From Serratia liquefaciens (GTDB taxonomy: Bacteria; Pseudomonadota; Gammaproteobacteria; Enterobacterales; Enterobacteriaceae): a DNA stretch of 64,000 bases. The stretch is taken from NCBI RefSeq assembly GCF_027594825.1, contig NZ_CP088930.1:310001-374000 (forward strand), in the 5' to 3' direction. Positions 1 through 64,000 of this stretch are shown here, one piece after another (positions within the stretch are counted from its first letter, which is position 1; every line of letters starts with the position of its first letter). The position numbers and the translations under genes were made by a program. The notes under the pieces are model-generated. The model searched no databases, was not told the DNA's origin, and saw only the letters and a program-made list of their open reading frames with translations.

Positions 1-1562
1 ACGGTGCCAAAGTGGCCGCACAAATTTTGCAGGCCGGCGGTAATGCTGTCGATGCTGCGGTCGCGACCGCCTTTACGCTGGCGGTGACCTACCCGGAGGC
101 CGGCAACATCGGCGGCGGCGGTTTTATGACCCTGTACGTCGACGGCAAGCCCTACTTCCTCGACTACCGGGAAGTCGCGCCCAAAGCGGCCACCAAAACC
201 ATGTACCTTAACGAAAAAGGCGAAGTGATCGAAAACCTCAGCCTGGTGGGCACCAAGGCCGCCGGCGTACCCGGCACGGTACTCGGGCTGTGGGAGGCGC
301 ATAAACGCTTCGGCAAGTTGCCCTGGGCAGAGCTGCTGACCCCGGCTATCGGCTATGCGCAACAAGGCTTTAAGGTGGCCGATCAGCAATACCAATACCG
401 CGAGGATGCCAACAAGCTGTTCGCTGAAAAAACCAACTTCGGCGATTACTTTGGCAGCATGAAACCCGGCGCGGTGTTTAAACAGCCGGAGCTGGCCAAA
501 ACGCTGGAGCGCATCGCCAACCGGGGTGCAGAGGACTTCTATCAGGGGGAAACCGCCAAACTGTTGATCGCCCAGATGCAGCACGATGGCGGCCTGATCA
601 CCCAGCAGGATTTGACTGACTATCGGGTGAAGTGGCGCGAACCGATGAAAATCGCCTGGCGCGGCAATACCCTTTATACCGCCCCGCTGCCCAGCTCAGG
701 TGGCATCGCGCTGGCGCAGTTACTGGGCATAAAAGAAGACCGAGCTGCCGATTTCAAAGGCGTAGCGCTTAATTCCGCCCGCTATATTCACTTACTGTCG
801 GAAATCGAAAAGCGCGTCTTTGCCGATCGCGCCGATTACCTTGGCGATCCTGACTTTGCCAAGGTGCCGGTTGCCCAGTTGGTCGCCCCGGATTATTTGC
901 AAAAGCGGGCTGCGGAGATCAACCCGACCGCCATTTCACCGACCGAAAAGGTGCGCCCAGGGTTAGAGCCCCATCAAACCACGCATTTCTCGATTGTTGA
1001 CGCTCAGGGTAACGCGGTCAGCAATACCTATACGCTGAACTGGGACTTCGGCAGCGGTGTCGTGGTGAAAGGCGCAGGCTTCCTGTTGAATGACGAAATG
1101 GACGACTTCAGCGCCAAACCGGGCGTGGCCAATGCCTTTGGCGTGGTCGGTAGCGACGCCAACGCCATTGAGCCGGGCAAACGCATGCTTTCGTCCATGA
1201 GCCCGACCATTATCACCCGCGACGGCAACGTTAGCCTGGTGATCGGTACCCCTGGCGGTTCCCGCATTTTCACCTCGATTTTCCAGGTGATAAACAATCT
1301 CTATGACTACCGGTTACCGCTGGAGCAAGCGGTGGCCGCTCAGCGCGTCCATCACCAACTGTTGCCGAAAGACACTATCTTCTACGACGCTTTTGCCCCA
1401 CTGACCGGCAACGTGGCCGACCAGTTGAAAGCCATGGGATACACACTGGAAGATCAGGGCTGGTACATGGGGGATATACAGGCGATCCGCGTCAATGGTG
1501 ACACGCCGGAAACCGCCTCCGATCCGCGTGGCCGTGGTGTGGGGTTGGTAGTGAAGAAATAA
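1..1562 (+). CDS. ggt: gamma-glutamyltransferase, 5' end outside window
   Basis: Periplasmic gamma-glutamyltransferase of the N-terminal nucleophile hydrolase superfamily, which cleaves glutathione and transfers gamma-glutamyl groups. The frame is open from the first bases (GAKVAAQILQAGGNAVDAAV), so the signal peptide and roughly 60 N-terminal residues lie before the window; a GTG at 12 is internal. The autoprocessing and catalytic threonine is the first Thr of TTHFSIVD (codon 978-980), which starts the small subunit. The small-subunit motifs NDEMDDFSAKPG, SSMSPTI and GTPGGSR are intact, and the C-terminus ends near SDPRGRGVG as in the family. A strong terminator follows at once. The family is certain and the truncation is only by the window edge. 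Confidence 0.95.
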   Translation, partial: GAKVAAQILQAGGNAVDAAVATAFTLAVTYPEAGNIGGGGFMTLYVDGKPYFLDYREVAPKAATKTMYLNEKGEVIENLSLVGTKAAGVPGTVLGLWEAHKRFGKLPWAELLTPAIGYAQQGFKVADQQYQYREDANKLFAEKTNFGDYFGSMKPGAVFKQPELAKTLERIANRGAEDFYQGETAKLLIAQMQHDGGLITQQDLTDYRVKWREPMKIAWRGNTLYTAPLPSSGGIALAQLLGIKEDRAADFKGVALNSARYIHLLSEIEKRVFADRADYLGDPDFAKVPVAQLVAPDYLQKRAAEINPTAISPTEKVRPGLEPHQTTHFSIVDAQGNAVSNTYTLNWDFGSGVVVKGAGFLLNDEMDDFSAKPGVANAFGVVGSDANAIEPGKRMLSSMSPTIITRDGNVSLVIGTPGGSRIFTSIFQVINNLYDYRLPLEQAVAAQRVHHQLLPKDTIFYDAFAPLTGNVADQLKAMGYTLEDQGWYMGDIQAIRVNGDTPETASDPRGRGVGLVVKK

Positions 1563-1568
1563 CGACAA

Positions 1569-1609
1569 AAAACCGGGCGCCTCGGTGAGAAATGCGCCCG
1601 GTTTTTATT
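1569..1609 (+). terminator. rho-independent terminator of ggt
   Basis: Stem CCGGGCGC (1573-1580) pairs with GCGCCCGG (1594-1601). It is preceded by an A-run and followed by a T-rich tail, seven bases after the ggt stop codon. Confidence 0.9.
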
Positions 1610-1786
1610 TTTACTCTGCGGCACGTATGACATTTGTTTGATTTACGCTCTCAAGTTGCTCGCTTAACCAACAGGCACACAGTTTATTCCTAATTTCCGA
1701 CACGTAATGCCTTCATTTCTTATACTCTCCTGCCGACCCGTTAACGGGCCGCGTTTCTTTTCTATCCCCACCCACAAGGAGTCATC

Positions 1787-2365
1787 ATGAAAAATAACGA
1801 GCGCAAGCATCTCACGCGCCCGGAGATCGAGCGCATGCTGGTCGCCGCCGGCGACAGCCCCGATCCGGAACGCAATACCTGCCTGCTGTGGATGTGCTTT
1901 ATTCACGGCTGCCGGGTCAGTGAACTGACCGGGCTGCATCTGGCAGATCTGGATATGGCGGCAGGCAGCCTGTACGTGCGTCGCCTCAAAAACGGGCTGT
2001 CTACCGTGCAACCTCTGCATCCCATGGAGCGTGATTTGCTGGCGCGCTGGCTGGAGCGCAGACAGCGCTACCCGGGGGCGAACGATTACGACTGGCTATT
2101 TTTATCCCACAAGGGCGGGCGGCTTTCTCGCTCCCGCATTTATCGGATACTGAAGCAATTAGGGGAACGGGCAGGACTGACGATTGCGGTACATCCCCAT
2201 ATGTTACGTCACGCCTGCGGCTACGCGTTGGCGGATAAAGGGGCGGATACCCGGCTGATTCAGGATTATCTTGGCCATCGCAACATCCAGCATACTGTGC
2301 TGTATACGGCCAGTAATGCAGGACGATTCAAGGCGTTGTGGTTCGAGGAAAATGTAACATTTTGA
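1787..2365 (+). CDS. FimB/FimE-type tyrosine site-specific recombinase
   Basis: A 192-residue minimal tyrosine recombinase of the FimB/FimE/MrpI group, which lacks a separate arm-binding domain and inverts short promoter segments before fimbrial operons. The catalytic set is complete: Arg43 (GCRVSEL), Lys68, His138 and Arg141 (HMLRHACG), His164 (GHRN) and Tyr173 (VLYTAS). The SD AAGGAG lies 7 bases before ATG 1787. The TGA stop (2363-2365) forms the first three bases of the left inverted repeat of the adjacent segment, so gene and target site are fused end to end. Only one recombinase is present, so whether it switches both ways (FimB-like) or one way (FimE-like) cannot be told from sequence. 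Confidence 0.93.
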   Translation: MKNNERKHLTRPEIERMLVAAGDSPDPERNTCLLWMCFIHGCRVSELTGLHLADLDMAAGSLYVRRLKNGLSTVQPLHPMERDLLARWLERRQRYPGANDYDWLFLSHKGGRLSRSRIYRILKQLGERAGLTIAVHPHMLRHACGYALADKGADTRLIQDYLGHRNIQHTVLYTASNAGRFKALWFEENVTF

Positions 2366-2378
2366 ACCAAAGTGTCAC
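2363..2378 (+). repeat. left inverted repeat (IRL) of invertible element
   Basis: TGAACCAAAGTGTCAC, the exact reverse complement of 2645-2660. Its first three bases are the recombinase stop codon, which inversion would leave unchanged. Confidence 0.92.
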
Positions 2379-2379
2379 T

Positions 2380-2409
2380 ATACTAAGTTTCTGCTGCTAA
2401 AAACGTCAA
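2380..2409 (-). promoter_or_regulatory. outward promoter inside the invertible element
   Basis: On the minus strand TTGACG (2409-2404) is separated by 18 bp from TAGTAT (2385-2380), with conserved T1, A2, A5 and T6 in the -10. Transcription would start within or just beyond the left repeat and run toward the recombinase. In the opposite orientation the same promoter would drive the fimbrial genes, as fimA is driven in E. coli. Confidence 0.6.
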
Positions 2410-2644
2410 TTTTTTTCTGCAAAATTTCCGCAATTTGATTTTTATTTTTGAATATCATCCAGTTACAATCATCTACCTGAAACGTCATTTTCCAGCATAT
2501 TATACTTTCCCACTTTTAAGCCTTGTTGCTCTGTCGTTACTCAATTCACTAATCCAGTTTATTACGCTGAAATAGCGCCATCCATGGCCTTTTTTTAGCG
2601 ATATCGTACGCCATCATCCGCCTTTTTAGTCATAAATCCATAAT

Positions 2645-2660
2645 GTGACACTTTGGTTCA
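2645..2660 (-). repeat. right inverted repeat (IRR) of invertible element
   Basis: GTGACACTTTGGTTCA, perfect reverse complement of 2363-2378. It ends 74 bp before the chosen chaperone start. Confidence 0.92.
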
Positions 2661-2734
2661 TTATGTTGCGTTTTTATCGGTCGCAAAACGGGGCTTATTC
2701 AGCCATTTTTATGCCTCACAGGGAGTGTGCAGAC

Positions 2735-3469
2735 ATGCCAAAAATCCACCGCGTGGCAGGGCTCACCCGCCGCAAATTCGTCGGGCTGACTGCCGCCCTG
2801 ATGCTGGTCAACACCGGTTGCCTGGCCAACCTGACGGTCTACCCGATCAGCGCCGACATCGGTCCCGGCCAGGAGGCCACCACGCTGCAGGTGCTGTCCA
2901 AATCACCGCAGACCCAATACGTCCGTGTCGGCGTTAAACGTATCCTCAACCCGGCCACCCCACGCGAAACCGAGGTCGATGTCGCCAGCCAGCAAGGGTT
3001 GGTGGTGTCGCCGGACAAGTTCGCCCTGCCCGCCGGTGCCTCGCGCACCGTGCGATTAATCAGCCTGGCAACGCCCCCGCAGGAAGAAGCCTGGCGGGTC
3101 TATTTCGAGCCGGTGGCCTCACTGAGCGAAGACGAGCCTCCCGCCACACAAAACGCCCAGGTGAACGTCAACCTGGTCTGGGGTGTACTGGTCCGCCTGC
3201 TACCCGCCGTCCCACAACCACAACTGGCGCGCAGCGCCGACGGCAGCCAGTTACTCAACCCGGGCAACGTACGCCTGGGCGTATTGAAAGTGGGTCACTG
3301 TACGCCAGCCTGTCGCTGGCAGCAGATTGACCGCAGTGTCTATCCCGGTGAAGCCCTGGTGCTGCCCACCGGGATGTCAGGTGGCGTGGTACGCGTGGAA
3401 TATCGCGACGGCGCCCCCACTCCGACGACGGCGGATTTGCCGGCCGGAGCCTCAACCCCAAAAAACTGA
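2735..3469 (+). CDS. alpha-fimbrial (CS1-type) periplasmic chaperone
   Basis: Periplasmic chaperone of the alternate chaperone-usher class (CfaA/CooB/CblB-like), which holds pilins before delivery to the usher. The chosen start ATG 2735 has GGGAG nine bases upstream. The frame is open back into the right inverted repeat, but those codons are not chaperone-like. Mature sequence would begin at NLTVYPISADIG after residue 31, matching the conserved YPIS opening of this family; PAGASRTVRL and the VNLVWGVLVRL strand are also typical. The signal peptide is odd in containing TRRKFVG, which resembles a twin-arginine motif. First gene of the fimbrial operon, 21 bp before the pilin gene. Confidence 0.9.
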   Translation: MPKIHRVAGLTRRKFVGLTAALMLVNTGCLANLTVYPISADIGPGQEATTLQVLSKSPQTQYVRVGVKRILNPATPRETEVDVASQQGLVVSPDKFALPAGASRTVRLISLATPPQEEAWRVYFEPVASLSEDEPPATQNAQVNVNLVWGVLVRLLPAVPQPQLARSADGSQLLNPGNVRLGVLKVGHCTPACRWQQIDRSVYPGEALVLPTGMSGGVVRVEYRDGAPTPTTADLPAGASTPKN

Positions 3470-3490
3470 AATAACCAATAAGGATGTTGT

Positions 3491-4015
3491 ATGAAAAAGT
3501 TGTATACCTTTGCCCCTATCGCCCTGGCCACCCTGTTCTCCCTGTCTGCCATGGCGGTACAGAAAGACATCACCATCACCGCCGATATCGACCCGACGGT
3601 TGAACTGCTGCAGGCCGACGGCACCGCGCTGCCGTCCAGCCTGAAAATGACCTACCTGCCCGGCGTCGGCCTGCAAAAGAAAACCCTCAGCACCAAAATC
3701 TTCACCAATGACGTGAAGAGCCAAGTCGAAATGCGTCTGCTGACCGCGCCGGTGCTGGCGTCCAACACCAAACCCAGCGCCACCGCCATCCCGCTGAGCG
3801 TCAGCTACAACGGCAAGACGCTGACCACCGCCGTGACCAAGGACAGCACGCTCAAACCGACCGACCTGTTCCCGAACGGCCGTCTGGATGCGGGCTCGGT
3901 GCCGTTTGACCTGGTCATTTCACAAACCACCCAGGCCGCCATCACCGAGTCCGGCAGCTACCAGGGCGTGGTCAGCCTGGTGCTGAATACCGCCACCGCT
4001 GCAGTTGGAGGTTAA
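3491..4015 (+). CDS. alpha-fimbria major pilin (CS1/CblA type)
   Basis: Major structural subunit, 174 residues with a Sec signal peptide cleaved after AMA (residue 22). The mature N-terminus VQKDITITADIDP is the donor-strand segment typical of CfaB, CooA and CblA pilins, followed by VELLQADGTALPSS. There are no cysteines, which fits CS1-type pilins and differs from type 1 pilins. SD AAGGA (3480-3484) precedes ATG 3491. A hairpin with a short T-run lies directly downstream, expected to raise pilin output above that of usher and adhesin. Confidence 0.93.
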   Translation: MKKLYTFAPIALATLFSLSAMAVQKDITITADIDPTVELLQADGTALPSSLKMTYLPGVGLQKKTLSTKIFTNDVKSQVEMRLLTAPVLASNTKPSATAIPLSVSYNGKTLTTAVTKDSTLKPTDLFPNGRLDAGSVPFDLVISQTTQAAITESGSYQGVVSLVLNTATAAVGG

Positions 4016-4034
4016 TAAAAGAACCCATATCGAC

Positions 4035-4060
4035 AGGGCGCGCCTCCGGTGCGCCCTTTT
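4035..4060 (+). terminator. attenuating hairpin between pilin and usher genes
   Basis: AGGGCGC (4035-4041) pairs with GCGCCCT (4051-4057) followed by TTTT. It lies inside the operon and most likely gives partial termination, setting a high pilin-to-usher ratio. Confidence 0.7.
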
Positions 4061-4104
4061 CCCGGGTCTGGATGACCCCGGTTTGACCAAGGGAACTGAA
4101 CGCC

Positions 4105-6735
4105 ATGAATACCCGCTACCACCCACTGTATCTGGCCCTGCTGTTGGCCTGCCAGGCTGAGGCCGCGTCGCAGGTACCGCCGGGATTCGAATCACTGCTG
4201 CTGGGGCAGACGGAGCGGCTGGAAGTGCGGTTGCCGGGCCGCTCGCTCGGACTGTTTGTCGTCGAAGTCAAGCCCGATACCCTCACCTTTGAAACGCCGG
4301 AGACCGTGCTGGCGGCCGCAGGCCTGCAAGCATTATCCGAACCACAACAAAAACAGGCATTGCAGGCCCTGAGCCAACCGCTGGCACGCCATGGCAACCT
4401 GGCCTGCAACGGCAGCGCGACGCCGGGCTGCGGCTATGTCGCCACCGACAGCGTGGCGGCCATTCTGGATGAAAGCGAGGGCGCGGTGCTGTTATTTATG
4501 AAACCGACCTGGCTGGCCAGCATGAAACAGGACCAGCGCTGGCTGACCCCAACCCCGGCGGCGAAAAACGCCTTTATCCACCGTCAGACCGCCAACTACA
4601 GCGGCGACAAGGACAGCCAGAATCTGGCGCTGAACGGCACCGGGGCACTGGGGCTGGGCGAGCGCCGCTTTCTTGGCGGCAACTGGGCCTACACCTGGAA
4701 CCGGGTGCGCGACGCCAGCGCCAGCCGCCTGTGGTTTGACAATCTCTATGCGCGACAGGACATGGGCAACCGCTACTACCTGCAGGCGGGCCGCATGGAC
4801 CAGCGCAACCTCTCCAGCCCGCTGGGCGGCAACTTTGGTTTTACCCTGCTGCCGCTGACCCGCTTTGACGGTCTGCGGCTGGGGACCACCGACGCCTACG
4901 TCAACCAGAGCCTCAGCCGTGATGCCACCCCGGTGATGGTCCAGGTCAACCGCAATGCCCGGGTCGATATTTATCGCGGCAGCCAGCTGTTGGGCAGCCA
5001 GTATTTTTCACCGGGGATGCACGCCCTGAACAGCGACGGTTTTCCGCCCGGCAGCTACCCGCTGGAGCTGCGGGTGTATGAAGACGGGGTGCTGCAACGC
5101 AGCGAAAGCCAGCCGTTCAGCAAGGGCGGCAGCGCCTTCAGCGACCGCTGGCAATGGTTTTTTCAGGGCGGGAAATCTTCAGCGGAGCGTTCAGCCTCAC
5201 CAGGGTCGGCCTCTTCAGGCACCGGCGCCGCCGGGGTGCAGCTGGCGCTGTGGCGCAACCTGCAACTGACCAGCGGCGTGGCGAAAACGCAGGGCACCAC
5301 CTACAACGAAACCCGGCTCGACGCGCAACACGCCTTCAGCTTTGGCGTACTGACCCTGGCCGTCAGCGGGCTGGCCGGCAACGACGGCACCCGGGGCAAC
5401 AGCCAGCAACTGAGCTTTGTCGACGGCTTTTCCGCCAGCCTGTACCGCTTTCACCTTGGCGGTGCCGGCTGCGGCCAGACAGACAACGGCCACAACAACG
5501 ATATGGGCTGCTACACCTCGCTCAACGGCTCATTCTCGGTGCCGATTGCCGGCTGGAGCGCCACGCTGGGCTACAGCGACACGCAAAACAACGGGCGCAG
5601 CTACCAACGGCCAGTCTCGGCAGACGGTCTGGTGCCCGCACAAACCCTGCGCAGCGCCGACCAACGCAACCGCACCTGGCAACTGGGGCTGTCGCGGGCC
5701 TTCAACTGGGGCGGTACCACCGTCAGCACCCGGCTGGGGGGCTTTCGCAACCGCAACGGGCAGACCACCGACAACGGCGTTTACCTCGGTTTTACTCTGT
5801 CGCGTACCGACAGCGCAGCACAAACCGGTGGCAGCGACAGCTACAGCAGCGCCGGGGTGGACTGGCGCAACGGCGGAGGCCAGGCGCAGACCAGCTACAA
5901 CCTCAACCATACCCGCATGTGGCAGCAAGAGACCTACCGCGAACTGGCGGTGAACTTCTCCGGCTACAACGACGAAAGCTACAGCGGCAGCCTCGGCGGC
6001 CGCACCAACGGACGCTACGGTGACCTGAGCGGCACCTTGAGCGACAGCCGCCGTCGCGGCGGAGGTAACCGCAGCGCATTGACCGGTGGCTACTCTTCGG
6101 CCATGGCGCTGTCCAGTGACGGCCTGTTCTGGGGCGGCAACGGCGGCGGTGAGCCTGCCGCCGGACTGGTGGTGCGGGTAGCCCCGGCGGACGAAAACGG
6201 CGGGGCCGCGCAGGTGAACGGCGGCAATACCCGCCCGCTGACGCTCGGTTTTGGGCAAAGCACCCTGCTGCCGCTGGAGGGCTATCAGCTTGCCAGCGTG
6301 GCGGTGCGGGACATCGCCGGCACCTCCGGCGGTGGGGTCGCCAACGTGAACGGCGGCGCGGGCGAAGGCCGTTACTTCCTGCCGCCGGGCCGGTTACTGG
6401 TGCGCGAGGTCAGCGCTAATATCACCTGGGTGTATATCGGCCAGGCGCTGGGGGCGAATGGCCAACCGCTGGCCAATGCGCAGGTGCTTAATCAGGCGCT
6501 GCCGGCGCTGGGGGCCGACGGCGGCTTTACCCTGCAGGCCAAACAGAAGGTGCCGGCGCTGTGGCTGATGAGCGACGGACAGCTGATGCGCTGCCCGCTG
6601 CGGGTCAAGGCGGTGCGGGATATCTTGCAAATTGTTGGCGCAACGCGCTGCGTCGCCGCTGGCGCAGAAGGACTGCCGCAGTCGCTGCTGATGACGCCAC
6701 GGGTAATGAAACTGCTGGCAACGGCCAAACGCTAA
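4105..6735 (+). CDS. alpha-fimbrial outer membrane usher (CfaC/CooC/CblC type)
   Basis: Outer membrane usher of 876 residues, the assembly pore of the alpha-fimbria. A signal peptide ends at QAEA near residue 21. An N-terminal periplasmic domain is followed by a long beta-barrel region rich in alternating Ser, Gly, Asn and aromatic residues (about 150-670), with the plug region in DIYRGSQLLGSQYFSPGMH. The C-terminal periplasmic domain carries the cysteine pair CPLRVKAV...GATRC. SD AAGGGA lies 10 bases before ATG 4105. Length and layout fit the CS1-type ushers, which lack close similarity to FimD. Several long open frames on both strands inside this gene are composition shadows. Confidence 0.93.
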   Translation: MNTRYHPLYLALLLACQAEAASQVPPGFESLLLGQTERLEVRLPGRSLGLFVVEVKPDTLTFETPETVLAAAGLQALSEPQQKQALQALSQPLARHGNLACNGSATPGCGYVATDSVAAILDESEGAVLLFMKPTWLASMKQDQRWLTPTPAAKNAFIHRQTANYSGDKDSQNLALNGTGALGLGERRFLGGNWAYTWNRVRDASASRLWFDNLYARQDMGNRYYLQAGRMDQRNLSSPLGGNFGFTLLPLTRFDGLRLGTTDAYVNQSLSRDATPVMVQVNRNARVDIYRGSQLLGSQYFSPGMHALNSDGFPPGSYPLELRVYEDGVLQRSESQPFSKGGSAFSDRWQWFFQGGKSSAERSASPGSASSGTGAAGVQLALWRNLQLTSGVAKTQGTTYNETRLDAQHAFSFGVLTLAVSGLAGNDGTRGNSQQLSFVDGFSASLYRFHLGGAGCGQTDNGHNNDMGCYTSLNGSFSVPIAGWSATLGYSDTQNNGRSYQRPVSADGLVPAQTLRSADQRNRTWQLGLSRAFNWGGTTVSTRLGGFRNRNGQTTDNGVYLGFTLSRTDSAAQTGGSDSYSSAGVDWRNGGGQAQTSYNLNHTRMWQQETYRELAVNFSGYNDESYSGSLGGRTNGRYGDLSGTLSDSRRRGGGNRSALTGGYSSAMALSSDGLFWGGNGGGEPAAGLVVRVAPADENGGAAQVNGGNTRPLTLGFGQSTLLPLEGYQLASVAVRDIAGTSGGGVANVNGGAGEGRYFLPPGRLLVREVSANITWVYIGQALGANGQPLANAQVLNQALPALGADGGFTLQAKQKVPALWLMSDGQLMRCPLRVKAVRDILQIVGATRCVAAGAEGLPQSLLMTPRVMKLLATAKR

Positions 6736-6753
6736 CCACAGGACAAAAACAGA

Positions 6754-7923
6754 ATGAAGGCAATACTTAACCAAAGGGTAAAAAAGATATTTGTGTGCGG
6801 CCTGCTGCCGCTACTGATGACGGTAGCCAGTTATCCGGCACAGGCAGACCGCGTGCCGCCAGCGGATAACCACCAGATAATTACCCTGAGCTATGACAAA
6901 AGTGCACTGCCGGCGGACAATTATATCTGGAATATGGCTTCTGGTGGATATGATACCGTCGACCGAATACCGTGGAGCAGGAATGCCTGGGTTTGTCTGT
7001 CTGACGGCGATACGTCAACAGGCAGTTGCCCATCGAAGGCGCTGGACTGGGATGTTTATCATAACGCCGAGGGGAAACTATCATTAACCTTTACAGAGCA
7101 GCGTAGCCATCATTTTGTAGTTTTGACGCTAAAAAATATTAACAGAGGCAAATATTATGGAACTAGTTGTGCAGCAATAGCTGGCTATTATTACCCAATG
7201 TATGCTGCCGGCTACAATTGGTGTATCGACGGTAATGCCTCCAGAGCTGCCAGAACTCTCTCTGTTTATCTCCCACAAACCGAACTGGCCAAGCTCCCCA
7301 CCGGCGGCGTCTGGAAAGCCAAACTGGTGCTAAACGAGATGATGTGGGATCCCTATGTCAAAGTCGCCACCTTCTCCGCCGATATCACCCTCAACGTCAC
7401 CGATAAAAACAACGGCGCGATTTATTTACCAGCCTTTGGCAGCGCCACGCCGCGCGTTGACCTCAACCTGCGTACCCACCCCCTTTCCACTGCCCCCGGC
7501 GGCGAAGTCTCCGGCCAATCCAATATCGATATGTGCCTGTACGACGGTTACAACAGCAACAGCCCCTGGCTGAAGGTCACGCTGGCCGATCAGCAAAGCG
7601 TCGCCGGCCGCGCGGCGGACGTATTCTCGGTCAGCCGCGACGGCAGCAGCGCCACCGCCGCCGCCGATCGCATCGATTACCGCGTCACCCTCAACTACAA
7701 TAATCAGCCGCAAAAGGTGAATAACGGTCAGGCGATTACCCTCACTGGCGTCAACACCGCGCTGATCCGTCCGGTGGTGCTGCCCGGCATCCCCTTCCCG
7801 GTGGTCTGCACCCCGGCACCGCTGACGCTGGACGTCTTGCCATTCGCCAAGCTGAGCAAGGCCGCCGGCCATTTTACCGGCACGCTGCGCGTCACCCTCA
7901 GCGCGGATGCACTGGCCCCGTAA
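6754..7923 (+). CDS. alpha-fimbria tip adhesin (CfaE/CooD/CblD type)
   Basis: Tip adhesin of 389 residues with a Sec signal peptide (cleavage near AQA, residue 31). The N-terminal half is the putative receptor-binding domain, with paired cysteines such as WVCLSDG/GSCPSK and GTSCAAI/NWCIDG. The C-terminal pilin-like domain contains the CfaE-family features TGGVWKAKLVLN, ITLNVTDKN, IYLPAFGSATPRVDLNL and NIDMCLYDGYNS. The coding sequence of the N-terminal domain (about 6890-7250) is clearly more AT-rich than the C-terminal half and the rest of the operon, suggesting a recombined or fast-changing binding domain. Last gene of the operon, followed by a strong terminator. Confidence 0.9.
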   Translation: MKAILNQRVKKIFVCGLLPLLMTVASYPAQADRVPPADNHQIITLSYDKSALPADNYIWNMASGGYDTVDRIPWSRNAWVCLSDGDTSTGSCPSKALDWDVYHNAEGKLSLTFTEQRSHHFVVLTLKNINRGKYYGTSCAAIAGYYYPMYAAGYNWCIDGNASRAARTLSVYLPQTELAKLPTGGVWKAKLVLNEMMWDPYVKVATFSADITLNVTDKNNGAIYLPAFGSATPRVDLNLRTHPLSTAPGGEVSGQSNIDMCLYDGYNSNSPWLKVTLADQQSVAGRAADVFSVSRDGSSATAAADRIDYRVTLNYNNQPQKVNNGQAITLTGVNTALIRPVVLPGIPFPVVCTPAPLTLDVLPFAKLSKAAGHFTGTLRVTLSADALAP

Positions 7924-7941
7924 TCTTCAACGCGCTAGCGA

Positions 7942-7984
7942 TAAAAAAACGGGCGCACCAGTGAAAGGTACGCCCGTTTTTTTG
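7942..7984. terminator. bidirectional terminator after the fimbrial operon
   Basis: ACGGGCG (7949-7955) pairs with CGCCCGT (7971-7977), with an A7 run before and a T7 run after. It serves the fimbrial operon on the plus strand and the convergent gene on the minus strand. Confidence 0.9.
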
Positions 7985-7989
7985 GGGTT

Positions 7990-9933
7990 CTACTGCTTGG
8001 CGACGGCAGGCGTAACACCGGTATTCGCCAACTCGCCGTACACGACCTGGCCACGGAAGCCGCGCCGCACCTGTTGGAACAAGGCGCGGAAGGCCGGATA
8101 ATCCTGCGCCTGGCAGAGTGCGTCCTTACCACGCACGGCATTCAGCTGTAGCCGATGGTTGACCACCACCTGCTGCCCTTCGAGCTGCCATTCAACCTGG
8201 TATTGACCGGCCGCGTTGCTGAACTGCTGGTTTTTGGGAATGGTGATAATCGGCACGCCGGCGGGCAGGTGCAGACGATAGGTCTCGTCGTACTGCTGCG
8301 CGGTACAGAAGAACGGCGTTTCGTTAGCCGGGGCGGACGTCGTCGAGTAAAGCGTACGGAAAGACTTGCCGCCGGGCGGCGTCGGTACGGCCATTCCGCC
8401 CACTACGCTGAAATCGACATAATCCTCGGCTTTGAATTTGTAACTGTAGGCAAACGGCTTTTTGAGATCGAACGCATCGCCTTGCTTCACGATAACCCCA
8501 CGGCCATCAATGCCTGAGGACGCCATGATGTTCTCTTCGACTCGCGCCCGGTTCTGCTGATTGATTTGCGAGAAATAGCCTCTCAGGTCGATCTCATCCA
8601 CCTCCCCCAGCTTGCGTTCGGTTTGGCCGCGCATATTACCCGCTTTATCGAAGTAGAAGTCCACGCTGAGCGACGTATTGTTACGCTGTTCGTCGTTATC
8701 CGGGGTACGCGCCAGTTTGGCTTCGCGCGTCAGCAGCACCGGTGCCCCAAGATCGGCCCCCGGCAGTTGGCCGAAGCGCGCCCACGGGCTGGTAGAATCC
8801 AGATACAGATTGAACTCCGGCACGTAGGTAATCGCGTGGTTAAACCGGCCCAGCAGCGGCACCGTCGGCAAGATCGGCCCTTGATCCATGCCGATCAGCA
8901 CCGGTGAACTGACGATGCCCTTGGCGGCCAGCAACGCCTCTAGCATCACCACATGATCCTTGCAGTCGCCATAGTGATTATCCAGGATGCTCTGCGCCGA
9001 ATTCGGCTCCAGCCCGCCGTTGCCCAAATAGACCGCAACGTAACGAATATTCTGTGCCACCCAGCGATAAATCGCCGCCGTCTGCTCACGACGGTCGCTG
9101 ATGCCGTCGGTAATTTTATCCGCCAACGCCTGGATCGCCGGGGTCACTTTGGCCGCCTGACTGGCTTTCTGTTGATAGGCTTTGGCCAGCTGTGGCCATT
9201 CGCGGTAGGTACTGGCCATGATGGTTGGGCTGAATGTCCAGCTGTTCGCCGACCAGTTTTGCGCTTCCAGCGGTTCACTGCGCCGGTAGTGCCAGCGCCA
9301 GTGGGCCTGACCGTCACGGATCTGCGGCTTATCTGCGCCCTCTACGCCTCGGGTAAAGACATGCATCGGCACATTGGCCGGCGCCTGCAAATTGACCTCA
9401 GCGTCATCAAACTGGTCGAAGACGCTGAAGGTCTCCCACAGGCCGAAGTAGTCCGGGAAATACGGGGTATTTTGCGTGCGCAACACCTGATACACCACGC
9501 GAGAACCCGGCGCCAGGTTGGAGAAGACGATCACCCTTACCTTGCGATCGGCATACAGCGGCGCAGAGGCACTGGAGTAGCTTTCCTGGGTATAAATGCG
9601 ATCGGGCGCGACATCATGGCGCTGTCCATCGGCCGTCAGCGTATAGGCTGAAACCACCTTCAGCGTTTCCATTTTTTCGCTGTAGCTCAGGCGGATCTGG
9701 CTGAACTTCTCCACCGCCGCCTTGGTTTTGAGCAGCACCTCGTAACTCTCGGTCTTGGTGTTGCTGGCATTGGCATTGACTTGATAATCCGCGCGGTAAC
9801 GCACAAAGCTGAAATCATTGCTAACGGCGGCATCCTTGGCGGCAACCGCGGGGGCCTCCACGGCCAACAGCGTTGCCGGGTGTGTTGCCGCCAGTCCAGC
9901 GGCCAACACGAGTGAAGGGATGACAATTTTCAT
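7990..9933 (-). CDS. DUF3857 / transglutaminase-like periplasmic protein
   Basis: Exported 647-residue protein with an N-terminal signal peptide, a DUF3857 domain (about 45-230) and a transglutaminase/cysteine-protease-like core (about 265-390). The expected triad is present: Cys324 (YGDCKDHVV), His366 (RFNHAITYV) and Asp379 (YLDSTSPWARFG). The remaining C-terminal region looks beta-rich. SD AAGGA precedes the ATG. The substrate is unknown; relatives are often found next to other surface or peptide-processing genes. A Fur-like box lies 85-99 bp before the start codon. The convergent bidirectional hairpin at 7942-7984 ends the transcript. Confidence 0.85.
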   Translation of the reverse strand: MKIVIPSLVLAAGLAATHPATLLAVEAPAVAAKDAAVSNDFSFVRYRADYQVNANASNTKTESYEVLLKTKAAVEKFSQIRLSYSEKMETLKVVSAYTLTADGQRHDVAPDRIYTQESYSSASAPLYADRKVRVIVFSNLAPGSRVVYQVLRTQNTPYFPDYFGLWETFSVFDQFDDAEVNLQAPANVPMHVFTRGVEGADKPQIRDGQAHWRWHYRRSEPLEAQNWSANSWTFSPTIMASTYREWPQLAKAYQQKASQAAKVTPAIQALADKITDGISDRREQTAAIYRWVAQNIRYVAVYLGNGGLEPNSAQSILDNHYGDCKDHVVMLEALLAAKGIVSSPVLIGMDQGPILPTVPLLGRFNHAITYVPEFNLYLDSTSPWARFGQLPGADLGAPVLLTREAKLARTPDNDEQRNNTSLSVDFYFDKAGNMRGQTERKLGEVDEIDLRGYFSQINQQNRARVEENIMASSGIDGRGVIVKQGDAFDLKKPFAYSYKFKAEDYVDFSVVGGMAVPTPPGGKSFRTLYSTTSAPANETPFFCTAQQYDETYRLHLPAGVPIITIPKNQQFSNAAGQYQVEWQLEGQQVVVNHRLQLNAVRGKDALCQAQDYPAFRALFQQVRRGFRGQVVYGELANTGVTPAVAKQ

Positions 9934-10017
9934 CTTCGTTCCTTGAAGTTTTTAAACGATAACAGTGACATTGATAAAGTACTGACCACTGGCGCAAGAG
10001 CGGCACACTAATACAAT

Positions 10018-10032
10018 TGAGAATCGTTTTCA
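10018..10032. promoter_or_regulatory. Fur-like box upstream of DUF3857 gene
   Basis: TGAGAATCGTTTTCA fits the 7-1-7 Fur pattern TGATAAT-N-ATTATCA at 11 of 14 positions and is nearly symmetric. It lies in the 131-bp gap before the minus-strand DUF3857 gene. Confidence 0.5.
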
Positions 10033-10064
10033 ATAAAATACCGTTTGAGTCCGGTGTGCCTGAC

Positions 10065-10634
10065 TTAACCCTGCTCTATCAACATGACAGCCGTGGTATC
10101 GCTCTCCAAAGCATCAAAAATATGCTCGCGGTCGGCAGAATAACTGATGTAATCCCCGGCGTTTAATTCTACCGGCTGGTCCTTAGGCCCGACTAACGCC
10201 CTGCCGCTGCTGATAATCACATGCTCAATGGTGCCCGGCATATGCGGCCGCGAAATGCGGGCTTCGCCCGGTTGAACCTGTAGACGGTAAATATCGCGCT
10301 GTGCCCCTGGCGGACAGGTCGCCAACAAGGTGGCGGCGTAGTTGGCCTGTTCGGAAACCGTGGTTACCCCTTCATGGGCGCGGATCACCTGAACGTGTTG
10401 GCGTGGCTGAGAAATCAACCGGCTGACCGGCACATCCAGCGCCATCGCCAACGCCCACAAAGTTTCCAGGCTGGGGTTGCCGCTGCCGGTTTCCAACTGC
10501 GAAAGCGTCGATTTTGCAATGCCGGCTCGGCGAGCCAATTCGGTCACTGAGAGGCCCAATCGCTCGCGTTCACGGCGAATGGCGGCCGAAAGCAGGCCGA
10601 TTGGCGTAGCGTTATTGCTGACAAAGTCGCTCAT
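10065..10634 (-). CDS. XRE-family regulator with C-terminal cupin domain
   Basis: A 189-residue repressor-type regulator. The N-terminal HTH (about 15-72) contains LSVTELARRAGIAKSTLSQLETG. The C-terminal cupin domain (about 110-185) carries HMPGTIEHVIISSG and HIFDALE and is expected to bind a small ligand. Regulators of this build usually control an adjacent transporter or catabolic gene. Here the gene is divergent from an EamA exporter with a shared 129-bp promoter region full of TGTTCA half-sites, so autoregulation together with control of the exporter is the simplest reading. The effector is unknown. Confidence 0.88.
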   Translation of the reverse strand: MSDFVSNNATPIGLLSAAIRRERERLGLSVTELARRAGIAKSTLSQLETGSGNPSLETLWALAMALDVPVSRLISQPRQHVQVIRAHEGVTTVSEQANYAATLLATCPPGAQRDIYRLQVQPGEARISRPHMPGTIEHVIISSGRALVGPKDQPVELNAGDYISYSADREHIFDALESDTTAVMLIEQG

Positions 10635-10707
10635 TGTTCACCATATCGTTCATTCGTTCGACTTGACGAACACCCATCAGGTGTTCATCATAATGTTCAG
10701 TTGTTCA
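10635..10707. promoter_or_regulatory. divergent operator/promoter region with TGTTCA half-sites
   Basis: GAACACC (10668-10674) and GGTGTTC (10680-10686) form a perfect inverted repeat with a 5-bp spacer. Further TGTTCA copies start at 10635, 10694 and 10702. TTGACG (10664-10669) and CATAAT (10689-10694) give a possible promoter for the exporter, and the inverted repeat lies between them, a layout expected for repression. Confidence 0.55.
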
Positions 10708-10763
10708 TTTTAATGATAACCGCCTACGGCGGCAAGCGCAGCGCGCTATCAGGGAGAAAGCAA

Positions 10764-11675
10764 ATGAAGATAAAAACCGGTGGCGTGTTGCAGATGACCC
10801 TCGCCATGGTCATTTCCGGTACCGTGGGCTGGCCGGTGGTGCTGCTGGGGCAGCCGCCCGCCACGGTGGTTTTCTGGCGCTGCGCGTTTGGCGCGCTAGC
10901 GATGCTGATCGCCTGCGCCCTGCTTGGCCTGCTTAAAAAAGGCATGCTGACCCGACGTCAGGCTGCCATTGCGGTGCTGGGCGGCATCGCCCTGGTGCTG
11001 AACTGGGTAATGTTGTTTGGCGCTTACACCCATGCCTCTATTGCGGTGGCGACCGTCACCTACCACGTCCAGCCCTTTATGTTGGTTGGGCTCGGGGTGC
11101 TGTTTTTCGGCGAAAAAATGACGGCATCCAAGTTTGGCTGGCTGGTACTGGCCTTCGTCGGCATGCTGCTGATCATTAGCGGTAAACAAGATGGCGGCGA
11201 TGCCAGTGCCGATTACTTCACTGGCGTGTTATTGGCGCTGGGCGCAGCCTTTATGTATGCGGTAGCGGCGGCGATCGTCAAGCGTTTGAAAGAGGTACCA
11301 CCGCACCTGATCGTGCTGATCCAGCTCACCCTGGGCGTCGTGCTGCTGGCGCCGTTCGCCGGCTGGGCCCAACTGCCGTCAACGGCCAACGGCTGGTTGC
11401 TGCTGGCGACCCTGGGTCTGGTGCACACCGGGCTGATGTCTTCGCTGCTGTACAGCGCAATCCAGAAAATCCCCACCGCCCTGGTAGGCGCGTTGTCTTT
11501 CATCTATCCGTTGGTGGCGATTATCGTCGACTGGGCGGTATTCGGACACCGCCTTAGCCTGATGCAACTGTCGGGCGCCGCCGCCATCTTGCTTGCGGCG
11601 GCGGGCATGAATTTTGGCTGGCGGCTGGTGCGGGAAAATCGGGCTAATCGCCCTTCATCCGATAACGCGGCATAA
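10764..11675 (+). CDS. EamA/DMT-family exporter
   Basis: Inner-membrane transporter of 303 residues with about ten hydrophobic segments in two EamA repeats (about 8-140 and 155-290), the drug/metabolite transporter fold. ATG 10764 is chosen because AGGGAG lies 7 bases upstream; the frame is open another 63 bases but without a ribosome site. The internal duplication and the motif AVATVTYHVQPFMLVGLGVLFFGEK (first repeat end) are typical. It is divergent from an XRE-cupin regulator, which probably controls it. The substrate is unknown; amino acids or related metabolites are common for this family. Confidence 0.88.
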   Translation: MKIKTGGVLQMTLAMVISGTVGWPVVLLGQPPATVVFWRCAFGALAMLIACALLGLLKKGMLTRRQAAIAVLGGIALVLNWVMLFGAYTHASIAVATVTYHVQPFMLVGLGVLFFGEKMTASKFGWLVLAFVGMLLIISGKQDGGDASADYFTGVLLALGAAFMYAVAAAIVKRLKEVPPHLIVLIQLTLGVVLLAPFAGWAQLPSTANGWLLLATLGLVHTGLMSSLLYSAIQKIPTALVGALSFIYPLVAIIVDWAVFGHRLSLMQLSGAAAILLAAAGMNFGWRLVRENRANRPSSDNAA

Positions 11676-11678
11676 AAC

Positions 11679-11714
11679 CGGCGGGATGCCGACTTGGGGT
11701 TCCCGCCGAATTTT
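11679..11714 (+). terminator. likely terminator of EamA gene
   Basis: CGGCGGGA (11679-11686) pairs with TCCCGCCG (11701-11708), followed by AATTTT. It sits in the short convergent gap before the M16 protease gene. Confidence 0.6.
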
Positions 11715-11728
11715 AGCGTTGCCTGACG

Positions 11729-14524
11729 TTACTGCGCATTTTTTGCCGGACTTAACGTAAAGACTTTTGGATTTTTGCCTATCCACTGCGCCGCCAGTCC
11801 GTTGAGTTGTTCAACGGTTACGGCATCCAGCAAAGTGTCTTCCTGAGCCAACGACGCAAAGTTTCCGTCATCAGCCGCCACCTGCGCCAAGGTGTCTGTC
11901 CAATAGCTGGCGCTGTTTTGGCTGGCCTGTTGTTCGATCCGCCAGGCCTTCTTCGCCTTAATCAACTCTTGCTGGCTGACGCCTTCGCGCGCGGTCTGAT
12001 GCAAAACTTTCAGGGCTATGTCGCTCAGCTCTTTGGCGCGTTGTGGCGCAACGGTAAAATTGAGACGTGCCAGATAATAAGGTTGCGGTAACTTGGCCAG
12101 CAACTGTGAGAACCCCAACGTATAAACCCCACTGGCCTGTTCTCGCAGGGCATAACGTAGGCGCAGGCTGACAATTTTATCCAGCAGTTGTAAACCGAGC
12201 TGGTTCGATTGCGACCATACCGCGTCGGCCGAGAATTGCATGCTGACCATGGTTTTAGGGCTGCTGGCCAGCGGATAATCGGCGTTGAGGCTACGGTGTG
12301 TTGGCACAATGCCAAGATCCCGCCACTGGGAACGCTGCGTTGACGCAGGCAATGCGCCCGGCCAACGTTCCACCCATGTTTGCAAGCGCCGCAGGTCTAT
12401 CGCCCCGCTGAGGGTTAACGTCATGTCCTGAGTCGCAGCAAACAGTTGCTGATGTCGCCGGGACAAACTTTCGACGCTGAAATCGCGCCACGCGCCCTCT
12501 GGCGTCATCAATAACCGATCGCCATTTTGGTAGGCTGCCCGGGTCAGATGGTCCAGAAACTGCCGTTCGACCGGCTGTTTTGCCAGACTGAGGGCAAAGG
12601 CCTGTTTTTGCTGTTCCAGTTTGTTGGCGTCAAACTGCGGCGCGGTGATTTTCAGATATAACAGCTGTAACAACGTTTCCAACTGTTCCGGCGGTGCCGA
12701 ACCCCGCAGCCCGTGATAAAGCATTTCATCATAGGGCGTGAGGCTAATGTCGTTCTGCTTGTTCAGCCTGGCCAACTGACGGGCACTGTACGGGCCGTAG
12801 CCACTGGCTTCTGGCAAACGCATGGCCCAGTTGACTTCACCGACACCGTTGGCCGCTTCTAACGAGCGTCCTCCTGGAATACGCAATGACAGTTGAATGT
12901 CGTCTTTCAGGCTATTGTCCGCTTTGACGATCACCCGCAATCCGTTACTCAGGGTCCATTGCTCACTTCCGGCCACCGGCAGCTTCTGCCGGGCGATGAT
13001 TTTGCCCGACGCTGGCGAACTCAGTGACAATGTCACAGGCTTTGCCGTTAACGTGAAGGGGCCGGGCTGAGAATGGCGAATGCTTTCCCAGAGCGCCGCC
13101 AATTGCCGCGTGTCCAGCTTGTTTTTATCGCTGTCGGGGCCGATAAGCGCCAGGCGCGGTGATCCCACCGTCAGCAATTCAGCCACCTGCGCCTGAATAT
13201 GTTTCACCGTGATGGCATCGAGCCAGGCCTGCGTCATCGCCAACTGCTGCTGTTTGTTAAGCATCGGCAGATCAAACTCGATGGCGGTCGTCAGATTATC
13301 CGCCAGATAATCATGCTGATAGCGCCCTTCTGCCGCAGCCTGTTGGCGTAATTTGGTTAAGACCTGTTGGCGCGCAGCGTCCAGTTCTTGCTTGCTGACC
13401 TCTGCGCTGGCCAGGCGTTGCAACTCGACGAACAGCAAGCGTAGCGCTCCAGCATAGTCGTCGTCTTTAGGACGGGCGATCAGCAAATGCTGAATGCGTT
13501 GGTTATCCAATAGCGCGCCCTGTTGATTGATGCTGGCCATCGGGAGCATTTCGTTATCGACCAGCAGCGAGAGTCGCCGGTTAAGTATGTTGAGCCATAA
13601 GGTATCCAGCAAATCGCGCCATTGACCATTGTCGGTATTCAATGCCTGCGGCAGATCGCGCTGAATGCTCAACTGGATAATCCGTGTTCCCTGCTCAGGG
13701 TCCAGTATTGTGGTGGTCAATAATCCAGACTGTGGCGCAAACCTTTTCCAATCGGGATTGTCTTGCGCGGGATGGGCCGGTTTCGGCATCGCAAACAGGC
13801 TGCTCACCTGTTGACGCACCCTGCCGGGGTCGAATGCGCCGACCACCACCAACGCCATACGCTGTGGCTGGTACCATTGTTGATAATAGCCCATCGCATC
13901 GGCAACGGGCGCTTGCTCTACGACGTCCAGCAGGCCAATAGGATCACGCTCCGCATAGCGGCTACCCTGATAGCGCAAATCTTGCAGCGACTGGTTGATA
14001 CGAGACCCCACCCCTTGGCGCAAACGCCACTCTTCAACAATCACCTGGCGTTCCTTTTGGAAAGCATCCGGCTCGAAACTGATCCCCCCCGCCCAGTCCG
14101 CCAAAATGCGCAGACCCAGCTGCACTTGCTTTTCGTCGGCCTTCGGCAACGAAAGCTTGTAGGTGGTGGCGTTGAGACTGGTGGCCGCGTTCACGTGACT
14201 GCCCAGAGTAATACCCTGCTTTTCCAGCGATTTAAAACTGCTGGCACCGGGGAAATGGCGAGTCCCCTTAAAGGCCATATGCTCGACAAAATGAGCCAGT
14301 CCGCGCTGCCGTTCGGTTTCCTGCAGCGAACCGCTGTTCACGATCAGCCGTAATTCGGCACCGGGTTGCGATCGCGGCAACAGATAGACCTGAATGCCGT
14401 TATCCAGCTTGAAGTGGTGTAAATCAGCCCGCAACGGCAGGGGTTGAGGGCCGGCGCCTTTTTGGGATGGCGCACAGCCCAGCAGCAGGACCAACAGAGG
14501 GATCATGACGAGCCGGTTCAACAT
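11729..14524 (-). CDS. pqqL: M16 zinc protease lipoprotein, PqqL/FusC type
   Basis: Periplasmic pitrilysin-family protease of 931 residues, organised as an active and an inactive M16 half. A lipobox (LVLLLGC, Cys17) marks it as a lipoprotein. The inverted zinc site HFVEH is at 78-82, with the third ligand in the EE pair at 164-165. The second half lacks an HxxEH. In Pectobacterium FusC and E. coli PqqL this protease cuts imported iron proteins such as ferredoxin to release iron. The start overlaps the upstream ABC transporter gene by 7 bp, so translation is probably coupled. Last gene of a minus-strand iron-import operon (receptor, ABC transporter, protease). Confidence 0.88.
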   Translation of the reverse strand: MLNRLVMIPLLVLLLGCAPSQKGAGPQPLPLRADLHHFKLDNGIQVYLLPRSQPGAELRLIVNSGSLQETERQRGLAHFVEHMAFKGTRHFPGASSFKSLEKQGITLGSHVNAATSLNATTYKLSLPKADEKQVQLGLRILADWAGGISFEPDAFQKERQVIVEEWRLRQGVGSRINQSLQDLRYQGSRYAERDPIGLLDVVEQAPVADAMGYYQQWYQPQRMALVVVGAFDPGRVRQQVSSLFAMPKPAHPAQDNPDWKRFAPQSGLLTTTILDPEQGTRIIQLSIQRDLPQALNTDNGQWRDLLDTLWLNILNRRLSLLVDNEMLPMASINQQGALLDNQRIQHLLIARPKDDDYAGALRLLFVELQRLASAEVSKQELDAARQQVLTKLRQQAAAEGRYQHDYLADNLTTAIEFDLPMLNKQQQLAMTQAWLDAITVKHIQAQVAELLTVGSPRLALIGPDSDKNKLDTRQLAALWESIRHSQPGPFTLTAKPVTLSLSSPASGKIIARQKLPVAGSEQWTLSNGLRVIVKADNSLKDDIQLSLRIPGGRSLEAANGVGEVNWAMRLPEASGYGPYSARQLARLNKQNDISLTPYDEMLYHGLRGSAPPEQLETLLQLLYLKITAPQFDANKLEQQKQAFALSLAKQPVERQFLDHLTRAAYQNGDRLLMTPEGAWRDFSVESLSRRHQQLFAATQDMTLTLSGAIDLRRLQTWVERWPGALPASTQRSQWRDLGIVPTHRSLNADYPLASSPKTMVSMQFSADAVWSQSNQLGLQLLDKIVSLRLRYALREQASGVYTLGFSQLLAKLPQPYYLARLNFTVAPQRAKELSDIALKVLHQTAREGVSQQELIKAKKAWRIEQQASQNSASYWTDTLAQVAADDGNFASLAQEDTLLDAVTVEQLNGLAAQWIGKNPKVFTLSPAKNAQ

Positions 14525-16215
14525 GGTGGTGTAACTCCGTGATTATTCACCGAGGCCTCATCAAGCGCATAGCAGCGCTCGGCGATATCGGCCAGGAAAG
14601 CCTGGTGGCTGACCAATAACACCGCGCTTTGCGGAAGTTGTTGTTTCAGCAACAGTAGAAGATGACGGGCGCTGGATTTGTCCAACGCGGAGGTGGTTTC
14701 GTCCAATAAGACCAATGCAGGACGGTTAAGCAGCAGCCTGGCGAACATCACGCGTTGCTGTTCTCCTCCGGATAAGCGCTGCTGCCAGTCGGTCGATAGC
14801 GCCAGTTGCGCAACCAACTGAGGCAGCCCAACCTGCGTCAATACCTGGCGATAGCGTGCCTCGCTGAAATTGCCGCGGGACAGCGGGTACGCCAGCAGGT
14901 CATCCAGCCGTTCAACCGGCAGATAGAGACGCTGAGGGATCCAGCACACCCTGTCGCTACGGTGGATCTGTCCTTGAAAGTGCGACCAATGTCCGCTCAG
15001 CGTTCGCAACAACGTAGACTTTCCTATGCCGGAACGGCCCTGAATCAACGACAAACTACCGGCTGTGGCGGTAATGGCGACGTTCTCCAACAGCGTGCTC
15101 CCCTCCGCCGTCTTGACGTCCAGCGTCGCTTGCAACGGCGTGGCCAGATCCGCCGCATTGTCCGTCGGATCATTGGCCGGGGCATCCAGCAGTACGACAA
15201 AGTTGTAAAGACGGGTCACGGTAGCCTGCCAGGCGGCAATTTCCCGATAAGAGAAAATAAACCACCCCAAGGCTCCAGCCACTTGCGCAAAGGATTGACG
15301 GATCTGCATCAGCCCGCCCAGCAGCAATTCGCCGGCGAGAAACTTGGGCAATGCAAAGAAGATCGGCGCCAGCGCACTCAATTGCTGATAACCGACGGTG
15401 AAGAATGAAAGGTTTTTTTCGTAACGGATCAGTTGGTACCAGTTTTCCGCCACGGCGGCGAAACGGGAAAGCAGCGCCGCTTGTTCATGCCGCTCGCCTC
15501 TTTGACCGGCTATCGCGTCGCTGGCCTCGCGGCGGGCAATCAGCCCACTGCGATAGTCCGCCTCGCGCCGCTGTTTTTCCATATTGAGCCGGCGCAGTGG
15601 ATAGCCAATCCAATGCGTCAATCCAATAGCCAGCAAGGTGTAGACAATACAGACCCAGAACATGTAGCCAGGCAGACGCCAACTGCGTTGCATCAGCTCA
15701 AAATTAAGGCTGCCGGACAGTTGCCAGAGAATGGTGGCGAATGAAATCAGGGTCAGCATCGAATGCAGAAAGGTGATCAGCAATCGCAGGCTGGACTCAA
15801 TCAGCAACCGCACGTCTTCCGCGATGCGTTGGTCCGGGTTATCTGGCACCAGCGCATTGATTTTCAGATCGTAGTGGCGACCGTCCGCCGACAGCCAGCG
15901 CGCCAGAACATGCTGGGTCATACCGATACGCCATCGCATGATCAAGCGTTGTTTGAGGTAGTCAGCAAAGACCACCACCAGGATCAATGCGGTGATAATC
16001 AGCAAGAAGTCCTGCAGCAAACGATACAGCGACTGGCTGTTGAGCTGCTGCAGCGCATTATAGAACTCGCCGTTCCACTGGTTGAGACGCACGTTGAACC
16101 AGACCGATGACAGGCTCATTGCCAACACCACCAAAAGCAGCAGCCATGACCACAGCGCCGCACGCCGCCCCCAGAAAGGGGCGGCAAGATAACAAAATTG
16201 CTTCAAAGTTTTCAT
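14518..16215 (-). CDS. yddA: YddA/FusD-type ABC transporter (fused permease-ATPase)
   Basis: Half-transporter of 565 residues of the SbmA/BacA-like ABC_membrane_2 class. Membrane segments occupy roughly 1-330 and the ATPase domain 365-560. Walker A GRSGIGKS is at 393-400, signature LSGGEQQR at 481-488 and Walker B LVLLDE at 501-506. In the E. coli yddB-yddA-pqqL and Pectobacterium fus loci the equivalent protein is thought to pass protease products across the inner membrane, though the direction is not settled. Its stop codon overlaps the start of the M16 gene, and the receptor gene ends 83 bp upstream. Confidence 0.9.
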   Translation of the reverse strand: MKTLKQFCYLAAPFWGRRAALWSWLLLLVVLAMSLSSVWFNVRLNQWNGEFYNALQQLNSQSLYRLLQDFLLIITALILVVVFADYLKQRLIMRWRIGMTQHVLARWLSADGRHYDLKINALVPDNPDQRIAEDVRLLIESSLRLLITFLHSMLTLISFATILWQLSGSLNFELMQRSWRLPGYMFWVCIVYTLLAIGLTHWIGYPLRRLNMEKQRREADYRSGLIARREASDAIAGQRGERHEQAALLSRFAAVAENWYQLIRYEKNLSFFTVGYQQLSALAPIFFALPKFLAGELLLGGLMQIRQSFAQVAGALGWFIFSYREIAAWQATVTRLYNFVVLLDAPANDPTDNAADLATPLQATLDVKTAEGSTLLENVAITATAGSLSLIQGRSGIGKSTLLRTLSGHWSHFQGQIHRSDRVCWIPQRLYLPVERLDDLLAYPLSRGNFSEARYRQVLTQVGLPQLVAQLALSTDWQQRLSGGEQQRVMFARLLLNRPALVLLDETTSALDKSSARHLLLLLKQQLPQSAVLLVSHQAFLADIAERCYALDEASVNNHGVTPPC

Positions 16216-16298
16216 TAGTGAACCGCTAACCCAGGTTGAGAAATTCCCATGCCTGACCGCCGGGCCTTATTGCCCGGGGTCAAGTTCATCAAAAGGGA

Positions 16299-19061
16299 TC
16301 AGAGATCGTAATTCAGCTGAAGCCAGAACTGACGCCCCGGCTCGTAGGAGTGCAAGACCCGATCGCCATAAACAAAGGTGTCGGCAACGTTGCGTTTGTT
16401 GAGCAGGTTATTGACCTCAACCGAAATGCCGACGCCATAGGCAAAGGCCGGCTGCCACGTGACTTTGGTATCCCAGCGGAAATTGCTGGCGAAGTGGGTT
16501 TTGTCGTATTTGAGCATTTGCTTGCCGCTGTCGGGATCGAGGTAATATTCATTCCCGTAACGAACGGCCTGATTGCGTGCGCTGCGCCACTGTAAGCGGT
16601 TATAAAACGTCAGGTTGTATTCCTGCCAGTCGCTGGTCAGCTCCAGGTTAAAGCGCCACGGCGAATTGAAGTCGGTGGCAGGCAGGTCAGCGGCGTTTAT
16701 CACCCGGCCGTCATACCACACCTTGTCGGAATCCAGCTTGGTGTTGGGATCGAAAAACGCATATCCCTGGTCTTTTGGCGTGTTGCTTTTGCTCTGCTGC
16801 CAGCTTATGGATCCCGACAACGCATGCGTTACCGCACCCAGCTCCCAGGGTTTGCTGTTGCTGACCGCCAACGACAAGGTGTCGTGGCTACTGCGACCGC
16901 CGTTATCGAAACTACGGATCCGCGATTTCATGGCGTTGGCGCTGTCGGCATATTTGGTGCGGCTGCGAACTTCGTCATGCCCTTCGCGGTGCACGTATTG
17001 CAAGCGCCACAGGCTTTGCATCACCTGTTGTTCAACGGCAAAGCTGAGTTCATCGTTATAGGGAGTGGACAGGCTGTCGACGCCTTCAAAATCTTTCACG
17101 CCATCCCAGTCGTTTTCCGCCGGATCCAAAGAGCAGAAATAGTAACAGTGTTCCATGCCGGCATTCTGCGCCTCATACAACGCGTAGGTCAGCATTGAAC
17201 GACCGTAGTAGCGGTTGGCGCCGGCAATCAGAACGGTTGATCCGGTACCGAATACATCGAAACTGCTGGTCAGTCGCGGGGCCAGGTTGGTTTTTTCGAC
17301 GAAATCGTCTCGGTCCAGGCGAACGCCCGGCCGTACGGTAAGACGCCCGTATTGCATGCTGTCGTCAAGGAACAATGCATAGTTGGTATAACCTGCCTGA
17401 TAATTGCCTGCCCGGAAGCGAGTGACGTAACTGGCATTGTTCATGTACTCCAGATCTTCCGGGGTGCCGCTGAACTTGTAACGGTAGTAATCCCGATCGC
17501 GCAGGTAACGGGCGCTGGTTTTGTTGACTTCAAACCCCATGTTCGGCGAATGACGCAGCCCCAGGGCCTGGAAAGGGGTAAACCTCAGCACGCCTTTCAC
17601 CGCACCGCTGTTTTGCCGCGTCGTCAAATCCCCCTGACCGCCATTGTTGTAGTACTGCGGGTTGCGCCAGTCAGAGTAATCCTCCAGCGTGTAATAATCC
17701 TTCAGATCGTTGGTTCGCTGATCTTTTAACTGTTGGTAATTGGCGGTGAGATCCAGACTCGCAATGTCAAAACGGTGCTCCAGTTGCAACGTGGTGCTCA
17801 GGCCATTGTGGTCATTGTCATAGCCTGAATTGAGCACGCTACTGGAAAACAGCTTGCTGGTGTAAGCCGAGTAATTAGCGGAAAGGTGCGCGGTGGTACG
17901 CTCATTGGCATCCCATGACAGCTTGGCGAAATAGTTGTCGGAAACACGCTTTTGATTACGGTAACCCGGCTCGGTAGACACAATTTCCAGGGCATTGTCC
18001 GGCCCTAACTGCAGGCCGCTGCCACCGGTGGTGTAGGTAGGCAAATCGGAGATACGGTGCGAGGCGGAAACCACGATGCCGAGGTTATCGGCAATCCCTG
18101 CCTCAAACCAGCCGCCAAAGTTCTGTTTGGTGTATTTGGGTTGATAGCGCCCAGGGCGACTGGTGTCGTTTTTGGCGCTGTCAAAATCCATATCAGGATC
18201 GGTGAACACTTTGTTCCACGAGGAACGCGTTTCACGAAAATACGCATGCGCACTGTTTTCACCGCGCCAGCGGCGGCTGGTGACGTCCAAAGTGCCGCCG
18301 GTGAAGCCGCCGTATTCAACCGGGATGTTATTATCGAACACCGTTACGCTGTCGATCAGGCGGCTATCGATATACATGCCCTGCTCGCTGCTGTCGATAC
18401 GGGTGATGGTTTCGCCGTTACCGTCACTGGCAGGGTCAACGTCGTTGTTGAAACTGACGCCGTCTAACTTATAAGCATTCTGATAGCTCGACGAACCATG
18501 AATGGATATCGCCTCAGGTTTGATTTCACCCTGCGTCAGGCCGGTATTCCCGGCATTGGAAAACTGCACCGCCGGGTTGGATTTCAACAGTTCGGTGACG
18601 TTGCCGTTACCGGTTGAGCGTTGACGGATCTCTTCGGAAGTGATGACCTGCGGCGCCGACATCACATTGTCCGCGCTGCGCCCGCCGGCCTCTCCCATCA
18701 CCGACGTAGTTGGCAACACCATGCCCTTGGTATTGCCCAGTGCGGCCGGCGGACGGATCACATAGCCATTGCCGCTGTCGACCAACGTCAGGCCGCTGCC
18801 GACCAGGAGCTGCTGCAAGGCGGTCTGCGGACTGTAGCTGCCGTTGAGCGCCGGAGCACGCAAGTGCTGCAAGTCTGCCTCATTGAACAACACCTGCAGT
18901 TGCCCCTGTCGCGCGATCTGCGCAATGGCATTAGCCAGAGGTTGTTCAGCCATATCAAGTTGCAGTGCTGCGGCACCAGCCAGTGGGCTGGACAGCAGCA
19001 TCGCCAGCGCTATTGCGGTCAGTGCCGGCATCCCAGAGCGTTTATTGTTTTTTTGCGTCAT
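16299..19061 (-). CDS. TonB-dependent receptor with N-terminal STN signalling domain
   Basis: Outer membrane receptor of 920 residues. A signal peptide ends near GAA (about 31). A secretin/TonB N-terminal (STN) signalling domain spans about 33-105 (ANAIAQIARQGQLQVLFNEA), then the plug with TSVMGEAGG and IPVEYGGFTGGTLDV, and a 22-strand barrel ending in FWLQLNYDL with terminal hydrophobic residue. STN domains talk to FecR-type anti-sigma factors, and a fecIR-like pair lies directly upstream. The downstream ABC transporter and M16 protease place it with FusA/YddB, receptors for iron proteins rather than siderophores. E. coli YddB lacks an STN domain, so the regulation here is more elaborate. 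Confidence 0.9.
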   Translation of the reverse strand: MTQKNNKRSGMPALTAIALAMLLSSPLAGAAALQLDMAEQPLANAIAQIARQGQLQVLFNEADLQHLRAPALNGSYSPQTALQQLLVGSGLTLVDSGNGYVIRPPAALGNTKGMVLPTTSVMGEAGGRSADNVMSAPQVITSEEIRQRSTGNGNVTELLKSNPAVQFSNAGNTGLTQGEIKPEAISIHGSSSYQNAYKLDGVSFNNDVDPASDGNGETITRIDSSEQGMYIDSRLIDSVTVFDNNIPVEYGGFTGGTLDVTSRRWRGENSAHAYFRETRSSWNKVFTDPDMDFDSAKNDTSRPGRYQPKYTKQNFGGWFEAGIADNLGIVVSASHRISDLPTYTTGGSGLQLGPDNALEIVSTEPGYRNQKRVSDNYFAKLSWDANERTTAHLSANYSAYTSKLFSSSVLNSGYDNDHNGLSTTLQLEHRFDIASLDLTANYQQLKDQRTNDLKDYYTLEDYSDWRNPQYYNNGGQGDLTTRQNSGAVKGVLRFTPFQALGLRHSPNMGFEVNKTSARYLRDRDYYRYKFSGTPEDLEYMNNASYVTRFRAGNYQAGYTNYALFLDDSMQYGRLTVRPGVRLDRDDFVEKTNLAPRLTSSFDVFGTGSTVLIAGANRYYGRSMLTYALYEAQNAGMEHCYYFCSLDPAENDWDGVKDFEGVDSLSTPYNDELSFAVEQQVMQSLWRLQYVHREGHDEVRSRTKYADSANAMKSRIRSFDNGGRSSHDTLSLAVSNSKPWELGAVTHALSGSISWQQSKSNTPKDQGYAFFDPNTKLDSDKVWYDGRVINAADLPATDFNSPWRFNLELTSDWQEYNLTFYNRLQWRSARNQAVRYGNEYYLDPDSGKQMLKYDKTHFASNFRWDTKVTWQPAFAYGVGISVEVNNLLNKRNVADTFVYGDRVLHSYEPGRQFWLQLNYDL

Positions 19062-19125
19062 GTTGAGTGTTCTTCCCTAGAAAATGAAAGTGCCGTACCC
19101 ATCGGCACAGCACCTGGGAAGACGT

Positions 19126-19144
19126 GATAATGAGAATTATCCTC
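19126..19144. promoter_or_regulatory. Fur box before the TonB receptor gene
   Basis: GATAATGAGAATTATCCTC matches the 19-bp Fur consensus at 15 positions. It lies 65-83 bp upstream of the receptor start, in the gap after the FecR-like gene, so the receptor operon probably has its own iron-controlled promoter. Confidence 0.75.
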
Positions 19145-19174
19145 ACCTAAAAAATGAAATATTTTTTAACTTTT

Positions 19175-20131
19175 TTATTTGGCCTTTATTATCAATGCAT
19201 TGCCATTTGCATCACGCACCACGCTCACGTTCAACAACAGCGGCAGTGCCGTCAGGAAAGCATCAGGATCGGCCAAATCCAAGGTGCCTGACACCGGCAT
19301 TTCGGCAAGATCCGGGCTGGCCAAACTGATGTGGCCGGCCCGGTAGCGGTTAAGCTCTGCTGCCAGATCGCCCAATGGACGGTTGCGGAACAGCAATTGG
19401 CCCTGACGCCAGTCGCCTATTTCTTCCAACGATCTGCGCCCACGCTGCAGCTCCCCAGCGGTCGGTTCCTGACGAGCCAGATCGCCGGCGTGTAACAATA
19501 CCGGGGTTGTGTGAGGCCGCCCCATCATGGCAACAATCCCTTTGCGCACCGCGACGGCTACGCTGGCGCCATCAAAGCGCACGTCAAATTCGGTACCCAC
19601 CACTCGCACCTGGCTTTCCCCCGCATACAGCGTAAAGGGTTTTGCCTTGTTCGCTGCAACGCTGAGATAGACTTCACCTTGTTCCAGCCAAAGCTGTCGC
19701 TGCTGTTGACCATACTGCACGCGTATTTTTGTTTGGCGGTTCAGGTAAACCCGGCTGCCGTCCGTCAGCACCACATCCCGGGGGCTGTCGGCGGTCTGCA
19801 CGCTAAGGTTGTTGGTCAGCAACAGCGGTAGCTGGCTGGTCGGCAACAGCAGCGCCAGGGCAAAAAACAGCCCAGTGCCGCAACGGCGCAGTGGCCGTAG
19901 CCAGCCGGTAGTTTGGCGACGAACCCTATCGGCAGGTCGCGCTATTTGCAGGCAATCGCCCCAAATTTGCTGGATTTCCTGAAAGGCCGCCTCATGCAAC
20001 GAAGAAGCAGCTCGCCAGTCGGCCAGCTGCCGCTGCTCGTCACGGGTTAAACGGCGCGCCTGGCTGCGACTAAACCACCACGCGGCCTGTTCATCAATCT
20101 CGCTTTTCAGCAATTGATTGTCATTCATCAT
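19175..20131 (-). CDS. FecR-type anti-sigma/sigma regulator
   Basis: Inner-membrane regulator of 318 residues. The cytoplasmic N-terminus has the DUF4880 motif EIDEQAAWWFSRSQ, and one transmembrane helix lies near residues 88-108. The periplasmic part carries the FecR core DVVLTDGSRVYLNRQTKIR, VVGTEF and VRKGIV and ends with an STN-like segment. It receives the signal from the receptor STN domain and controls the ECF sigma factor. Start ATG 20131 (or the next ATG at 20128) is preferred over an upstream in-frame ATG because AGGAGA lies about 10 bases before it; it overlaps the sigma gene stop, as in fecIR pairs. Confidence 0.9.
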   Translation of the reverse strand: MMNDNQLLKSEIDEQAAWWFSRSQARRLTRDEQRQLADWRAASSLHEAAFQEIQQIWGDCLQIARPADRVRRQTTGWLRPLRRCGTGLFFALALLLPTSQLPLLLTNNLSVQTADSPRDVVLTDGSRVYLNRQTKIRVQYGQQQRQLWLEQGEVYLSVAANKAKPFTLYAGESQVRVVGTEFDVRFDGASVAVAVRKGIVAMMGRPHTTPVLLHAGDLARQEPTAGELQRGRRSLEEIGDWRQGQLLFRNRPLGDLAAELNRYRAGHISLASPDLAEMPVSGTLDLADPDAFLTALPLLLNVSVVRDANGNALIIKAK

Positions 20132-20663
20132 GTTGCACACTCTCCTGCCCGGCAAGATAACGCTTGCAGTGCACTAAGGCGCCGGCAATATGCTTTTCCA
20201 CCATGCTGACGGAAATGCCCATTCTTTCCGCGACCTCCACTTGCGACAGGCCATCGAAACGGTGCAGTACAAAAGCCTGACGTCGCCGCGGCGGCAGACT
20301 GTTGATTGCGGCCTCCAAATGGTTCAAGCGCTGCTGATGTTCGAGCCTTTGGTGAGGATCGGTTTCAAAGGGCGCGACATCCTGTCGATAAATCTCTTCT
20401 TCCTGATCTTCCGCCAACAAAAGACGCCGCTTGCCGGCGCTGCGCCAATAATCAATCAAAACCCGATGAGCGATTTTGAACAGAAAGGCGCGGGTATGCT
20501 CAACCGGCGTCTGTTTCGCACGTTTTAGCCATAAGGCAAAGACATCTTGCGAAAGGTCTGTCGCGTCGTGGGCATTATCCAGCCGTTTGCGAAAGAAGCT
20601 CACCAACTGACCGTAGGTATTCTGGTAGGCCAGACTTACCTTTTTTGATGACGGTTTATTCAT
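20121..20663 (-). CDS. FecI-like ECF sigma factor
   Basis: Extracytoplasmic-function sigma factor of 180 residues for iron uptake. Region 2 is at about 10-75 (DATDLSQDVFALWLKR) and region 4 at about 115-170 (LPPRRRQAFVLHRFDGLSQ, MGISVSMVEKHI). The true start is taken as ATG 20663 (MNKPSSKK); the open frame runs 83 codons further but that part overlaps the divergent promoter region and does not resemble a sigma factor. Paired with the overlapping anti-sigma gene downstream. A Fur-like box in the upstream region suggests iron repression. Confidence 0.92.
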   Translation of the reverse strand: MNKPSSKKVSLAYQNTYGQLVSFFRKRLDNAHDATDLSQDVFALWLKRAKQTPVEHTRAFLFKIAHRVLIDYWRSAGKRRLLLAEDQEEEIYRQDVAPFETDPHQRLEHQQRLNHLEAAINSLPPRRRQAFVLHRFDGLSQVEVAERMGISVSMVEKHIAGALVHCKRYLAGQESVQHDE

Positions 20664-21009
20664 GACGATATCCGTAAAGATCGCACTGTCCCGAACGAAT
20701 TGGCAGGCCAGGCTGCCGCAGAATTCGGAAACATTGAGTCGGTTACTCACGCTGCAGGCAGCAATATTTTGCAAAACAGGGGCGACTCTGAAGGTGAATA
20801 CAATGGCGTTCACTCTTATAAGGCTGAGGGTTATAAGCAAAGCACAGATCAAATGCAAATAATAATCACTACTACTATCAAAGTGATTATCATTGAGTAT
20901 AATCCGCAGCATTAAATTCGATATATTCGCGGATCCAGGGGGGCGTTATCCCCCTTTCGCTACGCTGATCGATATATTGAATGGGACATGGAAAGGCATG
21001 GAGTGGGTA
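20664..21009. promoter_or_regulatory. divergent promoter region of sigma factor and tonB-like gene
   Basis: This 346-bp region is without genes. CAAAGTGATTATCATTGAG (20879-20897) matches the Fur consensus at 12 of 19 positions and lies between the divergent sigma-factor and tonB-like genes. AGGGGG (20937-20942) and CCCCCT (20950-20955) can form a stable hairpin in the leader of the tonB-like gene. Several open frames here are short and lack ribosome sites. Confidence 0.5.
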
Positions 21010-21822
21010 ATGAAATCATTTCGACAGGTGGCCACCGGTGGCTCGGCCGTCTCTTTGGTGAAATTCAAATCGCCGCTAATCCCTGCCCCCCGTTGGACGT
21101 TCAGCCTGCTGCTTGGCATCGCCGTACATCTGTTGGCGGCCCTGATGTTGATTGGCTGGGTGCATCACGTCACGCCACAAGGCATGTTGCCGCCGGCCGT
21201 GATTATGGATCTGGCGATGTATCAGCAGATGGCGACCCCTGCCGCCGATGTTCCCCCCGGGCCGGAGCAAAACATGGCGGCTCCGGAAAGGGTTAAACAA
21301 CCCGAAAAAAAATCCGAAGACTTGCCCAAGTTGACGCGCGCGGCACAGGGAACGCAGGCTATTCGTACCGAATTGCAGGTCAAGAAAGCCAAACCAACGC
21401 CTGAGCTGAACGACCTTCCCTTGCCGGTGGTGGCCCGCAACAGCGCCCCCACGACCAGCGCCCCTTTACCGGGACAGTCACAGAAAAACTCCGCGTCTTT
21501 CACCAGCCCTTCGGCCGCCGCTGTCAGCGGGCAGGTCAACTGGAACAGCGACGTTCTGGCACACCTTGCGCGCTATAAACGCTACCCCCGGGAAGCCTTG
21601 CGCTATCGTCTGCAAGGCGTGAGCCACGTTCGCTTTAAGGTCACGTCCGCGGGAAATGTCATTGCGGCGGAACTGTTGTCCAGCTCCGGTGAGCGAATAC
21701 TGGATCGGGAAGCTATGCGGCTGATCGCCCGGGCACAACCTCTGCCACCGCCGCCGGCAGAATTGCTGCGTAACGGCGTCGTCGAGCTGATTGCGCCTAT
21801 TGCCTACGACGTCAAAAACTGA
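21010..21822 (+). CDS. TonB-like energy transducer (FusB-like)
   Basis: TonB homologue of 270 residues. One N-terminal membrane anchor (TFSLLLGIAVHLLAALMLIGWV, about residues 30-51) is followed by a Pro/Lys/Ala-rich spacer and a C-terminal TonB domain (about 180-268, with YKRYPREALRYRLQGVSHVRF). Start ATG 21010 has GGAG six bases upstream; ATG 20998 is the alternative. It is divergent from the sigma-factor/receptor operon, matching fus loci where FusB is a dedicated TonB-like partner of the protease-linked receptor. A housekeeping TonB presumably exists elsewhere. Confidence 0.87.
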   Translation: MKSFRQVATGGSAVSLVKFKSPLIPAPRWTFSLLLGIAVHLLAALMLIGWVHHVTPQGMLPPAVIMDLAMYQQMATPAADVPPGPEQNMAAPERVKQPEKKSEDLPKLTRAAQGTQAIRTELQVKKAKPTPELNDLPLPVVARNSAPTTSAPLPGQSQKNSASFTSPSAAAVSGQVNWNSDVLAHLARYKRYPREALRYRLQGVSHVRFKVTSAGNVIAAELLSSSGERILDREAMRLIARAQPLPPPPAELLRNGVVELIAPIAYDVKN

Positions 21823-21852
21823 CCCGGCAAACCTTACTGCACCCTGTGTGAC

Positions 21853-22728
21853 TCAAGGCAGTTGTTTCAACCCGTTCAATCCGGCAATCACCTTTTGCAG
21901 AGCCCGGTTGAGTGGTTTGTCCTGACGTAACGCGATAGCCAACGTACGCTCAAGCACCGGCGTCAGGGATCTCCCTCGTAAGTCGGTTAGCGCCATGCGG
22001 GGAATAATGCTGTACCCCAGCCCGGCGGCAACCATCTCTTTGATCGCCTCAATGCTGCCCAGCTCCATCACCGGCATCGGTTTCACCCCGGCACTCAGAA
22101 ACCAGCTGTCAATCAGCCTGCGGGTGCTGCTGCCGGCCTCGAAGGCGACCCACGGCAGCGCGCCCAGCCCCTGCGGCGTGAATTCGACGGGCACGTTCGA
22201 GCCATCCGCAGGGAAAATAGCCACGAATTCATCTTGCAACAATGGGGTTAACTGCACATTGCGTCCGCTGGCCGGCAAGGTCACCAAAGCAATATCGAGC
22301 CGGTTTTCCTCCACCGCTTTCACCATGTTATCGGTGTTGCCGGTACGTACGCCGATGTTTAAGCGTGGATAATTCTGTTTCAGTTCACGCAGTAGCGAAG
22401 GCAGCAGATGAATGCAGGCGGTAGCCCCGGTTCCGATGGTGATGACGCCGGCAATCTCCTGTGCATGATCGGCCATCGCACCCAGTGCATTGTCCACTGC
22501 CGTATTGATACGTGTGATATGTTCAAGTAACACTTCACCGGCGGACGTGGGCCGCACGCGTTTGGCAACCCGCTCTAACAGCCGCACCTGCAGACGCTGT
22601 TCCAACTGGCGTATCTGCAGGCTAACGGCAGGCTGGGTCAGCCCCAGCAAATCTCCCGCCGCAGAAAAACTCCCTTGCCTGACCACCAGAGCAAAAGTGT
22701 TGAGCTGGTCTAAATTGACTTTTTCCAC
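21853..22728 (-). CDS. LysR-type transcriptional regulator
   Basis: LysR-family regulator of 291 residues. The N-terminal winged HTH contains LDQLNTFALVVRQGSFSAAGDLLGLTQPAVSLQIRQLEQRL in the usual place, and the effector-binding domain spans about 90-285. It converges on the tonB-like gene with a 30-bp gap and is divergent from a small open frame. The nearby periplasmic molybdenum dehydrogenase operon reads the same way and is a possible target, but nothing in the sequence proves it. Confidence 0.9.
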   Translation of the reverse strand: MEKVNLDQLNTFALVVRQGSFSAAGDLLGLTQPAVSLQIRQLEQRLQVRLLERVAKRVRPTSAGEVLLEHITRINTAVDNALGAMADHAQEIAGVITIGTGATACIHLLPSLLRELKQNYPRLNIGVRTGNTDNMVKAVEENRLDIALVTLPASGRNVQLTPLLQDEFVAIFPADGSNVPVEFTPQGLGALPWVAFEAGSSTRRLIDSWFLSAGVKPMPVMELGSIEAIKEMVAAGLGYSIIPRMALTDLRGRSLTPVLERTLAIALRQDKPLNRALQKVIAGLNGLKQLP

Positions 22729-22873
22729 CGTGAGACGCCTTCTAAACCCCGAATGTTGCCGAATAATAAGCGAAACGCCTATCCCAAAAATATCAAAAGC
22801 TCAGCGAATTAACGTATTCGCCCTGGCCGGCAAGAGCTGTTATTTATTTAACCAGACACGGGAGGAGTTAACG

Positions 22874-23053
22874 ATGGCACGCTACGTGTGGAATGACCGA
22901 CTGAAACAGAGCATCCGTTTCAGTTACTGGAATGAGCTGTGCGTTACCGACGATAAAGGGGCCTTGGCCCCTCAACCTGCTGATAAACCTGCCCGACAGG
23001 CTTCGAACTTATATGCCCTATCGGACGCAGCATCCAGCTCACCTGCCCTTTAA
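22874..23053 (+). CDS. small hypothetical protein, 59 residues
   Basis: Not recognised. ATG 22874 is preceded by a strong SD GGAGGAG with 7-base spacing, which is why it is listed. The peptide begins MARYVWNDRL and has an aromatic-rich first half (RFSYWNELC) and a Ser/Ala/Pro-rich tail, with no membrane segment. It is divergent from the LysR gene and convergent with the cytochrome gene. It could be a genuine small gene under LysR control or a decayed remnant. Confidence 0.4.
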   Translation: MARYVWNDRLKQSIRFSYWNELCVTDDKGALAPQPADKPARQASNLYALSDAASSSPAL

Positions 23054-23097
23054 CAAACCAGGAGACCTTTGCGGCCCCTGGCTCCATGCTAATTAGG

Positions 23098-24396
23098 CTA
23101 TTTCTCCGCCGTTTGAGCGCGCAAGCGGCTGACCTGCGCTTGCAGCTCGGGCCACGGCGCTTTCCCCGCATAACTTTGTCGCAGATAGTTAAGCAATTCG
23201 GCAATCTGGCGGTCGTTCAGATTATGGCGAAATGCCGGCATATAGCCCAGGCTGTTATTGGCCGGCCGCTGAATACCGTCCAGCACCACCCGAATGGCAT
23301 TGTCCGGCTTATCGGCATACAGGTTGGTGTTCAACGCCAGCGAAGGTCGAACGCCGACCATCTGAGCGCCCTTTTCCTGAGCATGGCATGCCATACAGGC
23401 ACCGGAGAAAATACGTGCGCCCTCCGTGGTTAACGGCTCGGTGCGTGACTCGGCCCATTGATTCAAGCGTTTGGCCTCCGTCACCTTGGGCTCGGTCGGA
23501 TGAAACGTACGCAGATAGGTGGCTATGGCCTGCAAGTCTTGCTCTGGCAAGCGCGAAAGCCCCTCTTCAATCACCGGCGCCATCGGCCCGGCTGCCACGC
23601 CGTGATCCGCCGAATAGCCCGTGCGCATAAAGCTGAGCAAATCCTCGCGTTTCCACTCCAGCGGAGCCAAGGAGCTGCCGGTTAGCGACGGGGCCGTCCA
23701 GTCTTCCGCCACGCCGCCGGTCAGGTGCTCGGCGCCGCCTTTCTCGCCAAACATCAGGTTGCGCGGCGAGTGACAGGCGCTGCAGTGGCCAAGGCCTTCG
23801 GTCAGATAGGCCCCGCGATTCCATTCGGCGCTTTGCGTCGGGTCGGCTTTCATCGCACCAGGCGTCAGGAACAGCCAGTTCCAGGTGACGATGCCCTGGC
23901 GAATGTTAAACGGAAAACTCAACTCGGTGGCCGGCGGCTGATATTTCACGGCCGGTTGCGACATCAGGTAGGCGTACAATGCCTGCAGATCTTCATCGCT
24001 GGTGCGGGTAAACGCCGTGTAGGGAAAGGCCGGGTAGAGATAGTGCCCTTCACGGTCAACCCCATGGCGCATCGCTCGCTCAAAAGCGGCATACGACCAT
24101 TGGCCAATACCGGTTTCGTTATCCGGCGTAATGTTGGTGCTGTAAATGGTGCCGAACGGAATTTCCATCGCCAAGCCGCCGGTATTGCGCTCGCCGCCGG
24201 GCCGGGTATGGCACACCGCGCAGTCGCCGAGATCGGACAGCACTTTCCCTTTGGCTATCTGTTGCTGACTGAAAACGTGATGATCATTTTCCTCCAGCGG
24301 CGCGATTTCCGGTTGCCAACTGGCTATCGCCCCAATGACCACGGCGGCAACCACCGTCAGACTGCCCCATCCGGCAACTTTTTTTATGCTGATCAT
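23098..24396 (-). CDS. triheme cytochrome c subunit of periplasmic dehydrogenase
   Basis: Membrane-anchored cytochrome c of 432 residues with an uncleaved N-terminal helix (about 8-27). Three heme motifs are seen: CAVCH (59-63), CSACH and CMACH, each followed by a distal Met region, as in alcohol- and aldehyde-dehydrogenase cytochrome subunits of acetic acid bacteria and Pseudomonas. It would pass electrons from the adjacent molybdenum enzyme to ubiquinone or the respiratory chain. Its start overlaps the stop of the molybdenum subunit by 4 bp (ATGA), so the three genes form one translationally coupled operon. Confidence 0.92.
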   Translation of the reverse strand: MISIKKVAGWGSLTVVAAVVIGAIASWQPEIAPLEENDHHVFSQQQIAKGKVLSDLGDCAVCHTRPGGERNTGGLAMEIPFGTIYSTNITPDNETGIGQWSYAAFERAMRHGVDREGHYLYPAFPYTAFTRTSDEDLQALYAYLMSQPAVKYQPPATELSFPFNIRQGIVTWNWLFLTPGAMKADPTQSAEWNRGAYLTEGLGHCSACHSPRNLMFGEKGGAEHLTGGVAEDWTAPSLTGSSLAPLEWKREDLLSFMRTGYSADHGVAAGPMAPVIEEGLSRLPEQDLQAIATYLRTFHPTEPKVTEAKRLNQWAESRTEPLTTEGARIFSGACMACHAQEKGAQMVGVRPSLALNTNLYADKPDNAIRVVLDGIQRPANNSLGYMPAFRHNLNDRQIAELLNYLRQSYAGKAPWPELQAQVSRLRAQTAEK

Positions 24397-26675
24397 AGTG
24401 ATTTATCCCCTTTTGCGTTGCCGGAAGCCTGCTGTTTTAACGCCTTCACCACCCGCTCCGGGGTGAAAGGCACTTCCCGCATACGCACGCCCAGCGCATC
24501 GAACAACGCATTGGCGATCGCCGCCGCGCTCGGCACAGAGGCAGATTCTCCCGCCCCCATCGAGGGTTCATCCGGATAGTCCAGCAGTTGAATATCAACC
24601 TGCGGCAACTCATCAAACCGCAGGATCGGATAACCGCCCCAATCCAGTGACGTCACGGCCGCGGCGTCAAAGGTGACGAACTCTTTCAGCACCCGGCTGG
24701 CGGACTGAACGATATTGCCGTGCACCTGGTGACGAACCCCGGCCGGGTTGATGATGCGGCCGCAGTCGTGGGCAACGAAGATTTTATCCAGCTTGATCTG
24801 ACCGCTGTGGCGATTAACGCTGAGATCGCACACCCAGGCCGCCCAGGCGGCACCAAATCCGGGGAATTTACTGTGGAAATAACGCGCATAGGCAAAGCCG
24901 CGCCCTGTCACCCATTCAGGATCGCCGGATACCGGGCTGCGGTGAGCCGGGCCATCCTGCCAATTGGCCTGCTTTTTCAACGCTTGAATCAGCGCCACAG
25001 CACGCGGGTCTTTCAGATATTGCAGGCGGAATGCGATCGGATCCTGCCCGGCTCGCCACGCCAGTTCATCAATCCACGATTCGTGGGCGAACACATTGGG
25101 TAACGCCGAGACCCCACGCATCCACGAAGCCCGCACAATCGGCGCTGCGTCCTGGCACACCACCCGCATGTTGGGATATTCATATTGTGGAATGGCGGTT
25201 CTGTCGCCCATCTGCTGGACGTCTGCCCGGTTGGGCACTTTACCGGTCAGCACCAGTGACAGCGTCACTGCGTTATTGGACGGGTAGCTGGTTTTCAGTT
25301 CATAAGCCGCCACCTGATTGTGTTGGTCCAACCCGCCGCGGACTCGTATCAGTTGCCCGGTGCCCTTGGGTTCCCAGCCAGCCTCTTGTTCACGCATCAA
25401 CTGTACCCTGACCGGCTTGCCGGTGGCCTGCGATAACAGCACAGCGTCAGCAGAGACGTCATCGGCGCAGTTGCGACCATAGCAGCCGGAGGCTTCCATA
25501 CGATTGATATGAACCTGCTCTGGCCGCCAGTCGAGCAAATGAGCGATGTCCTTACGCAAATCGTGAGGATTCTGCGTGCCTGACCAGACTTCGGCGTGAT
25601 CGAGACCGACGTCGGCCACCGCACAGGACGGACCGATTGACGCGTGTTGATGATAAGGCCAGACGTAATCAGCATTGACTTCGGTATGCAACGAGGCCAA
25701 AGCGGCATCTACCCCGGCATCATCACGCAGCACGCGATCGGTCTTGGGGTTTTCCACCAGGGCCTGATGCAATCCTGTGAGCGAAAGATCGGGTAAACCG
25801 GACCAGGGGCGCCAGACGGTCTTCAGTTGTCGCATCGCGGCAATCGCCTGCTCTTCACGTTCGGCGACGATGCCGATGAAGTCGTTAATCACCACCAGTT
25901 TTACGATGCCGGGCAGATGGGCGATGGAGTCAGAGTCTACCGACAGCAGGCCACTGCCCAAGGGGGCGCTGCTGTCGGCGCCGATATACGGCGGACGCAC
26001 CACTCTGCCATGCAGCATGCCCGGCAGGCGGAGATCATGCACATAGGTCAGTTGGCCGGTCACCTTGGCCGGGATATCCACGCGCGGCACCGCCTTGCCC
26101 ACGTAACGACTTTCCGCCACACTCTTCAGCCTGATGGTTTTATCCAGTGCCACCTGTAAATTCTGCCCGCGGGCCAGTTCACCATAGCTCAGGCTGACGT
26201 TGGGTTTATCTATCGCAAATACCCGGCCATTTTCAGCCTGCAGGCGTTCCACCGGTAACGCAAAGGCCTTTGCGGCCAGCGCCAGCAGCAATTGCCGCAC
26301 CTGCGCGGCAGCCTGGCGCAGCGGTATCGAAGTCACCTGGATAGTGGCGCTGGCGATGGTAGGCCCCTGATCCGGGGTGCGCTGGGTGTCACCCAAAATC
26401 ACCGTAACGTGCTCAAAAGGTACGCCGATTTCATCGGCAACAATCTGTGCCAATGCGGTGCGAATGCCGGTGCCGAGATCCACATGGCCGTTAAATGCGG
26501 TTACGCGGCCATCGGCGGTCAGGCCGATAAAACTGTCCACGCGATCGAGCGGCAGATCGCCGACCGCCGCTGGCTCAGCGGCGAAAGCATTAAGTGAAAC
26601 GGGCAGCAGGCTGCTGACCATCACCAGGCCACCGGCCTGCAACAGGCGGCGGCGCGTGATTTCCAGGCGGCTCAT
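24393..26675 (-). CDS. molybdenum-cofactor subunit, xanthine dehydrogenase family (IorB-like)
   Basis: Large subunit of 760 residues of a molybdenum hydroxylase. The N-terminus carries a twin-arginine signal (TRRRLLQ, residues 8-14), so the folded complex is exported to the periplasm. The catalytic Glu is expected at 710 in GAGESASVPSAAA, and GVSALPNVFAHESWIDELA is the typical Mo-domain segment. With a two-cluster iron-sulfur subunit and a triheme cytochrome it resembles isoquinoline 1-oxidoreductase, nicotinate dehydrogenase (NicAB) and membrane aldehyde dehydrogenases. The substrate, an aldehyde or N-heterocycle, cannot be chosen from sequence. Confidence 0.9.
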   Translation of the reverse strand: MSRLEITRRRLLQAGGLVMVSSLLPVSLNAFAAEPAAVGDLPLDRVDSFIGLTADGRVTAFNGHVDLGTGIRTALAQIVADEIGVPFEHVTVILGDTQRTPDQGPTIASATIQVTSIPLRQAAAQVRQLLLALAAKAFALPVERLQAENGRVFAIDKPNVSLSYGELARGQNLQVALDKTIRLKSVAESRYVGKAVPRVDIPAKVTGQLTYVHDLRLPGMLHGRVVRPPYIGADSSAPLGSGLLSVDSDSIAHLPGIVKLVVINDFIGIVAEREEQAIAAMRQLKTVWRPWSGLPDLSLTGLHQALVENPKTDRVLRDDAGVDAALASLHTEVNADYVWPYHQHASIGPSCAVADVGLDHAEVWSGTQNPHDLRKDIAHLLDWRPEQVHINRMEASGCYGRNCADDVSADAVLLSQATGKPVRVQLMREQEAGWEPKGTGQLIRVRGGLDQHNQVAAYELKTSYPSNNAVTLSLVLTGKVPNRADVQQMGDRTAIPQYEYPNMRVVCQDAAPIVRASWMRGVSALPNVFAHESWIDELAWRAGQDPIAFRLQYLKDPRAVALIQALKKQANWQDGPAHRSPVSGDPEWVTGRGFAYARYFHSKFPGFGAAWAAWVCDLSVNRHSGQIKLDKIFVAHDCGRIINPAGVRHQVHGNIVQSASRVLKEFVTFDAAAVTSLDWGGYPILRFDELPQVDIQLLDYPDEPSMGAGESASVPSAAAIANALFDALGVRMREVPFTPERVVKALKQQASGNAKGDKSL

Positions 26676-27145
26676 GCCGGCCCCCTTTCCGCCAACAGCT
26701 GGCGGGCTTTGGCGGCTGCACGCAAGATTTCAATATGGGTGCCGCAACGGCACAGGTTATAAGCCAGCTCATTTTTGATTTCTTGTTCATCTGCCCGAGG
26801 GTTGCGTTCAAACAGAGCAACCAGCGTCATGATCATGCCGTTGGTGCAATAACCGCACTGCGCGGCCTGCTCATCAATAAAACCTTGTTGAACCGGATGC
26901 AGTTGCCCCGCCTCGCCAAGGCCTTCCAGCGTGGTAATGGATTTGTTGAGGGCACCGCTCAGCGGGAGGGAACAGGAACGGGCGGCTACGCCGTCGATCA
27001 GTACCGTGCAAGCACCGCACTCCCCGAGGCCACAGCCGTATTTAGGGCCGTTAAGGCCCAGATCGTTGCGTAACACGTAGAGTAGCGGCGTTTCGGGTGA
27101 AACGGCGCCCAGTGCGACCATCCGGCCGTTTATTTTTATTTCCAT
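26672..27145 (-). CDS. [2Fe-2S] subunit of molybdenum hydroxylase (IorA-like)
   Basis: Small subunit of 157 residues with two [2Fe-2S] clusters. The plant-type cluster uses Cys38, 43, 46 and 58 (YGCGLGECGACTVL), and the second uses the CGYC and CRC pairs in the helical half. It shows no signal peptide of its own and is probably carried out with the Tat-tagged large subunit. First gene of the operon, overlapping the large-subunit gene by 4 bp. A Fur-like box and an inverted repeat precede it. Confidence 0.92.
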   Translation of the reverse strand: MEIKINGRMVALGAVSPETPLLYVLRNDLGLNGPKYGCGLGECGACTVLIDGVAARSCSLPLSGALNKSITTLEGLGEAGQLHPVQQGFIDEQAAQCGYCTNGMIMTLVALFERNPRADEQEIKNELAYNLCRCGTHIEILRAAAKARQLLAERGPA

Positions 27146-27772
27146 GGTGAATGCATATCCTTAACCAAACGGATCTCTCCGTAATATCACTGTGATGAAT
27201 AACTCACAGCATGCTAATTATAATCATTGAAAGACTTTCTAATGTTAAGGGTATGTAGCGGCAATTGCTTTAACGAAAAGTGGGTATTTATTATCGATTG
27301 CCGATGACTGGTCACAATAACGGCAGCTCAGGTCGCTGACGTTGAACAAAAAACGAGCGCACTTTCTTCCTGCGTGAAACCGCCGTCAGAAGCATTGATA
27401 TATTTTATTTCGGTGAATTAAGCGTTATTAAGCAGGAGGTATATCTTGAAGCTTTATTTTCTTCGGTAATCTTTTTTATTTCCACAGGCTAATATGAGGT
27501 CCGAGTTTATTATATTCCCTCTAGGCCGACAGCGCCGTGGCGCGCGGCCTTCCTCTCTGCCACGCCGCTTGGGCTGTGGCATTCCCTTTAGCTAATTAAT
27601 CGCTAAGCAAGGGACTATTTATAATAAGCCGCCGCTTTACACCCTCGCGCGCAAATTATTATTATCATTACGTTCCCGCCGCAGAACCGACTTGAATTTT
27701 AATTATATTTTATTGCGCTACGCACAGAGCGGCGCGCTCTTTACTGCTGCCTACCGTATTGAGGACATCGTT
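27146..27772. promoter_or_regulatory. 627-bp intergenic region between Mo-dehydrogenase and sulfur operons
   Basis: Divergent, AT-rich control region. Near the minus-strand operon, CTGTGA (27190-27195) and TCACAG (27204-27209) form an inverted repeat with an 8-bp spacer, two more than a canonical CRP site. GCTAATTATAATCATTGAA (27213-27231) matches the Fur consensus at 14 of 19. On the plus strand an AGGAGGT (27434-27440) precedes an 8-codon frame starting TTG. No clear sigma70 promoter was fixed for the sulfur operon. Confidence 0.45.
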
Positions 27773-29011
27773 ATGGTTGTTTCTGTTTCGCCTGCACCGG
27801 ATGCACCCACCGCCCCCCCAGCCGATGAGCCGGCTCGTTACCTCACTGACGATCGTCAGGCGCTGGATGCGGCGCGTCAGGTGGCCAACGCCGCAGCTCC
27901 CCGTGCCATGCTGCGTGACCGCCATCGGCAGTATCCGCTGCAAGAGCTGGCGCTGTTCAGCCAGTCCGGCCTGGGCGGCATTTCGATTCCGCGTCAATAC
28001 GGCGGGCCAGGGCTATCCTTCGCCACGGTGGCAGAGGTCTTTCGCCTGATTTCCGCCGTCGATCCGGCGCTGGGCCAGATCCCGCAAAACCACTTTGGTC
28101 TGATCCAACTGCTGCGCGATGCGGCCAGCGAAGCTCAGCAACGGCGTATTTTCAGCGAAGTGCTGGCCGGCCGGCGCATCGGTAACGGTGGCCCGGAAAA
28201 AAACAGCAAACACACGCTGGACATGCATACCCGCCTGCAGCAAACGCCTGATGGCCTGCGTCTCAATGGGGACAAGTTTTACTCTACCGGCGCGCTGTTC
28301 GCACAAATCGTCGCCGTCAAAGCCCTCGACGATCGGCTGCAGCCGGTACTGACCCTGCTGCCAGGGCCCACGGTCGGCCTGGAGATTGTCGACGATTGGT
28401 CAGGTATGGGCCAACGCACCACGGCCAGCGGCACCATGCGGTTGCGTAACGTGGCGGTTGACCCGATCAACGTCATCCCGCTGCTGCCGCTGGCAGAAAA
28501 ACCCACCATTCAAGGCGCGGTTTCTCAACTGATCCAGGCGGCTATCGATGCCGGTATTGCCCAAGGCTCTCTGGATGAGGCCACGCAGTTTATTCGCGAG
28601 CGCTCTCGCCCTTGGGTCGATGCAGGCGTCGAACGTAACGCCGACGATCCCTACATTCTGGCCGACGTCGGTCGAGTTAGCGTCGAGCTGTGCGCGGCAA
28701 ATGCCCTGTTGAGAAAGGCGGCACTCACTCTCGATGAAGTCGATCGCCACCCGATCACGGCCGAAAGCGCCGCGGCCGCGTCGATTGCGGTGGCCGAGGC
28801 CAAGGTACTGACCACCGAGGTCGCGCTGTTGGCCAGCGAAAAACTGCTCGAGTGGAGCGGCAGCCGCGCCACATTGGCAGAACATGGCCTCGACCGTCAC
28901 TGGCGCAACGCCCGCACTCACACCCTGCACGACCCGGTACGCTGGAAATACCACGCCATCGGCGATTACTACCTCAACGGCCGTTTTCCCGCGCGCCATT
29001 CGTGGATTTAA
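27773..29011 (+). CDS. SfnB-family sulfur-acquisition flavin oxidoreductase, copy 1
   Basis: Cytoplasmic 412-residue protein of the acyl-CoA dehydrogenase fold, SfnB/DszC branch, used under sulfate limitation to release sulfur from organosulfur compounds. Start ATG 27773 has GAGGA seven bases upstream; the in-frame TTG at 27692 is not supported. Typical segments are GLGGISIPRQYGG, QIPQNHFGL, GDKFYSTGALFA, DDWSGMGQRTTASGT and the C-terminal HWRNARTHTLHDPVRWKY. The Thr-rich loop and the absence of the acyl-CoA catalytic Glu context fit a monooxygenase rather than a beta-oxidation enzyme. First gene of the sulfur operon, followed 11 bp later by a paralogue. Confidence 0.88.
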   Translation: MVVSVSPAPDAPTAPPADEPARYLTDDRQALDAARQVANAAAPRAMLRDRHRQYPLQELALFSQSGLGGISIPRQYGGPGLSFATVAEVFRLISAVDPALGQIPQNHFGLIQLLRDAASEAQQRRIFSEVLAGRRIGNGGPEKNSKHTLDMHTRLQQTPDGLRLNGDKFYSTGALFAQIVAVKALDDRLQPVLTLLPGPTVGLEIVDDWSGMGQRTTASGTMRLRNVAVDPINVIPLLPLAEKPTIQGAVSQLIQAAIDAGIAQGSLDEATQFIRERSRPWVDAGVERNADDPYILADVGRVSVELCAANALLRKAALTLDEVDRHPITAESAAAASIAVAEAKVLTTEVALLASEKLLEWSGSRATLAEHGLDRHWRNARTHTLHDPVRWKYHAIGDYYLNGRFPARHSWI

Positions 29012-29022
29012 AGGAACCGAAC

Positions 29023-30228
29023 ATGACAAGCCAGACAGTCCCTCAACGTACCGCGCAGAGTATTACCGATGCCGGACAGGCGCTGGAGACCGCCCATCGG
29101 CTGGCGACAGAATTCAGTCCCGGTGCCGCCGAACGTGACAGCCAACGACGGCTGCCGGTTACCGAACTGGCCGAATTGTTCGCCTCCGGGCTTGGCGGGA
29201 TCACCGTCCCGCGTGAATTTGGCGGCCCGGCGCTGTCAAATCGCGTTCTGGCGCAGGTCATCGTCATTCTCAGCCAGGCCGATGCCTCGATCGGTCAGGT
29301 GCCGCAAAATCACTATTACGCACTGGAAGTGCTGCGGGTCAACGGTTCAAAGCGTCAGCAGCAACGTTTGTATCAGGAAGCGCTGGCCGGGGTGCATTTT
29401 GGCAATGCGCTGGCGGAATTCACCAGCAAAGCCGCTCACCAGCGGAGTACCGCGCTATCCCGGCATCAGGGGCAATGGCACCTGAACGGCCAAAAATTTT
29501 ACGCCACCGGCGCACTCTATGCCGGGCGCATCCCAACCGCCGCGCTGGGTGAGGACGGTAAAGAGCAATTGGTGTTTTTACCGCGCAATACGCCGGGTTT
29601 GACCATTACTGACGACTGGTCGGGCTTTGGCCAACGCACCACCGGCAGCGGCAGCGTGGCGTTAAACCATTGTCCGGTCGATGAAGAGGATATCGTGCCT
29701 TTCCAGACTGCGTTTGAACGGCCCACGCCGGTGGGCCCGCTGGCGCAGATTATGCACGCCGCCATCGATCAGGGCATTGCCAAAGCGGCCTGGCAAGACA
29801 TGTTGCAGTTTGTCCGTACTCGTTCCCGTCCGTGGATTGACTCTGGGGTCGAACAGGCCAGCGATGACCCGCTAACGCTGGATCGCATAGGCAAAATCTC
29901 CGCTCGAATTCAGGCCGGCGACGCCTTGCTGGAAGTGGCGGGCGAAGCGGTCGACGCCGCACAGCGCCACAGCGATGCACAGTCGGTGGCGGAAGCCTCG
30001 ATTGAAGTTGCCAGAGCGCGCGCCTGGACCACCGAAGTCTCGCTGGCCGCCGGCAATCTGCTGTTTGAGTTGGCCGGTAGCCGCGCCACTGTGCAGGAAT
30101 ACAACCTTGACCGCCACTGGCGCAATGCCCGCACTCATACCCTGCACGATCCGGTGCGCTGGAAATACCCGGCAATCGGCAATTACGTTTTAAACGGGGT
30201 GTTGCCACCGCGTCGGGGGACCTTGTAA
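29023..30228 (+). CDS. SfnB-family sulfur-acquisition flavin oxidoreductase, copy 2
   Basis: Second SfnB/DszC-like protein, 401 residues, clearly a tandem paralogue of the preceding gene: GLGGITVPREFGG, QVPQNHYYAL, GQKFYATGALYAG, DDWSGFGQRTTGSGS and HWRNARTHTLHDPVRWKY recur at matching positions. Start ATG 29023 follows AAGGAA; the frame is open further into the previous gene but those codons are out of its frame and not homologous. The stop TAA overlaps the start of the monooxygenase gene (TAATG). The pair may act on different sulfur compounds or as a heteromer; the sequence does not decide. Confidence 0.88.
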   Translation: MTSQTVPQRTAQSITDAGQALETAHRLATEFSPGAAERDSQRRLPVTELAELFASGLGGITVPREFGGPALSNRVLAQVIVILSQADASIGQVPQNHYYALEVLRVNGSKRQQQRLYQEALAGVHFGNALAEFTSKAAHQRSTALSRHQGQWHLNGQKFYATGALYAGRIPTAALGEDGKEQLVFLPRNTPGLTITDDWSGFGQRTTGSGSVALNHCPVDEEDIVPFQTAFERPTPVGPLAQIMHAAIDQGIAKAAWQDMLQFVRTRSRPWIDSGVEQASDDPLTLDRIGKISARIQAGDALLEVAGEAVDAAQRHSDAQSVAEASIEVARARAWTTEVSLAAGNLLFELAGSRATVQEYNLDRHWRNARTHTLHDPVRWKYPAIGNYVLNGVLPPRRGTL

Positions 30229-31598
30229 TGAGCGCTATTGCCAAAGAAGTTCTGCTGAACGCCTTCAACATGAACTGCGTCGGCCATATTCATCACGGCA
30301 TGTGGACTCATCCACAGGATCGTTCCACCGAATTCAACCAACTGGGCTACTGGACCGAATTGGCGCAGCTGCTGGAGCGAGGCCTGTTCGACGGACTGTT
30401 TATCGCCGATATTCTCGGCGTTTATGATGTTTACCAGCAGAATATTGCCCTGACCGCCCGCGAGTCGATACAGCTGCCGGTCAACGACCCGCTGCTGCTG
30501 GTGTCGGCCATGGCGGCGGTCACTCGCCATCTGGGGTTCGGCATCACCGCCAACCTCAGCTATGAAGCCCCCTATCCCTTTGCCCGACGGCTGTCGACGC
30601 TGGATCATCTGACCCAGGGACGTATCGGTTGGAATATCGTGACCGGTTATCTCGACAGCGCCGCCCGCGCCATGGGGCTGAACGAACAGGTACCTCACGA
30701 TCGCCGCTACGACCAGGCCGATGAGTTTCTCGACGTGGCCTATCAGCTGTGGGAAGGCAGTTGGGAAGACGGGGCCGTATTGGCTGACCGACAACGGCGA
30801 ATCTACGCTGATGCGCAGAAGATCCATAAGGTGATCCATCGGGGAGAATTCTATCAGGTGGAAGGTTATCACCTGTCGTCGCCTTCACCACAGCGTACCC
30901 CACTGCTGTTCCAGGCGGGCAGTTCGTCACGTGGCATTCAATTCGCCGCTCGCCATGCGGAATGCACCTTCGTGAATCACGCCACGCCGGCGGTGATGAA
31001 AGCCCAGGTGGACAAGTTGCGCAACGCCGCGGTGGCCGCCGGACGTCAGCGTCAGGATTTGAAAGTCTTTATGGGGGTCGGCGTTATCGTCGCCCCCACA
31101 GCCGCGGAAGCTCAGGACAAATATCGCGAATATCTGCGCTATGCCAGTCCGGAAGCCGGCCTGGCGCATTTCTCCAGTTCTACCGGCATCGACCTCTCGC
31201 GTTTCGGGCTCGACGATCCGATCCAGACCGGGCCGACCCAGGCCATTCAATCCGTGACCCAAACCTACCGCGGCTGGACCCGGCGCCAACTGCTGGAACA
31301 GCACGCTATGGGCGGCCGCTACCCACTGGTGGTGGGCGATCCCCAGCAGGTGGCCGATGCCTTGCTGCAGTGGATTGACCAGGCCGATATCGACGGTTTT
31401 AACCTGACGCGAATCGTTAATCCAGGCAGCTACCGCGATTTTATTGATTTGGTGGTGCCGGAATTGCAATCGCGCGGGCGATACAAGACCGCCTACCGTG
31501 CCGGCAGCCTGCGGCAAAAACTGTTCCAACAACAAGACCGATTACCCCCAAGTCACCCGGCTGCCCGCTGGCGTCTGGGTGCTCCATTAACGGTTTGA
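30228..31598 (+). CDS. LLM-class FMN-dependent monooxygenase (SnaA/DszA/DmoA type)
   Basis: Luciferase-like flavin monooxygenase of 456 residues, NtaA/SnaA/DszA/DmoA family, which uses FMNH2 to oxidise substrates such as sulfones, dimethyl sulfide or nitrilotriacetate. Family segments: NAFNMNCVGHIHHGMWTHP, LSTLDHLTQGRIGWNIVTGYL, PHDRRYDQADEF, HRGEFYQVEGYHLSSPSPQRTP and LLFQAGSSSRG. In this operon a sulfur compound is the likely target. No dedicated flavin reductase is seen in the window, so reduced flavin must come from elsewhere. The start overlaps the stop of the upstream oxidoreductase. Confidence 0.9.
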   Translation: MSAIAKEVLLNAFNMNCVGHIHHGMWTHPQDRSTEFNQLGYWTELAQLLERGLFDGLFIADILGVYDVYQQNIALTARESIQLPVNDPLLLVSAMAAVTRHLGFGITANLSYEAPYPFARRLSTLDHLTQGRIGWNIVTGYLDSAARAMGLNEQVPHDRRYDQADEFLDVAYQLWEGSWEDGAVLADRQRRIYADAQKIHKVIHRGEFYQVEGYHLSSPSPQRTPLLFQAGSSSRGIQFAARHAECTFVNHATPAVMKAQVDKLRNAAVAAGRQRQDLKVFMGVGVIVAPTAAEAQDKYREYLRYASPEAGLAHFSSSTGIDLSRFGLDDPIQTGPTQAIQSVTQTYRGWTRRQLLEQHAMGGRYPLVVGDPQQVADALLQWIDQADIDGFNLTRIVNPGSYRDFIDLVVPELQSRGRYKTAYRAGSLRQKLFQQQDRLPPSHPAARWRLGAPLTV

Positions 31599-31630
31599 AC
31601 CACTTACTTTTCTTTTAAAGGGACAACATC

Positions 31631-32443
31631 ATGACCATAGCCAATCTGGCACTAAAAATACTGTTCCCGGCGCTGCTGGCCTTCTCAGGCTCGGTGGCGG
31701 CGGCCAATGACTACAGTGGCGCCCTGAAGGTCGGCACCACCGCCGCCTTCGCGCCGCCGTTGGAAGTGGCGGCGGAAGAGGCTCGCAAACAAGGGCTGAA
31801 GGTGGACATTATCGAATTCAGCGACTGGACCGCTCCTAACGTCAGCCTGGAAAACGGCGATATCGACGTCAACCTGTTCCAGCACCTGCCGTTCCTGCAT
31901 AACGCCAACAAAGAAGGCAATTTCCATCTGGTGGCCTATGCCCCTGCGATCATCAATAACGTCGGGTTGTATTCCAAGAAACATAAAAGCATTGCCGAAC
32001 TGCCGGACGGTGCCAGCGTGGCGATTGCCAATGACGTGATTAACGGCGGGCGCGGTCTGTTGCTGTTACAAAAGGCCGGGCTGATTAAGCTCAAACCCGG
32101 TGCGGGTATCCAGGCGACCCAGGCCGATATTGTCAGTAACCCCAAACACATCAAGATTATCGAGGTAGAAGCGGTGCAATTGGCGCGCACCCTGGAAGAA
32201 GTGGATCTGGCGCAGGGCTATCCCCACTACCTGCGGCTTTCCGGCACCGTCGATCCCAACAGCGCCCTGCTGTTTGACGGCCTGGAGAACCCGGAGTACG
32301 TGATCCAATTCGTGATCCGCGACGGTCATCAGGACGATCCGCGTCTGCGCAAGTTTGTCGACGTGTATCAGCATTCCCCGGTGGTACGCGCGAAGCTGGA
32401 CAGTTTCTACGGCAAACTGTATCAGCCAGGCTGGAGTCAATAA
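31631..32443 (+). CDS. MetQ/NlpA-family substrate-binding protein without lipobox
   Basis: Periplasmic binding protein of 270 residues, MetQ/NlpA family, for methionine or another sulfur compound. The signal peptide (FPALLAFSGSVAAA, cleavage about residue 25) has no cysteine, so unlike E. coli MetQ the product should be soluble in the periplasm and not lipid-anchored. The mature part shows LKVGTTAAFAPPLEVAAEE, DVNLFQHLPFL and AIANDVINGGRGLLLLQKAGLI. SD AAGGGA precedes the start. The ATPase gene starts 3 bp after its stop codon. Confidence 0.9.
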   Translation: MTIANLALKILFPALLAFSGSVAAANDYSGALKVGTTAAFAPPLEVAAEEARKQGLKVDIIEFSDWTAPNVSLENGDIDVNLFQHLPFLHNANKEGNFHLVAYAPAIINNVGLYSKKHKSIAELPDGASVAIANDVINGGRGLLLLQKAGLIKLKPGAGIQATQADIVSNPKHIKIIEVEAVQLARTLEEVDLAQGYPHYLRLSGTVDPNSALLFDGLENPEYVIQFVIRDGHQDDPRLRKFVDVYQHSPVVRAKLDSFYGKLYQPGWSQ

Positions 32444-32446
32444 GTT

Positions 32447-33538
32447 ATGTCCAGCCTGGTCCTGACTCCGCCGGAGGCCCTGGTTGCCGATGAGCCGGTT
32501 CGCCACCTGGATGATACTCATCTGCGCTTTACCCGGCTCAGCAAGCGTTATCCCGGCCAACTGACCGATGCGCTAAAGGAAATTAACCTCAGCATTCGCC
32601 GAGGGGAAATTTTCGGCATCATCGGCCGTAGCGGCGCGGGGAAATCCTCGTTGATCCGCACCATCAACCGATTGGAACGCCCCAGCGGCGGCAGCGTCGA
32701 GGTCGATGGCGTCGATATTGATCGTCTGAATGAAGATCAATTGGTGGCCTTCCGACGGCGTACCGGCATGATTTTTCAGCATTTCAACCTGTTGTCGGCC
32801 AAAACCGTTCGGCAGAATATCGAGCTGCCCCTGCGTGTGGCGGGCGTGCCCCCCGCAGAACGGCGCAGCCGAGTGGACGCGCTGCTGGAGCTGGTCGGGC
32901 TACGCGACTACCCGGACGCCTACCCGGCACAGCTTTCCGGCGGGCAGAAACAGCGGGTCGGTATCGCCAGGGCACTGGTGCACAACCCTGAACTGTTGCT
33001 GTGCGACGAGGCCACCTCGGCACTCGATCCGGAAACCACCCGCGCCATTTTGGCCTTACTGCAACGCATCAACCGAGAGTTCAACATCACCATCGTGCTG
33101 ATCACCCACGAAATGGAGGTGATCCACGATATTTGCCACCGGGTCGCCGTGCTGGAGCGCGGCGAAATTATCGAGTACGGCCCCGTCTGGCAGGTGTACG
33201 GCAATCCGCAGCAGGAAACTACGCGTATCTTGTTGACCCCGGCGCACGACAGCCTGCCCGAGATACTGGCCGGACGAATTACCGCTACGCCATCGGCGCC
33301 GGATTCGCCGTTGTTAATCCGATTGCGTTATCGCGGTCTGGGGGCTTCGCTGGAACTGAATCGGGTGCTGGCGGCTTTTCAGGGCAATGTGACACTGGTC
33401 GAAAGCGCCATTGAGCATATTCAGGGAAGGGCCATAGGGTACTTGCTGTTAAGCGTGACACCGTCACCGTTCGCATCCGCTATTCCACAAACGCTGGCCG
33501 ACAGCGTGGAGGTACTGGGCTATGTCACTGCTGCTTGA
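32447..33538 (+). CDS. MetN-like ABC importer ATPase
   Basis: ATP-binding subunit of 363 residues of a methionine-uptake-type importer. Walker A GRSGAGKS is at 60-67, signature LSGGQKQR at 163-170 and Walker B LLLCDE at 183-188. A C-terminal NIL/ACT-like domain (about 280-360) in MetN senses methionine and inhibits transport. An N-terminal extension of about 25 residues precedes the ABC domain. The gene overlaps the permease gene by 17 bp. In this sulfur operon the true cargo may be methionine, its sulfoxide or another organosulfur compound. Confidence 0.92.
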
Positions 33539-34175
33539 CCGGCTGTGGGCCGGATTTCTCGATACGCTGCTGATGGTGGGCGTTTCTTCCCTGCTGGCAC
33601 TGGCGCTGGGGCTGCCGCTGGCGGTTGTGCTGGTGGTCAGCGAACGCGGTGGGCTCTATGAACAAGTCGGGGTTCAACGGGTACTCGGCTGGCTGGTGAA
33701 TCTGTTTCGCTCGATCCCCTTCTTGATCCTGATGGTCGCCTTGATCCCGTTCACCCGCATGCTGGTCGGCACCTCTTACGGCGTCTGGGCAGCGGTAGTA
33801 CCGCTGACGGTCGCCGCCATGCCGTTCTTTGCGCGCATCGCCGAAGTCAGTCTAAGGGAGGTGGATCACGGCCTGATTGAGGCGGCACAGGCCATGGGAT
33901 GTCGTCGTGGGCACATCATCCGCCACGTGCTGCTGCCGGAAGCGATGCCCGGCATCGTCAGCGGTTTCACCATTACTCTGGTCACCATGATCAACGCTTC
34001 GGCGATGGCCGGGGCTATCGGAGCCGGCGGTCTGGGTGATTTGGCTTACCGTTATGGTTACCAGCGTTTCGACACCCAGGTCATGCTCACCGTCATCGTG
34101 GTGCTGGTGGCTCTGGTCACCCTGCTGCAATTTTTTGGCGATCGGCTTTCGCGCCGATTAAACCACCGGCAATAA
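33522..34175 (+). CDS. MetI-like ABC importer permease
   Basis: Inner-membrane permease of 217 residues with about five hydrophobic segments. It carries the EAA loop [25 protein letters not shown] and [17 protein letters not shown], the hallmark of MetI. GGAGG nine bases before ATG 33522 lies within the end of the ATPase gene, which it overlaps by 17 bp. Together with the two preceding genes it makes a complete MetNIQ-type importer. Confidence 0.93.
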
Positions 34176-34200
34176 CCCTTTTGTTAAATGGATATTGATG

Positions 34201-35151
34201 ATGAATAAATTGAAAGCCTCTTTGATCGCCGCGTCGCTGCTGTTGGGCACTTGTGCTCTGTCGAACGCGGCGGCACAGGAAACACCACAGCAAATCACCA
34301 TTGGCTATCAGAAAGCCAATATCTTTGCCCTGTTAAAATACCGTGGCTCGCTGGAGAAGGCCCTGGCGCCTCAGGGCATCAAGCTGCGTTGGATTGAATT
34401 CCCCGCTGGGCCGCAGATGCTGGAGGGACTGAACGTGGGCAGCATTGACCTGGCGGCGACTGGCGATGCACCGCCGGCCTTCGCTCAGGCGGCCAAGGCG
34501 GATCTGATTTATCTGGGGCATTCGCCGGCCAGCCCGAAAACCGAAGCCATTGTGGTGCCCCAGGATTCGCCGATCAAAACCGTCGCCGACCTCAAAGGCA
34601 AACGGGTGGCGCTGAACAAAGGTTCCGACGTCAACTACCTGCTGGTCAGCGCGCTGGAACAGGCCGGATTAAGCTATAAGGACGTTACCCCGGTGTATCT
34701 GCCGCCCAGCGACGCTCGCGCCGCCTTCCAGCGTGGCAGCGTCGACGCCTGGGTGATTTGGGATCCTTATTACGCCGAAGTGCAAAGTCATGCCAACGCT
34801 CGCCTGCTTAAAGACGCCGAAGGCCTGGTACCGCATTACACCTTCTACCTTGCCAGCCGTCACTTTGCCGAAACCTACCCTGACAGCGCCAAGCTGGTGC
34901 TCGACCAGTTGGGAGAACTGAGCACCTGGGCCAACGCGCATCAGGATGAAGCGGCGAAAATCTTGTCACAGAGTACCGGATTGGATCAGGCTATCTGGGC
35001 CAAAGCCCTCGCCCGCATGCCGTTTGGCAGCCAGCGCATGACCCCGGAGGTGTTCGCGCAACAGCAGCAACTGGCGGATAAGTTTACCGCCATCGGTCTC
35101 CTCCCGGTCAAGGTGGATGTCGGCAGCGCACGCTGGTCAGAAGATAAGTAA
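34201..35151 (+). CDS. SsuA-like aliphatic sulfonate/taurine-type binding protein
   Basis: Periplasmic binding protein of about 317 residues, SsuA/TauA/NrtA-like family. A signal peptide ends near NAAA (about residue 25). The mature protein begins ITIGYQKANIFALLKYRGSLE and contains GPQMLEGLNVGSIDLAATGDAPP and VDAWVIWDPYYAE, typical of SsuA. Start is ATG 34201 or the adjacent ATG 34198, after GGA. No SsuB or SsuC partner follows, so it must use a permease elsewhere or share one. Last gene of the sulfur operon, followed by a terminator. Confidence 0.9.
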   Translation: MNKLKASLIAASLLLGTCALSNAAAQETPQQITIGYQKANIFALLKYRGSLEKALAPQGIKLRWIEFPAGPQMLEGLNVGSIDLAATGDAPPAFAQAAKADLIYLGHSPASPKTEAIVVPQDSPIKTVADLKGKRVALNKGSDVNYLLVSALEQAGLSYKDVTPVYLPPSDARAAFQRGSVDAWVIWDPYYAEVQSHANARLLKDAEGLVPHYTFYLASRHFAETYPDSAKLVLDQLGELSTWANAHQDEAAKILSQSTGLDQAIWAKALARMPFGSQRMTPEVFAQQQQLADKFTAIGLLPVKVDVGSARWSEDK

Positions 35152-35309
35152 GTGACTGATTATTTATCTATTAATTCGACTAGCAAAGTCATATTCGGCA
35201 TTTAACCGCCGGGGAGATTTAGATTATGATTCTTGCCTGTCTCTGAGGTTTGTTTCAGGGCCTGTCTACCGGAATTTTTTGTCCTTGTTTTGTTCGTCGT
35301 GAACGCTTG

Positions 35310-35339
35310 GCCGCACCTCTGTGCGGCTTTTTATTTTTT
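35310..35339 (+). terminator. terminator of the plus-strand sulfur operon
   Basis: GCCGCAC (35310-35316) and GTGCGGC (35321-35327) with a CTCT loop, followed by a long T-rich tail. It lies 160 bp after the last stop codon. Confidence 0.88.
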
Positions 35340-35363
35340 GGGGTACTGGCCTGCTGATGGCAT

Positions 35364-35395
35364 AAAAAAACCGGCACCGATTGCTCCGTGCCGGT
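35364..35395 (-). terminator. terminator of the encapsulin operon
   Basis: On the minus strand ACCGGCAC (35395-35388) pairs with GTGCCGGT (35377-35370), followed by a T7 run, 20 bp after the cysteine desulfurase stop codon. Confidence 0.9.
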
Positions 35396-35415
35396 TGTGC
35401 CTTATCGCGCCGGGG

Positions 35416-37245
35416 CTAGCGCCCTTTGGCCAGCTTATGCAAGGTGGCGGCCAACAGATCCACTTCCTCGTGGGTGTTGTAAAATGCCAATGACGGCCGC
35501 ACCGTAGTTTCTACGCCGAAGCGTCGCAAGATCGGTTGAGCGCAATGATGACCGGATCGCACCGCAATGCCCTCACGGTTGAGCGCATTCCCCACCTCTT
35601 CGGTGCGATAACCACTCAAAACGAATGACAGCACGCTGGCCTTATTGGCCGCAGTGCCAATCAGTCGCAGGCCGGGAATGCGGATCAACTGCTCGGTGGC
35701 ATACTCCAGCAGCTCATGCTCGTAGCGGTTGATGTTATCCAGCCCCAGACGTTCGACATAGTCCACCGCCGCCCCCAATCCTACCGCATCGGCAATGTTA
35801 CCGGTGCCGGCTTCAAATCTGGCCGGTGCCGGTTGGTACAGCGTTTTCTCAAAAGTGACGTCGGCAATCATGTTGCCGCCCCCTTGCCACGGCGGCAAGG
35901 TTTCCAGCAGCTCAGCCTTGCCGTACACCGCCCCAATACCGGTAGGAGCAAACACCTTATGGCCGGAGAACACGTAAAAATCCGCGTCCAGCGCCTGCAC
36001 GTTGACCTTCAGGTGAGAGACCGCCTGCGCACCGTCGACCAAAACCCGGGCGCCAGCCTGATGAGCCAGTGCAATCACCTGCTCCACTGGCGTAACCGTG
36101 CCCAAGGCATTGGAGACCTGAGTGATCGAAACCAACCGGGTGCGCGGTGACAATAACTTGCGGTACTCGTCCAGCAGGATTTGCCCGCTGTCATCAACCG
36201 GGATCACCCGAATCTTGGCTCCCACGCTGGCCGCAAGCTGCTGCCAGGGCACAATGTTGGCGTGGTGCTCCAACTGCGAAACCACGATTTCATCTCCCTC
36301 GCCGATGTATTTACGACCAAAGGTATTGGCAATCAGGTTAATGGCCTCGGTTGCGCCACGGGTGAAGACGATTTCCGCCGGTGATTTGGCCCCCAGAAAA
36401 CGGGCCACGCTGTTTCTGGCCCCCTCATAGGCATCCGTTGCTCTGGCGGCAAGCTCATGCGCCGCGCGGTGAATGTTTGAGTTTTCATGGGCGTAGAAAT
36501 ACGCCAGCCGATCGATAACCACCTGCGGCTTATGGGTGGTCGCCGCATTGTCCAGCCACACCAGGGGTTTACCCTTGACCCGTTCTGCCAGGATGGGAAA
36601 GTCCCGGCGTACGGCATGCACATCAAAGCGGCTGCGAGCCCCGTGCTGCGGTACCCCTTCACGCCATTGGTGCCCCTGCTCGAGGAAATAATATTGCCCG
36701 CTGGCCGCATCTTGCGCGACGCCGCTGACCGGCGCTGAGTTTGGGGGAAACAATGCGCCAATAACCGCTTCCAGTTCGCCCTTTATCGCCCCGGCAAAGG
36801 GTTGATCGCTCAGGTGTTGCTGGCCGGTCAGCGCCTGACTTGCCAGCCCCGCCAGCCCGCTATCCGCAGAGTCCTGCCGCTGTTGAGTCGGGTTATCGCT
36901 GAGAAAATAGAACCCGGGCGTTGCTTCAGGAACCCGCGGCTGAGGCAGCGTTGGCGGTGCCAAAAAAGCCTGACGCTGTTGCCCCAGCTGACGGCCGGAC
37001 GGCGCCTGTGCCTCCAGAGCGTCAGTAGCAAGCGCAGCCTCCAGAACGGGCGCAGCGGTCTGCGGTAATACCCTTGTTGCGCTTTCGCTGCCTGCGGCTT
37101 GTTGCAGCCCGGCGCCCAGTTCCTTTCCAGGCAGCGTGCTGAAGATCTGATTAGCCAGCGTGGCCAACGCGTTAACGTCAGGCAAACCGGCCGGCGGCGC
37201 GGCTTGGTGAGGCAGTGCGTTATTTGTAGCTGTCTGGATAGTCAT
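35416..37245 (-). CDS. encapsulin-cargo cysteine desulfurase (SufS-like, long N-terminal extension)
   Basis: A 609-residue cysteine desulfurase, about 200 residues longer than SufS. The catalytic part (about 207-609) is type II SufS-like: PLP lysine Lys430 (FSGHKVFAPTG), His in LEHHANIVPW, and catalytic Cys568 (RSGHHCAQP). Residues 1-206 are low-complexity, rich in Ala, Pro, Gln and Leu, with short islands: LPDVNALATLANQIF, PEATPGFYFLSD and ASGQYYFLEQ. The latter two share a Gly-aromatic-Phe-Leu core. In family 2A encapsulin systems such an extension docks the enzyme to the inner shell wall. The gene overlaps the shell gene by 26 bp. The enzyme takes sulfur from cysteine, probably to store it as elemental or polysulfide sulfur in the capsid. 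Confidence 0.95.
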   Translation of the reverse strand: MTIQTATNNALPHQAAPPAGLPDVNALATLANQIFSTLPGKELGAGLQQAAGSESATRVLPQTAAPVLEAALATDALEAQAPSGRQLGQQRQAFLAPPTLPQPRVPEATPGFYFLSDNPTQQRQDSADSGLAGLASQALTGQQHLSDQPFAGAIKGELEAVIGALFPPNSAPVSGVAQDAASGQYYFLEQGHQWREGVPQHGARSRFDVHAVRRDFPILAERVKGKPLVWLDNAATTHKPQVVIDRLAYFYAHENSNIHRAAHELAARATDAYEGARNSVARFLGAKSPAEIVFTRGATEAINLIANTFGRKYIGEGDEIVVSQLEHHANIVPWQQLAASVGAKIRVIPVDDSGQILLDEYRKLLSPRTRLVSITQVSNALGTVTPVEQVIALAHQAGARVLVDGAQAVSHLKVNVQALDADFYVFSGHKVFAPTGIGAVYGKAELLETLPPWQGGGNMIADVTFEKTLYQPAPARFEAGTGNIADAVGLGAAVDYVERLGLDNINRYEHELLEYATEQLIRIPGLRLIGTAANKASVLSFVLSGYRTEEVGNALNREGIAVRSGHHCAQPILRRFGVETTVRPSLAFYNTHEEVDLLAATLHKLAKGR

Positions 37246-38152
37246 GATATTTGCTCACATCAACATCGTCTAAAACGGCAACGGCATCTTCAGTCAGAAC
37301 CGCCAATGAGCAGTAAAGCGAGATCAGGTAGGAAGCGATCGCATTGCGGTTAATGCCCATAAACCGCACCGACAACCCCGGGCTCTGCTCACCGGCGACG
37401 CCCGGCTGATACAGACCAATGACGCCCTGACGCTTTTCCCCGGTACGCAGCAGAATAATTTTGGTTTTACCCTCTTCGTCGATCGGCAGCTTATCCGAAG
37501 GGATCAGCGGCAAGCCGCGCCAGGTCAGGAACTGCGAGCCAAACAGGCTGACGGTTGGCGGCGGTACGCCACGGCGCGTGCACTCACGCCCGAAGGCCGC
37601 GATGGCTAATGGATGAGCCAGGAAGAAGCCGGGCTCTTTCCATACTTTGGTGATCAATTCATCCAGATCGTCCGGCGTCGGCGCCCCGGTCAGCGTAGAG
37701 ATACGTTGGGCGTCATCAACGCTGGCCAATAAACCGTATTCAGGGTTATTGATCAGCTCGTTTTCCTGGCGTTCTTTAATGGTTTCAATCGTCAAACGCA
37801 GCTGCTCGCGGATCTGATCGTGCGGGCTGCTGTACAAATCCGACACCCGGGTGTGTACATCCAGAATGGTGGTTACGGCATTGAGGAAATATTCACGTGG
37901 CGCCTCTTCGTAATCCACATAGGTCTGCGGCAATAACCCCTCGTCGCGCTGCGAGCAGGCCACCTGCACATTTAATGGATTTTTGACCTTGTTAAGACGA
38001 AATATCCCCGCTTCGACCGGTGTCCACTGCAGCAAATGCACCAGCCAGCGTGGCGTGAGAATAGATAATTGCGGGACGGTCTTCGTCGCGTTAGCCAATT
38101 GCCGCGCGGCATTATCCCCTAATGCAAGCCGGGCATCATTTTGTTGAGACAT
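37220..38152 (-). CDS. family 2A encapsulin shell protein (SrpI type)
   Basis: HK97-fold shell protein of 310 residues, homologous to Synechococcus SrpI and Mycobacterium major membrane protein I. Recognised by NAARQLANATKTVPQLS, TPRWLVHLLQWTPVEAGIFR, LDVHTRVSDLYSSPHDQIRE, ELINNPEYGLL, TPDDLDELI, WKEPGFFLAHPLAIAAF, TWRGLPLIPSDKLP and GLSVRFMGINRNAIASYLI. No cyclic-nucleotide-binding insert is present, so it belongs to family 2A and not 2B. An extended N-arm precedes the E-loop. SD AGGAGAAA lies 8 bases before the ATG. Sixty copies would form an icosahedral compartment about 25 nm wide for the co-encoded desulfurase. Confidence 0.95.
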   Translation of the reverse strand: MSQQNDARLALGDNAARQLANATKTVPQLSILTPRWLVHLLQWTPVEAGIFRLNKVKNPLNVQVACSQRDEGLLPQTYVDYEEAPREYFLNAVTTILDVHTRVSDLYSSPHDQIREQLRLTIETIKERQENELINNPEYGLLASVDDAQRISTLTGAPTPDDLDELITKVWKEPGFFLAHPLAIAAFGRECTRRGVPPPTVSLFGSQFLTWRGLPLIPSDKLPIDEEGKTKIILLRTGEKRQGVIGLYQPGVAGEQSPGLSVRFMGINRNAIASYLISLYCSLAVLTEDAVAVLDDVDVSKYHDYPDSYK

Positions 38153-38245
38153 GGTTGTTTCTCCTGAAAAAATAGGCTGGTGATAAATAATGATTAATTG
38201 CCGGTTAAATAGCGCGTTAAATAGATGCTGGAATTATTGATTTTG

Positions 38246-38267
38246 TTTCGCAGACCTCACTGCGAAA
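38246..38267 (-). promoter_or_regulatory. hairpin between serine acetyltransferase and encapsulin genes
   Basis: TTTCGCAG (38246-38253) and CTGCGAAA (38260-38267) form a perfect 8-bp stem with a 6-base loop in the 142-bp gap before the shell gene. There is no T-run on the minus strand. It may be an mRNA processing or stabilising element that raises shell expression, or an operator for an internal promoter. Confidence 0.4.
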
Positions 38268-38294
38268 TAATCAGGATTAATAAAATACGCCAAA

Positions 38295-39248
38295 TTAAAT
38301 TCCAGAGCCGAATTCATGACTGTCGCTCTGAATATTTGCCTGGCGAATATTACTGCCGGGTTTGACGCTGCGCGTCAGCCAGACATTACCGCCAATGGAA
38401 GACCCTTTCCCAATAGTGATCCTGCCCAACAACGTAGCGCCGGCGTAGATCACCACATCATCTTCAATAATCGGATGACGCGGCTGCCCTTTCTGCAGAA
38501 TGCCGGACTCTTCGGTGACAAAGCGCTTGGCTCCCAACGTGACAGCCTGATAGATACGCACCCGTTTACCGATAATCGCAGTTTCTCCAATCACGACGCC
38601 GGTGCCGTGATCGATAAAAAAGCCGTCATCAATTTGCGCTCCGGGATGAATATCGATACCGGTTTCTCCGTGAGCCTTTTCGGCGATGATGCGTGCCAAC
38701 AGGGGAACGCCTGCCCGATAGAAATAGTGTGCCAAACGGTGATGGATAATGGCGTTAACACCAGGGAAACACAGTAAAACCTCATCCACACTCCGTGCCG
38801 AAGGGTCTCCGTGATAGGCGGCCAGAATATCGCTGTCCAACCGGCGGCGAATGGCGGGCAGCACGGCGGCGAATTGACGCACCAATGTCACCGCCTGTGT
38901 ATTCAGTGCATCCCCCTGCTCGCCGTCTTCGTCCTCGGAACAGCTAAAACCAAGCGCCAGCCGCACCTGAATCAATAGAGCATTCAGCACGGCATCCAAT
39001 GCATGGCCGACGAAGTAATCTTCACTTTCATGGCGCAGATCGTCCGGGCCCAGGCGCATGGGAAATAATATCGCCCGCAGCGATTCGGCAATCTCGTTGA
39101 CTGCGCTCTTCGATGGCAGCTCCTTTTGCCCGGAAACTGAGGCCTGACCGCTGTGTTCACGCCAGTGCAATCTCGCTGAACGCAACTCGTTGACGATATC
39201 GGCCAGTTGCCAGTTGGTATTTTCTTTTAACGGTAAAAAGCGAGTCAT
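38295..39248 (-). CDS. serine O-acetyltransferase (EpsC/SrpH type)
   Basis: Serine acetyltransferase of 317 residues, which makes O-acetylserine, the carbon skeleton for cysteine. The C-terminal left-handed beta-helix begins near 195 (IDIHPGAQIDDGFFIDHGTG). By comparison with CysE the catalytic pair is Asp199 and His214, and VVIGETAIIGKRVRIYQAVTLGAKRF follows. The longer N-terminal helical domain and the segment SVDEVLLCFPGVNAIIHHRLAHYFY are typical of EpsC/SrpH rather than E. coli CysE, and the CysE feedback C-tail is absent. In family 2A encapsulin operons it is the standard partner that raises cysteine supply for the desulfurase. Confidence 0.93.
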   Translation of the reverse strand: MTRFLPLKENTNWQLADIVNELRSARLHWREHSGQASVSGQKELPSKSAVNEIAESLRAILFPMRLGPDDLRHESEDYFVGHALDAVLNALLIQVRLALGFSCSEDEDGEQGDALNTQAVTLVRQFAAVLPAIRRRLDSDILAAYHGDPSARSVDEVLLCFPGVNAIIHHRLAHYFYRAGVPLLARIIAEKAHGETGIDIHPGAQIDDGFFIDHGTGVVIGETAIIGKRVRIYQAVTLGAKRFVTEESGILQKGQPRHPIIEDDVVIYAGATLLGRITIGKGSSIGGNVWLTRSVKPGSNIRQANIQSDSHEFGSGI

Positions 39249-39301
39249 AATTCCCTCTGTTTATCTGATAACACCCCATGACCCACCAAGGACAAGCGCC
39301 G

Positions 39302-39739
39302 TTAATACGTTTTAAACCAGGGCAGATGCCGCGCAGCTTCGAAGCCACCCAGCACACCGTAAACCTGCGTATAACCGGCTTTCTGGGCGGCTAACACCGC
39401 GTCCGCAGAACGTTTTCCGGTTTGGCACAGCAGGAGCAGCGGGTGCTGCTTGTCGACAACCTTGCTTAATTCAAGGAAAAAACGCGGATTGCGGATTTTG
39501 TTCGAACCGGTCAGCCAGGGAACCAAAGAGGATTGTTCAACATAGCCAAATGTCTTTCGCTCTTCCGGACTGCGGATATCCACCAAGACGGCTGACCCGC
39601 TGTTGAACAGTTGCCAACTGGCCTCCGGTGTCAAGTCACGCTCAAAGACGTCAGCATTTTGCGTGCCGGGGTTATTCGCATTCGCGTTGGGATTGTTTAT
39701 AAACGTCTGCGCCGTTGTGTAATGTGGCGATATGGACAT
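39302..39739 (-). CDS. rhodanese-domain sulfurtransferase of encapsulin operon
   Basis: Single-domain rhodanese of 145 residues, with the active-site cysteine in LLLLCQTGKRS (Cys105 from the chosen start). A 30-residue Asn-rich N-terminal tail (NNPNANANNPGTQNADVF) precedes the domain. Start ATG 39739 follows GGAGG by 5 bases; an in-frame GTG two codons earlier overlaps that ribosome site and is rejected. First gene of the minus-strand encapsulin operon. It could load or unload sulfane sulfur. The Asn/Pro-rich tail might be a second cargo tag, which is speculation. Confidence 0.92.
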   Translation of the reverse strand: MSISPHYTTAQTFINNPNANANNPGTQNADVFERDLTPEASWQLFNSGSAVLVDIRSPEERKTFGYVEQSSLVPWLTGSNKIRNPRFFLELSKVVDKQHPLLLLCQTGKRSADAVLAAQKAGYTQVYGVLGGFEAARHLPWFKTY

Positions 39740-40087
39740 ATTCACCTCCGGTATATTCTCTATTTTTCAGTAAGGTTGTTTTCCTTCATTAACCTCAATC
39801 TATTACCCTTTCTCAGTGACAATAAATAACTTTTCATTAGGGCTTATAGTAAAAGCGTCTAGTTCGCCTTAGCTAAATTAACGCTAATAAAAACTGTTTT
39901 TTCACTTATCCCTTTGCCTTTAATCTGGTCATGTTACAGCGCGCTGTTACCCGTTTTCACCCGTTGATCACATTACGGGTAACACAGTTTGTTAACACTC
40001 TTCAGCGTGATATCTGTCGCAAAACCGCCTGCCGAAAACCGCTTTTATAGCATTAACCCAGCAACGCTAATTTTGACAGGTGAAACC
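39740..40087. promoter_or_regulatory. divergent control region of encapsulin operon and 2-hydroxyacid dehydrogenase
   Basis: AT-rich 348-bp region. A cluster of related sites lies at 39933-39983: near-palindrome GTTACAGCGCGCTGTTAC (39933-39950, one mismatch) overlapping GTTACCCGT (39946-39954), which is mirrored by ACGGGTAAC (39975-39983). This looks like an operator array. It lies close to the plus-strand gene and about 195-245 bp from the rhodanese start. No convincing promoter pair was fixed. Confidence 0.45.
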
Positions 40088-41038
40088 ATGACCAACTCTG
40101 CTCCCGATAAAGTGCTGTTAATTGCCCCAGTGATGGAAAACCTGTTGGCCCGTCTCGAAGCTAATTATGCGGTACACCGGCTGTATGAGCAGGCTGACCC
40201 AGCCGCTTTTCTGGCTGAAAAAGGCGACGATTTCCATGCGATAGTCACCCGTGGTGATATCGGCGTAACCACACCGGTACTAGAACAATTACCCAACCTC
40301 GGGCTGATTGCGGTGTTTGGCGTAGGTACTGACGCGATTGATCTGAATTACACCCGTAAACACGGCATTGCCGTCACCATTACCTCGGGCGCCTTGACGG
40401 AAGACGTGGCGGATATGGCTCTGGGATTGTTGCTGGCTACCGCTCGTCAGCTGTGCCACAACGATCGTTTTGTGCGTGAAGGTCGCTGGCTGAAGGAAGC
40501 GCCTGGCCTGTCGGTGCAGGTCAGCGGCAAACGGCTGGGCATTTTCGGCATGGGCAATATCGGCCGCGCCATCGCCCAACGCGCCGCCGGTTTCAATATG
40601 CGCATCCAATACGCCAGCCGCACGCAGGACAGTTCGCTGCCCTATCGCTATTTCCCGGACCTGCTGGCATTAGCGCGGGAAAGCGACTTCTTTATCATTG
40701 CCATTTCCGGCGGTAAAGACAGCGCCGGCCTGGTGGACAAGGCGGTGTTCGACGCCCTGCCGCCGCATGCCCTGGTGATTAACATTGCTCGCGGCAGCAT
40801 CGTTAACCAACCCGACCTGATTGCCGCCCTGCAAAGCGGCGCCATCGCCGGTGCCGGGCTGGACGTTTATGCTCACGAACCCGAGGTGCCTGCCGAACTG
40901 ATCGCCATGGAAAACGTGGTGCTGCAACCGCATATCGCCAGCGCCACCCAGGAAACCCGGCAAAAGATGAGCGATATCGTGTTTAGCAACGTTGAAGCTT
41001 TCTTCAATCGGGCGCCGCTGCCCCACGCCATTGAATAA
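40088..41038 (+). CDS. D-2-hydroxyacid dehydrogenase (GhrB/hydroxypyruvate reductase type)
   Basis: NAD(P)H-dependent 2-hydroxyacid dehydrogenase of 316 residues, reducing 2-keto acids such as glyoxylate, hydroxypyruvate or 2-ketogluconate. The nucleotide site is GMGNIGRAIAQRAAGF (154-169). The catalytic set is Arg235 (INIARGS), Glu264 (AHEPEVP) and His282 (QPHIASAT). Start ATG 40088 follows AGGTGA; the upstream frame has no ribosome site. An MFS transporter follows 91 bp later, so the pair may take up and reduce a sugar acid. The exact substrate is not readable from sequence. Confidence 0.9.
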   Translation: MTNSAPDKVLLIAPVMENLLARLEANYAVHRLYEQADPAAFLAEKGDDFHAIVTRGDIGVTTPVLEQLPNLGLIAVFGVGTDAIDLNYTRKHGIAVTITSGALTEDVADMALGLLLATARQLCHNDRFVREGRWLKEAPGLSVQVSGKRLGIFGMGNIGRAIAQRAAGFNMRIQYASRTQDSSLPYRYFPDLLALARESDFFIIAISGGKDSAGLVDKAVFDALPPHALVINIARGSIVNQPDLIAALQSGAIAGAGLDVYAHEPEVPAELIAMENVVLQPHIASATQETRQKMSDIVFSNVEAFFNRAPLPHAIE

Positions 41039-41129
41039 TTAACGCGTTTTCTTTTCGATTTTATTACTGCCGAACCACAGAACCTCTTTAACGAGAGGTT
41101 CTCCCTGCGCCCTGTAAAGAGAGATCGCC

Positions 41130-42437
41130 ATGGATAATAAAATACCCAACACCCGCTGGCTGCGGGTTATTGCCCCGATCCTGATCGCCTGCATTATTTC
41201 CTTTATGGACCGGGTTAATATCAGTTTCGCACTGCCCGGCGGTATGGAAAGCGATCTGGGCATCACCAGCCAGATGGCCGGGCTGGCCAGCGGCATCTTC
41301 TTTATCGGCTACCTGTTTTTGCAGGTTCCCGGCGGGCGCATTGCGGTCAACGGCAGCGGCAAGCGTTTTATTGCCTGGTCGTTGTGCGCCTGGGCGGTAG
41401 TCTCGGTGGCGACCGGTTTTGTCACTAACCACTATCAACTGTTGGTGTTGCGCTTCGTGTTGGGCATTTCCGAGGGCGGCATGTTACCGGTGGTGCTGAC
41501 CATGATCAGCAACTGGTTCCCGGAAAAAGAACTGGGTCGCGCCAACGCCTTTGTCATGATGTTTGCCCCTTTGGGCGGTATGCTTACCGCACCGATTTCC
41601 GGCGCCATCATTAATCAGCTCGACTGGCGCTGGCTGTTTATCCTCGAAGGCCTGCTGTCGCTGGTGGTATTGGCCGTTTGGTGGTTGCTGATCAGCAATC
41701 GTCCGCAGGAAGCACGCTGGTTGCCGGCCCGTGAGCGTGAGTATCTGATCGCCGAACTGACGCGTGAACGGCAAGCGCGCAGCAGCCTGCAGCCGGTCAG
41801 CAAGGCGCCGTTGAGAGACGTCTTTCGCAACAAAGGGCTGATGAAGCTGGTGCTGCTGAACTTTTTCTATCAAACCGGCGACTACGGCTACACCCTGTGG
41901 CTGCCCACCATTTTGAAGAACCTCACCGGCGGTAACATGGCCTCGGTCGGTTTCCTGGCGATTTTGCCGTTCGTCGCCACCCTGTTGGGGATCTACCTGA
42001 TTTCGGTGCTGACCGACAAAACCGGCAAGCGCCGCCTGTGGGTGATGGTTTCTCTGTTCTGCTTCGCGGCGGCGCTGCTGGCTTCGGTGGTGCTGCGTCA
42101 TAACGTGGTGGCGGCCTACATCGCGTTGGTGGTGTGCGGCTTCTTCCTCAAAGCCGCCACCAGCCCGTTCTGGTCAATGCCGGGGCGTATCGCCTCGGCA
42201 GAAGTCGCCGGCGGCGCGCGCGGTGTGATTAACGGACTCGGCAACCTGGGCGGCTTCTGCGGGCCTTATCTGGTGGGGGTGATGATCTACCTGTATGGTC
42301 AGAACGTGGCGGTATGCGCTCTGGCAGTCTCACTGATCATCGCCGGCATCATCGCCTGGCGCTTGCCGAAGGAATGTGACCTGACCGGCAGCGAACCGGC
42401 GCACGACAAGCTGCTGGACAACGCCAAACGGGCCTGA
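41130..42437 (+). CDS. MFS transporter, anion:cation symporter (ACS) family
   Basis: Major facilitator of 435 residues with 12 predicted helices, resembling hexuronate, glucarate and phthalate transporters of the ACS family. The start region has FMDRVNISFALPGG, then GIFFIGYLFLQVPGGRIA and the loop RFVLGISEGGMLPVVLTMISNWFPEKELGRANA region (about residues 108-140). The gene starts with a GAGA ribosome site. Its place between a 2-hydroxyacid dehydrogenase and an RpiR regulator suggests import of a sugar acid under RpiR control. Confidence 0.9.
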   Translation: MDNKIPNTRWLRVIAPILIACIISFMDRVNISFALPGGMESDLGITSQMAGLASGIFFIGYLFLQVPGGRIAVNGSGKRFIAWSLCAWAVVSVATGFVTNHYQLLVLRFVLGISEGGMLPVVLTMISNWFPEKELGRANAFVMMFAPLGGMLTAPISGAIINQLDWRWLFILEGLLSLVVLAVWWLLISNRPQEARWLPAREREYLIAELTRERQARSSLQPVSKAPLRDVFRNKGLMKLVLLNFFYQTGDYGYTLWLPTILKNLTGGNMASVGFLAILPFVATLLGIYLISVLTDKTGKRRLWVMVSLFCFAAALLASVVLRHNVVAAYIALVVCGFFLKAATSPFWSMPGRIASAEVAGGARGVINGLGNLGGFCGPYLVGVMIYLYGQNVAVCALAVSLIIAGIIAWRLPKECDLTGSEPAHDKLLDNAKRA

Positions 42438-42526
42438 ATAACAACGAAAACCACGAGCGGGCTACGGCAAAATTTGCTATGTTAGCCCGCTGATTAAGGT
42501 CTGTTGTTACTCGCTGGATTAGGTCT

Positions 42527-43261
42527 ATGTTTACCCATAAAGCAATCGCCGAACTCAATGCGCTGGAATTGTTGGTCTATAACTACATCACCAAAAACAA
42601 GAACCCGGTGATGTATATGACCATCCGCGAACTGGCCGAGGCCGCCGGGGTATCCACCACTACCGTACTGCGCTTTTGCAAGAAAATGGGCTGCGACGGC
42701 TACTCCGAATTTCGCATCCGTTTTAAGCTGTATCTTGAGCAGACTGAAGCACCGCCGGTGGATTTCGGCACCAGCGAAATCATCAGCTTCTTTAAAAGCA
42801 TTAACAACGACGAATTTAATCAACTGATAGACCAGGCGGTACAGCATATTGCCGCCGCTGAGCGCATTATTTTCGTCGGCGTCAGCACCTCCGGAGCATT
42901 GGGGAAATACGGTGCGCGTTTCTTTTCCAACGTCGGAAAATTCAGCACCCATATCGACGATCCTTATTACCCCATCAATAGCGACATGTATAAAAGCGCG
43001 GTCGCAATAATACTTTCGGTGTCTGGAGAGACCGAAGAAATTTTGCGCCTCGCCAGCCAGTTCAGCCTGCACCACTGCAAAATCATCAGCATCACCAACA
43101 ACGAGACTTCCTCACTGGCGCGCATGGCGGACTTCAACCTCTCTTACCACGTTCCCCCGCAGCTGATCGCCGGGCAACACAATATCACCACCCAAATCCC
43201 GGTCATTTACATTATCGAGACCATCGGCAAGCGGCTGGGGCATATTAATTACGCAAAATAA
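42527..43261 (+). CDS. RpiR/MurR-family regulator with SIS domain
   Basis: Transcriptional regulator of 244 residues. The N-terminal RpiR HTH (about 1-75) contains MTIRELAEAAGVSTTTVLRFCKKMG. A C-terminal SIS sugar-phosphate-binding domain (about 100-240) contains IIFVGVSTSGALGKYGARFF and ILSVSGETEEILRLA. It lies between the transporter and a GH1 phospho-glucosidase gene and probably senses a sugar phosphate to control one or both. Confidence 0.92.
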   Translation: MFTHKAIAELNALELLVYNYITKNKNPVMYMTIRELAEAAGVSTTTVLRFCKKMGCDGYSEFRIRFKLYLEQTEAPPVDFGTSEIISFFKSINNDEFNQLIDQAVQHIAAAERIIFVGVSTSGALGKYGARFFSNVGKFSTHIDDPYYPINSDMYKSAVAIILSVSGETEEILRLASQFSLHHCKIISITNNETSSLARMADFNLSYHVPPQLIAGQHNITTQIPVIYIIETIGKRLGHINYAK

Positions 43262-43280
43262 AACAGCCTGTTTTTTTAAT

Positions 43281-43292
43281 GTGACACGTCAC
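43281..43292. promoter_or_regulatory. palindromic candidate operator before GH1 gene
   Basis: GTGACACGTCAC is a GTGAC/GTCAC inverted repeat with a 2-bp centre; another GTGAC lies at 43315. It sits in the 133-bp gap between the RpiR and GH1 genes. The spacing is not that of a CRP site. Confidence 0.35.
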
Positions 43293-43379
43293 CTGAACGG
43301 TAATTTGTTATATCGTGACATTCCATTTCAGCTTGCTACTATATTCTCATTCCGGCAGTTCAGTGCTTTCTGATAATAA

Positions 43380-44834
<1,455 letters not shown>

Positions 44835-44860
44835 CACCGGCGTTTTTCAGGAAAAACATG

Positions 44861-44884
44861 ATGAGCCACGTCCCTGTGGCTCAT
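44861..44884. terminator. bidirectional terminator after GH1 gene
   Basis: ATGAGCCAC (44861-44869) pairs with GTGGCTCAT (44876-44884). On the minus strand it is followed by TGTTTTT and would end the peptide gene; on the plus strand the T-tail is weaker. Confidence 0.75.
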
Positions 44885-44916
44885 TCTTAATTTGTCATGG
44901 TCAGAGCCATCACGAG

Positions 44917-45252
44917 TTAAAAGCCCCAAACATCTCTCTGAAATCTACTCCAACCGATCCTTAGAATATCCTCCAGAGAAAAACTGCTGGCCCCACCAGA
45001 AGGTTGCCACGTACCGATTAAACCGGAGTTATAGTTGGGGTTATAGGATCCAATACCTTGAGTAACAGCCGGTGCTGTTTGATAACCATTTGAAATTCCG
45101 TCATAAAGCTCCCCTGCGACATAAACGGCAGCAAGAGATGCCTGACCATTTTTGGTCAGTGCAAGAGTAGCACCACCAGCCCCCCATTGGACCAGGTCCC
45201 GCCCACCTGCGCCCCCCACAAATCCTAAATCATTTATATTCATTTCCTTCAT
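44917..45252 (-). CDS. double-glycine leader peptide, candidate microcin/bacteriocin precursor
   Basis: A 111-residue precursor. Its N-terminus MKEMNINDLGFVGGAGG fits the double-glycine leader pattern (acidic-Leu-x-x-Val-x-Gly-Gly/Ala), giving cleavage after residue 14 or 15 and a mature peptide of about 96 residues. The mature part is rich in Gly, Ala, Ser and aromatic residues, has no cysteine, contains a hydrophobic alanine-rich stretch (ASLAAVYVAGEL) and ends in DVWGF. SD GGAG lies 7 bases before the ATG. The region is more AT-rich than its surroundings. A two-helix membrane protein gene lies 25 bp upstream on the same strand. No peptidase-type exporter is in the window. Toxin identity is inference. 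Confidence 0.65.
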   Translation of the reverse strand: MKEMNINDLGFVGGAGGRDLVQWGAGGATLALTKNGQASLAAVYVAGELYDGISNGYQTAPAVTQGIGSYNPNYNSGLIGTWQPSGGASSFSLEDILRIGWSRFQRDVWGF

Positions 45253-45277
45253 TTTCGAACTCCATTTTAATTAAAAA

Positions 45278-45472
45278 TCAAACATCCGTTTTTGACATTC
45301 TCACGTGGTTAATTAAAACAATAAAAACACCAATAAAAAAGGAAGAAATACACATTAAAAATAGAGTGACCGCGCCTTCAAAACCATTTAGTGAATTTAT
45401 GTATTTCACCGTGCAGATAACCGTAAACATTGTGAAGGAGTAATGTAACACCTCTCTTGCTTTGTTTTTCAC
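45278..45472 (-). CDS. small two-helix membrane protein, candidate immunity protein
   Basis: A 64-residue protein from GTG 45472, preceded by GAGG with 6-base spacing; a GTG four codons earlier is possible but less well placed. Two hydrophobic segments are visible, about VLHYSFTMFTVICTVKYI and AVTLFLMCISSFFIGVFIVLI, separated by a short loop, with a basic N-terminus. It is co-directional with, and 25 bp upstream of, the double-glycine peptide gene. Size and topology fit immunity proteins of class II microcins, but there is no sequence hallmark to prove it. Confidence 0.55.
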   Translation of the reverse strand: MKNKAREVLHYSFTMFTVICTVKYINSLNGFEGAVTLFLMCISSFFIGVFIVLINHVRMSKTDV

Positions 45473-46668
<1,196 letters not shown>

Positions 46669-46669
<1 letters not shown>

Positions 46670-47292
46670 TGCCACTACAGTATCTGCCGGAAACGCCGTC
46701 ACAAACCGCCGGGCCTTACGTGCATATCGGTCTTGCGCCGCTGGCGGCCGGCTTCGAGATTTTCGAAAACAACTTCGGTCACGTGTTGACCCAGCCGGAG
46801 ACCCAGGGACAACGCATCACCCTGGAGGGCCGGGTATTCGACGGCAGCGGCACGCCGATCCGCGACGTGCTGCTGGAAATTTGGCAGGCCAACGCCCATG
46901 GCCGTTACAACCACCCGAGCGATCTGCAACAGTACAAACCGCTCGATGCCACGTTCCGTGGCTGGGGACGCAGCTGCTCCGATTTCGACACCGGGCTCTA
47001 TCGTTTTGAAACCATCAAACCGGGCGCCGTTTGTGGCCGTGACGGGCGAATGATGGCACCGCACATCAACCTGTGGATCGTCGCTCGCGGGATTAATCTT
47101 GGGTTACATACCCGGCTGTATTTTGCCGATGAGGCGGCGGCCAACCAGCAGGATCCGGTGCTGAACCTGATTGAGCTGGAAGTGCGGCGTAAAACGCTGA
47201 TTGCGCAGCCGGAGCGTCGGGGCGAAGAGTGGGTGTACCATTTTGACATTGTGATCCAGGGCGAAGGCGAAACGGTGTTTTTCGATCTCTGA
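46669..47292 (+). CDS. pcaG: protocatechuate 3,4-dioxygenase alpha subunit
   Basis: Alpha subunit of 207 residues, homologous to the beta subunit in the intradiol core (LLEIWQANAHGRYNHPSD, APHINLWIVARGI) but without the complete iron-ligand set, as usual. The N-terminus LPETPSQTAGPYVHIGLAP is typical of PcaG. Coupled to pcaH by TAATG. A GC-rich inverted repeat and the pcaQ gene follow on the same strand. Confidence 0.95.
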
Positions 47293-47304
47293 TGCTCTTG
47301 GAGC

Positions 47305-47346
47305 GCGGCCGCAGAAATATGCACGCCAGTACAAATATGCGGCCGC
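47305..47346. repeat. inverted repeat between pcaG and pcaQ
   Basis: GCGGCCGCA (47305-47313) and TGCGGCCGC (47338-47346), a perfect 9-bp pair around a 24-bp loop. Without a T-run it may be a rho-independent terminator relic, an mRNA hairpin or an operator for pcaQ, whose start is 42 bp downstream. Confidence 0.45.
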
Positions 47347-47387
47347 CGTCACTTGTTACCTCTGAGGAAAACTTCCTACACTGAGGT

Positions 47388-48323
47388 ATGAAAAAAGCCA
47401 ATTTATTTATTCAGCGCATGCGCTTACGCCACATCAACGGTTTTGTTGCCGTCGCGCAGGAGCGCTCGCTAAGCCGGGCCGCCGAAAAACTGAGCCTGAG
47501 CCAGCCGGCGCTGTCCAAAACGCTCACCGAACTGGAAGCCCTGACCGGTAACCGGTTGCTGGTGCGTCATCGACAGGGCACGTTGCTGACCGAACAGGGC
47601 GAGCAATTTCTTGGTTATGCCACACGGGTGTTGGAAGCCTTGACCGCCGCCGGGCATGCGCTCGATCGGCTCGAGGACGCACCGGCCAAAATGTTGCGTA
47701 TCGGTACCCTGCCGACCACCGCGCTGGGCATGCTGCCGCAGTCCATCGGACAGTACCAACAGGCGCATCCTTATTCACGGGTCCAGGTGATCACCGGCAC
47801 CAACACCGGGTTGTTGGCTCAGCTTAAGGCCGGTGAGATTGACGTAGCGATAGGCCGAATGGCGGATCCGGAAATGATGAGCGGGCTGGCTTTCGAACTG
47901 TTGCTGCTGGAATCGTTGCTGATGGTGACCCGACCGGGCCATCCGTTGCTAAGCGAAACTGTCACCCTGGAGCGCGCGCTGAGTTATTCCGCCATCGTCT
48001 CGCCCAAAGGTACGGTGCCGCGCCACAATACCGAGAGTTTGCTGTCGACGCAGGGGTTCAGCCTGCCCGCCCAATACATTGAAACGCTTTCCGCCTCGCT
48101 GGCGCGTCAAATGACGCTGCAATTTGACTATGTGTGGTTTGTGCCGTCCAGCGCGGTAAAAGCCGATATTGTCACCGGGCAGTTGGTGCCCTTGCCGCTG
48201 CCCACCCAAGGCATGGAGGAAGCGGTGGGCATTCTGACTCGCAATGACGGTCAGCTGAGCGAGGCGGTACTGGCCTTCATCGCGACGGTGCGCAATATTG
48301 CCGGCGCTGCGAGATCGGCTTAA
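47388..48323 (+). CDS. pcaQ: LysR-type regulator PcaQ
   Basis: LysR-family regulator of 311 residues beside the pca genes, with the PcaQ-like start MRLRHINGFVAVAQERSLSRAAEKLSLSQPALSKTLTELE (HTH) and effector domain with TLPTTALGMLPQSI and VITGTNTGLLAQLKAGEIDVAIGRMADPE. PcaQ proteins activate pca genes in response to 3-carboxymuconate or beta-carboxymuconolactone. Transcribed with or just after pcaHG; its stop overlaps the convergent pcaC stop by 4 bp. Confidence 0.9.
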   Translation: MKKANLFIQRMRLRHINGFVAVAQERSLSRAAEKLSLSQPALSKTLTELEALTGNRLLVRHRQGTLLTEQGEQFLGYATRVLEALTAAGHALDRLEDAPAKMLRIGTLPTTALGMLPQSIGQYQQAHPYSRVQVITGTNTGLLAQLKAGEIDVAIGRMADPEMMSGLAFELLLLESLLMVTRPGHPLLSETVTLERALSYSAIVSPKGTVPRHNTESLLSTQGFSLPAQYIETLSASLARQMTLQFDYVWFVPSSAVKADIVTGQLVPLPLPTQGMEEAVGILTRNDGQLSEAVLAFIATVRNIAGAARSA

Positions 48324-48709
48324 TCGCCCTGCGCATCCTGTTCGGCAAACACCTCCGCCGCCAGATGAAATGCCGAGTTCGCCGCCGGCAAACCGCAGTA
48401 CAGTGCGCTCTGCATCAGCACTTCCTTGATTTCCTCGCGAGTCACGCCGTTGTTCACCGCCGCTTTCAGGTGCATGAGCAGTTCGGCCTCGCGATTAAGG
48501 GCTATCAGCATGGCAATGGTGATCAGGCTACGGGTGTGGCGCGCCAGCCCGGGGCGGGTCCAGATCTCGCCCCAGGCATAGCGGCTGATAAAGTCCTGAA
48601 ACTCTTCGTTCAACGGGGTGAGTTGACTGAGAGTGCGGTCCACATGCGCGTCCCCCAAAACCGCCCTGCGTACCTCAATGCCCTGCTGATAACGTTGTTC
48701 ATCCTTCAT
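48320..48709 (-). CDS. pcaC: 4-carboxymuconolactone decarboxylase
   Basis: A 129-residue decarboxylase of the beta-ketoadipate pathway, converting 4-carboxymuconolactone to the enol-lactone. AhpD-like CMD fold with GDAHVDRTLSQLTPLNEEFQDFISRYAWGEIWTRPGL, typical of stand-alone PcaC and not of the PcaCD fusion (PcaL). Overlaps the end of pcaB by 11 bp and is translationally coupled. No pcaD is found in the window. Confidence 0.95.
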   Translation of the reverse strand: MKDEQRYQQGIEVRRAVLGDAHVDRTLSQLTPLNEEFQDFISRYAWGEIWTRPGLARHTRSLITIAMLIALNREAELLMHLKAAVNNGVTREEIKEVLMQSALYCGLPAANSAFHLAAEVFAEQDAQGD

Positions 48710-50066
48710 GTTTATGGACTCCTGAAGTTAATTCCGTAGCCTGTTGCAGCACCCGCTGGGTAAAGATCCGCGCACTGCCGAGATACTGCTGTGGATCCAG
48801 CAATTCATGCAGCCGTTGCGACGTTAAGTTCGCCATGACGACCGGATCGTCCAGCAAAACCGCCAGCAACGTGAGCCCCTGCGCCAGCGCCTGATGGCAC
48901 TGTTTTTCGATGTGATGATGCGCTTGCTGGCGGCCAATAGCCTCACCCAGGGCCATCGTCACCGCTTCCGCCATGATCAACCCGTCGGTTAACTTCAGGT
49001 TATGTTGCATCTGCTGAGGGAACACCTGCAACCCGGCGATCAAATCAGCGGCGGTATGCAAAGCACCTGACGCCAACATCACCAGCTCCGGCAGGCTTTC
49101 CCATTCTGCATGCCAGCCGCCCAAACCGCGCTCGTGCTCCTGTACCATGGCGGCATAGAGCCCCCCTGCCAGCGCCGGAACCCGATTGGCCGCCGCGAGG
49201 ATCACCGCGCAGGCCACCGGATTACGCTTGTGCGGCATGGTGGAAGAGCCGCCGCGTCCCGCCGCCGCCGGTTCGGCCACTTCCGCCACTTCGGTTTGGG
49301 TCAGCAAGGAGATATCACGCGCCAATTTACCCAGCGACCCGGTTAACCCGGCGTACCAGCCGGCGATTTCCAGCAGGCGATCGCGTTGGCTGTGCCAGGG
49401 CGTATGGGCCGCGGTCAGTTGCAGGCCGACAGCCAGCGTAGTCACCAGTTCCGCCCCCTGCTCACCCAACGACGCCAGCGTGCCGGCGGCACCGCCCAGC
49501 TGCAGCGTCAACACGCGCGGTCGCATTTCTTCCAACCGCTGCCGAAAGCGCAACAGCGCATCCAGCGTCCCCGCCAGCTTTAAGCCCAGCGTGGTCGGCA
49601 ATGCATGCTGCATCCAGGTGCGACCGACCAGCACGCAATCCTGATAACGGGTGATTTGCTGCACCAACGCCGCCATCAGTCGATCCAGGTCGCGCTGTGT
49701 TAATGCCAGTACGTTTCGCAGTTGCAGCATCAATCCGGTGTCGAGAGCATCCTGACTGGTTGCGCCCCAATGCACGAAGCGAGCGGCATGGGCATCCTGC
49801 TGTGCCACCCGTGCCGTCAGTTGTTTAACCAGAGGGATCGCCAGATTACCGGCCTGCGCGGCTGCCTGCGCCAAGTCGGTCTCATCGAATAAGGCACTGT
49901 GGCAGGCTTCAGCGATCCGCTGGGCCGCCTCCTGGGGAATAATGCCAAGGCGGGCCTGAGCCGCAGCCAACGCCGCTTCGAAATCCAGCATTCCCTGCAG
50001 CGTGGCGGCATCGCTAAAACAAGCCGTCACCGCTGATGACCGCAGCAACGGCGTCAGTAACTCCAT
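48699..50066 (-). CDS. pcaB: 3-carboxy-cis,cis-muconate cycloisomerase
   Basis: Fumarase/aspartase superfamily enzyme of 455 residues that cyclises 3-carboxymuconate to 4-carboxymuconolactone. The signature GGSSTMPHKRNPVACAVI is intact, and RFVHWGATSQDALDTGLMLQL and GRTWMQHALPTTLG are typical. Start ATG 50066 has GGAGG five bases upstream; the in-frame start seven codons earlier has none. It leads a pcaB-pcaC pair, with a PcaR-like site in the 132-bp gap before it. Confidence 0.95.
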   Translation of the reverse strand: MELLTPLLRSSAVTACFSDAATLQGMLDFEAALAAAQARLGIIPQEAAQRIAEACHSALFDETDLAQAAAQAGNLAIPLVKQLTARVAQQDAHAARFVHWGATSQDALDTGLMLQLRNVLALTQRDLDRLMAALVQQITRYQDCVLVGRTWMQHALPTTLGLKLAGTLDALLRFRQRLEEMRPRVLTLQLGGAAGTLASLGEQGAELVTTLAVGLQLTAAHTPWHSQRDRLLEIAGWYAGLTGSLGKLARDISLLTQTEVAEVAEPAAAGRGGSSTMPHKRNPVACAVILAAANRVPALAGGLYAAMVQEHERGLGGWHAEWESLPELVMLASGALHTAADLIAGLQVFPQQMQHNLKLTDGLIMAEAVTMALGEAIGRQQAHHHIEKQCHQALAQGLTLLAVLLDDPVVMANLTSQRLHELLDPQQYLGSARIFTQRVLQQATELTSGVHKHEG

Positions 50067-50146
50067 AGATCCTCCGGGCAAAAGCAATTTTCCCGATGAT
50101 GGCGCGACGCAGCCGGCAGCGTCAACAACGATAAACGCTACCTTGG

Positions 50147-50160
50147 GCGATTATCGAAAC
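50147..50160. promoter_or_regulatory. PcaR-like operator before pcaB
   Basis: GCGATTATCGAAAC is identical to a site before pcaK at 52823-52836. Its reverse complement closely matches the Pseudomonas putida PcaR site as I recall it (GTTCGATAATCGCAC). It lies 81-94 bp before the pcaB start. Confidence 0.65.
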
Positions 50161-50198
50161 AATCGTCAATTTTATTGATATTTGTGATACCAACCGGA

Positions 50199-51377
50199 TC
50201 ACATCATCTGAAAGGGCGAACCGACGTAGTTCTCCGCCAGCACCGTCATGGCGCTGCGTGACTTCACGGTGTATTGCAGTTCAGACAGCTGCAGGCGTTG
50301 CTGAAACGCACTGTCGTCCTGGTGGGTGTGCAGCATATTGGTCATCCACCAGGAAAAATGCTCGGCGCGCCAAACCCGTTGCAGGGCATCGTCGCTGTAG
50401 CTGTCCAGTCGCCGCCAGCTCTTATGCCGGTAAAATGCCTCAAGCGCCTGCGACAACAGGCAGACGTCCGCCATCGCCAGGTTCAACCCCTTTGCCCCGG
50501 TCGGCGGCACGATATGCGCCGAGTCCCCGGCCAGCAGCAGGCGTTTGCAACGCATTGGTTCAGTGACGAAGCTGCGCATACCAACCACGTTTTTCTGGAA
50601 GATGCGCCCCTTTTTCAGTGACCAGCCATCGTGATTTTCCAGCCGGCTTTCCAGTTCGTTCCAGATGCGATCGTCTGACCAGTGGTCGACATTTTCCGCC
50701 GGGTCACACTGGAAATACATGCGCTGCACGCCCGGCGAGCGTGTGCTGATCAGTGCAAACCCGCGTGCATGTCTGGCGTAGATAAGTTCATCGCTGGACG
50801 GCGGCGCGTCCACCAAAATGCCGAACCAGCCGAAGGGATAAACCCGGGTGTAGTCCTGACGCAGCCCGCCGGGCATTGCGGCCCGGCTGATGCCGTGAAA
50901 CCCGTCGCAGCCAATGACAAAATCGCAGTCAAGCCGCCGTTGTTCGCCGTTGTGGCGGTAATGCACCTGTGGCCTTTCGCTGTCCAGCCCCTTCAGTGCC
51001 ACCTCCTCCACCTCAAAATGGAGTTGCCCCTGCGCGGCCTGCCGGGCGGCAATCATATCTTTCAGCACCTCGTGCTGAGCGTAAACGGTGATCGCCCGGT
51101 CGGTCAGTTCCGTTAAGTCGATCCGGTGTTGTTGGCCACCAAATGCCAGCCGGATGCCATGGTGCTGTGCCCCTTCTCTGCGCATGCGCTCGCCCAGCCC
51201 GGTTTGATTGAGCAAATCTACCGTTCCCTGTTCGAGTACCCCGGCGCGAATGGTCGATTCCACCGCCTGTTGGCTGCGTGACTCCAGCACTACCGACTCG
51301 ATGCCCTGTAAATGCAGCAGGTGCGACAACATCAATCCGGCCGGGCCGGCACCAATAATCGCTATTTGTGTCCGCAT
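50199..51377 (-). CDS. pobA: 4-hydroxybenzoate 3-monooxygenase
   Basis: FAD-dependent hydroxylase of 392 residues, turning 4-hydroxybenzoate into protocatechuate with NADPH. FAD motifs are AIIGAGPAGLMLSHLL at the N-terminus and LLLAGDSAHIVPPTGAKGLNLA in the middle, with DFVIGCDGFHG as the DG motif. Length equals the classic PobA (about 394). The SD AAGGAG precedes the ATG. The gene lies 10 bp after pcaK, so uptake and first step are co-transcribed. Confidence 0.96.
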   Translation of the reverse strand: MRTQIAIIGAGPAGLMLSHLLHLQGIESVVLESRSQQAVESTIRAGVLEQGTVDLLNQTGLGERMRREGAQHHGIRLAFGGQQHRIDLTELTDRAITVYAQHEVLKDMIAARQAAQGQLHFEVEEVALKGLDSERPQVHYRHNGEQRRLDCDFVIGCDGFHGISRAAMPGGLRQDYTRVYPFGWFGILVDAPPSSDELIYARHARGFALISTRSPGVQRMYFQCDPAENVDHWSDDRIWNELESRLENHDGWSLKKGRIFQKNVVGMRSFVTEPMRCKRLLLAGDSAHIVPPTGAKGLNLAMADVCLLSQALEAFYRHKSWRRLDSYSDDALQRVWRAEHFSWWMTNMLHTHQDDSAFQQRLQLSELQYTVKSRSAMTVLAENYVGSPFQMM

Positions 51378-51387
51378 GGTTATCTCC

Positions 51388-52743
51388 TTATAAGGCTTTG
51401 TTGAGCGAACCGGACAATGCCGCCGCTTTGCTGGAAAAGTGTTTGGCCACCAGAGCCAGTGCCGCCACCAGTGCAGGGATCGCCAACAGGGTAAAAATGG
51501 TGCTGAACGACAGCTGCATTTGCATCAGCACCCCGCCGCTCATGGCCCCCAGAATGCCGCCGAAGCGTCCCAGCCCCAGCATCCAGGCGACACCGGTCGC
51601 TCGCCCCTGTGTGGGATAGAAACCGGCAGCCAGCGCAGGCATCGATGACTGCGCGCCATTCATGCAGGTTCCGGCGATAAAGACGGTCACGGCCATCAGC
51701 AGTGGATCGGTGTAGACGTAGCCAATCGCGCAGACGAACACCCCGGTTAACAGATAGCCCACCGCCACCACCTTGTGCGGGTTCATCCGGTCCATCAGCC
51801 AACCGATGATCAGCACGCCAATACCGCCGCCTAAAGGAAACAGCGCGGTAATCAGCGAGGCCTGGCGGATAGAAGCCCCGGTTTCACGGATCAGCAGCGG
51901 CAACCAACTGGTCAACAGGTAGAAAATCATCAGTCCCATAAAATAAGTCAGGCACAGCATCAGCGTCCCCAACAGATAACGCGGGGAGAAAATCACCCCC
52001 AGCGCCGACTTGTTCTTTACCTGCCCGTCTTCGCTCAGGCTAAAGTGCAGCGGTTCGACGAGATTGAGCGGTGCAATACGCTTGAGCACGGCAGCAATAC
52101 GCTGCGCCGGGTAGCCGTGCACCACCATAAATCGCGCGGACTCCGGCAGCGCGACAATCAACACCACCGCCAGCAGCAGCGGCATTACCCCACCCAGCAC
52201 CATCACGCTCTGCCAGCCGAGATGCGGGATCAGCCAGGCGGAAACGAAGCCCCCCATCGATGATCCCAACGGAAAGCCGCAGAACATCAGGTTTACCAAC
52301 AGTGCGCGTTTACGCTCCGGGGCATATTCCGACATTAAAGTGGCCGCGTTCGGCATCGCGGCGCCCAGCCCCAGGCCGGTTAAAAAGCGCAGCAACGTCA
52401 GCATCGGCAACGTGGTGGCAAAGGCCGTCAACAAACTGAAGCCGCCAAACAGGATCAGCGACAGGACCAGCACCTTTTTGCGACCGATACGATCCGCCAG
52501 CGGTCCGGCGGTAAGCGCGCCAACCGCCAGGCCGACCAGGGCGGCGCTCATTACCGGCCCCAGCGAGGTTTTCTCAATCCCCCAGTCCTGCACCAGTGAG
52601 GTAGCGATAAAGCCGATGATTGCAGTGTCGAACCCGTCCAACGCCACGGTCAAAAAACACAGAACCAGGATCAACCACTGGTAACGTGAGAAAGGGTTGT
52701 TATTGATAAACGACTGAATTTCTAGCGTGTTTGGCTGGGACAT
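51388..52743 (-). CDS. pcaK: PcaK-type aromatic acid:H+ symporter
   Basis: MFS transporter of 451 residues of the aromatic acid:H+ symporter family, importing 4-hydroxybenzoate and protocatechuate. Twelve helices; the hallmark DGFDTAIIGF in helix 1 and GPLADRIGRKKVLVLSL in the first loop are present. Start ATG 52743 (MSQPNTLE) is preceded by AGGAAA; 66 further open codons upstream lie in the operator region and are not part of the gene. First gene of the pcaK-pobA operon. Confidence 0.93.
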   Translation of the reverse strand: MSQPNTLEIQSFINNNPFSRYQWLILVLCFLTVALDGFDTAIIGFIATSLVQDWGIEKTSLGPVMSAALVGLAVGALTAGPLADRIGRKKVLVLSLILFGGFSLLTAFATTLPMLTLLRFLTGLGLGAAMPNAATLMSEYAPERKRALLVNLMFCGFPLGSSMGGFVSAWLIPHLGWQSVMVLGGVMPLLLAVVLIVALPESARFMVVHGYPAQRIAAVLKRIAPLNLVEPLHFSLSEDGQVKNKSALGVIFSPRYLLGTLMLCLTYFMGLMIFYLLTSWLPLLIRETGASIRQASLITALFPLGGGIGVLIIGWLMDRMNPHKVVAVGYLLTGVFVCAIGYVYTDPLLMAVTVFIAGTCMNGAQSSMPALAAGFYPTQGRATGVAWMLGLGRFGGILGAMSGGVLMQMQLSFSTIFTLLAIPALVAALALVAKHFSSKAAALSGSLNKAL

Positions 52744-53052
52744 AGAGCGTTTCCTGGGTTGGTCTGGCGAAATAAACCCTGCGGATACGGCCAGGCATTC
52801 CCCTGGCAAAGCCGCTAATTGTGCGATTATCGAAACTTGGTTCGTTAATCGCCTAATTATCAAAGCATCGGCGGCTATAAGTTTCAATATTGTTAAATCA
52901 ATTAGCGTGCGATAACCGAACGAGAAAAGAGCGATATTCACATAACCAGATTATTTTCAGACGGATACGTCATATTCACGTAAGGCGATGGGGCATGGAT
53001 TCTGTGAGCCGATTAACATTGAGGAAACATGACTGGCTGCGCACCAATAAAA
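52744..53052. promoter_or_regulatory. pcaK promoter region with three PcaR-like sites
   Basis: GCGATTATCGAA (52823-52834) and TTCGTTAATCGC (52841-52852) form an inverted repeat with 11 of 12 bases matching. A third copy GCGATAACCGAA lies at 52909-52920. All resemble PcaR/IclR-type binding sites. They start 80 bp before the pcaK start codon. The rest of the stretch up to 53052 shows no gene. Confidence 0.65.
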
Positions 53053-53240
53053 ACACCCTGCGGGGTACAGGGTGTCAGACTGCTGAAAAACACTCAAAAA
53101 GGCTAAATCGGTAGGGGTCGAACATGTTCGACCCGATTTAACTCATTGATTATGCTATTGGGCGCAGCGTGCAGCGCCCCTACCATTAAACAACAGAGCA
53201 CATTGACAACGGCCTCACCCCCTGCGGGGCACAGGGGGTG
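53053..53240. repeat. cluster of palindromic repeats
   Basis: Three units. Hairpin ACACCCTG...CAGGGTGT (53053-53075). A 75-bp element with terminal GGTAGGGG (53110-53117) and CCCCTACC (53177-53184), containing a perfect 20-bp palindrome (53115-53134, GGGTCGAACATGTTCGACCC) and a second stem GGGCGC...GCGCCC (53160-53179). Hairpin CACCCCCTG...CAGGGGGTG (53216-53240), which shares the core CTGCGGGG-N-ACAGGG with the first. This looks like enterobacterial miniature palindromic elements inserted between two operons. Confidence 0.75.
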
Positions 53241-53279
53241 GGAACTTCTACTATTGCGGGCTATTGAACACACCCACGG

Positions 53280-54158
53280 TTATTTCAGTTTAAGCATCTC
53301 CCCAAGCAGGATATCCGTGGGTTCGAGGATATCCGTATCAATCCCTGCTGAGGGGGTGAAGGTCAACTCGCCAAAGATCACTTTGCCATTGGAGATATAG
53401 AAATCGACGCGGACAAACTCAAACGGCGCCGAGAGCTTTCTGGCGTAGTCAAAAAGCTCATCGTAGCCTTCCGGCTTAACAAAAGCCGCGACCTCTTCTG
53501 GGCCAAGGGCCAGGCAGTCTTGGCTGTAGCACAGGAACTTGAAGTCCTTATCGAAAAAGTAATATTTCGGCATGCCCTTGTCCCTGCCGACACAAAGCAA
53601 CGTGCAGTAGGGAACGCCATTGAAACAGTATATTTTGTAGTCTTCGGGACCATGGCCGCCAGGTGACTCTATATACTTCTCACCGATTATCTTTTTATTG
53701 ATTTTCTTGTAGTTTAATTCCGCGTAGACCTTCCAATAGTCCTCCCGCATCCAGTTATCTATGATTTTGGAGGCACGACCGATGTCCAGCTTGCTTTTAT
53801 CCTGGCAAATCAGGTTGTAACCGGAGCCATGGTTGCCCTTGATGACAAACTTGTCGGGCAACGAATCCCATGGGATCTCATCGACCGTGTCGCAGGCGAA
53901 GTACAGCTCATTGAGAATTTCTTCGCATCCCTGCGCCTTCAAATACTCTCGCACGGCGTATTTGTCCGCACACTGCGTGACCAGCGCATTTTTGCTGTAG
54001 CCGTTCAGTTTGAGGTAGTTGATTTTTTCGTTCCACGTCACCGGCGGATTAAGGTTTAATTTTTTTCCAAATGCCTTTTTATAGATAAATTTTGTCTTGA
54101 AAGTCGGCGTAAATGTCGCCAATTGATTCATGATAAATTTATTAATGTTTTTTCTCAT
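53280..54158 (-). CDS. TupA-like ATP-grasp protein
   Basis: A 292-residue protein of the ATPgrasp_TupA family, often found in surface polysaccharide or teichuronopeptide gene sets, where ATP-grasp enzymes join amino acids or other carboxylates to amines. Visible features: PPVTWNEKINYLKLNGYSK, the ATP-binding loop DKFVIKGNHGSGYNLI, EKYIESPGGHGPEDYKIYCF, and the C-terminal metal/ATP segment VRVDFYISNGKVIFGELTFTPSAG. Codon use is AT-richer than neighbours, suggesting transfer. It lies 45 bp downstream of an N-hydroxylase gene on the same strand and may be co-transcribed. No other polysaccharide gene is nearby; the product is unknown. Confidence 0.8.
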   Translation of the reverse strand: MRKNINKFIMNQLATFTPTFKTKFIYKKAFGKKLNLNPPVTWNEKINYLKLNGYSKNALVTQCADKYAVREYLKAQGCEEILNELYFACDTVDEIPWDSLPDKFVIKGNHGSGYNLICQDKSKLDIGRASKIIDNWMREDYWKVYAELNYKKINKKIIGEKYIESPGGHGPEDYKIYCFNGVPYCTLLCVGRDKGMPKYYFFDKDFKFLCYSQDCLALGPEEVAAFVKPEGYDELFDYARKLSAPFEFVRVDFYISNGKVIFGELTFTPSAGIDTDILEPTDILLGEMLKLK

Positions 54159-54203
54159 ACGCCCTGTCTCATCATTATGACGAAAAAATTAAAACGGTGA
54201 CGG

Positions 54204-55514
54204 TTAGACACCAAAGGAAGCTGATGCGGTGGCTTTTTCTTGCTCACTGCGCCACTGGATCATCGCCGGGGTGGTGCTTAAATCAAACTGGTTGCGGCCT
54301 AAGGCGCGATTGAGAATGCAGGCCGAACGCCAAGCCATCAGGCTCAGTTGGGGATCGGCAATGCCGTGGTGGTGCATGCTGGCGTTGACGGCAAACAAAC
54401 AGTTTCCCTCGGCGCCTGGTCGCGCAAGGGTAAAATCAGAGGCAATGCGATATTGTCCGTCAGCGGTGGTTGATAAAACGCCGGCCAGGGAGTCAAGAAA
54501 CGCCGGTCGTGCCTGTTGATAGCCGGTCGCAAAAATCACCACGTCGGCGTCAAAGGTTTCTCGACCTTGATCAAGGTGATGCTGCGTCTCCAACCGATAG
54601 GCATGGTCTTGGGTGCTGAGAGCAGTCACTGAACGGCTGGGCAGCAGCTGTACCCATCGCTTCTCACGGAGCACATCGAAGCGATGATACATGGCGCGAT
54701 AAATCGCCAACAGAGACTCGCTGGTGATGCCATCAGACGTCATTTTCTGTTCGTGCAGCATGTGCCGTTTGGCCTCATTGCCCAGCGTGCAGAACTTCTC
54801 GACATACTCAGGGGTAAAATACTCGTTAGCAAATGCCGCTTCATCCAGAGCGTTGTAATTGTTACGCCGGGATAGCCAGCTCAGGTGTTCTGGCTGACCC
54901 CATTCCCCTTTAAAAATGTTCAGGAACAGATCGGCACCGCTTTGCCCCCCGCCCACGATGGCCACGCGTTTTCCGGCAAGATTCGGTTGGCGCAACATCA
55001 TTTCGCTGGCGTGGAAGCATTGATCATTTTGCTGTGTCACGCAGTCAGGCAGTTTGATTTGCTTGCCAATCCCCACGCACAGGTGTTTGGCGTAGAGCAC
55101 ATCATTCTGGGTAGTGACGACAAAGTGCCGCTGCTGGTCATCAAACTCCACATGCTGAACCTCTTGGTTGAACGCCAGTGAGTCCAAACCCGTTGCTGCC
55201 CAGTTCAGGTAGTCGGCGAACTCTTCGCGCGAAGCAGTGCGTTGCTCGGTGGTCAGGAAACGGTAGAACTTTTTCTTTTTCACCAGATAGTTGAGAAAGC
55301 TATAAGGGTTGGTAGGGGCAACGGCAGTGACCAGATCCTTTAAAAAATTCGTCTGCATGCTGCTCTCTGCCAGGATCATGCCTGGATGCCAGGAAAAGTG
55401 CGGTTTGCGTTCGAGGAATTTGCAACTGAATCCCTCGATTTCGCTAGCAAGCGCAGCAATACTGAGGTTGGACGGACCGATGCCAATACCGATAAAGTCC
55501 AAACGCTGGTTCAT
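54204..55514 (-). CDS. lysine/ornithine N-monooxygenase (IucD/AlcA-like), orphan
   Basis: Flavin N-hydroxylase of 436 residues that hydroxylates the side-chain amine of lysine, ornithine or a diamine, usually for hydroxamate siderophores. FAD motif FIGIGIGPSNLSIAA at the start, NADPH motif VAIVGGGQSGADLF and the C-terminal ATGYQ are present; FSWHPGMILAESSMQTNFLKDLV is typical of IucD. Start ATG 55514 has AGGAGC eight bases upstream; the frame is open 29 codons further without a ribosome site. No siderophore synthetase, decarboxylase or receptor is adjacent, so its pathway partners are elsewhere or it serves a different N-hydroxylated product, perhaps with the ATP-grasp protein. Confidence 0.87.
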   Translation of the reverse strand: MNQRLDFIGIGIGPSNLSIAALASEIEGFSCKFLERKPHFSWHPGMILAESSMQTNFLKDLVTAVAPTNPYSFLNYLVKKKKFYRFLTTEQRTASREEFADYLNWAATGLDSLAFNQEVQHVEFDDQQRHFVVTTQNDVLYAKHLCVGIGKQIKLPDCVTQQNDQCFHASEMMLRQPNLAGKRVAIVGGGQSGADLFLNIFKGEWGQPEHLSWLSRRNNYNALDEAAFANEYFTPEYVEKFCTLGNEAKRHMLHEQKMTSDGITSESLLAIYRAMYHRFDVLREKRWVQLLPSRSVTALSTQDHAYRLETQHHLDQGRETFDADVVIFATGYQQARPAFLDSLAGVLSTTADGQYRIASDFTLARPGAEGNCLFAVNASMHHHGIADPQLSLMAWRSACILNRALGRNQFDLSTTPAMIQWRSEQEKATASASFGV

Positions 55515-56781
55515 TGAGTGTGCTCCTGAATAAGTAAACATATTTACCAGATATATAATATTGGCCTGATAAAATACCGTAACGAAACTTAACGCCGGCA
55601 TGGGAATGATAGAAACCTCTCAATTGAGCGGCCCTATCGAAAACACCCTGCATTATCGCCGTGTGAATTTGGCGCACTAGCCAAGACGGTAAAAATAACC
55701 GGATCACCCCGGCAATTTATTACCTTGGGGCGTTAAGTTAAATGTTTCAGCCAGCCATTCTTCCGTAAAAGTAAAAAAACACTTTACAGCATTATAAAAA
55801 GAGAGTGTTTGGGGAGAGGTTTTTAAGACCCTAAAACCTAATGAATTAACAGAGTAATTCATAACATATCCCTATGTTAATCTGCATACCACGCATGGCA
55901 TCTTCCTTGATCAGATATTGCCAAATGAGAGTAGCGCTAAAGTTGCACTCTGGCATGTGAAAAAAAATAATATTGAGGCCAAAACCCACGTTGTTATTGT
56001 AAAATTAAAAGTGAAATCGTAAAAAATGCTAAAATTTCACCTTGGTTTAGCTACCGTTGCAGGTGGGCTTTACCAAGTGAAACCTGCACCAAGGCGGCGT
56101 TGGGCCTGACAACACCGTTTCCAGTCCTCCCAAAAATGAGGCCATTCAGCCTGAGCCTGTCCCTTAAACTGGCTTTTGCACCCCTTCGGTTGTTGTGGCT
56201 GTCCGGCTCCAATATTTCACCTGTTATTGTGCTCTTAACCGCGGATATCCAATCTGACTTTCCGATAATATCGTTGCTTTGACATCCATGGAGACATTCT
56301 CGGCCTTGAATTTTCTTACCCCTCCCCCTCATTTTTTAAAGTACTTCTTTATTAATCATCTTCAAAACACTGAATATCAAAACCGCTAGAGGCCAGAAAA
56401 AAGCGAGCGTACTCATCAGTACAAATCATCACCAGCAGCAGGTGGTTTACTGTTTCGCCTCTGAATTAAGATTTTTATGCAAAAGGTCGTATCGAAAGAA
56501 TTAATCAGTTTGCCCACACGGCGGAAATTAGAAAACAAATTCTGTGCTGTTGCATTTGTTCTTAGGTACGTTATTTAACCTTCCTTATTCCCCTGTTCTG
56601 TTGCCTAAACTTAAAAACCTACAGTGGATATATCATCACATACAGGTATCATCCCGATACGCCATTATTAGTGCGTAACCTGAGGGTGGTTCAACATGAT
56701 GAGCTTCGCAAAGCGCTAACGTGCCAGATTGTATTGCCGACGAACCCCGGTTAATCTTAACCGGTGCCCTCTAAAAGATAA
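55515..56781. other. 1.27-kb region without a convincing gene
   Basis: AT-rich stretch. It holds the perfect palindrome TAACATA-TCCC-TATGTTA (55862-55879), a possible operator about 350 bp before the N-hydroxylase. A minus-strand frame of 93 codons (56051-56332) starts with a poor ribosome site and matches no family I know; its C-terminal part may be a decayed gene. No tRNA, repeat ends or clear promoter were seen. Confidence 0.5.
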
Positions 56782-57438
56782 GTGACTGATGTTTTGAAGA
56801 ATGACGAGATGCCCGCCACCAAGCGCAAAAATGACCCCGTAGGCCTGAAACAGCGCATTTTCGCTGCGGCGCTGAGCGAGTTTGCCGAAGCCGGCCTTAA
56901 AGGCGGTCGCATGGAGAACATTGCCGAGCATGCGGCCACCACCAAACGTATGGTGGTATATCATTTCAAAAATAAGGAGTCGCTCTACATAGAGGTGTTG
57001 GAACATGTCTATCAGCATATCCGCGCACACGAATCGGGCCTGGATCTGCATGCGTTGCCACCGGTAGAAGCCATGGCCCGCCTGGCAGAGGAAAGCTTCA
57101 ATTATCATGCAGAGCATCCTGACTTCATCCGCGTGATCTGTATGGAGAACATGATGCGCGGTCAGTACATTCGTCAGTCGCTCCGCATCAAGGCGCTGAA
57201 TCAAAGCGCACTGACCTTGCTTGAGGATATTTTGCAGCGAGGTAAACAAGCGCAACTGTTCATTGCCGACGTCAGCGCTACAGACGTGCACCGCTTGATC
57301 AGCAGCCTGTGTTTCCACTATGTGGCCAACCGGTACACCTTCAATACGCTGTTTGAAAGCCATGAACCTGCGGAAGATCAGGTGATCCGTAATCGTCAAT
57401 TGACCGTCATGGCAACGCTGCGCTACGTGACACTGTAA
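56782..57438 (+). CDS. TetR-family transcriptional regulator
   Basis: TetR-type regulator of 218 residues from GTG 56782; the ATG at 56809 is an alternative start. The HTH spans about 20-70 (FAEAGLKGGRMENIAEHAATTKRMVVYHFKNKESLYIEVLE region), and the C-terminal domain (RPLAEESFNYHAEHPDF-like segment, about 95-210) resembles the RutR/NicS group. It lies 23 bp before the IclR gene on the same strand. RutR/NicS-like proteins often control catabolism of nitrogen or aromatic compounds; the target here is unknown. Confidence 0.88.
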   Translation: MTDVLKNDEMPATKRKNDPVGLKQRIFAAALSEFAEAGLKGGRMENIAEHAATTKRMVVYHFKNKESLYIEVLEHVYQHIRAHESGLDLHALPPVEAMARLAEESFNYHAEHPDFIRVICMENMMRGQYIRQSLRIKALNQSALTLLEDILQRGKQAQLFIADVSATDVHRLISSLCFHYVANRYTFNTLFESHEPAEDQVIRNRQLTVMATLRYVTL

Positions 57439-57461
57439 GTTCCAACCTGGGAGCCCGTGTG

Positions 57462-58295
57462 ATGACCAAAACCTCTGGCGGAGAAGAGATTTCCGCACCT
57501 GATGCTTTACTGTCCCCTGCCAGTGGCGATCCTTTCAAGGGCGATCCCAACTTTATGGCGTCGCTGGCTCGCGGTCTTGAGGTTATCCAGGCTTTTACCC
57601 CGCAGCGCCGCCTGATGTCCATTTCCCAAATCAGTCAGAAAACCGGTATTCCGCGCGCGGCGGTGCGCCGTTGCCTGTATACGCTAAACAAATTAGGCTT
57701 CGTCTACGCGCAGGACGGCAAGAATTTTGAGCTGCGTCCGCGCATTCTGACGCTGGCCCACGCCTATCTTGGCGCCACACCGCTGGCCAAAGCCACCCAG
57801 CCGGTGCTGAAACACATCAGCCAGTTGTTGAATGAGTCCTGCTCTATCGCCACGCTGGACGGTGACAATATCCTGTATATCGCTCGCGCCTCTGCCGAGC
57901 GCATTATGACGATCGATCTGAACATAGGCAGTCGCCTGCCGGCCTTCGCCACCTCAATGGGCCGCGTGCTGTTAAGCCATTTGCCACCCGATAAACGTGA
58001 TGATTACCTGCAGCGCATCACCCTGATGCGCTATACGCAATACACCATCGGTTCGATCGACAAACTGCGCGATGAACTGGATAAGGTTCGCGCGCAGGGT
58101 TATGCGATAAACGATCAGGAACTGGAGATCGGTCTGCGTTCGATTGCCGTGCCAATCGCCTCGATTGACGGGGTGGTCACCGCCGCATTAAACGTGGGTG
58201 TGCAGGCCGGTCATGTCCCGCTAAGCGAGCTGACCGACCGCATCTTGCCGATCCTGTTGGAAGGCGCGCAGGAGCTTTCGTTACTGAGCCATTAA
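57462..58295 (+). CDS. IclR-family regulator, PcaR/PcaU-like
   Basis: IclR-type regulator of 277 residues. ATG 57462 follows GGGAG by 8 bases. The winged HTH is at about 30-95 ([25 protein letters not shown]), and the effector domain has [20 protein letters not shown] and [20 protein letters not shown], very close in style to PcaR and PcaU, which respond to beta-ketoadipate or protocatechuate. PcaR-like operators precede pcaB and pcaK, 5-8 kb to the left, so this is the best candidate for their regulator. It overlaps the convergent dsdA stop by 4 bp. Confidence 0.85.
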
Positions 58296-59629
58296 AGGGA
58301 CTGCTGAGCCGCAGCCAGGTATTTCGTCATCTCCGCTTCCGGCACCATGCCGCCGCCGGTTGCCCACACCAGGTGGGTAGCATGGTTCATCTGCTCCTCA
58401 TTCAAGCCCTGGCTCGTCAACCACTCAGCATTGGCCGCAACGCGCCATGGCCCTGGCATCCCCGCCAGCGCGGAGGGCTCGAGCCGGATATGTTCATGGC
58501 GGTCCAACAGCCCTAACAGCGCAAACATCTCTTGATCGCTCAGGGTATAGAACCCCGCAAGCAGGCGTTCCATCGCCCGGCCGACAAAACCGGAGGCGCG
58601 CCCCACCGCCAATCCATCAGCGGCAGTTTGGTTGTCGATGCCCAGATCCTGGACCGAGATACCGTCGTGCAACCCGGTATGCACACCAAGCAGCATGCAT
58701 GGCGAGTGCGTTGGCTCGGCAAAGATGCAGCGTACGTGGTCACCGAAGGCCAGCTTCAAGCCAAATGCCACGCCGCCGGGACCGCCGCCGACGCCACAGG
58801 GCAGATAAACAAACAAAGGATGCTGAGCATCGACCCGGATGCCACTCTCGGCAAACTGGCGCTTCAACCGCTCCCCGGCCACGGCATAACCCAGGAACAG
58901 CGTTTGCGAATTTTCGTCATCGATGAAGAAGCAGCGCGGATCGCTCGCCGCCTGCAAACGGCCCTGTTCGACGGCGACCCCATAATCTTGTTCATACTCC
59001 ACCACATTGACGCCGTTATCGCGCAGCTTTTGCTTTTTCCATTCGCGAGCATCCGCCGACATGTGCACGCTGACGCTAAAACCAAGGCGAGCGCTGATAA
59101 TGCCGATCGACATCCCGAGGTTGCCGGTTGACCCTACGGCAATGCGATAACCGCCGAAAAACTCGCGGAACTCCGGCGAAAACAGCTTGGCATAGTCATC
59201 CGTCAACTGCAGCAGCCCGGCTTCCAGAGCCAGCTTTTCCGCATGCGCCAGCACCTCGTAAATACCGCCGCGCGCCTTGATCGAACCGGAGATCGGCAGA
59301 TGGCTGTCTTTTTTAAGCAGCAACCGCCCGCCAAGCGTCAGGCCATAGCGTTGATTCAATGCCGTTTGCATCGCAGGCAGAGCGACCACTTCAGACTCGA
59401 TCACGCCTTGTGTTGCTCGGGTTTCCGGAAAAGCGGCGCTGAGATAAGGGGCAAAACGCGCCAGACGCTGCTGGGCGTCACTCACGTCCGCGGCACCAAG
59501 ACCGACGTAGGGCAGCCCGACCTGCAAAGTCGTCGCTTGCGGGTTGAACCAGGTCACCGGCTTAAGGTCGATCAGCTCCTGCACCAGCGGGAATTGCGTC
59601 ACTAATTGCTGAATCTGTGTCTTTTCCAT
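58292..59629 (-). CDS. dsdA: D-serine ammonia-lyase (dehydratase)
   Basis: PLP enzyme of 445 residues that deaminates D-serine to pyruvate and ammonia, detoxifying D-serine. Near-identical segments to E. coli Dsd[18 protein letters not shown] with PLP lysine Lys118 (same number as in E. coli), [44 protein letters not shown] and [13 protein letters not shown]. Start ATG 59629 (MEKTQIQQ) is chosen by homology; 34 further open codons upstream are not conserved. The usual neighbours dsdX (transporter) and dsdC (regulator) are absent. Confidence 0.96.
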
Positions 59630-59796
59630 TGTTATTCTCTGCGCTGCAAAAAGGTTAGCCCTAGAGTGCAGCGATTCGCCTGAGCTGACAAATGATAAAA
59701 AATCAGCCTTACATGAGCAGTATTGATGCAATAAGGTGATTTACGTCAATTTATAAACTTTAGGTAGGTTTTGAATGATAATGAATCACCTATAAC

Positions 59797-59823
59797 GCCC
59801 CGCAGGGCAACCTGCTGCGGGGC
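59797..59823. terminator. hairpin downstream of VOC-family gene
   Basis: GCCCCGCAG (59797-59805) pairs with CTGCGGGGC (59815-59823), with a short T-tail on the plus side. It lies just after the minus-strand VOC gene and can end its transcript. Confidence 0.6.
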
Positions 59824-59839
59824 ATTTGCCAAGGCTATA

Positions 59840-60310
59840 TTATTCACGAGCCGCCGCTTCCAACCCGGCAATGTCCAGTTTGACCATCTGTAGCATCGCT
59901 TCGGTGACCCTTCTCACCTTCAGGCTATCGGGGTCACTCATCAGCTCCGTCAGCCGCTTGGGCACGATCTGCCAGCTCAATCCCCACCGGTCGCGCAACC
60001 AACCGCACTGTTCGACGCTGCCACCGTCGCTCAGCGCTTCCCACAGTCGATCCACTTCGGACTGGTCCGCACATTCGACCATGATGGAAAAGCTGTGATT
60101 GAACGGATCCAGGGGGCCGGCTTCAATCGCCGCATAGCGCTGATCGCCCAGAATAAAAGTCGCCAGTTTGACACTGCCTGCCGGGCCGCTGGGGGTGTCG
60201 GCGGGCAGGGTAGAGTGCCAGGTCAGGGAGGAGCCGGGGATCAAATCTATGTAACAGCGTAGTGCGGCATCCATGTCTTTCTCAAACCAAAGATGTTGGG
60301 TGATTTTCAC
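59840..60310 (-). CDS. VOC-superfamily protein, PhnB/3-demethylubiquinone methyltransferase-like
   Basis: A 156-residue protein of the vicinal oxygen chelate superfamily, 3-dmu-9_3-mt/PhnB branch. Features: ITQHLWFEKDMDAALRCYIDLIPGS, the substrate-domain loop GPLDPFNHSFSIMVEC and WLRDRWGLSWQIVP. Despite the family name there is no methyltransferase motif and the activity is unknown. It lies 14 bp after the DUF1428 gene and the two are probably co-transcribed, a common pairing in proteobacteria. Confidence 0.88.
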   Translation of the reverse strand: MKITQHLWFEKDMDAALRCYIDLIPGSSLTWHSTLPADTPSGPAGSVKLATFILGDQRYAAIEAGPLDPFNHSFSIMVECADQSEVDRLWEALSDGGSVEQCGWLRDRWGLSWQIVPKRLTELMSDPDSLKVRRVTEAMLQMVKLDIAGLEAAARE

Positions 60311-60324
60311 GATATCCCCCTCCG

Positions 60325-60678
60325 CTATTGATCAAGGATAGGTTCGAAACCGCCGAAAATCATGCGCTTGCCGTCAAATGGCATTTGGTCACCCAGGGCT
60401 TTCATGCGCGGATCCGCCATCATCTTCTGGTTGGCATCGTCACGCACCGCCTTGGAGGGGTATTCAATCCAGCTGAACACCACCACTTCATCGGACTCGG
60501 CCTTTACTGCGCCGCGAAAATCGGTCAGTTTGCCGTCGGGGACATCATCGCCCCAACATTCCACGACCCGCGTGGCACCGAACTCTTTGAACAAGGGTGC
60601 CGCCGCAGCCGCCAGTTTTAAGTACGCCTCCTTATTGGCGGCCGGTACCGCCACGACAAAACCATCAACGTATTTCAT
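60325..60678 (-). CDS. DUF1428 family protein (YbaA-like)
   Basis: A 117-residue ferredoxin-fold protein of the DUF1428 family. It begins MKYVDGFVVAVPAANKEAYL and contains ECWGDDVPDGKLTDFRGAVKA and FSWIEYPSKAVRDDANQKM, all characteristic. Function unknown; a dimeric alpha-beta-barrel monooxygenase-like role has been proposed for relatives. First gene of the two-gene operon with the VOC protein. SD AGGAAT precedes the ATG. Confidence 0.92.
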   Translation of the reverse strand: MKYVDGFVVAVPAANKEAYLKLAAAAAPLFKEFGATRVVECWGDDVPDGKLTDFRGAVKAESDEVVVFSWIEYPSKAVRDDANQKMMADPRMKALGDQMPFDGKRMIFGGFEPILDQ

Positions 60679-60791
60679 GGGAGATTCCTCTTGTCTGTTC
60701 GACAGTCGGGGTGGCGCCGGCGGAACTGCCCGCGCCCTCTACCATTTTAGTCCCCATTAGTGAGGTCAACCATCAAGGGCGCTGGCGAAGT

Positions 60792-62234
60792 TCAGAGGTT
60801 GGGGTAAGTGCGTGGAAGAAATTCAGGGGTGGCGACGCGATTGCGGCCGCTGTTTTTGGCTTTGTAGACCGCCAGATCGGCGATTTTCAGCAGATTATCC
60901 AGACTCTGCCCCGATCCGCCGATGCAGGTGACCATGCCGATACTGACGGTAATCTGCAACGAGGTTCCGGCGGGCATGGTGATGGACTCGATTTCCACGC
61001 GGTGACGCAGGCGCTCGGCCAACGACAGGGCATCCTGTTGCTGAGAGATCGGTGCAACAATAGCAAACTCTTCCCCGCCCATTCGGCCAAACAGATCCTG
61101 ATCGCGCAGATCGGCAGTAATGGCACGGGTGAAGGACAACAGCGCAACATCACCGCCTGCATGACCAAAGCGATCGTTGATCGACTTAAAGTAGTCGATA
61201 TCCAGCATCATGATACAGACGTGCTCACCCTTTTGGCTGACCAAGCGCGTACCGCGCTGCATAAAGGCGCTACGGGTCAAGACATGGGTTAATGCGTCAT
61301 GATTCGCCACGTGCTCCAGCCTGCGCAGCAGCGCATTGCGGGCGTAATTCATGCTGGCGACGGCGATCGGCCCCAGCGCCAATAGCGCCACGCCAAGGCG
61401 CATCGACACCGTGTTTTGCAGCAGTTTCATATCGAGATTGGTCGCAATCAGGCCCATGTCGATCGCCAGATGGCACCACAGCACATAGGCCAGCACGGCA
61501 ATCATGGTGCTGAACAAGGAGAACGACATCGCCAGCCAAAGCAGGATTGGCATTGGGAAAATGACGGCTCCGGGGCCGCCAATCAGGATGCTGCCGGTAC
61601 AGGCAATCAGCAGCAGGACCAGCACCGCCATTTTTTTACAGGTGGCATACCACAGGCTGCGTTGGGTCGCGGCCTGGCTGATGCTGCGCAAGTAGCCTTT
61701 CCCGTCGGTCGGGAAAGTCAGGATAAACGGCATCAGGGTAATGTAATGGGTGAACTCCGAAGACAGCCACAGCGCCATGGCGGGCAGGAATTGGCGGTCG
61801 AACAGCAGTACCGAAGCCCCGGCACCGACTAACGCCGTGGCGGTCGCGCTCGTCAGACAGATGGCAAACAGAAAAATGCTGGACGAAGTGCGTTCCAGAG
61901 TTCTGACCTGCGGCGATAAACGCATAAACAGGTAAAACCCGACCGCAACACCGGTAATGTTGGCGCCGTTGAGCAATACGGCTTTCCCGACCGTGCTGCC
62001 GGTGATCAGATCCGCCGCCATATAGCCCAGAATCGCCATCAGCCAACCCCAGGGACTGGCCAGCGCCGGGTAACGCACCAGGACAGCCAGCAACACCGCA
62101 TTGGCCGGCCAAAAGGCGGATAACAGACCGGTGGGCCGGCTTAAGATGCCAAACAGGCACAGGCCGAACACCAGCAGGAATACGATTAACGCGTGCTGTA
62201 ATTTTGTGGCACCAGGTAACTCAGTGGTGTGCAT
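60792..62234 (-). CDS. diguanylate cyclase with MASE1 sensor domain
   Basis: Membrane-bound diguanylate cyclase of 480 residues that makes cyclic di-GMP. The N-terminal MASE1 domain has about eight helices (about 10-300). The GGDEF domain spans about 310-470, with active site GGEEF at 386-390 and inhibitory RxxD (Arg377-Asp380) five residues before it. NHDALTHVLTRSAF and MMLDIDYFKSINDRFGHAGGD are standard. Start ATG 62234 has GGAAG five bases upstream; the open frame continues 29 codons without support. A monocistronic gene that may set biofilm or fimbriae levels. Confidence 0.94.
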   Translation of the reverse strand: MHTTELPGATKLQHALIVFLLVFGLCLFGILSRPTGLLSAFWPANAVLLAVLVRYPALASPWGWLMAILGYMAADLITGSTVGKAVLLNGANITGVAVGFYLFMRLSPQVRTLERTSSSIFLFAICLTSATATALVGAGASVLLFDRQFLPAMALWLSSEFTHYITLMPFILTFPTDGKGYLRSISQAATQRSLWYATCKKMAVLVLLLIACTGSILIGGPGAVIFPMPILLWLAMSFSLFSTMIAVLAYVLWCHLAIDMGLIATNLDMKLLQNTVSMRLGVALLALGPIAVASMNYARNALLRRLEHVANHDALTHVLTRSAFMQRGTRLVSQKGEHVCIMMLDIDYFKSINDRFGHAGGDVALLSFTRAITADLRDQDLFGRMGGEEFAIVAPISQQQDALSLAERLRHRVEIESITMPAGTSLQITVSIGMVTCIGGSGQSLDNLLKIADLAVYKAKNSGRNRVATPEFLPRTYPNL

Positions 62235-62546
62235 CTTGCTTCCAGAAGCTGGCAAAAAATACGAAAAATCCTGTCTGCATGACGGCGTCCAACCCTCTGG
62301 CCAGCATGCCTGACGTTGCACGCAAAACGCGCAGTCAGCCAGATATTATTGCTAGTTTTCACCGGGCTGGCATCAGCTAATTGAAAATTTAAAAATATTA
62401 TTATGTTTCAATCTGTCACGCGGTGATTTGCTGAGGAGAGTGGATTCAGATGCGGGAGGCTTGCGACGCTATGGCCAATAACGGGGCGTTTGGAGGGTTA
62501 CCGCCCCGGACACCGCCAGTCGGCTCCGGGGAAGCTGCAGCCAGGG
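62235..62546. other. intergenic region with overlapping GC-rich hairpins
   Basis: Downstream of the GH13 gene, CGGGGCG (62482-62488) can pair with CGCCCCG (62502-62508), and CCCCGGA (62504-62510) with TCCGGGG (62525-62531). The two stems share bases and exclude each other. Either could end the GH13 transcript, although no T-run follows. The left half holds the AT-rich promoter region of the cyclase gene. No gene is seen. Confidence 0.4.
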
Positions 62547-64000
62547 TCAAACACCGTCCAGGGTTTCTCCCTGCTGATAGACCCTGGCTTCATAAGGGCG
62601 CAGCCTTAACCCTTCGCCATTGTCCTGATAGTTACCCAGTAGCCAGCGCCACGGGCCGGGTGGCAATGCCTGCGGGTCGACCTGCTGTGGTTCACCACTC
62701 AGGTTACACAGCACCAGCCCTTGCTGCTGATTCAAGCGGCGACTATAAGCGTAAATATGCGGATGCTCCGCCAGTTGCAATTGATAGCGGCCATAGATCC
62801 ACACCGGATCCTGCTTGCGCAGACGGATCAGCGCCCGATAAAAATTCAGTACCGAATCGGCTTCTTCGCGCTGACGCGCCACGTTGATCTGCGGATAGTT
62901 GGCATTGACCGCAAACCAGGGCGCGACAGAGCTGAAACCCGCGTGGGCGCCGTCGTCCCACTGCATTGGCGTGCGCGAGTTGTCGCGCCCGCTGCGGCCG
63001 AGAAACGCCAGGATCTGCGCCTCGTCCATGCCCTGCTCGCGCAGCTTGGCAAAACGGTTCCTGGCGGCAACATCGTTAAAATCGGCCAGGCTCTGGAAAC
63101 GGGTATTGGTCATCCCCAGCTCCTGCCCCTGATAAATAAACGGCGTTCCCTGCATCAGGAAATACATCGCGGCGATGGCAGTGGCGCTTTCGCGCCAATA
63201 CAGCTTATCGTCGCCCCATTTTGACACCACGCGCGGAATATCGTGGTTTTCGACGTACAGGGCATTCCACCCCTTTCCCTCCAGCAGCGTCTGCCAGCGA
63301 GTAAATATGTCCTTCAGGCCCATCACGTCTGCCCCGGCGTGCGGCGACTGCTGATGGTTGTTTTCCCACAGCTTGACGTGCTCGAACTGGAAAATCATGT
63401 TCAAGCGGCCGTGCTGTTCGCCCACCCAGTCTTCACCCTGCTCCGCCGAGGCCCCGTTCATTTCGCCTACCGTCATGATGTCATAGCGGTTAAACACCTG
63501 TTCGCACAGGTCATCGACATACTCCAGCAGGCCCTCACAGTTCAGATGCCGCTCGAAAGACGGCACGTAACGCAGCCCCTGCGGGTTGGGCATGTCGGTC
63601 AGCCCCGGCTGCTTTTTCATATGGCAAATGGCGTCGATGCGGAAACCGTCGATGCCCTTGTCCAGCCACCAGCGCATCATGTCATACAGCGCCGCGCGCA
63701 CCTGCGGGTTCTCCCAGTTCAGATCCGGTTGACGCTCCGAGAACAGATGAAGGAAGTATTGCTCGCTGCCGGGGTCATATTTCCAGGCCGAGCCGTTGAA
63801 AATGCTCTCCCAGTTGTTGGGTTCCGCGCCATTTTTACCGTCACGCCAGATATACCAATCGCGTTTGGCACTGGCTTGGGACGATCGGGATTCAATAAAC
63901 CACGGATGTTCGTCAGACGTGTGGTTAACCACCAGATCGAGTATTAACCGCATCCCGCGGCCATGCACTTCTGCCAACAACCGGTCAAAGTCCGCCATGG
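62547..64000 (-). CDS. GH13 alpha-glucosidase (oligo-1,6-glucosidase type), 5' end outside window
   Basis: Glycoside hydrolase family 13, GH13_31-like, with the catalytic set intact: nucleophile Asp in GIDGFRIDAI, acid/base Glu in MTVGEMNG, transition-state Asp in VENHDIPR, plus LVVNHTSDEH and GTPFIYQGQELGMTN. The C-terminal beta domain ends RLRPYEARVYQQGE. The ATG at 63998 is internal: the family has about 70-80 more residues (first barrel strand and the region before ADFDRLLAEVHGRGMRL), so the start lies right of the window. Relatives are oligo-1,6-glucosidase, trehalose-6-phosphate hydrolase and sucrose isomerase; the RLDRD loop of sucrose isomerases is not seen. Confidence 0.9.
   Translation of the reverse strand, partial: MADFDRLLAEVHGRGMRLILDLVVNHTSDEHPWFIESRSSQASAKRDWYIWRDGKNGAEPNNWESIFNGSAWKYDPGSEQYFLHLFSERQPDLNWENPQVRAALYDMMRWWLDKGIDGFRIDAICHMKKQPGLTDMPNPQGLRYVPSFERHLNCEGLLEYVDDLCEQVFNRYDIMTVGEMNGASAEQGEDWVGEQHGRLNMIFQFEHVKLWENNHQQSPHAGADVMGLKDIFTRWQTLLEGKGWNALYVENHDIPRVVSKWGDDKLYWRESATAIAAMYFLMQGTPFIYQGQELGMTNTRFQSLADFNDVAARNRFAKLREQGMDEAQILAFLGRSGRDNSRTPMQWDDGAHAGFSSVAPWFAVNANYPQINVARQREEADSVLNFYRALIRLRKQDPVWIYGRYQLQLAEHPHIYAYSRRLNQQQGLVLCNLSGEPQQVDPQALPPGPWRWLLGNYQDNGEGLRLRPYEARVYQQGETLDGV

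Follow-up and report, generated by a model that had tools for sequence, protein, structure and literature searches.

A family 2A encapsulin operon with a cysteine desulfurase cargo in Serratia liquefaciens

What do four adjoining minus-strand genes on the chromosome of Serratia liquefaciens encode, and does their product hold sulfur within a protein shell? We addressed this in the window, the 64,000-nucleotide stretch of DNA that was analysed as a whole. The locus, taken together, is best explained as a cysteine-desulfurase family 2A encapsulin operon, whose products would form a sulfur-holding shell with loaded cargo (probability about 0.93). The observations that carry this reading are the gene set, the protein families, their residues and motifs, the terminator, a conserved start codon, purifying selection and the insertion block, and nothing in the sequence contradicts it. 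An earlier sequence-only reading had likewise proposed that the locus is a complete encapsulin operon of family 2A with a desulfurase cargo, which profile scores, alignments to solved structures and conserved residues bore out.

The operon and its gene products

The operon runs in the order rhodanese, serine O-acetyltransferase (SAT), shell and cargo desulfurase, followed by a terminator (Table 1). All four reading frames are intact and lie where the sequence-only reading had placed them, in one minus-strand operon with its own terminator. The rhodanese gene starts with the ATG at 39739, with a GGAGG site in front. A 9-bp stem with two further pairs on top, then a run of U, forms the terminator; a 64-nt fold of this region gave -24.4 kcal/mol (z -2.5 against shuffles), and the terminator was not among the results of a consensus scan. 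The A+T-rich stretch and TATAAG box upstream of the operon, inside the inserted block, are likely its promoter; among the five aligned Serratia genomes the box reads TATAAG, but TATAAA in G022. A stem-loop picked by eye in the SAT-shell gap (about 38246-38267) was rejected, as it is not retained in G022. An Rfam scan of 30000-44000 returned a eukaryotic IRES family as sole match (22.2 bits, below the gathering score of 40).

Table 1. Positions of the operon genes, sequence signals and surrounding block in the window
Feature	Positions	Strand	Evidence
Rhodanese-like sulfurtransferase, 145 aa	39302..39739	-	PF00581 46.3 bits; alignment to 8w14 and 2fsx
Serine O-acetyltransferase, EpsC type, 317 aa	38295..39248	-	NF041874 157.5 bits; 3f1x 252.9 bits
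Family 2A encapsulin shell (HK97/SrpI type), 310 aa	37220..38152	-	NF041162 545.5 bits, PF19307 354.6 bits
Family 2A cargo cysteine desulfurase (CyD), 609 aa	35416..37245	-	NF041166 897.3 bits; 8kg1 616.9 bits
Shell stop/cargo start overlap, 26 bp	37220..37245	-	both reading frames
Cargo loading motif 1, LATLANQIF	37141..37167	-	compare published LARLANEFFS
Cargo loading motif 2, copy 1, FYFL	36901..36912	-	compare published AASPYYFLDG
Cargo loading motif 2, copy 2, YYFL	36682..36693	-	motif match
Desulfurase catalytic Cys568 codon (SGHHCAQP)	35542..35544	-	residue invariant in 16/16 aligned cargo proteins
Intrinsic terminator of operon	35364..35396	-	stem and U run, fold z-score
Operon upstream region, putative promoter	39740..39945	-	A+T-rich stretch and TATAAG box conserved in five Serratia
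Whole block absent from sister genomes	35338..39945	.	site empty in G013; borders nearly identical in G025

The sequence-only reading had staked its claim on a match of the 310-residue protein to the HK97/SrpI profile, and the match was found: 545.5 bits over the full length of the family 2A model NF041162 (cut-off 380) and 354.6 bits to PF19307 (cut-off 22.8), its sole Pfam match. Shell and cargo both exceed the NCBI cut-offs for family 2A, and at such scores chance is not at issue. The family 2B model also scored above its cut-off on the shell (428.2 against 400), with the best stretch starting at model position 211; by its sequence the 310-aa protein classes as 2A and lacks the cNMP-binding domain characteristic of 2B. 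The shell aligns over nearly its whole length with two solved family 2A shells, SrpI (6x8m) and 8t6r, the latter presumably from A. baumannii, and its N-terminal part is alignable with SrpI at the sequence level. Gly194 and Pro196 of the SrpI five-fold pore correspond to Gly195 and Pro197 in Serratia, and Phe262 and Tyr273 of the three-fold cargo site to Phe264 and Tyr275; all four are unchanged in every one of the 18 shells aligned.

Residues 1-605 of the cargo match NF041166 (897.3 bits, cut-off 800). An N-terminal loading domain of about 205 aa and low conservation precedes a SufS-type catalytic domain, and the match to the solved cysteine desulfurase 8kg1 (616.9 bits) runs from residue 197 onward. 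Cys568, Lys430 and His328, which we take to be the residues with a catalytic role in SufS, are invariant in all 16 aligned cargo proteins. Both published loading motifs (PMC8049743) are present in the N-terminal extension, the second in two copies. Elsewhere the genome holds four more desulfurase matches and one more SAT match, so that the operon desulfurase and SAT are extra copies.

The rhodanese exceeds the PF00581 cut-off of 22.2 bits, and its active-site loop C-Q-T-G-K-R aligns with the CRSGNR loop of the solved rhodanese 8w14. A homologue search retained five proteins from 24 candidates, the named ones being from Serratia or a compost metagenome. The SAT is above the EpsC cut-off of 150 bits in NF041874, and the DHGTG motif is conserved in its alignment with the solved SAT 3f1x. 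Both genes adjoin the shell and cargo, as in family 2A desulfurase operons, and according to a 2021 survey SAT and rhodanese are the most enriched accessory genes there (PMC8346489). Among the 80 nearest loci, a desulfurase match was found in 79 and a rhodanese match in 77, two of the three misses (L021 and L025) being at contig ends; 62 have the full gene set in the Serratia order. For the SAT, 11 of these loci gave no match, one of which is truncated by a contig end, and in five others the gene is divergent; the system can therefore do without a SAT in some loci.

The shell-cargo overlap and comparison with known systems

The shell and cargo frames overlap by exactly 26 bp, as had been read, and the cargo ATG spans shell codons His303-Asp304. 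This overlap is a family norm and not peculiar to Serratia: of the 80 nearest loci, 72 have an ATG at the corresponding place. The cargo frame is open from this start in 70 of 79 loci. CAT encodes the His at the overlap in 72 of the 73 shells that have one at this position, whereas the remaining His codons of these shells are CAT in 167 of 410 cases. A start codon within the end of the shell gene probably couples cargo translation to shell translation, and its conservation offers a testable handle on how the shell:cargo ratio is set across the family.

Gene order was compared with the Synechococcus and Acinetobacter loci, as the sequence-only reading had suggested. The same four kinds of gene (EpsC-type SAT, 2A shell, CyD and rhodanese) are found on pANL of Synechococcus elongatus PCC 7942 (PDB 6x8m, 6x8t); the shell is 73% identical, and loading motifs, pore and cargo-site residues are common to both. 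The pANL order is however cysK-epsC-srpI-cyd-rhodanese, whereas rhodanese comes first and cysK is absent in Serratia; 234 bp separate shell and cargo on pANL in place of the overlap, and that locus is plasmid-borne while the Serratia locus is chromosomal. Acinetobacter (8t6r; L082-L086) shares the rhodanese-shell-cargo core and an in-frame start at the 26-bp offset, the A. baumannii shell being 81% identical to that of Serratia, but its SAT is divergently transcribed in all five loci among the 80. Outside the genus, the closest shells (89-92% identity) are those of ten Pseudomonas, Azomonas and Azotobacter loci, with the Serratia order in eight and the same-offset start codon in all ten; where found, their rhodaneses are 38-45% and their SATs 58-67% identical. 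Family 2A systems of other members of the enterobacterial family (G050, G493, G553, G643 and G698) have rhodanese, shell and desulfurase in common with Serratia but form a separate, distant lineage (shells 57-58% identical), and the SAT was not matched in their stretches of about 3.9 kb each. Enterobacterial peroxidase encapsulins are also encapsulin shells, but belong to family 1, a different shell family with a different cargo, a peroxidase.

Distribution and history of the insertion block

Family 2A shells occur in 6 of 392 sampled genomes of the family and 6 of 30 of the genus, this genome included in each count. The operon had been called unusual in an enterobacterial genome; it is indeed rare, but not unique. 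The statement that such systems are described in cyanobacteria and Acinetobacter was too narrow, as the 2021 survey puts the number of family 2A desulfurase operons at 1281, spread over 12 phyla and with 813 in Proteobacteria (PMC8346489). Megablast, which would miss distant copies, found no match among 20,395 E. coli records. Three records labelled 'A. baumannii plasmid' measure 3.7-4.1 Mb, are apparently misfiled chromosomes and were excluded as plasmid evidence.

The inserted block measures 4.6 kb. Six Serratia genomes have it at the same site and in the same order; the closest relative compared (G013) has an empty site, and G025, also without the block, has near-identical borders. Neither a tRNA nor a tmRNA that would link the insertion to such a gene was found in the window. 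In four Serratia comparisons dN/dS was 0.005-0.12 for the four operon genes; that of the shell (0.005-0.013) was the lowest among the genes compared in each, and synonymous distances of shell and cargo were similar to those of the flanks. Parsimony on a 14-genome flank tree required three changes for presence and absence of the block. Because the site is shared and shell and cargo are about as far apart at synonymous sites as the flanks, we tentatively favour old presence with later losses over independent gains.

The system is thus one already described, the Serratia copy being complete and apparently intact, and only its patchy presence in the group is somewhat unusual. New in Serratia are the 4.6-kb block with natural empty sites, the grouping with Pseudomonadaceae shells and the strong purifying selection. 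Since a chromosomal operon and sister empty sites occur here in a genus near the standard laboratory enterics, Serratia is well suited to clean tests of compartment function, both comparative and genetic.

Proposed function and alternative explanations

By analogy with relatives, 60 shell copies would assemble into a capsid with the T=1 symmetry and the diameter of about 24-25 nm known from SrpI, and the cargo would be packed via its disordered N-terminal domain. Cysteine may enter by the narrow five-fold pore, the desulfurase would remove its sulfur, and the shell would retain this as persulfide or in elemental form. The SAT could supply O-acetylserine for more cysteine via the general cysteine synthase of the cell, and the rhodanese could take up or pass on sulfane sulfur. 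Sulfur storage by a family 2A encapsulin is reportedly known from Acinetobacter work, and induction by sulfur starvation has been shown for the S. elongatus operon. A sulfane-sulfur storage role in Serratia is plausible on this basis, read mainly from one cyanobacterial study of a relative.

The shell might instead channel or contain, keeping a fast desulfurase off the cytoplasm and giving sulfur only to the operon rhodanese for cofactors or Fe-S clusters. Such a role is put forward for rhodanese and shell in the 2021 survey (PMC8346489). In S. elongatus the desulfurase kcat rose about sevenfold on encapsulation, and the authors list containment among the options (PMC8049743); the rhodanese is nearly constant in the nearest loci. 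The operon, however, lacks a dedicated sulfur acceptor of the SufE kind, and a 2025 paper describes the class in sum as sulfur storage (PMC12407261); we hold channelling to be possible though rather unlikely. That the operon is a decayed or silent relic, recently gained and unused, is very improbable: patchy presence in the genus and the empty site of G013 would fit, but the intact frames, the low dN/dS of all four genes, the similarity of shell and cargo to the flanks in synonymous distance, and the constant site and order in six genomes argue against it. The fold is common to phage capsids, and the shell has a weak match to a PHROGs major head protein (28.5 bits), yet a phage or prophage capsid with coincidental neighbours would hardly score 545.5 bits with the family 2A model, nor have a desulfurase beside it in nearly all of the nearest loci. 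A search of 50,697 phage records matched only two, both of them 'Acinetobacter' records of 328-379 kb that carry sufS too, and the NCBIfam matches listed for the ten scanned proteins include no phage family. On the two scores, the NCBIfam matches and the phage-record search we reject a phage origin of the Serratia locus, and we give the capsid explanation next to no weight.

The desulfurase encapsulin operon and an uptake operon, MetQ-MetN-MetI-SsuA, are neighbours in tail-to-tail orientation; the uptake set adjoins none of the ten Pseudomonas, Azomonas and Azotobacter loci. MetQ-type genes occur near family 2A shells in 3 of 27 genomes against about 0.11 expected (2 without the window's own case), a suggestive enrichment that was prompted by that case and concerns one among many gene types. 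The Serratia compartment could be part of an organosulfur-scavenging locus, buffering imported methionine- or sulfonate-like sulfur and not sulfate. We consider this unlikely, as G022 carries the block without the uptake operon beside it and G025 has the uptake genes at the site without the block. If it were true, gain and loss of the block would follow changes in the sulfur diet of each species.

The operon and its proteins

A match of the 310-residue protein to the HK97/SrpI profile, the point chosen beforehand on which the sequence-only reading of a complete sulfur-storage encapsulin operon could fail, was found. NCBIfam identified this protein as a family 2A encapsulin shell (545.5 bits vs a cut-off of 380) and the 609-residue protein as a family 2A cargo cysteine desulfurase (897.3 bits vs 800). 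The serine O-acetyltransferase (SAT) scored above the EpsC cut-off (157.5 vs 150) and below the CysE equivalog cut-off (161.5 vs 210.65). The rhodanese reached no cut-off in the NCBIfam scan.

Features of the encapsulin operon (window coordinates)
Feature	Position	Strand	Model
Rhodanese	39302-39739	minus	PF00581
Serine O-acetyltransferase (SAT)	38295-39248	minus	EpsC
Family 2A encapsulin shell, 310 aa	37220-38152	minus	NCBIfam
Family 2A cargo cysteine desulfurase, 609 aa	35416-37245	minus	NCBIfam
Terminator, 3' of operon	35364-35396		

The shell aligned nearly end to end with the solved shells of Acinetobacter (8t6r, 578.8 bits) and Synechococcus elongatus PCC 7942 (SrpI, 6x8m, 501.5 bits). 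The SrpI cryo-EM study draws attention to two pore residues, Gly194 and Pro196, and to Phe262 and Tyr273, close to cargo density; it rates two positive pore residues, Arg192 and Arg304, as poorly conserved (PMC8049743). By alignment to the solved shells, the first four correspond to Gly195, Pro197, Phe264 and Tyr275 of the Serratia shell, all invariant in 18/18 aligned shells. Arg192 is retained as Arg193, likewise invariant (18/18), and the position of Arg304 lies immediately beyond the alignment end.

The cargo carries LATLANQIF at residue 27, matching the first loading motif of PMC8049743, and FYFL at residue 112 and YYFL at 185, matching the second. With these same loose patterns, many Betaproteobacterial cargos gave no match to the first motif and several Janthinobacterium and Undibacterium cargos none to the second, so the patterns do not amount to a strict test. 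The catalytic residues of SufS, here Cys568, Lys430 and His328, are invariant in all 16 aligned cargos, two Acinetobacter rows of which begin late owing to the start chosen for them. Sulfur storage has reportedly been described for Acinetobacter in one paper. For S. elongatus, PMC8049743 describes an N-terminal domain required for cargo loading, a desulfurase kcat approximately sevenfold higher when encapsulated, and induction of shell and desulfurase by sulfate starvation. PMC12407261 sums up these family 2A cargos as involved in sulfur storage.

Gene order and the shell/cargo overlap

Comparison was made with the 80 nearest loci, the best 80 of 452 relatives. Rhodanese, SAT, shell and cargo lie in that order on one strand in 62 of them. 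Among the other 18 are five Acinetobacter loci with a divergent SAT, three incomplete loci (L021, L025 and L079), and ten with no SAT match and no contig end nearby (Azotobacter L016, several Zoogloea and Proteobacteria). The order is cysK-epsC-srpI-cyd-rhodanese on the S. elongatus plasmid pANL and rhodanese-epsC-regulator-shell-cargo on a Variovorax plasmid. A 2021 survey puts the number of family 2A desulfurase operons at 1281, spread over 12 phyla, with SAT and rhodanese the most enriched accessory genes (PMC8346489). That the Serratia operon belongs to an already known type of system is thus well supported. It is of some added interest for its enterobacterial rarity, its natural empty sites and the codon-based evidence for coupling, and is no new kind of system.

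The Variovorax regulator (L185, 4640-4909), a small helix-turn-helix gene between SAT and shell, is a candidate dedicated regulator; the corresponding Serratia gap, at 142 bp, is too small for such a gene. Azotobacter vinelandii CA has shell and cargo twice in one chromosome (L016 and L018), with identical shells, and rhodanese and SAT were matched beside just one copy. Shell and sufS also occur, at 81% identity, in two records labelled 'Acinetobacter phage MD-2021a' (CAKLQH020000001.1 and CAKLQF020000001.1, 328-379 kb), which may be misfiled bacterial DNA. In an order relative (G174:C2:404469-406364; L101, L102), 650-aa open frames adjoin a desulfurase. Their matches to the shell profile are confined to its initial and final portions (19.7 and 76.7 bits), and they are possibly a 2B-like shell.

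An ATG stands at exactly the same 26-bp offset in 72/80 nearest loci; of the 79 loci where a cargo was matched, 70 have an open cargo frame from a start at this offset. This ATG straddles a shell His codon, which is CAT in 72 of the 73 shells having His there, compared with 167/410 for other His codons in the same shells (naive binomial value 4e-27, which is not a true probability for related sequences). Given this conservation and codon preference, the cargo start codon inside the shell gene looks to be kept by selection. Translational coupling of shell and cargo, as the sequence-only reading proposed from the overlap, is accordingly likely, and the overlap itself is a trait of the family.

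Rarity and history in Serratia

The window lies within a 5.35-Mb chromosome, and the nearest named shells are from Serratia (99-100% identical). The sequence-only reading had called the operon unusual for an enterobacterial genome, and by counts it is rare: the shell model matched in 6/392 family genomes and in 9/394 order genomes (8 above cut-off), NF041162 matched in 6/30 genus genomes (two of the six from one species), and PF19307, which is blind to 2A vs 2B so that one or more matches could be 2B, in 7/148 relatives. This genome is itself among the matches in every count; the groups presumably follow GTDB. Outside Serratia, the family sample held a distant lineage in five genomes of three other genera, with shells 57-58% identical. 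Literature searches on encapsulin with Serratia, or Enterobacter with family 2, with most subscription journals outside their coverage, returned no study of the Serratia operon; peroxidase encapsulins do appear in the latter.

The operon and its upstream region form a block (35338..39945) absent from 8 of the 14 genus genomes having the right flank. In G013, 120 bases separate the matches to the two flanks (leftward of 35337 and rightward of 39946), and in G025 near-identical borders (35339 and 39954) are 124 bases apart; both Serratia genomes lack the operon. The six carriers have the block at the same site, adjoining a dehydrogenase gene, one of them (G022) with a different left neighbour. 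Synonymous distances for shell (0.51-0.66) and cargo (0.69-0.97) are similar to those of the flanking MFS (0.58-0.65) and dehydrogenase (0.87-0.96) genes; those for SAT (0.84-1.27) and rhodanese (1.22-2.00) are higher. The shared site and the flank-like distances of shell and cargo fit a block anciently present in the genus and lost several times. Since the flank tree of the 14 genomes requires 3 presence/absence changes, repeated gain through flank recombination is also possible. As to origin, Serratia shells group with Pseudomonadaceae shells in a quick tree (95% SH-aLRT; 19 rows, some duplicates), which suggests horizontal transfer from the Pseudomonadaceae side or from a common donor. The tree was restricted to the 80 nearest loci together with members of the order and family, and may thus lack a closer donor.

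Neighbouring elements

The encapsulin operon faces, tail to tail, a MetQ-MetN-MetI-SsuA-like uptake operon (31631-35151, plus strand). In 3/27 genomes (Serratia, Aquitalea L019 and Vogesella L026), MetQ-type genes are found no more than about 8 kb from the shell, with approximately 0.11 expected from 30 copies in about 126 Mb. Between the two operons, an element of some 85 bases with a strong terminator at its end (35253-35337, plus strand) has matches in various Serratia genomes, some of which have no adjoining ssuA. Rfam gave no match to this element at E 0.1 or better; it may be a small RNA or a conserved 3' element. In genomes G004 and G021, it closely precedes a region matching window position 42465, and the spot is thus variable.
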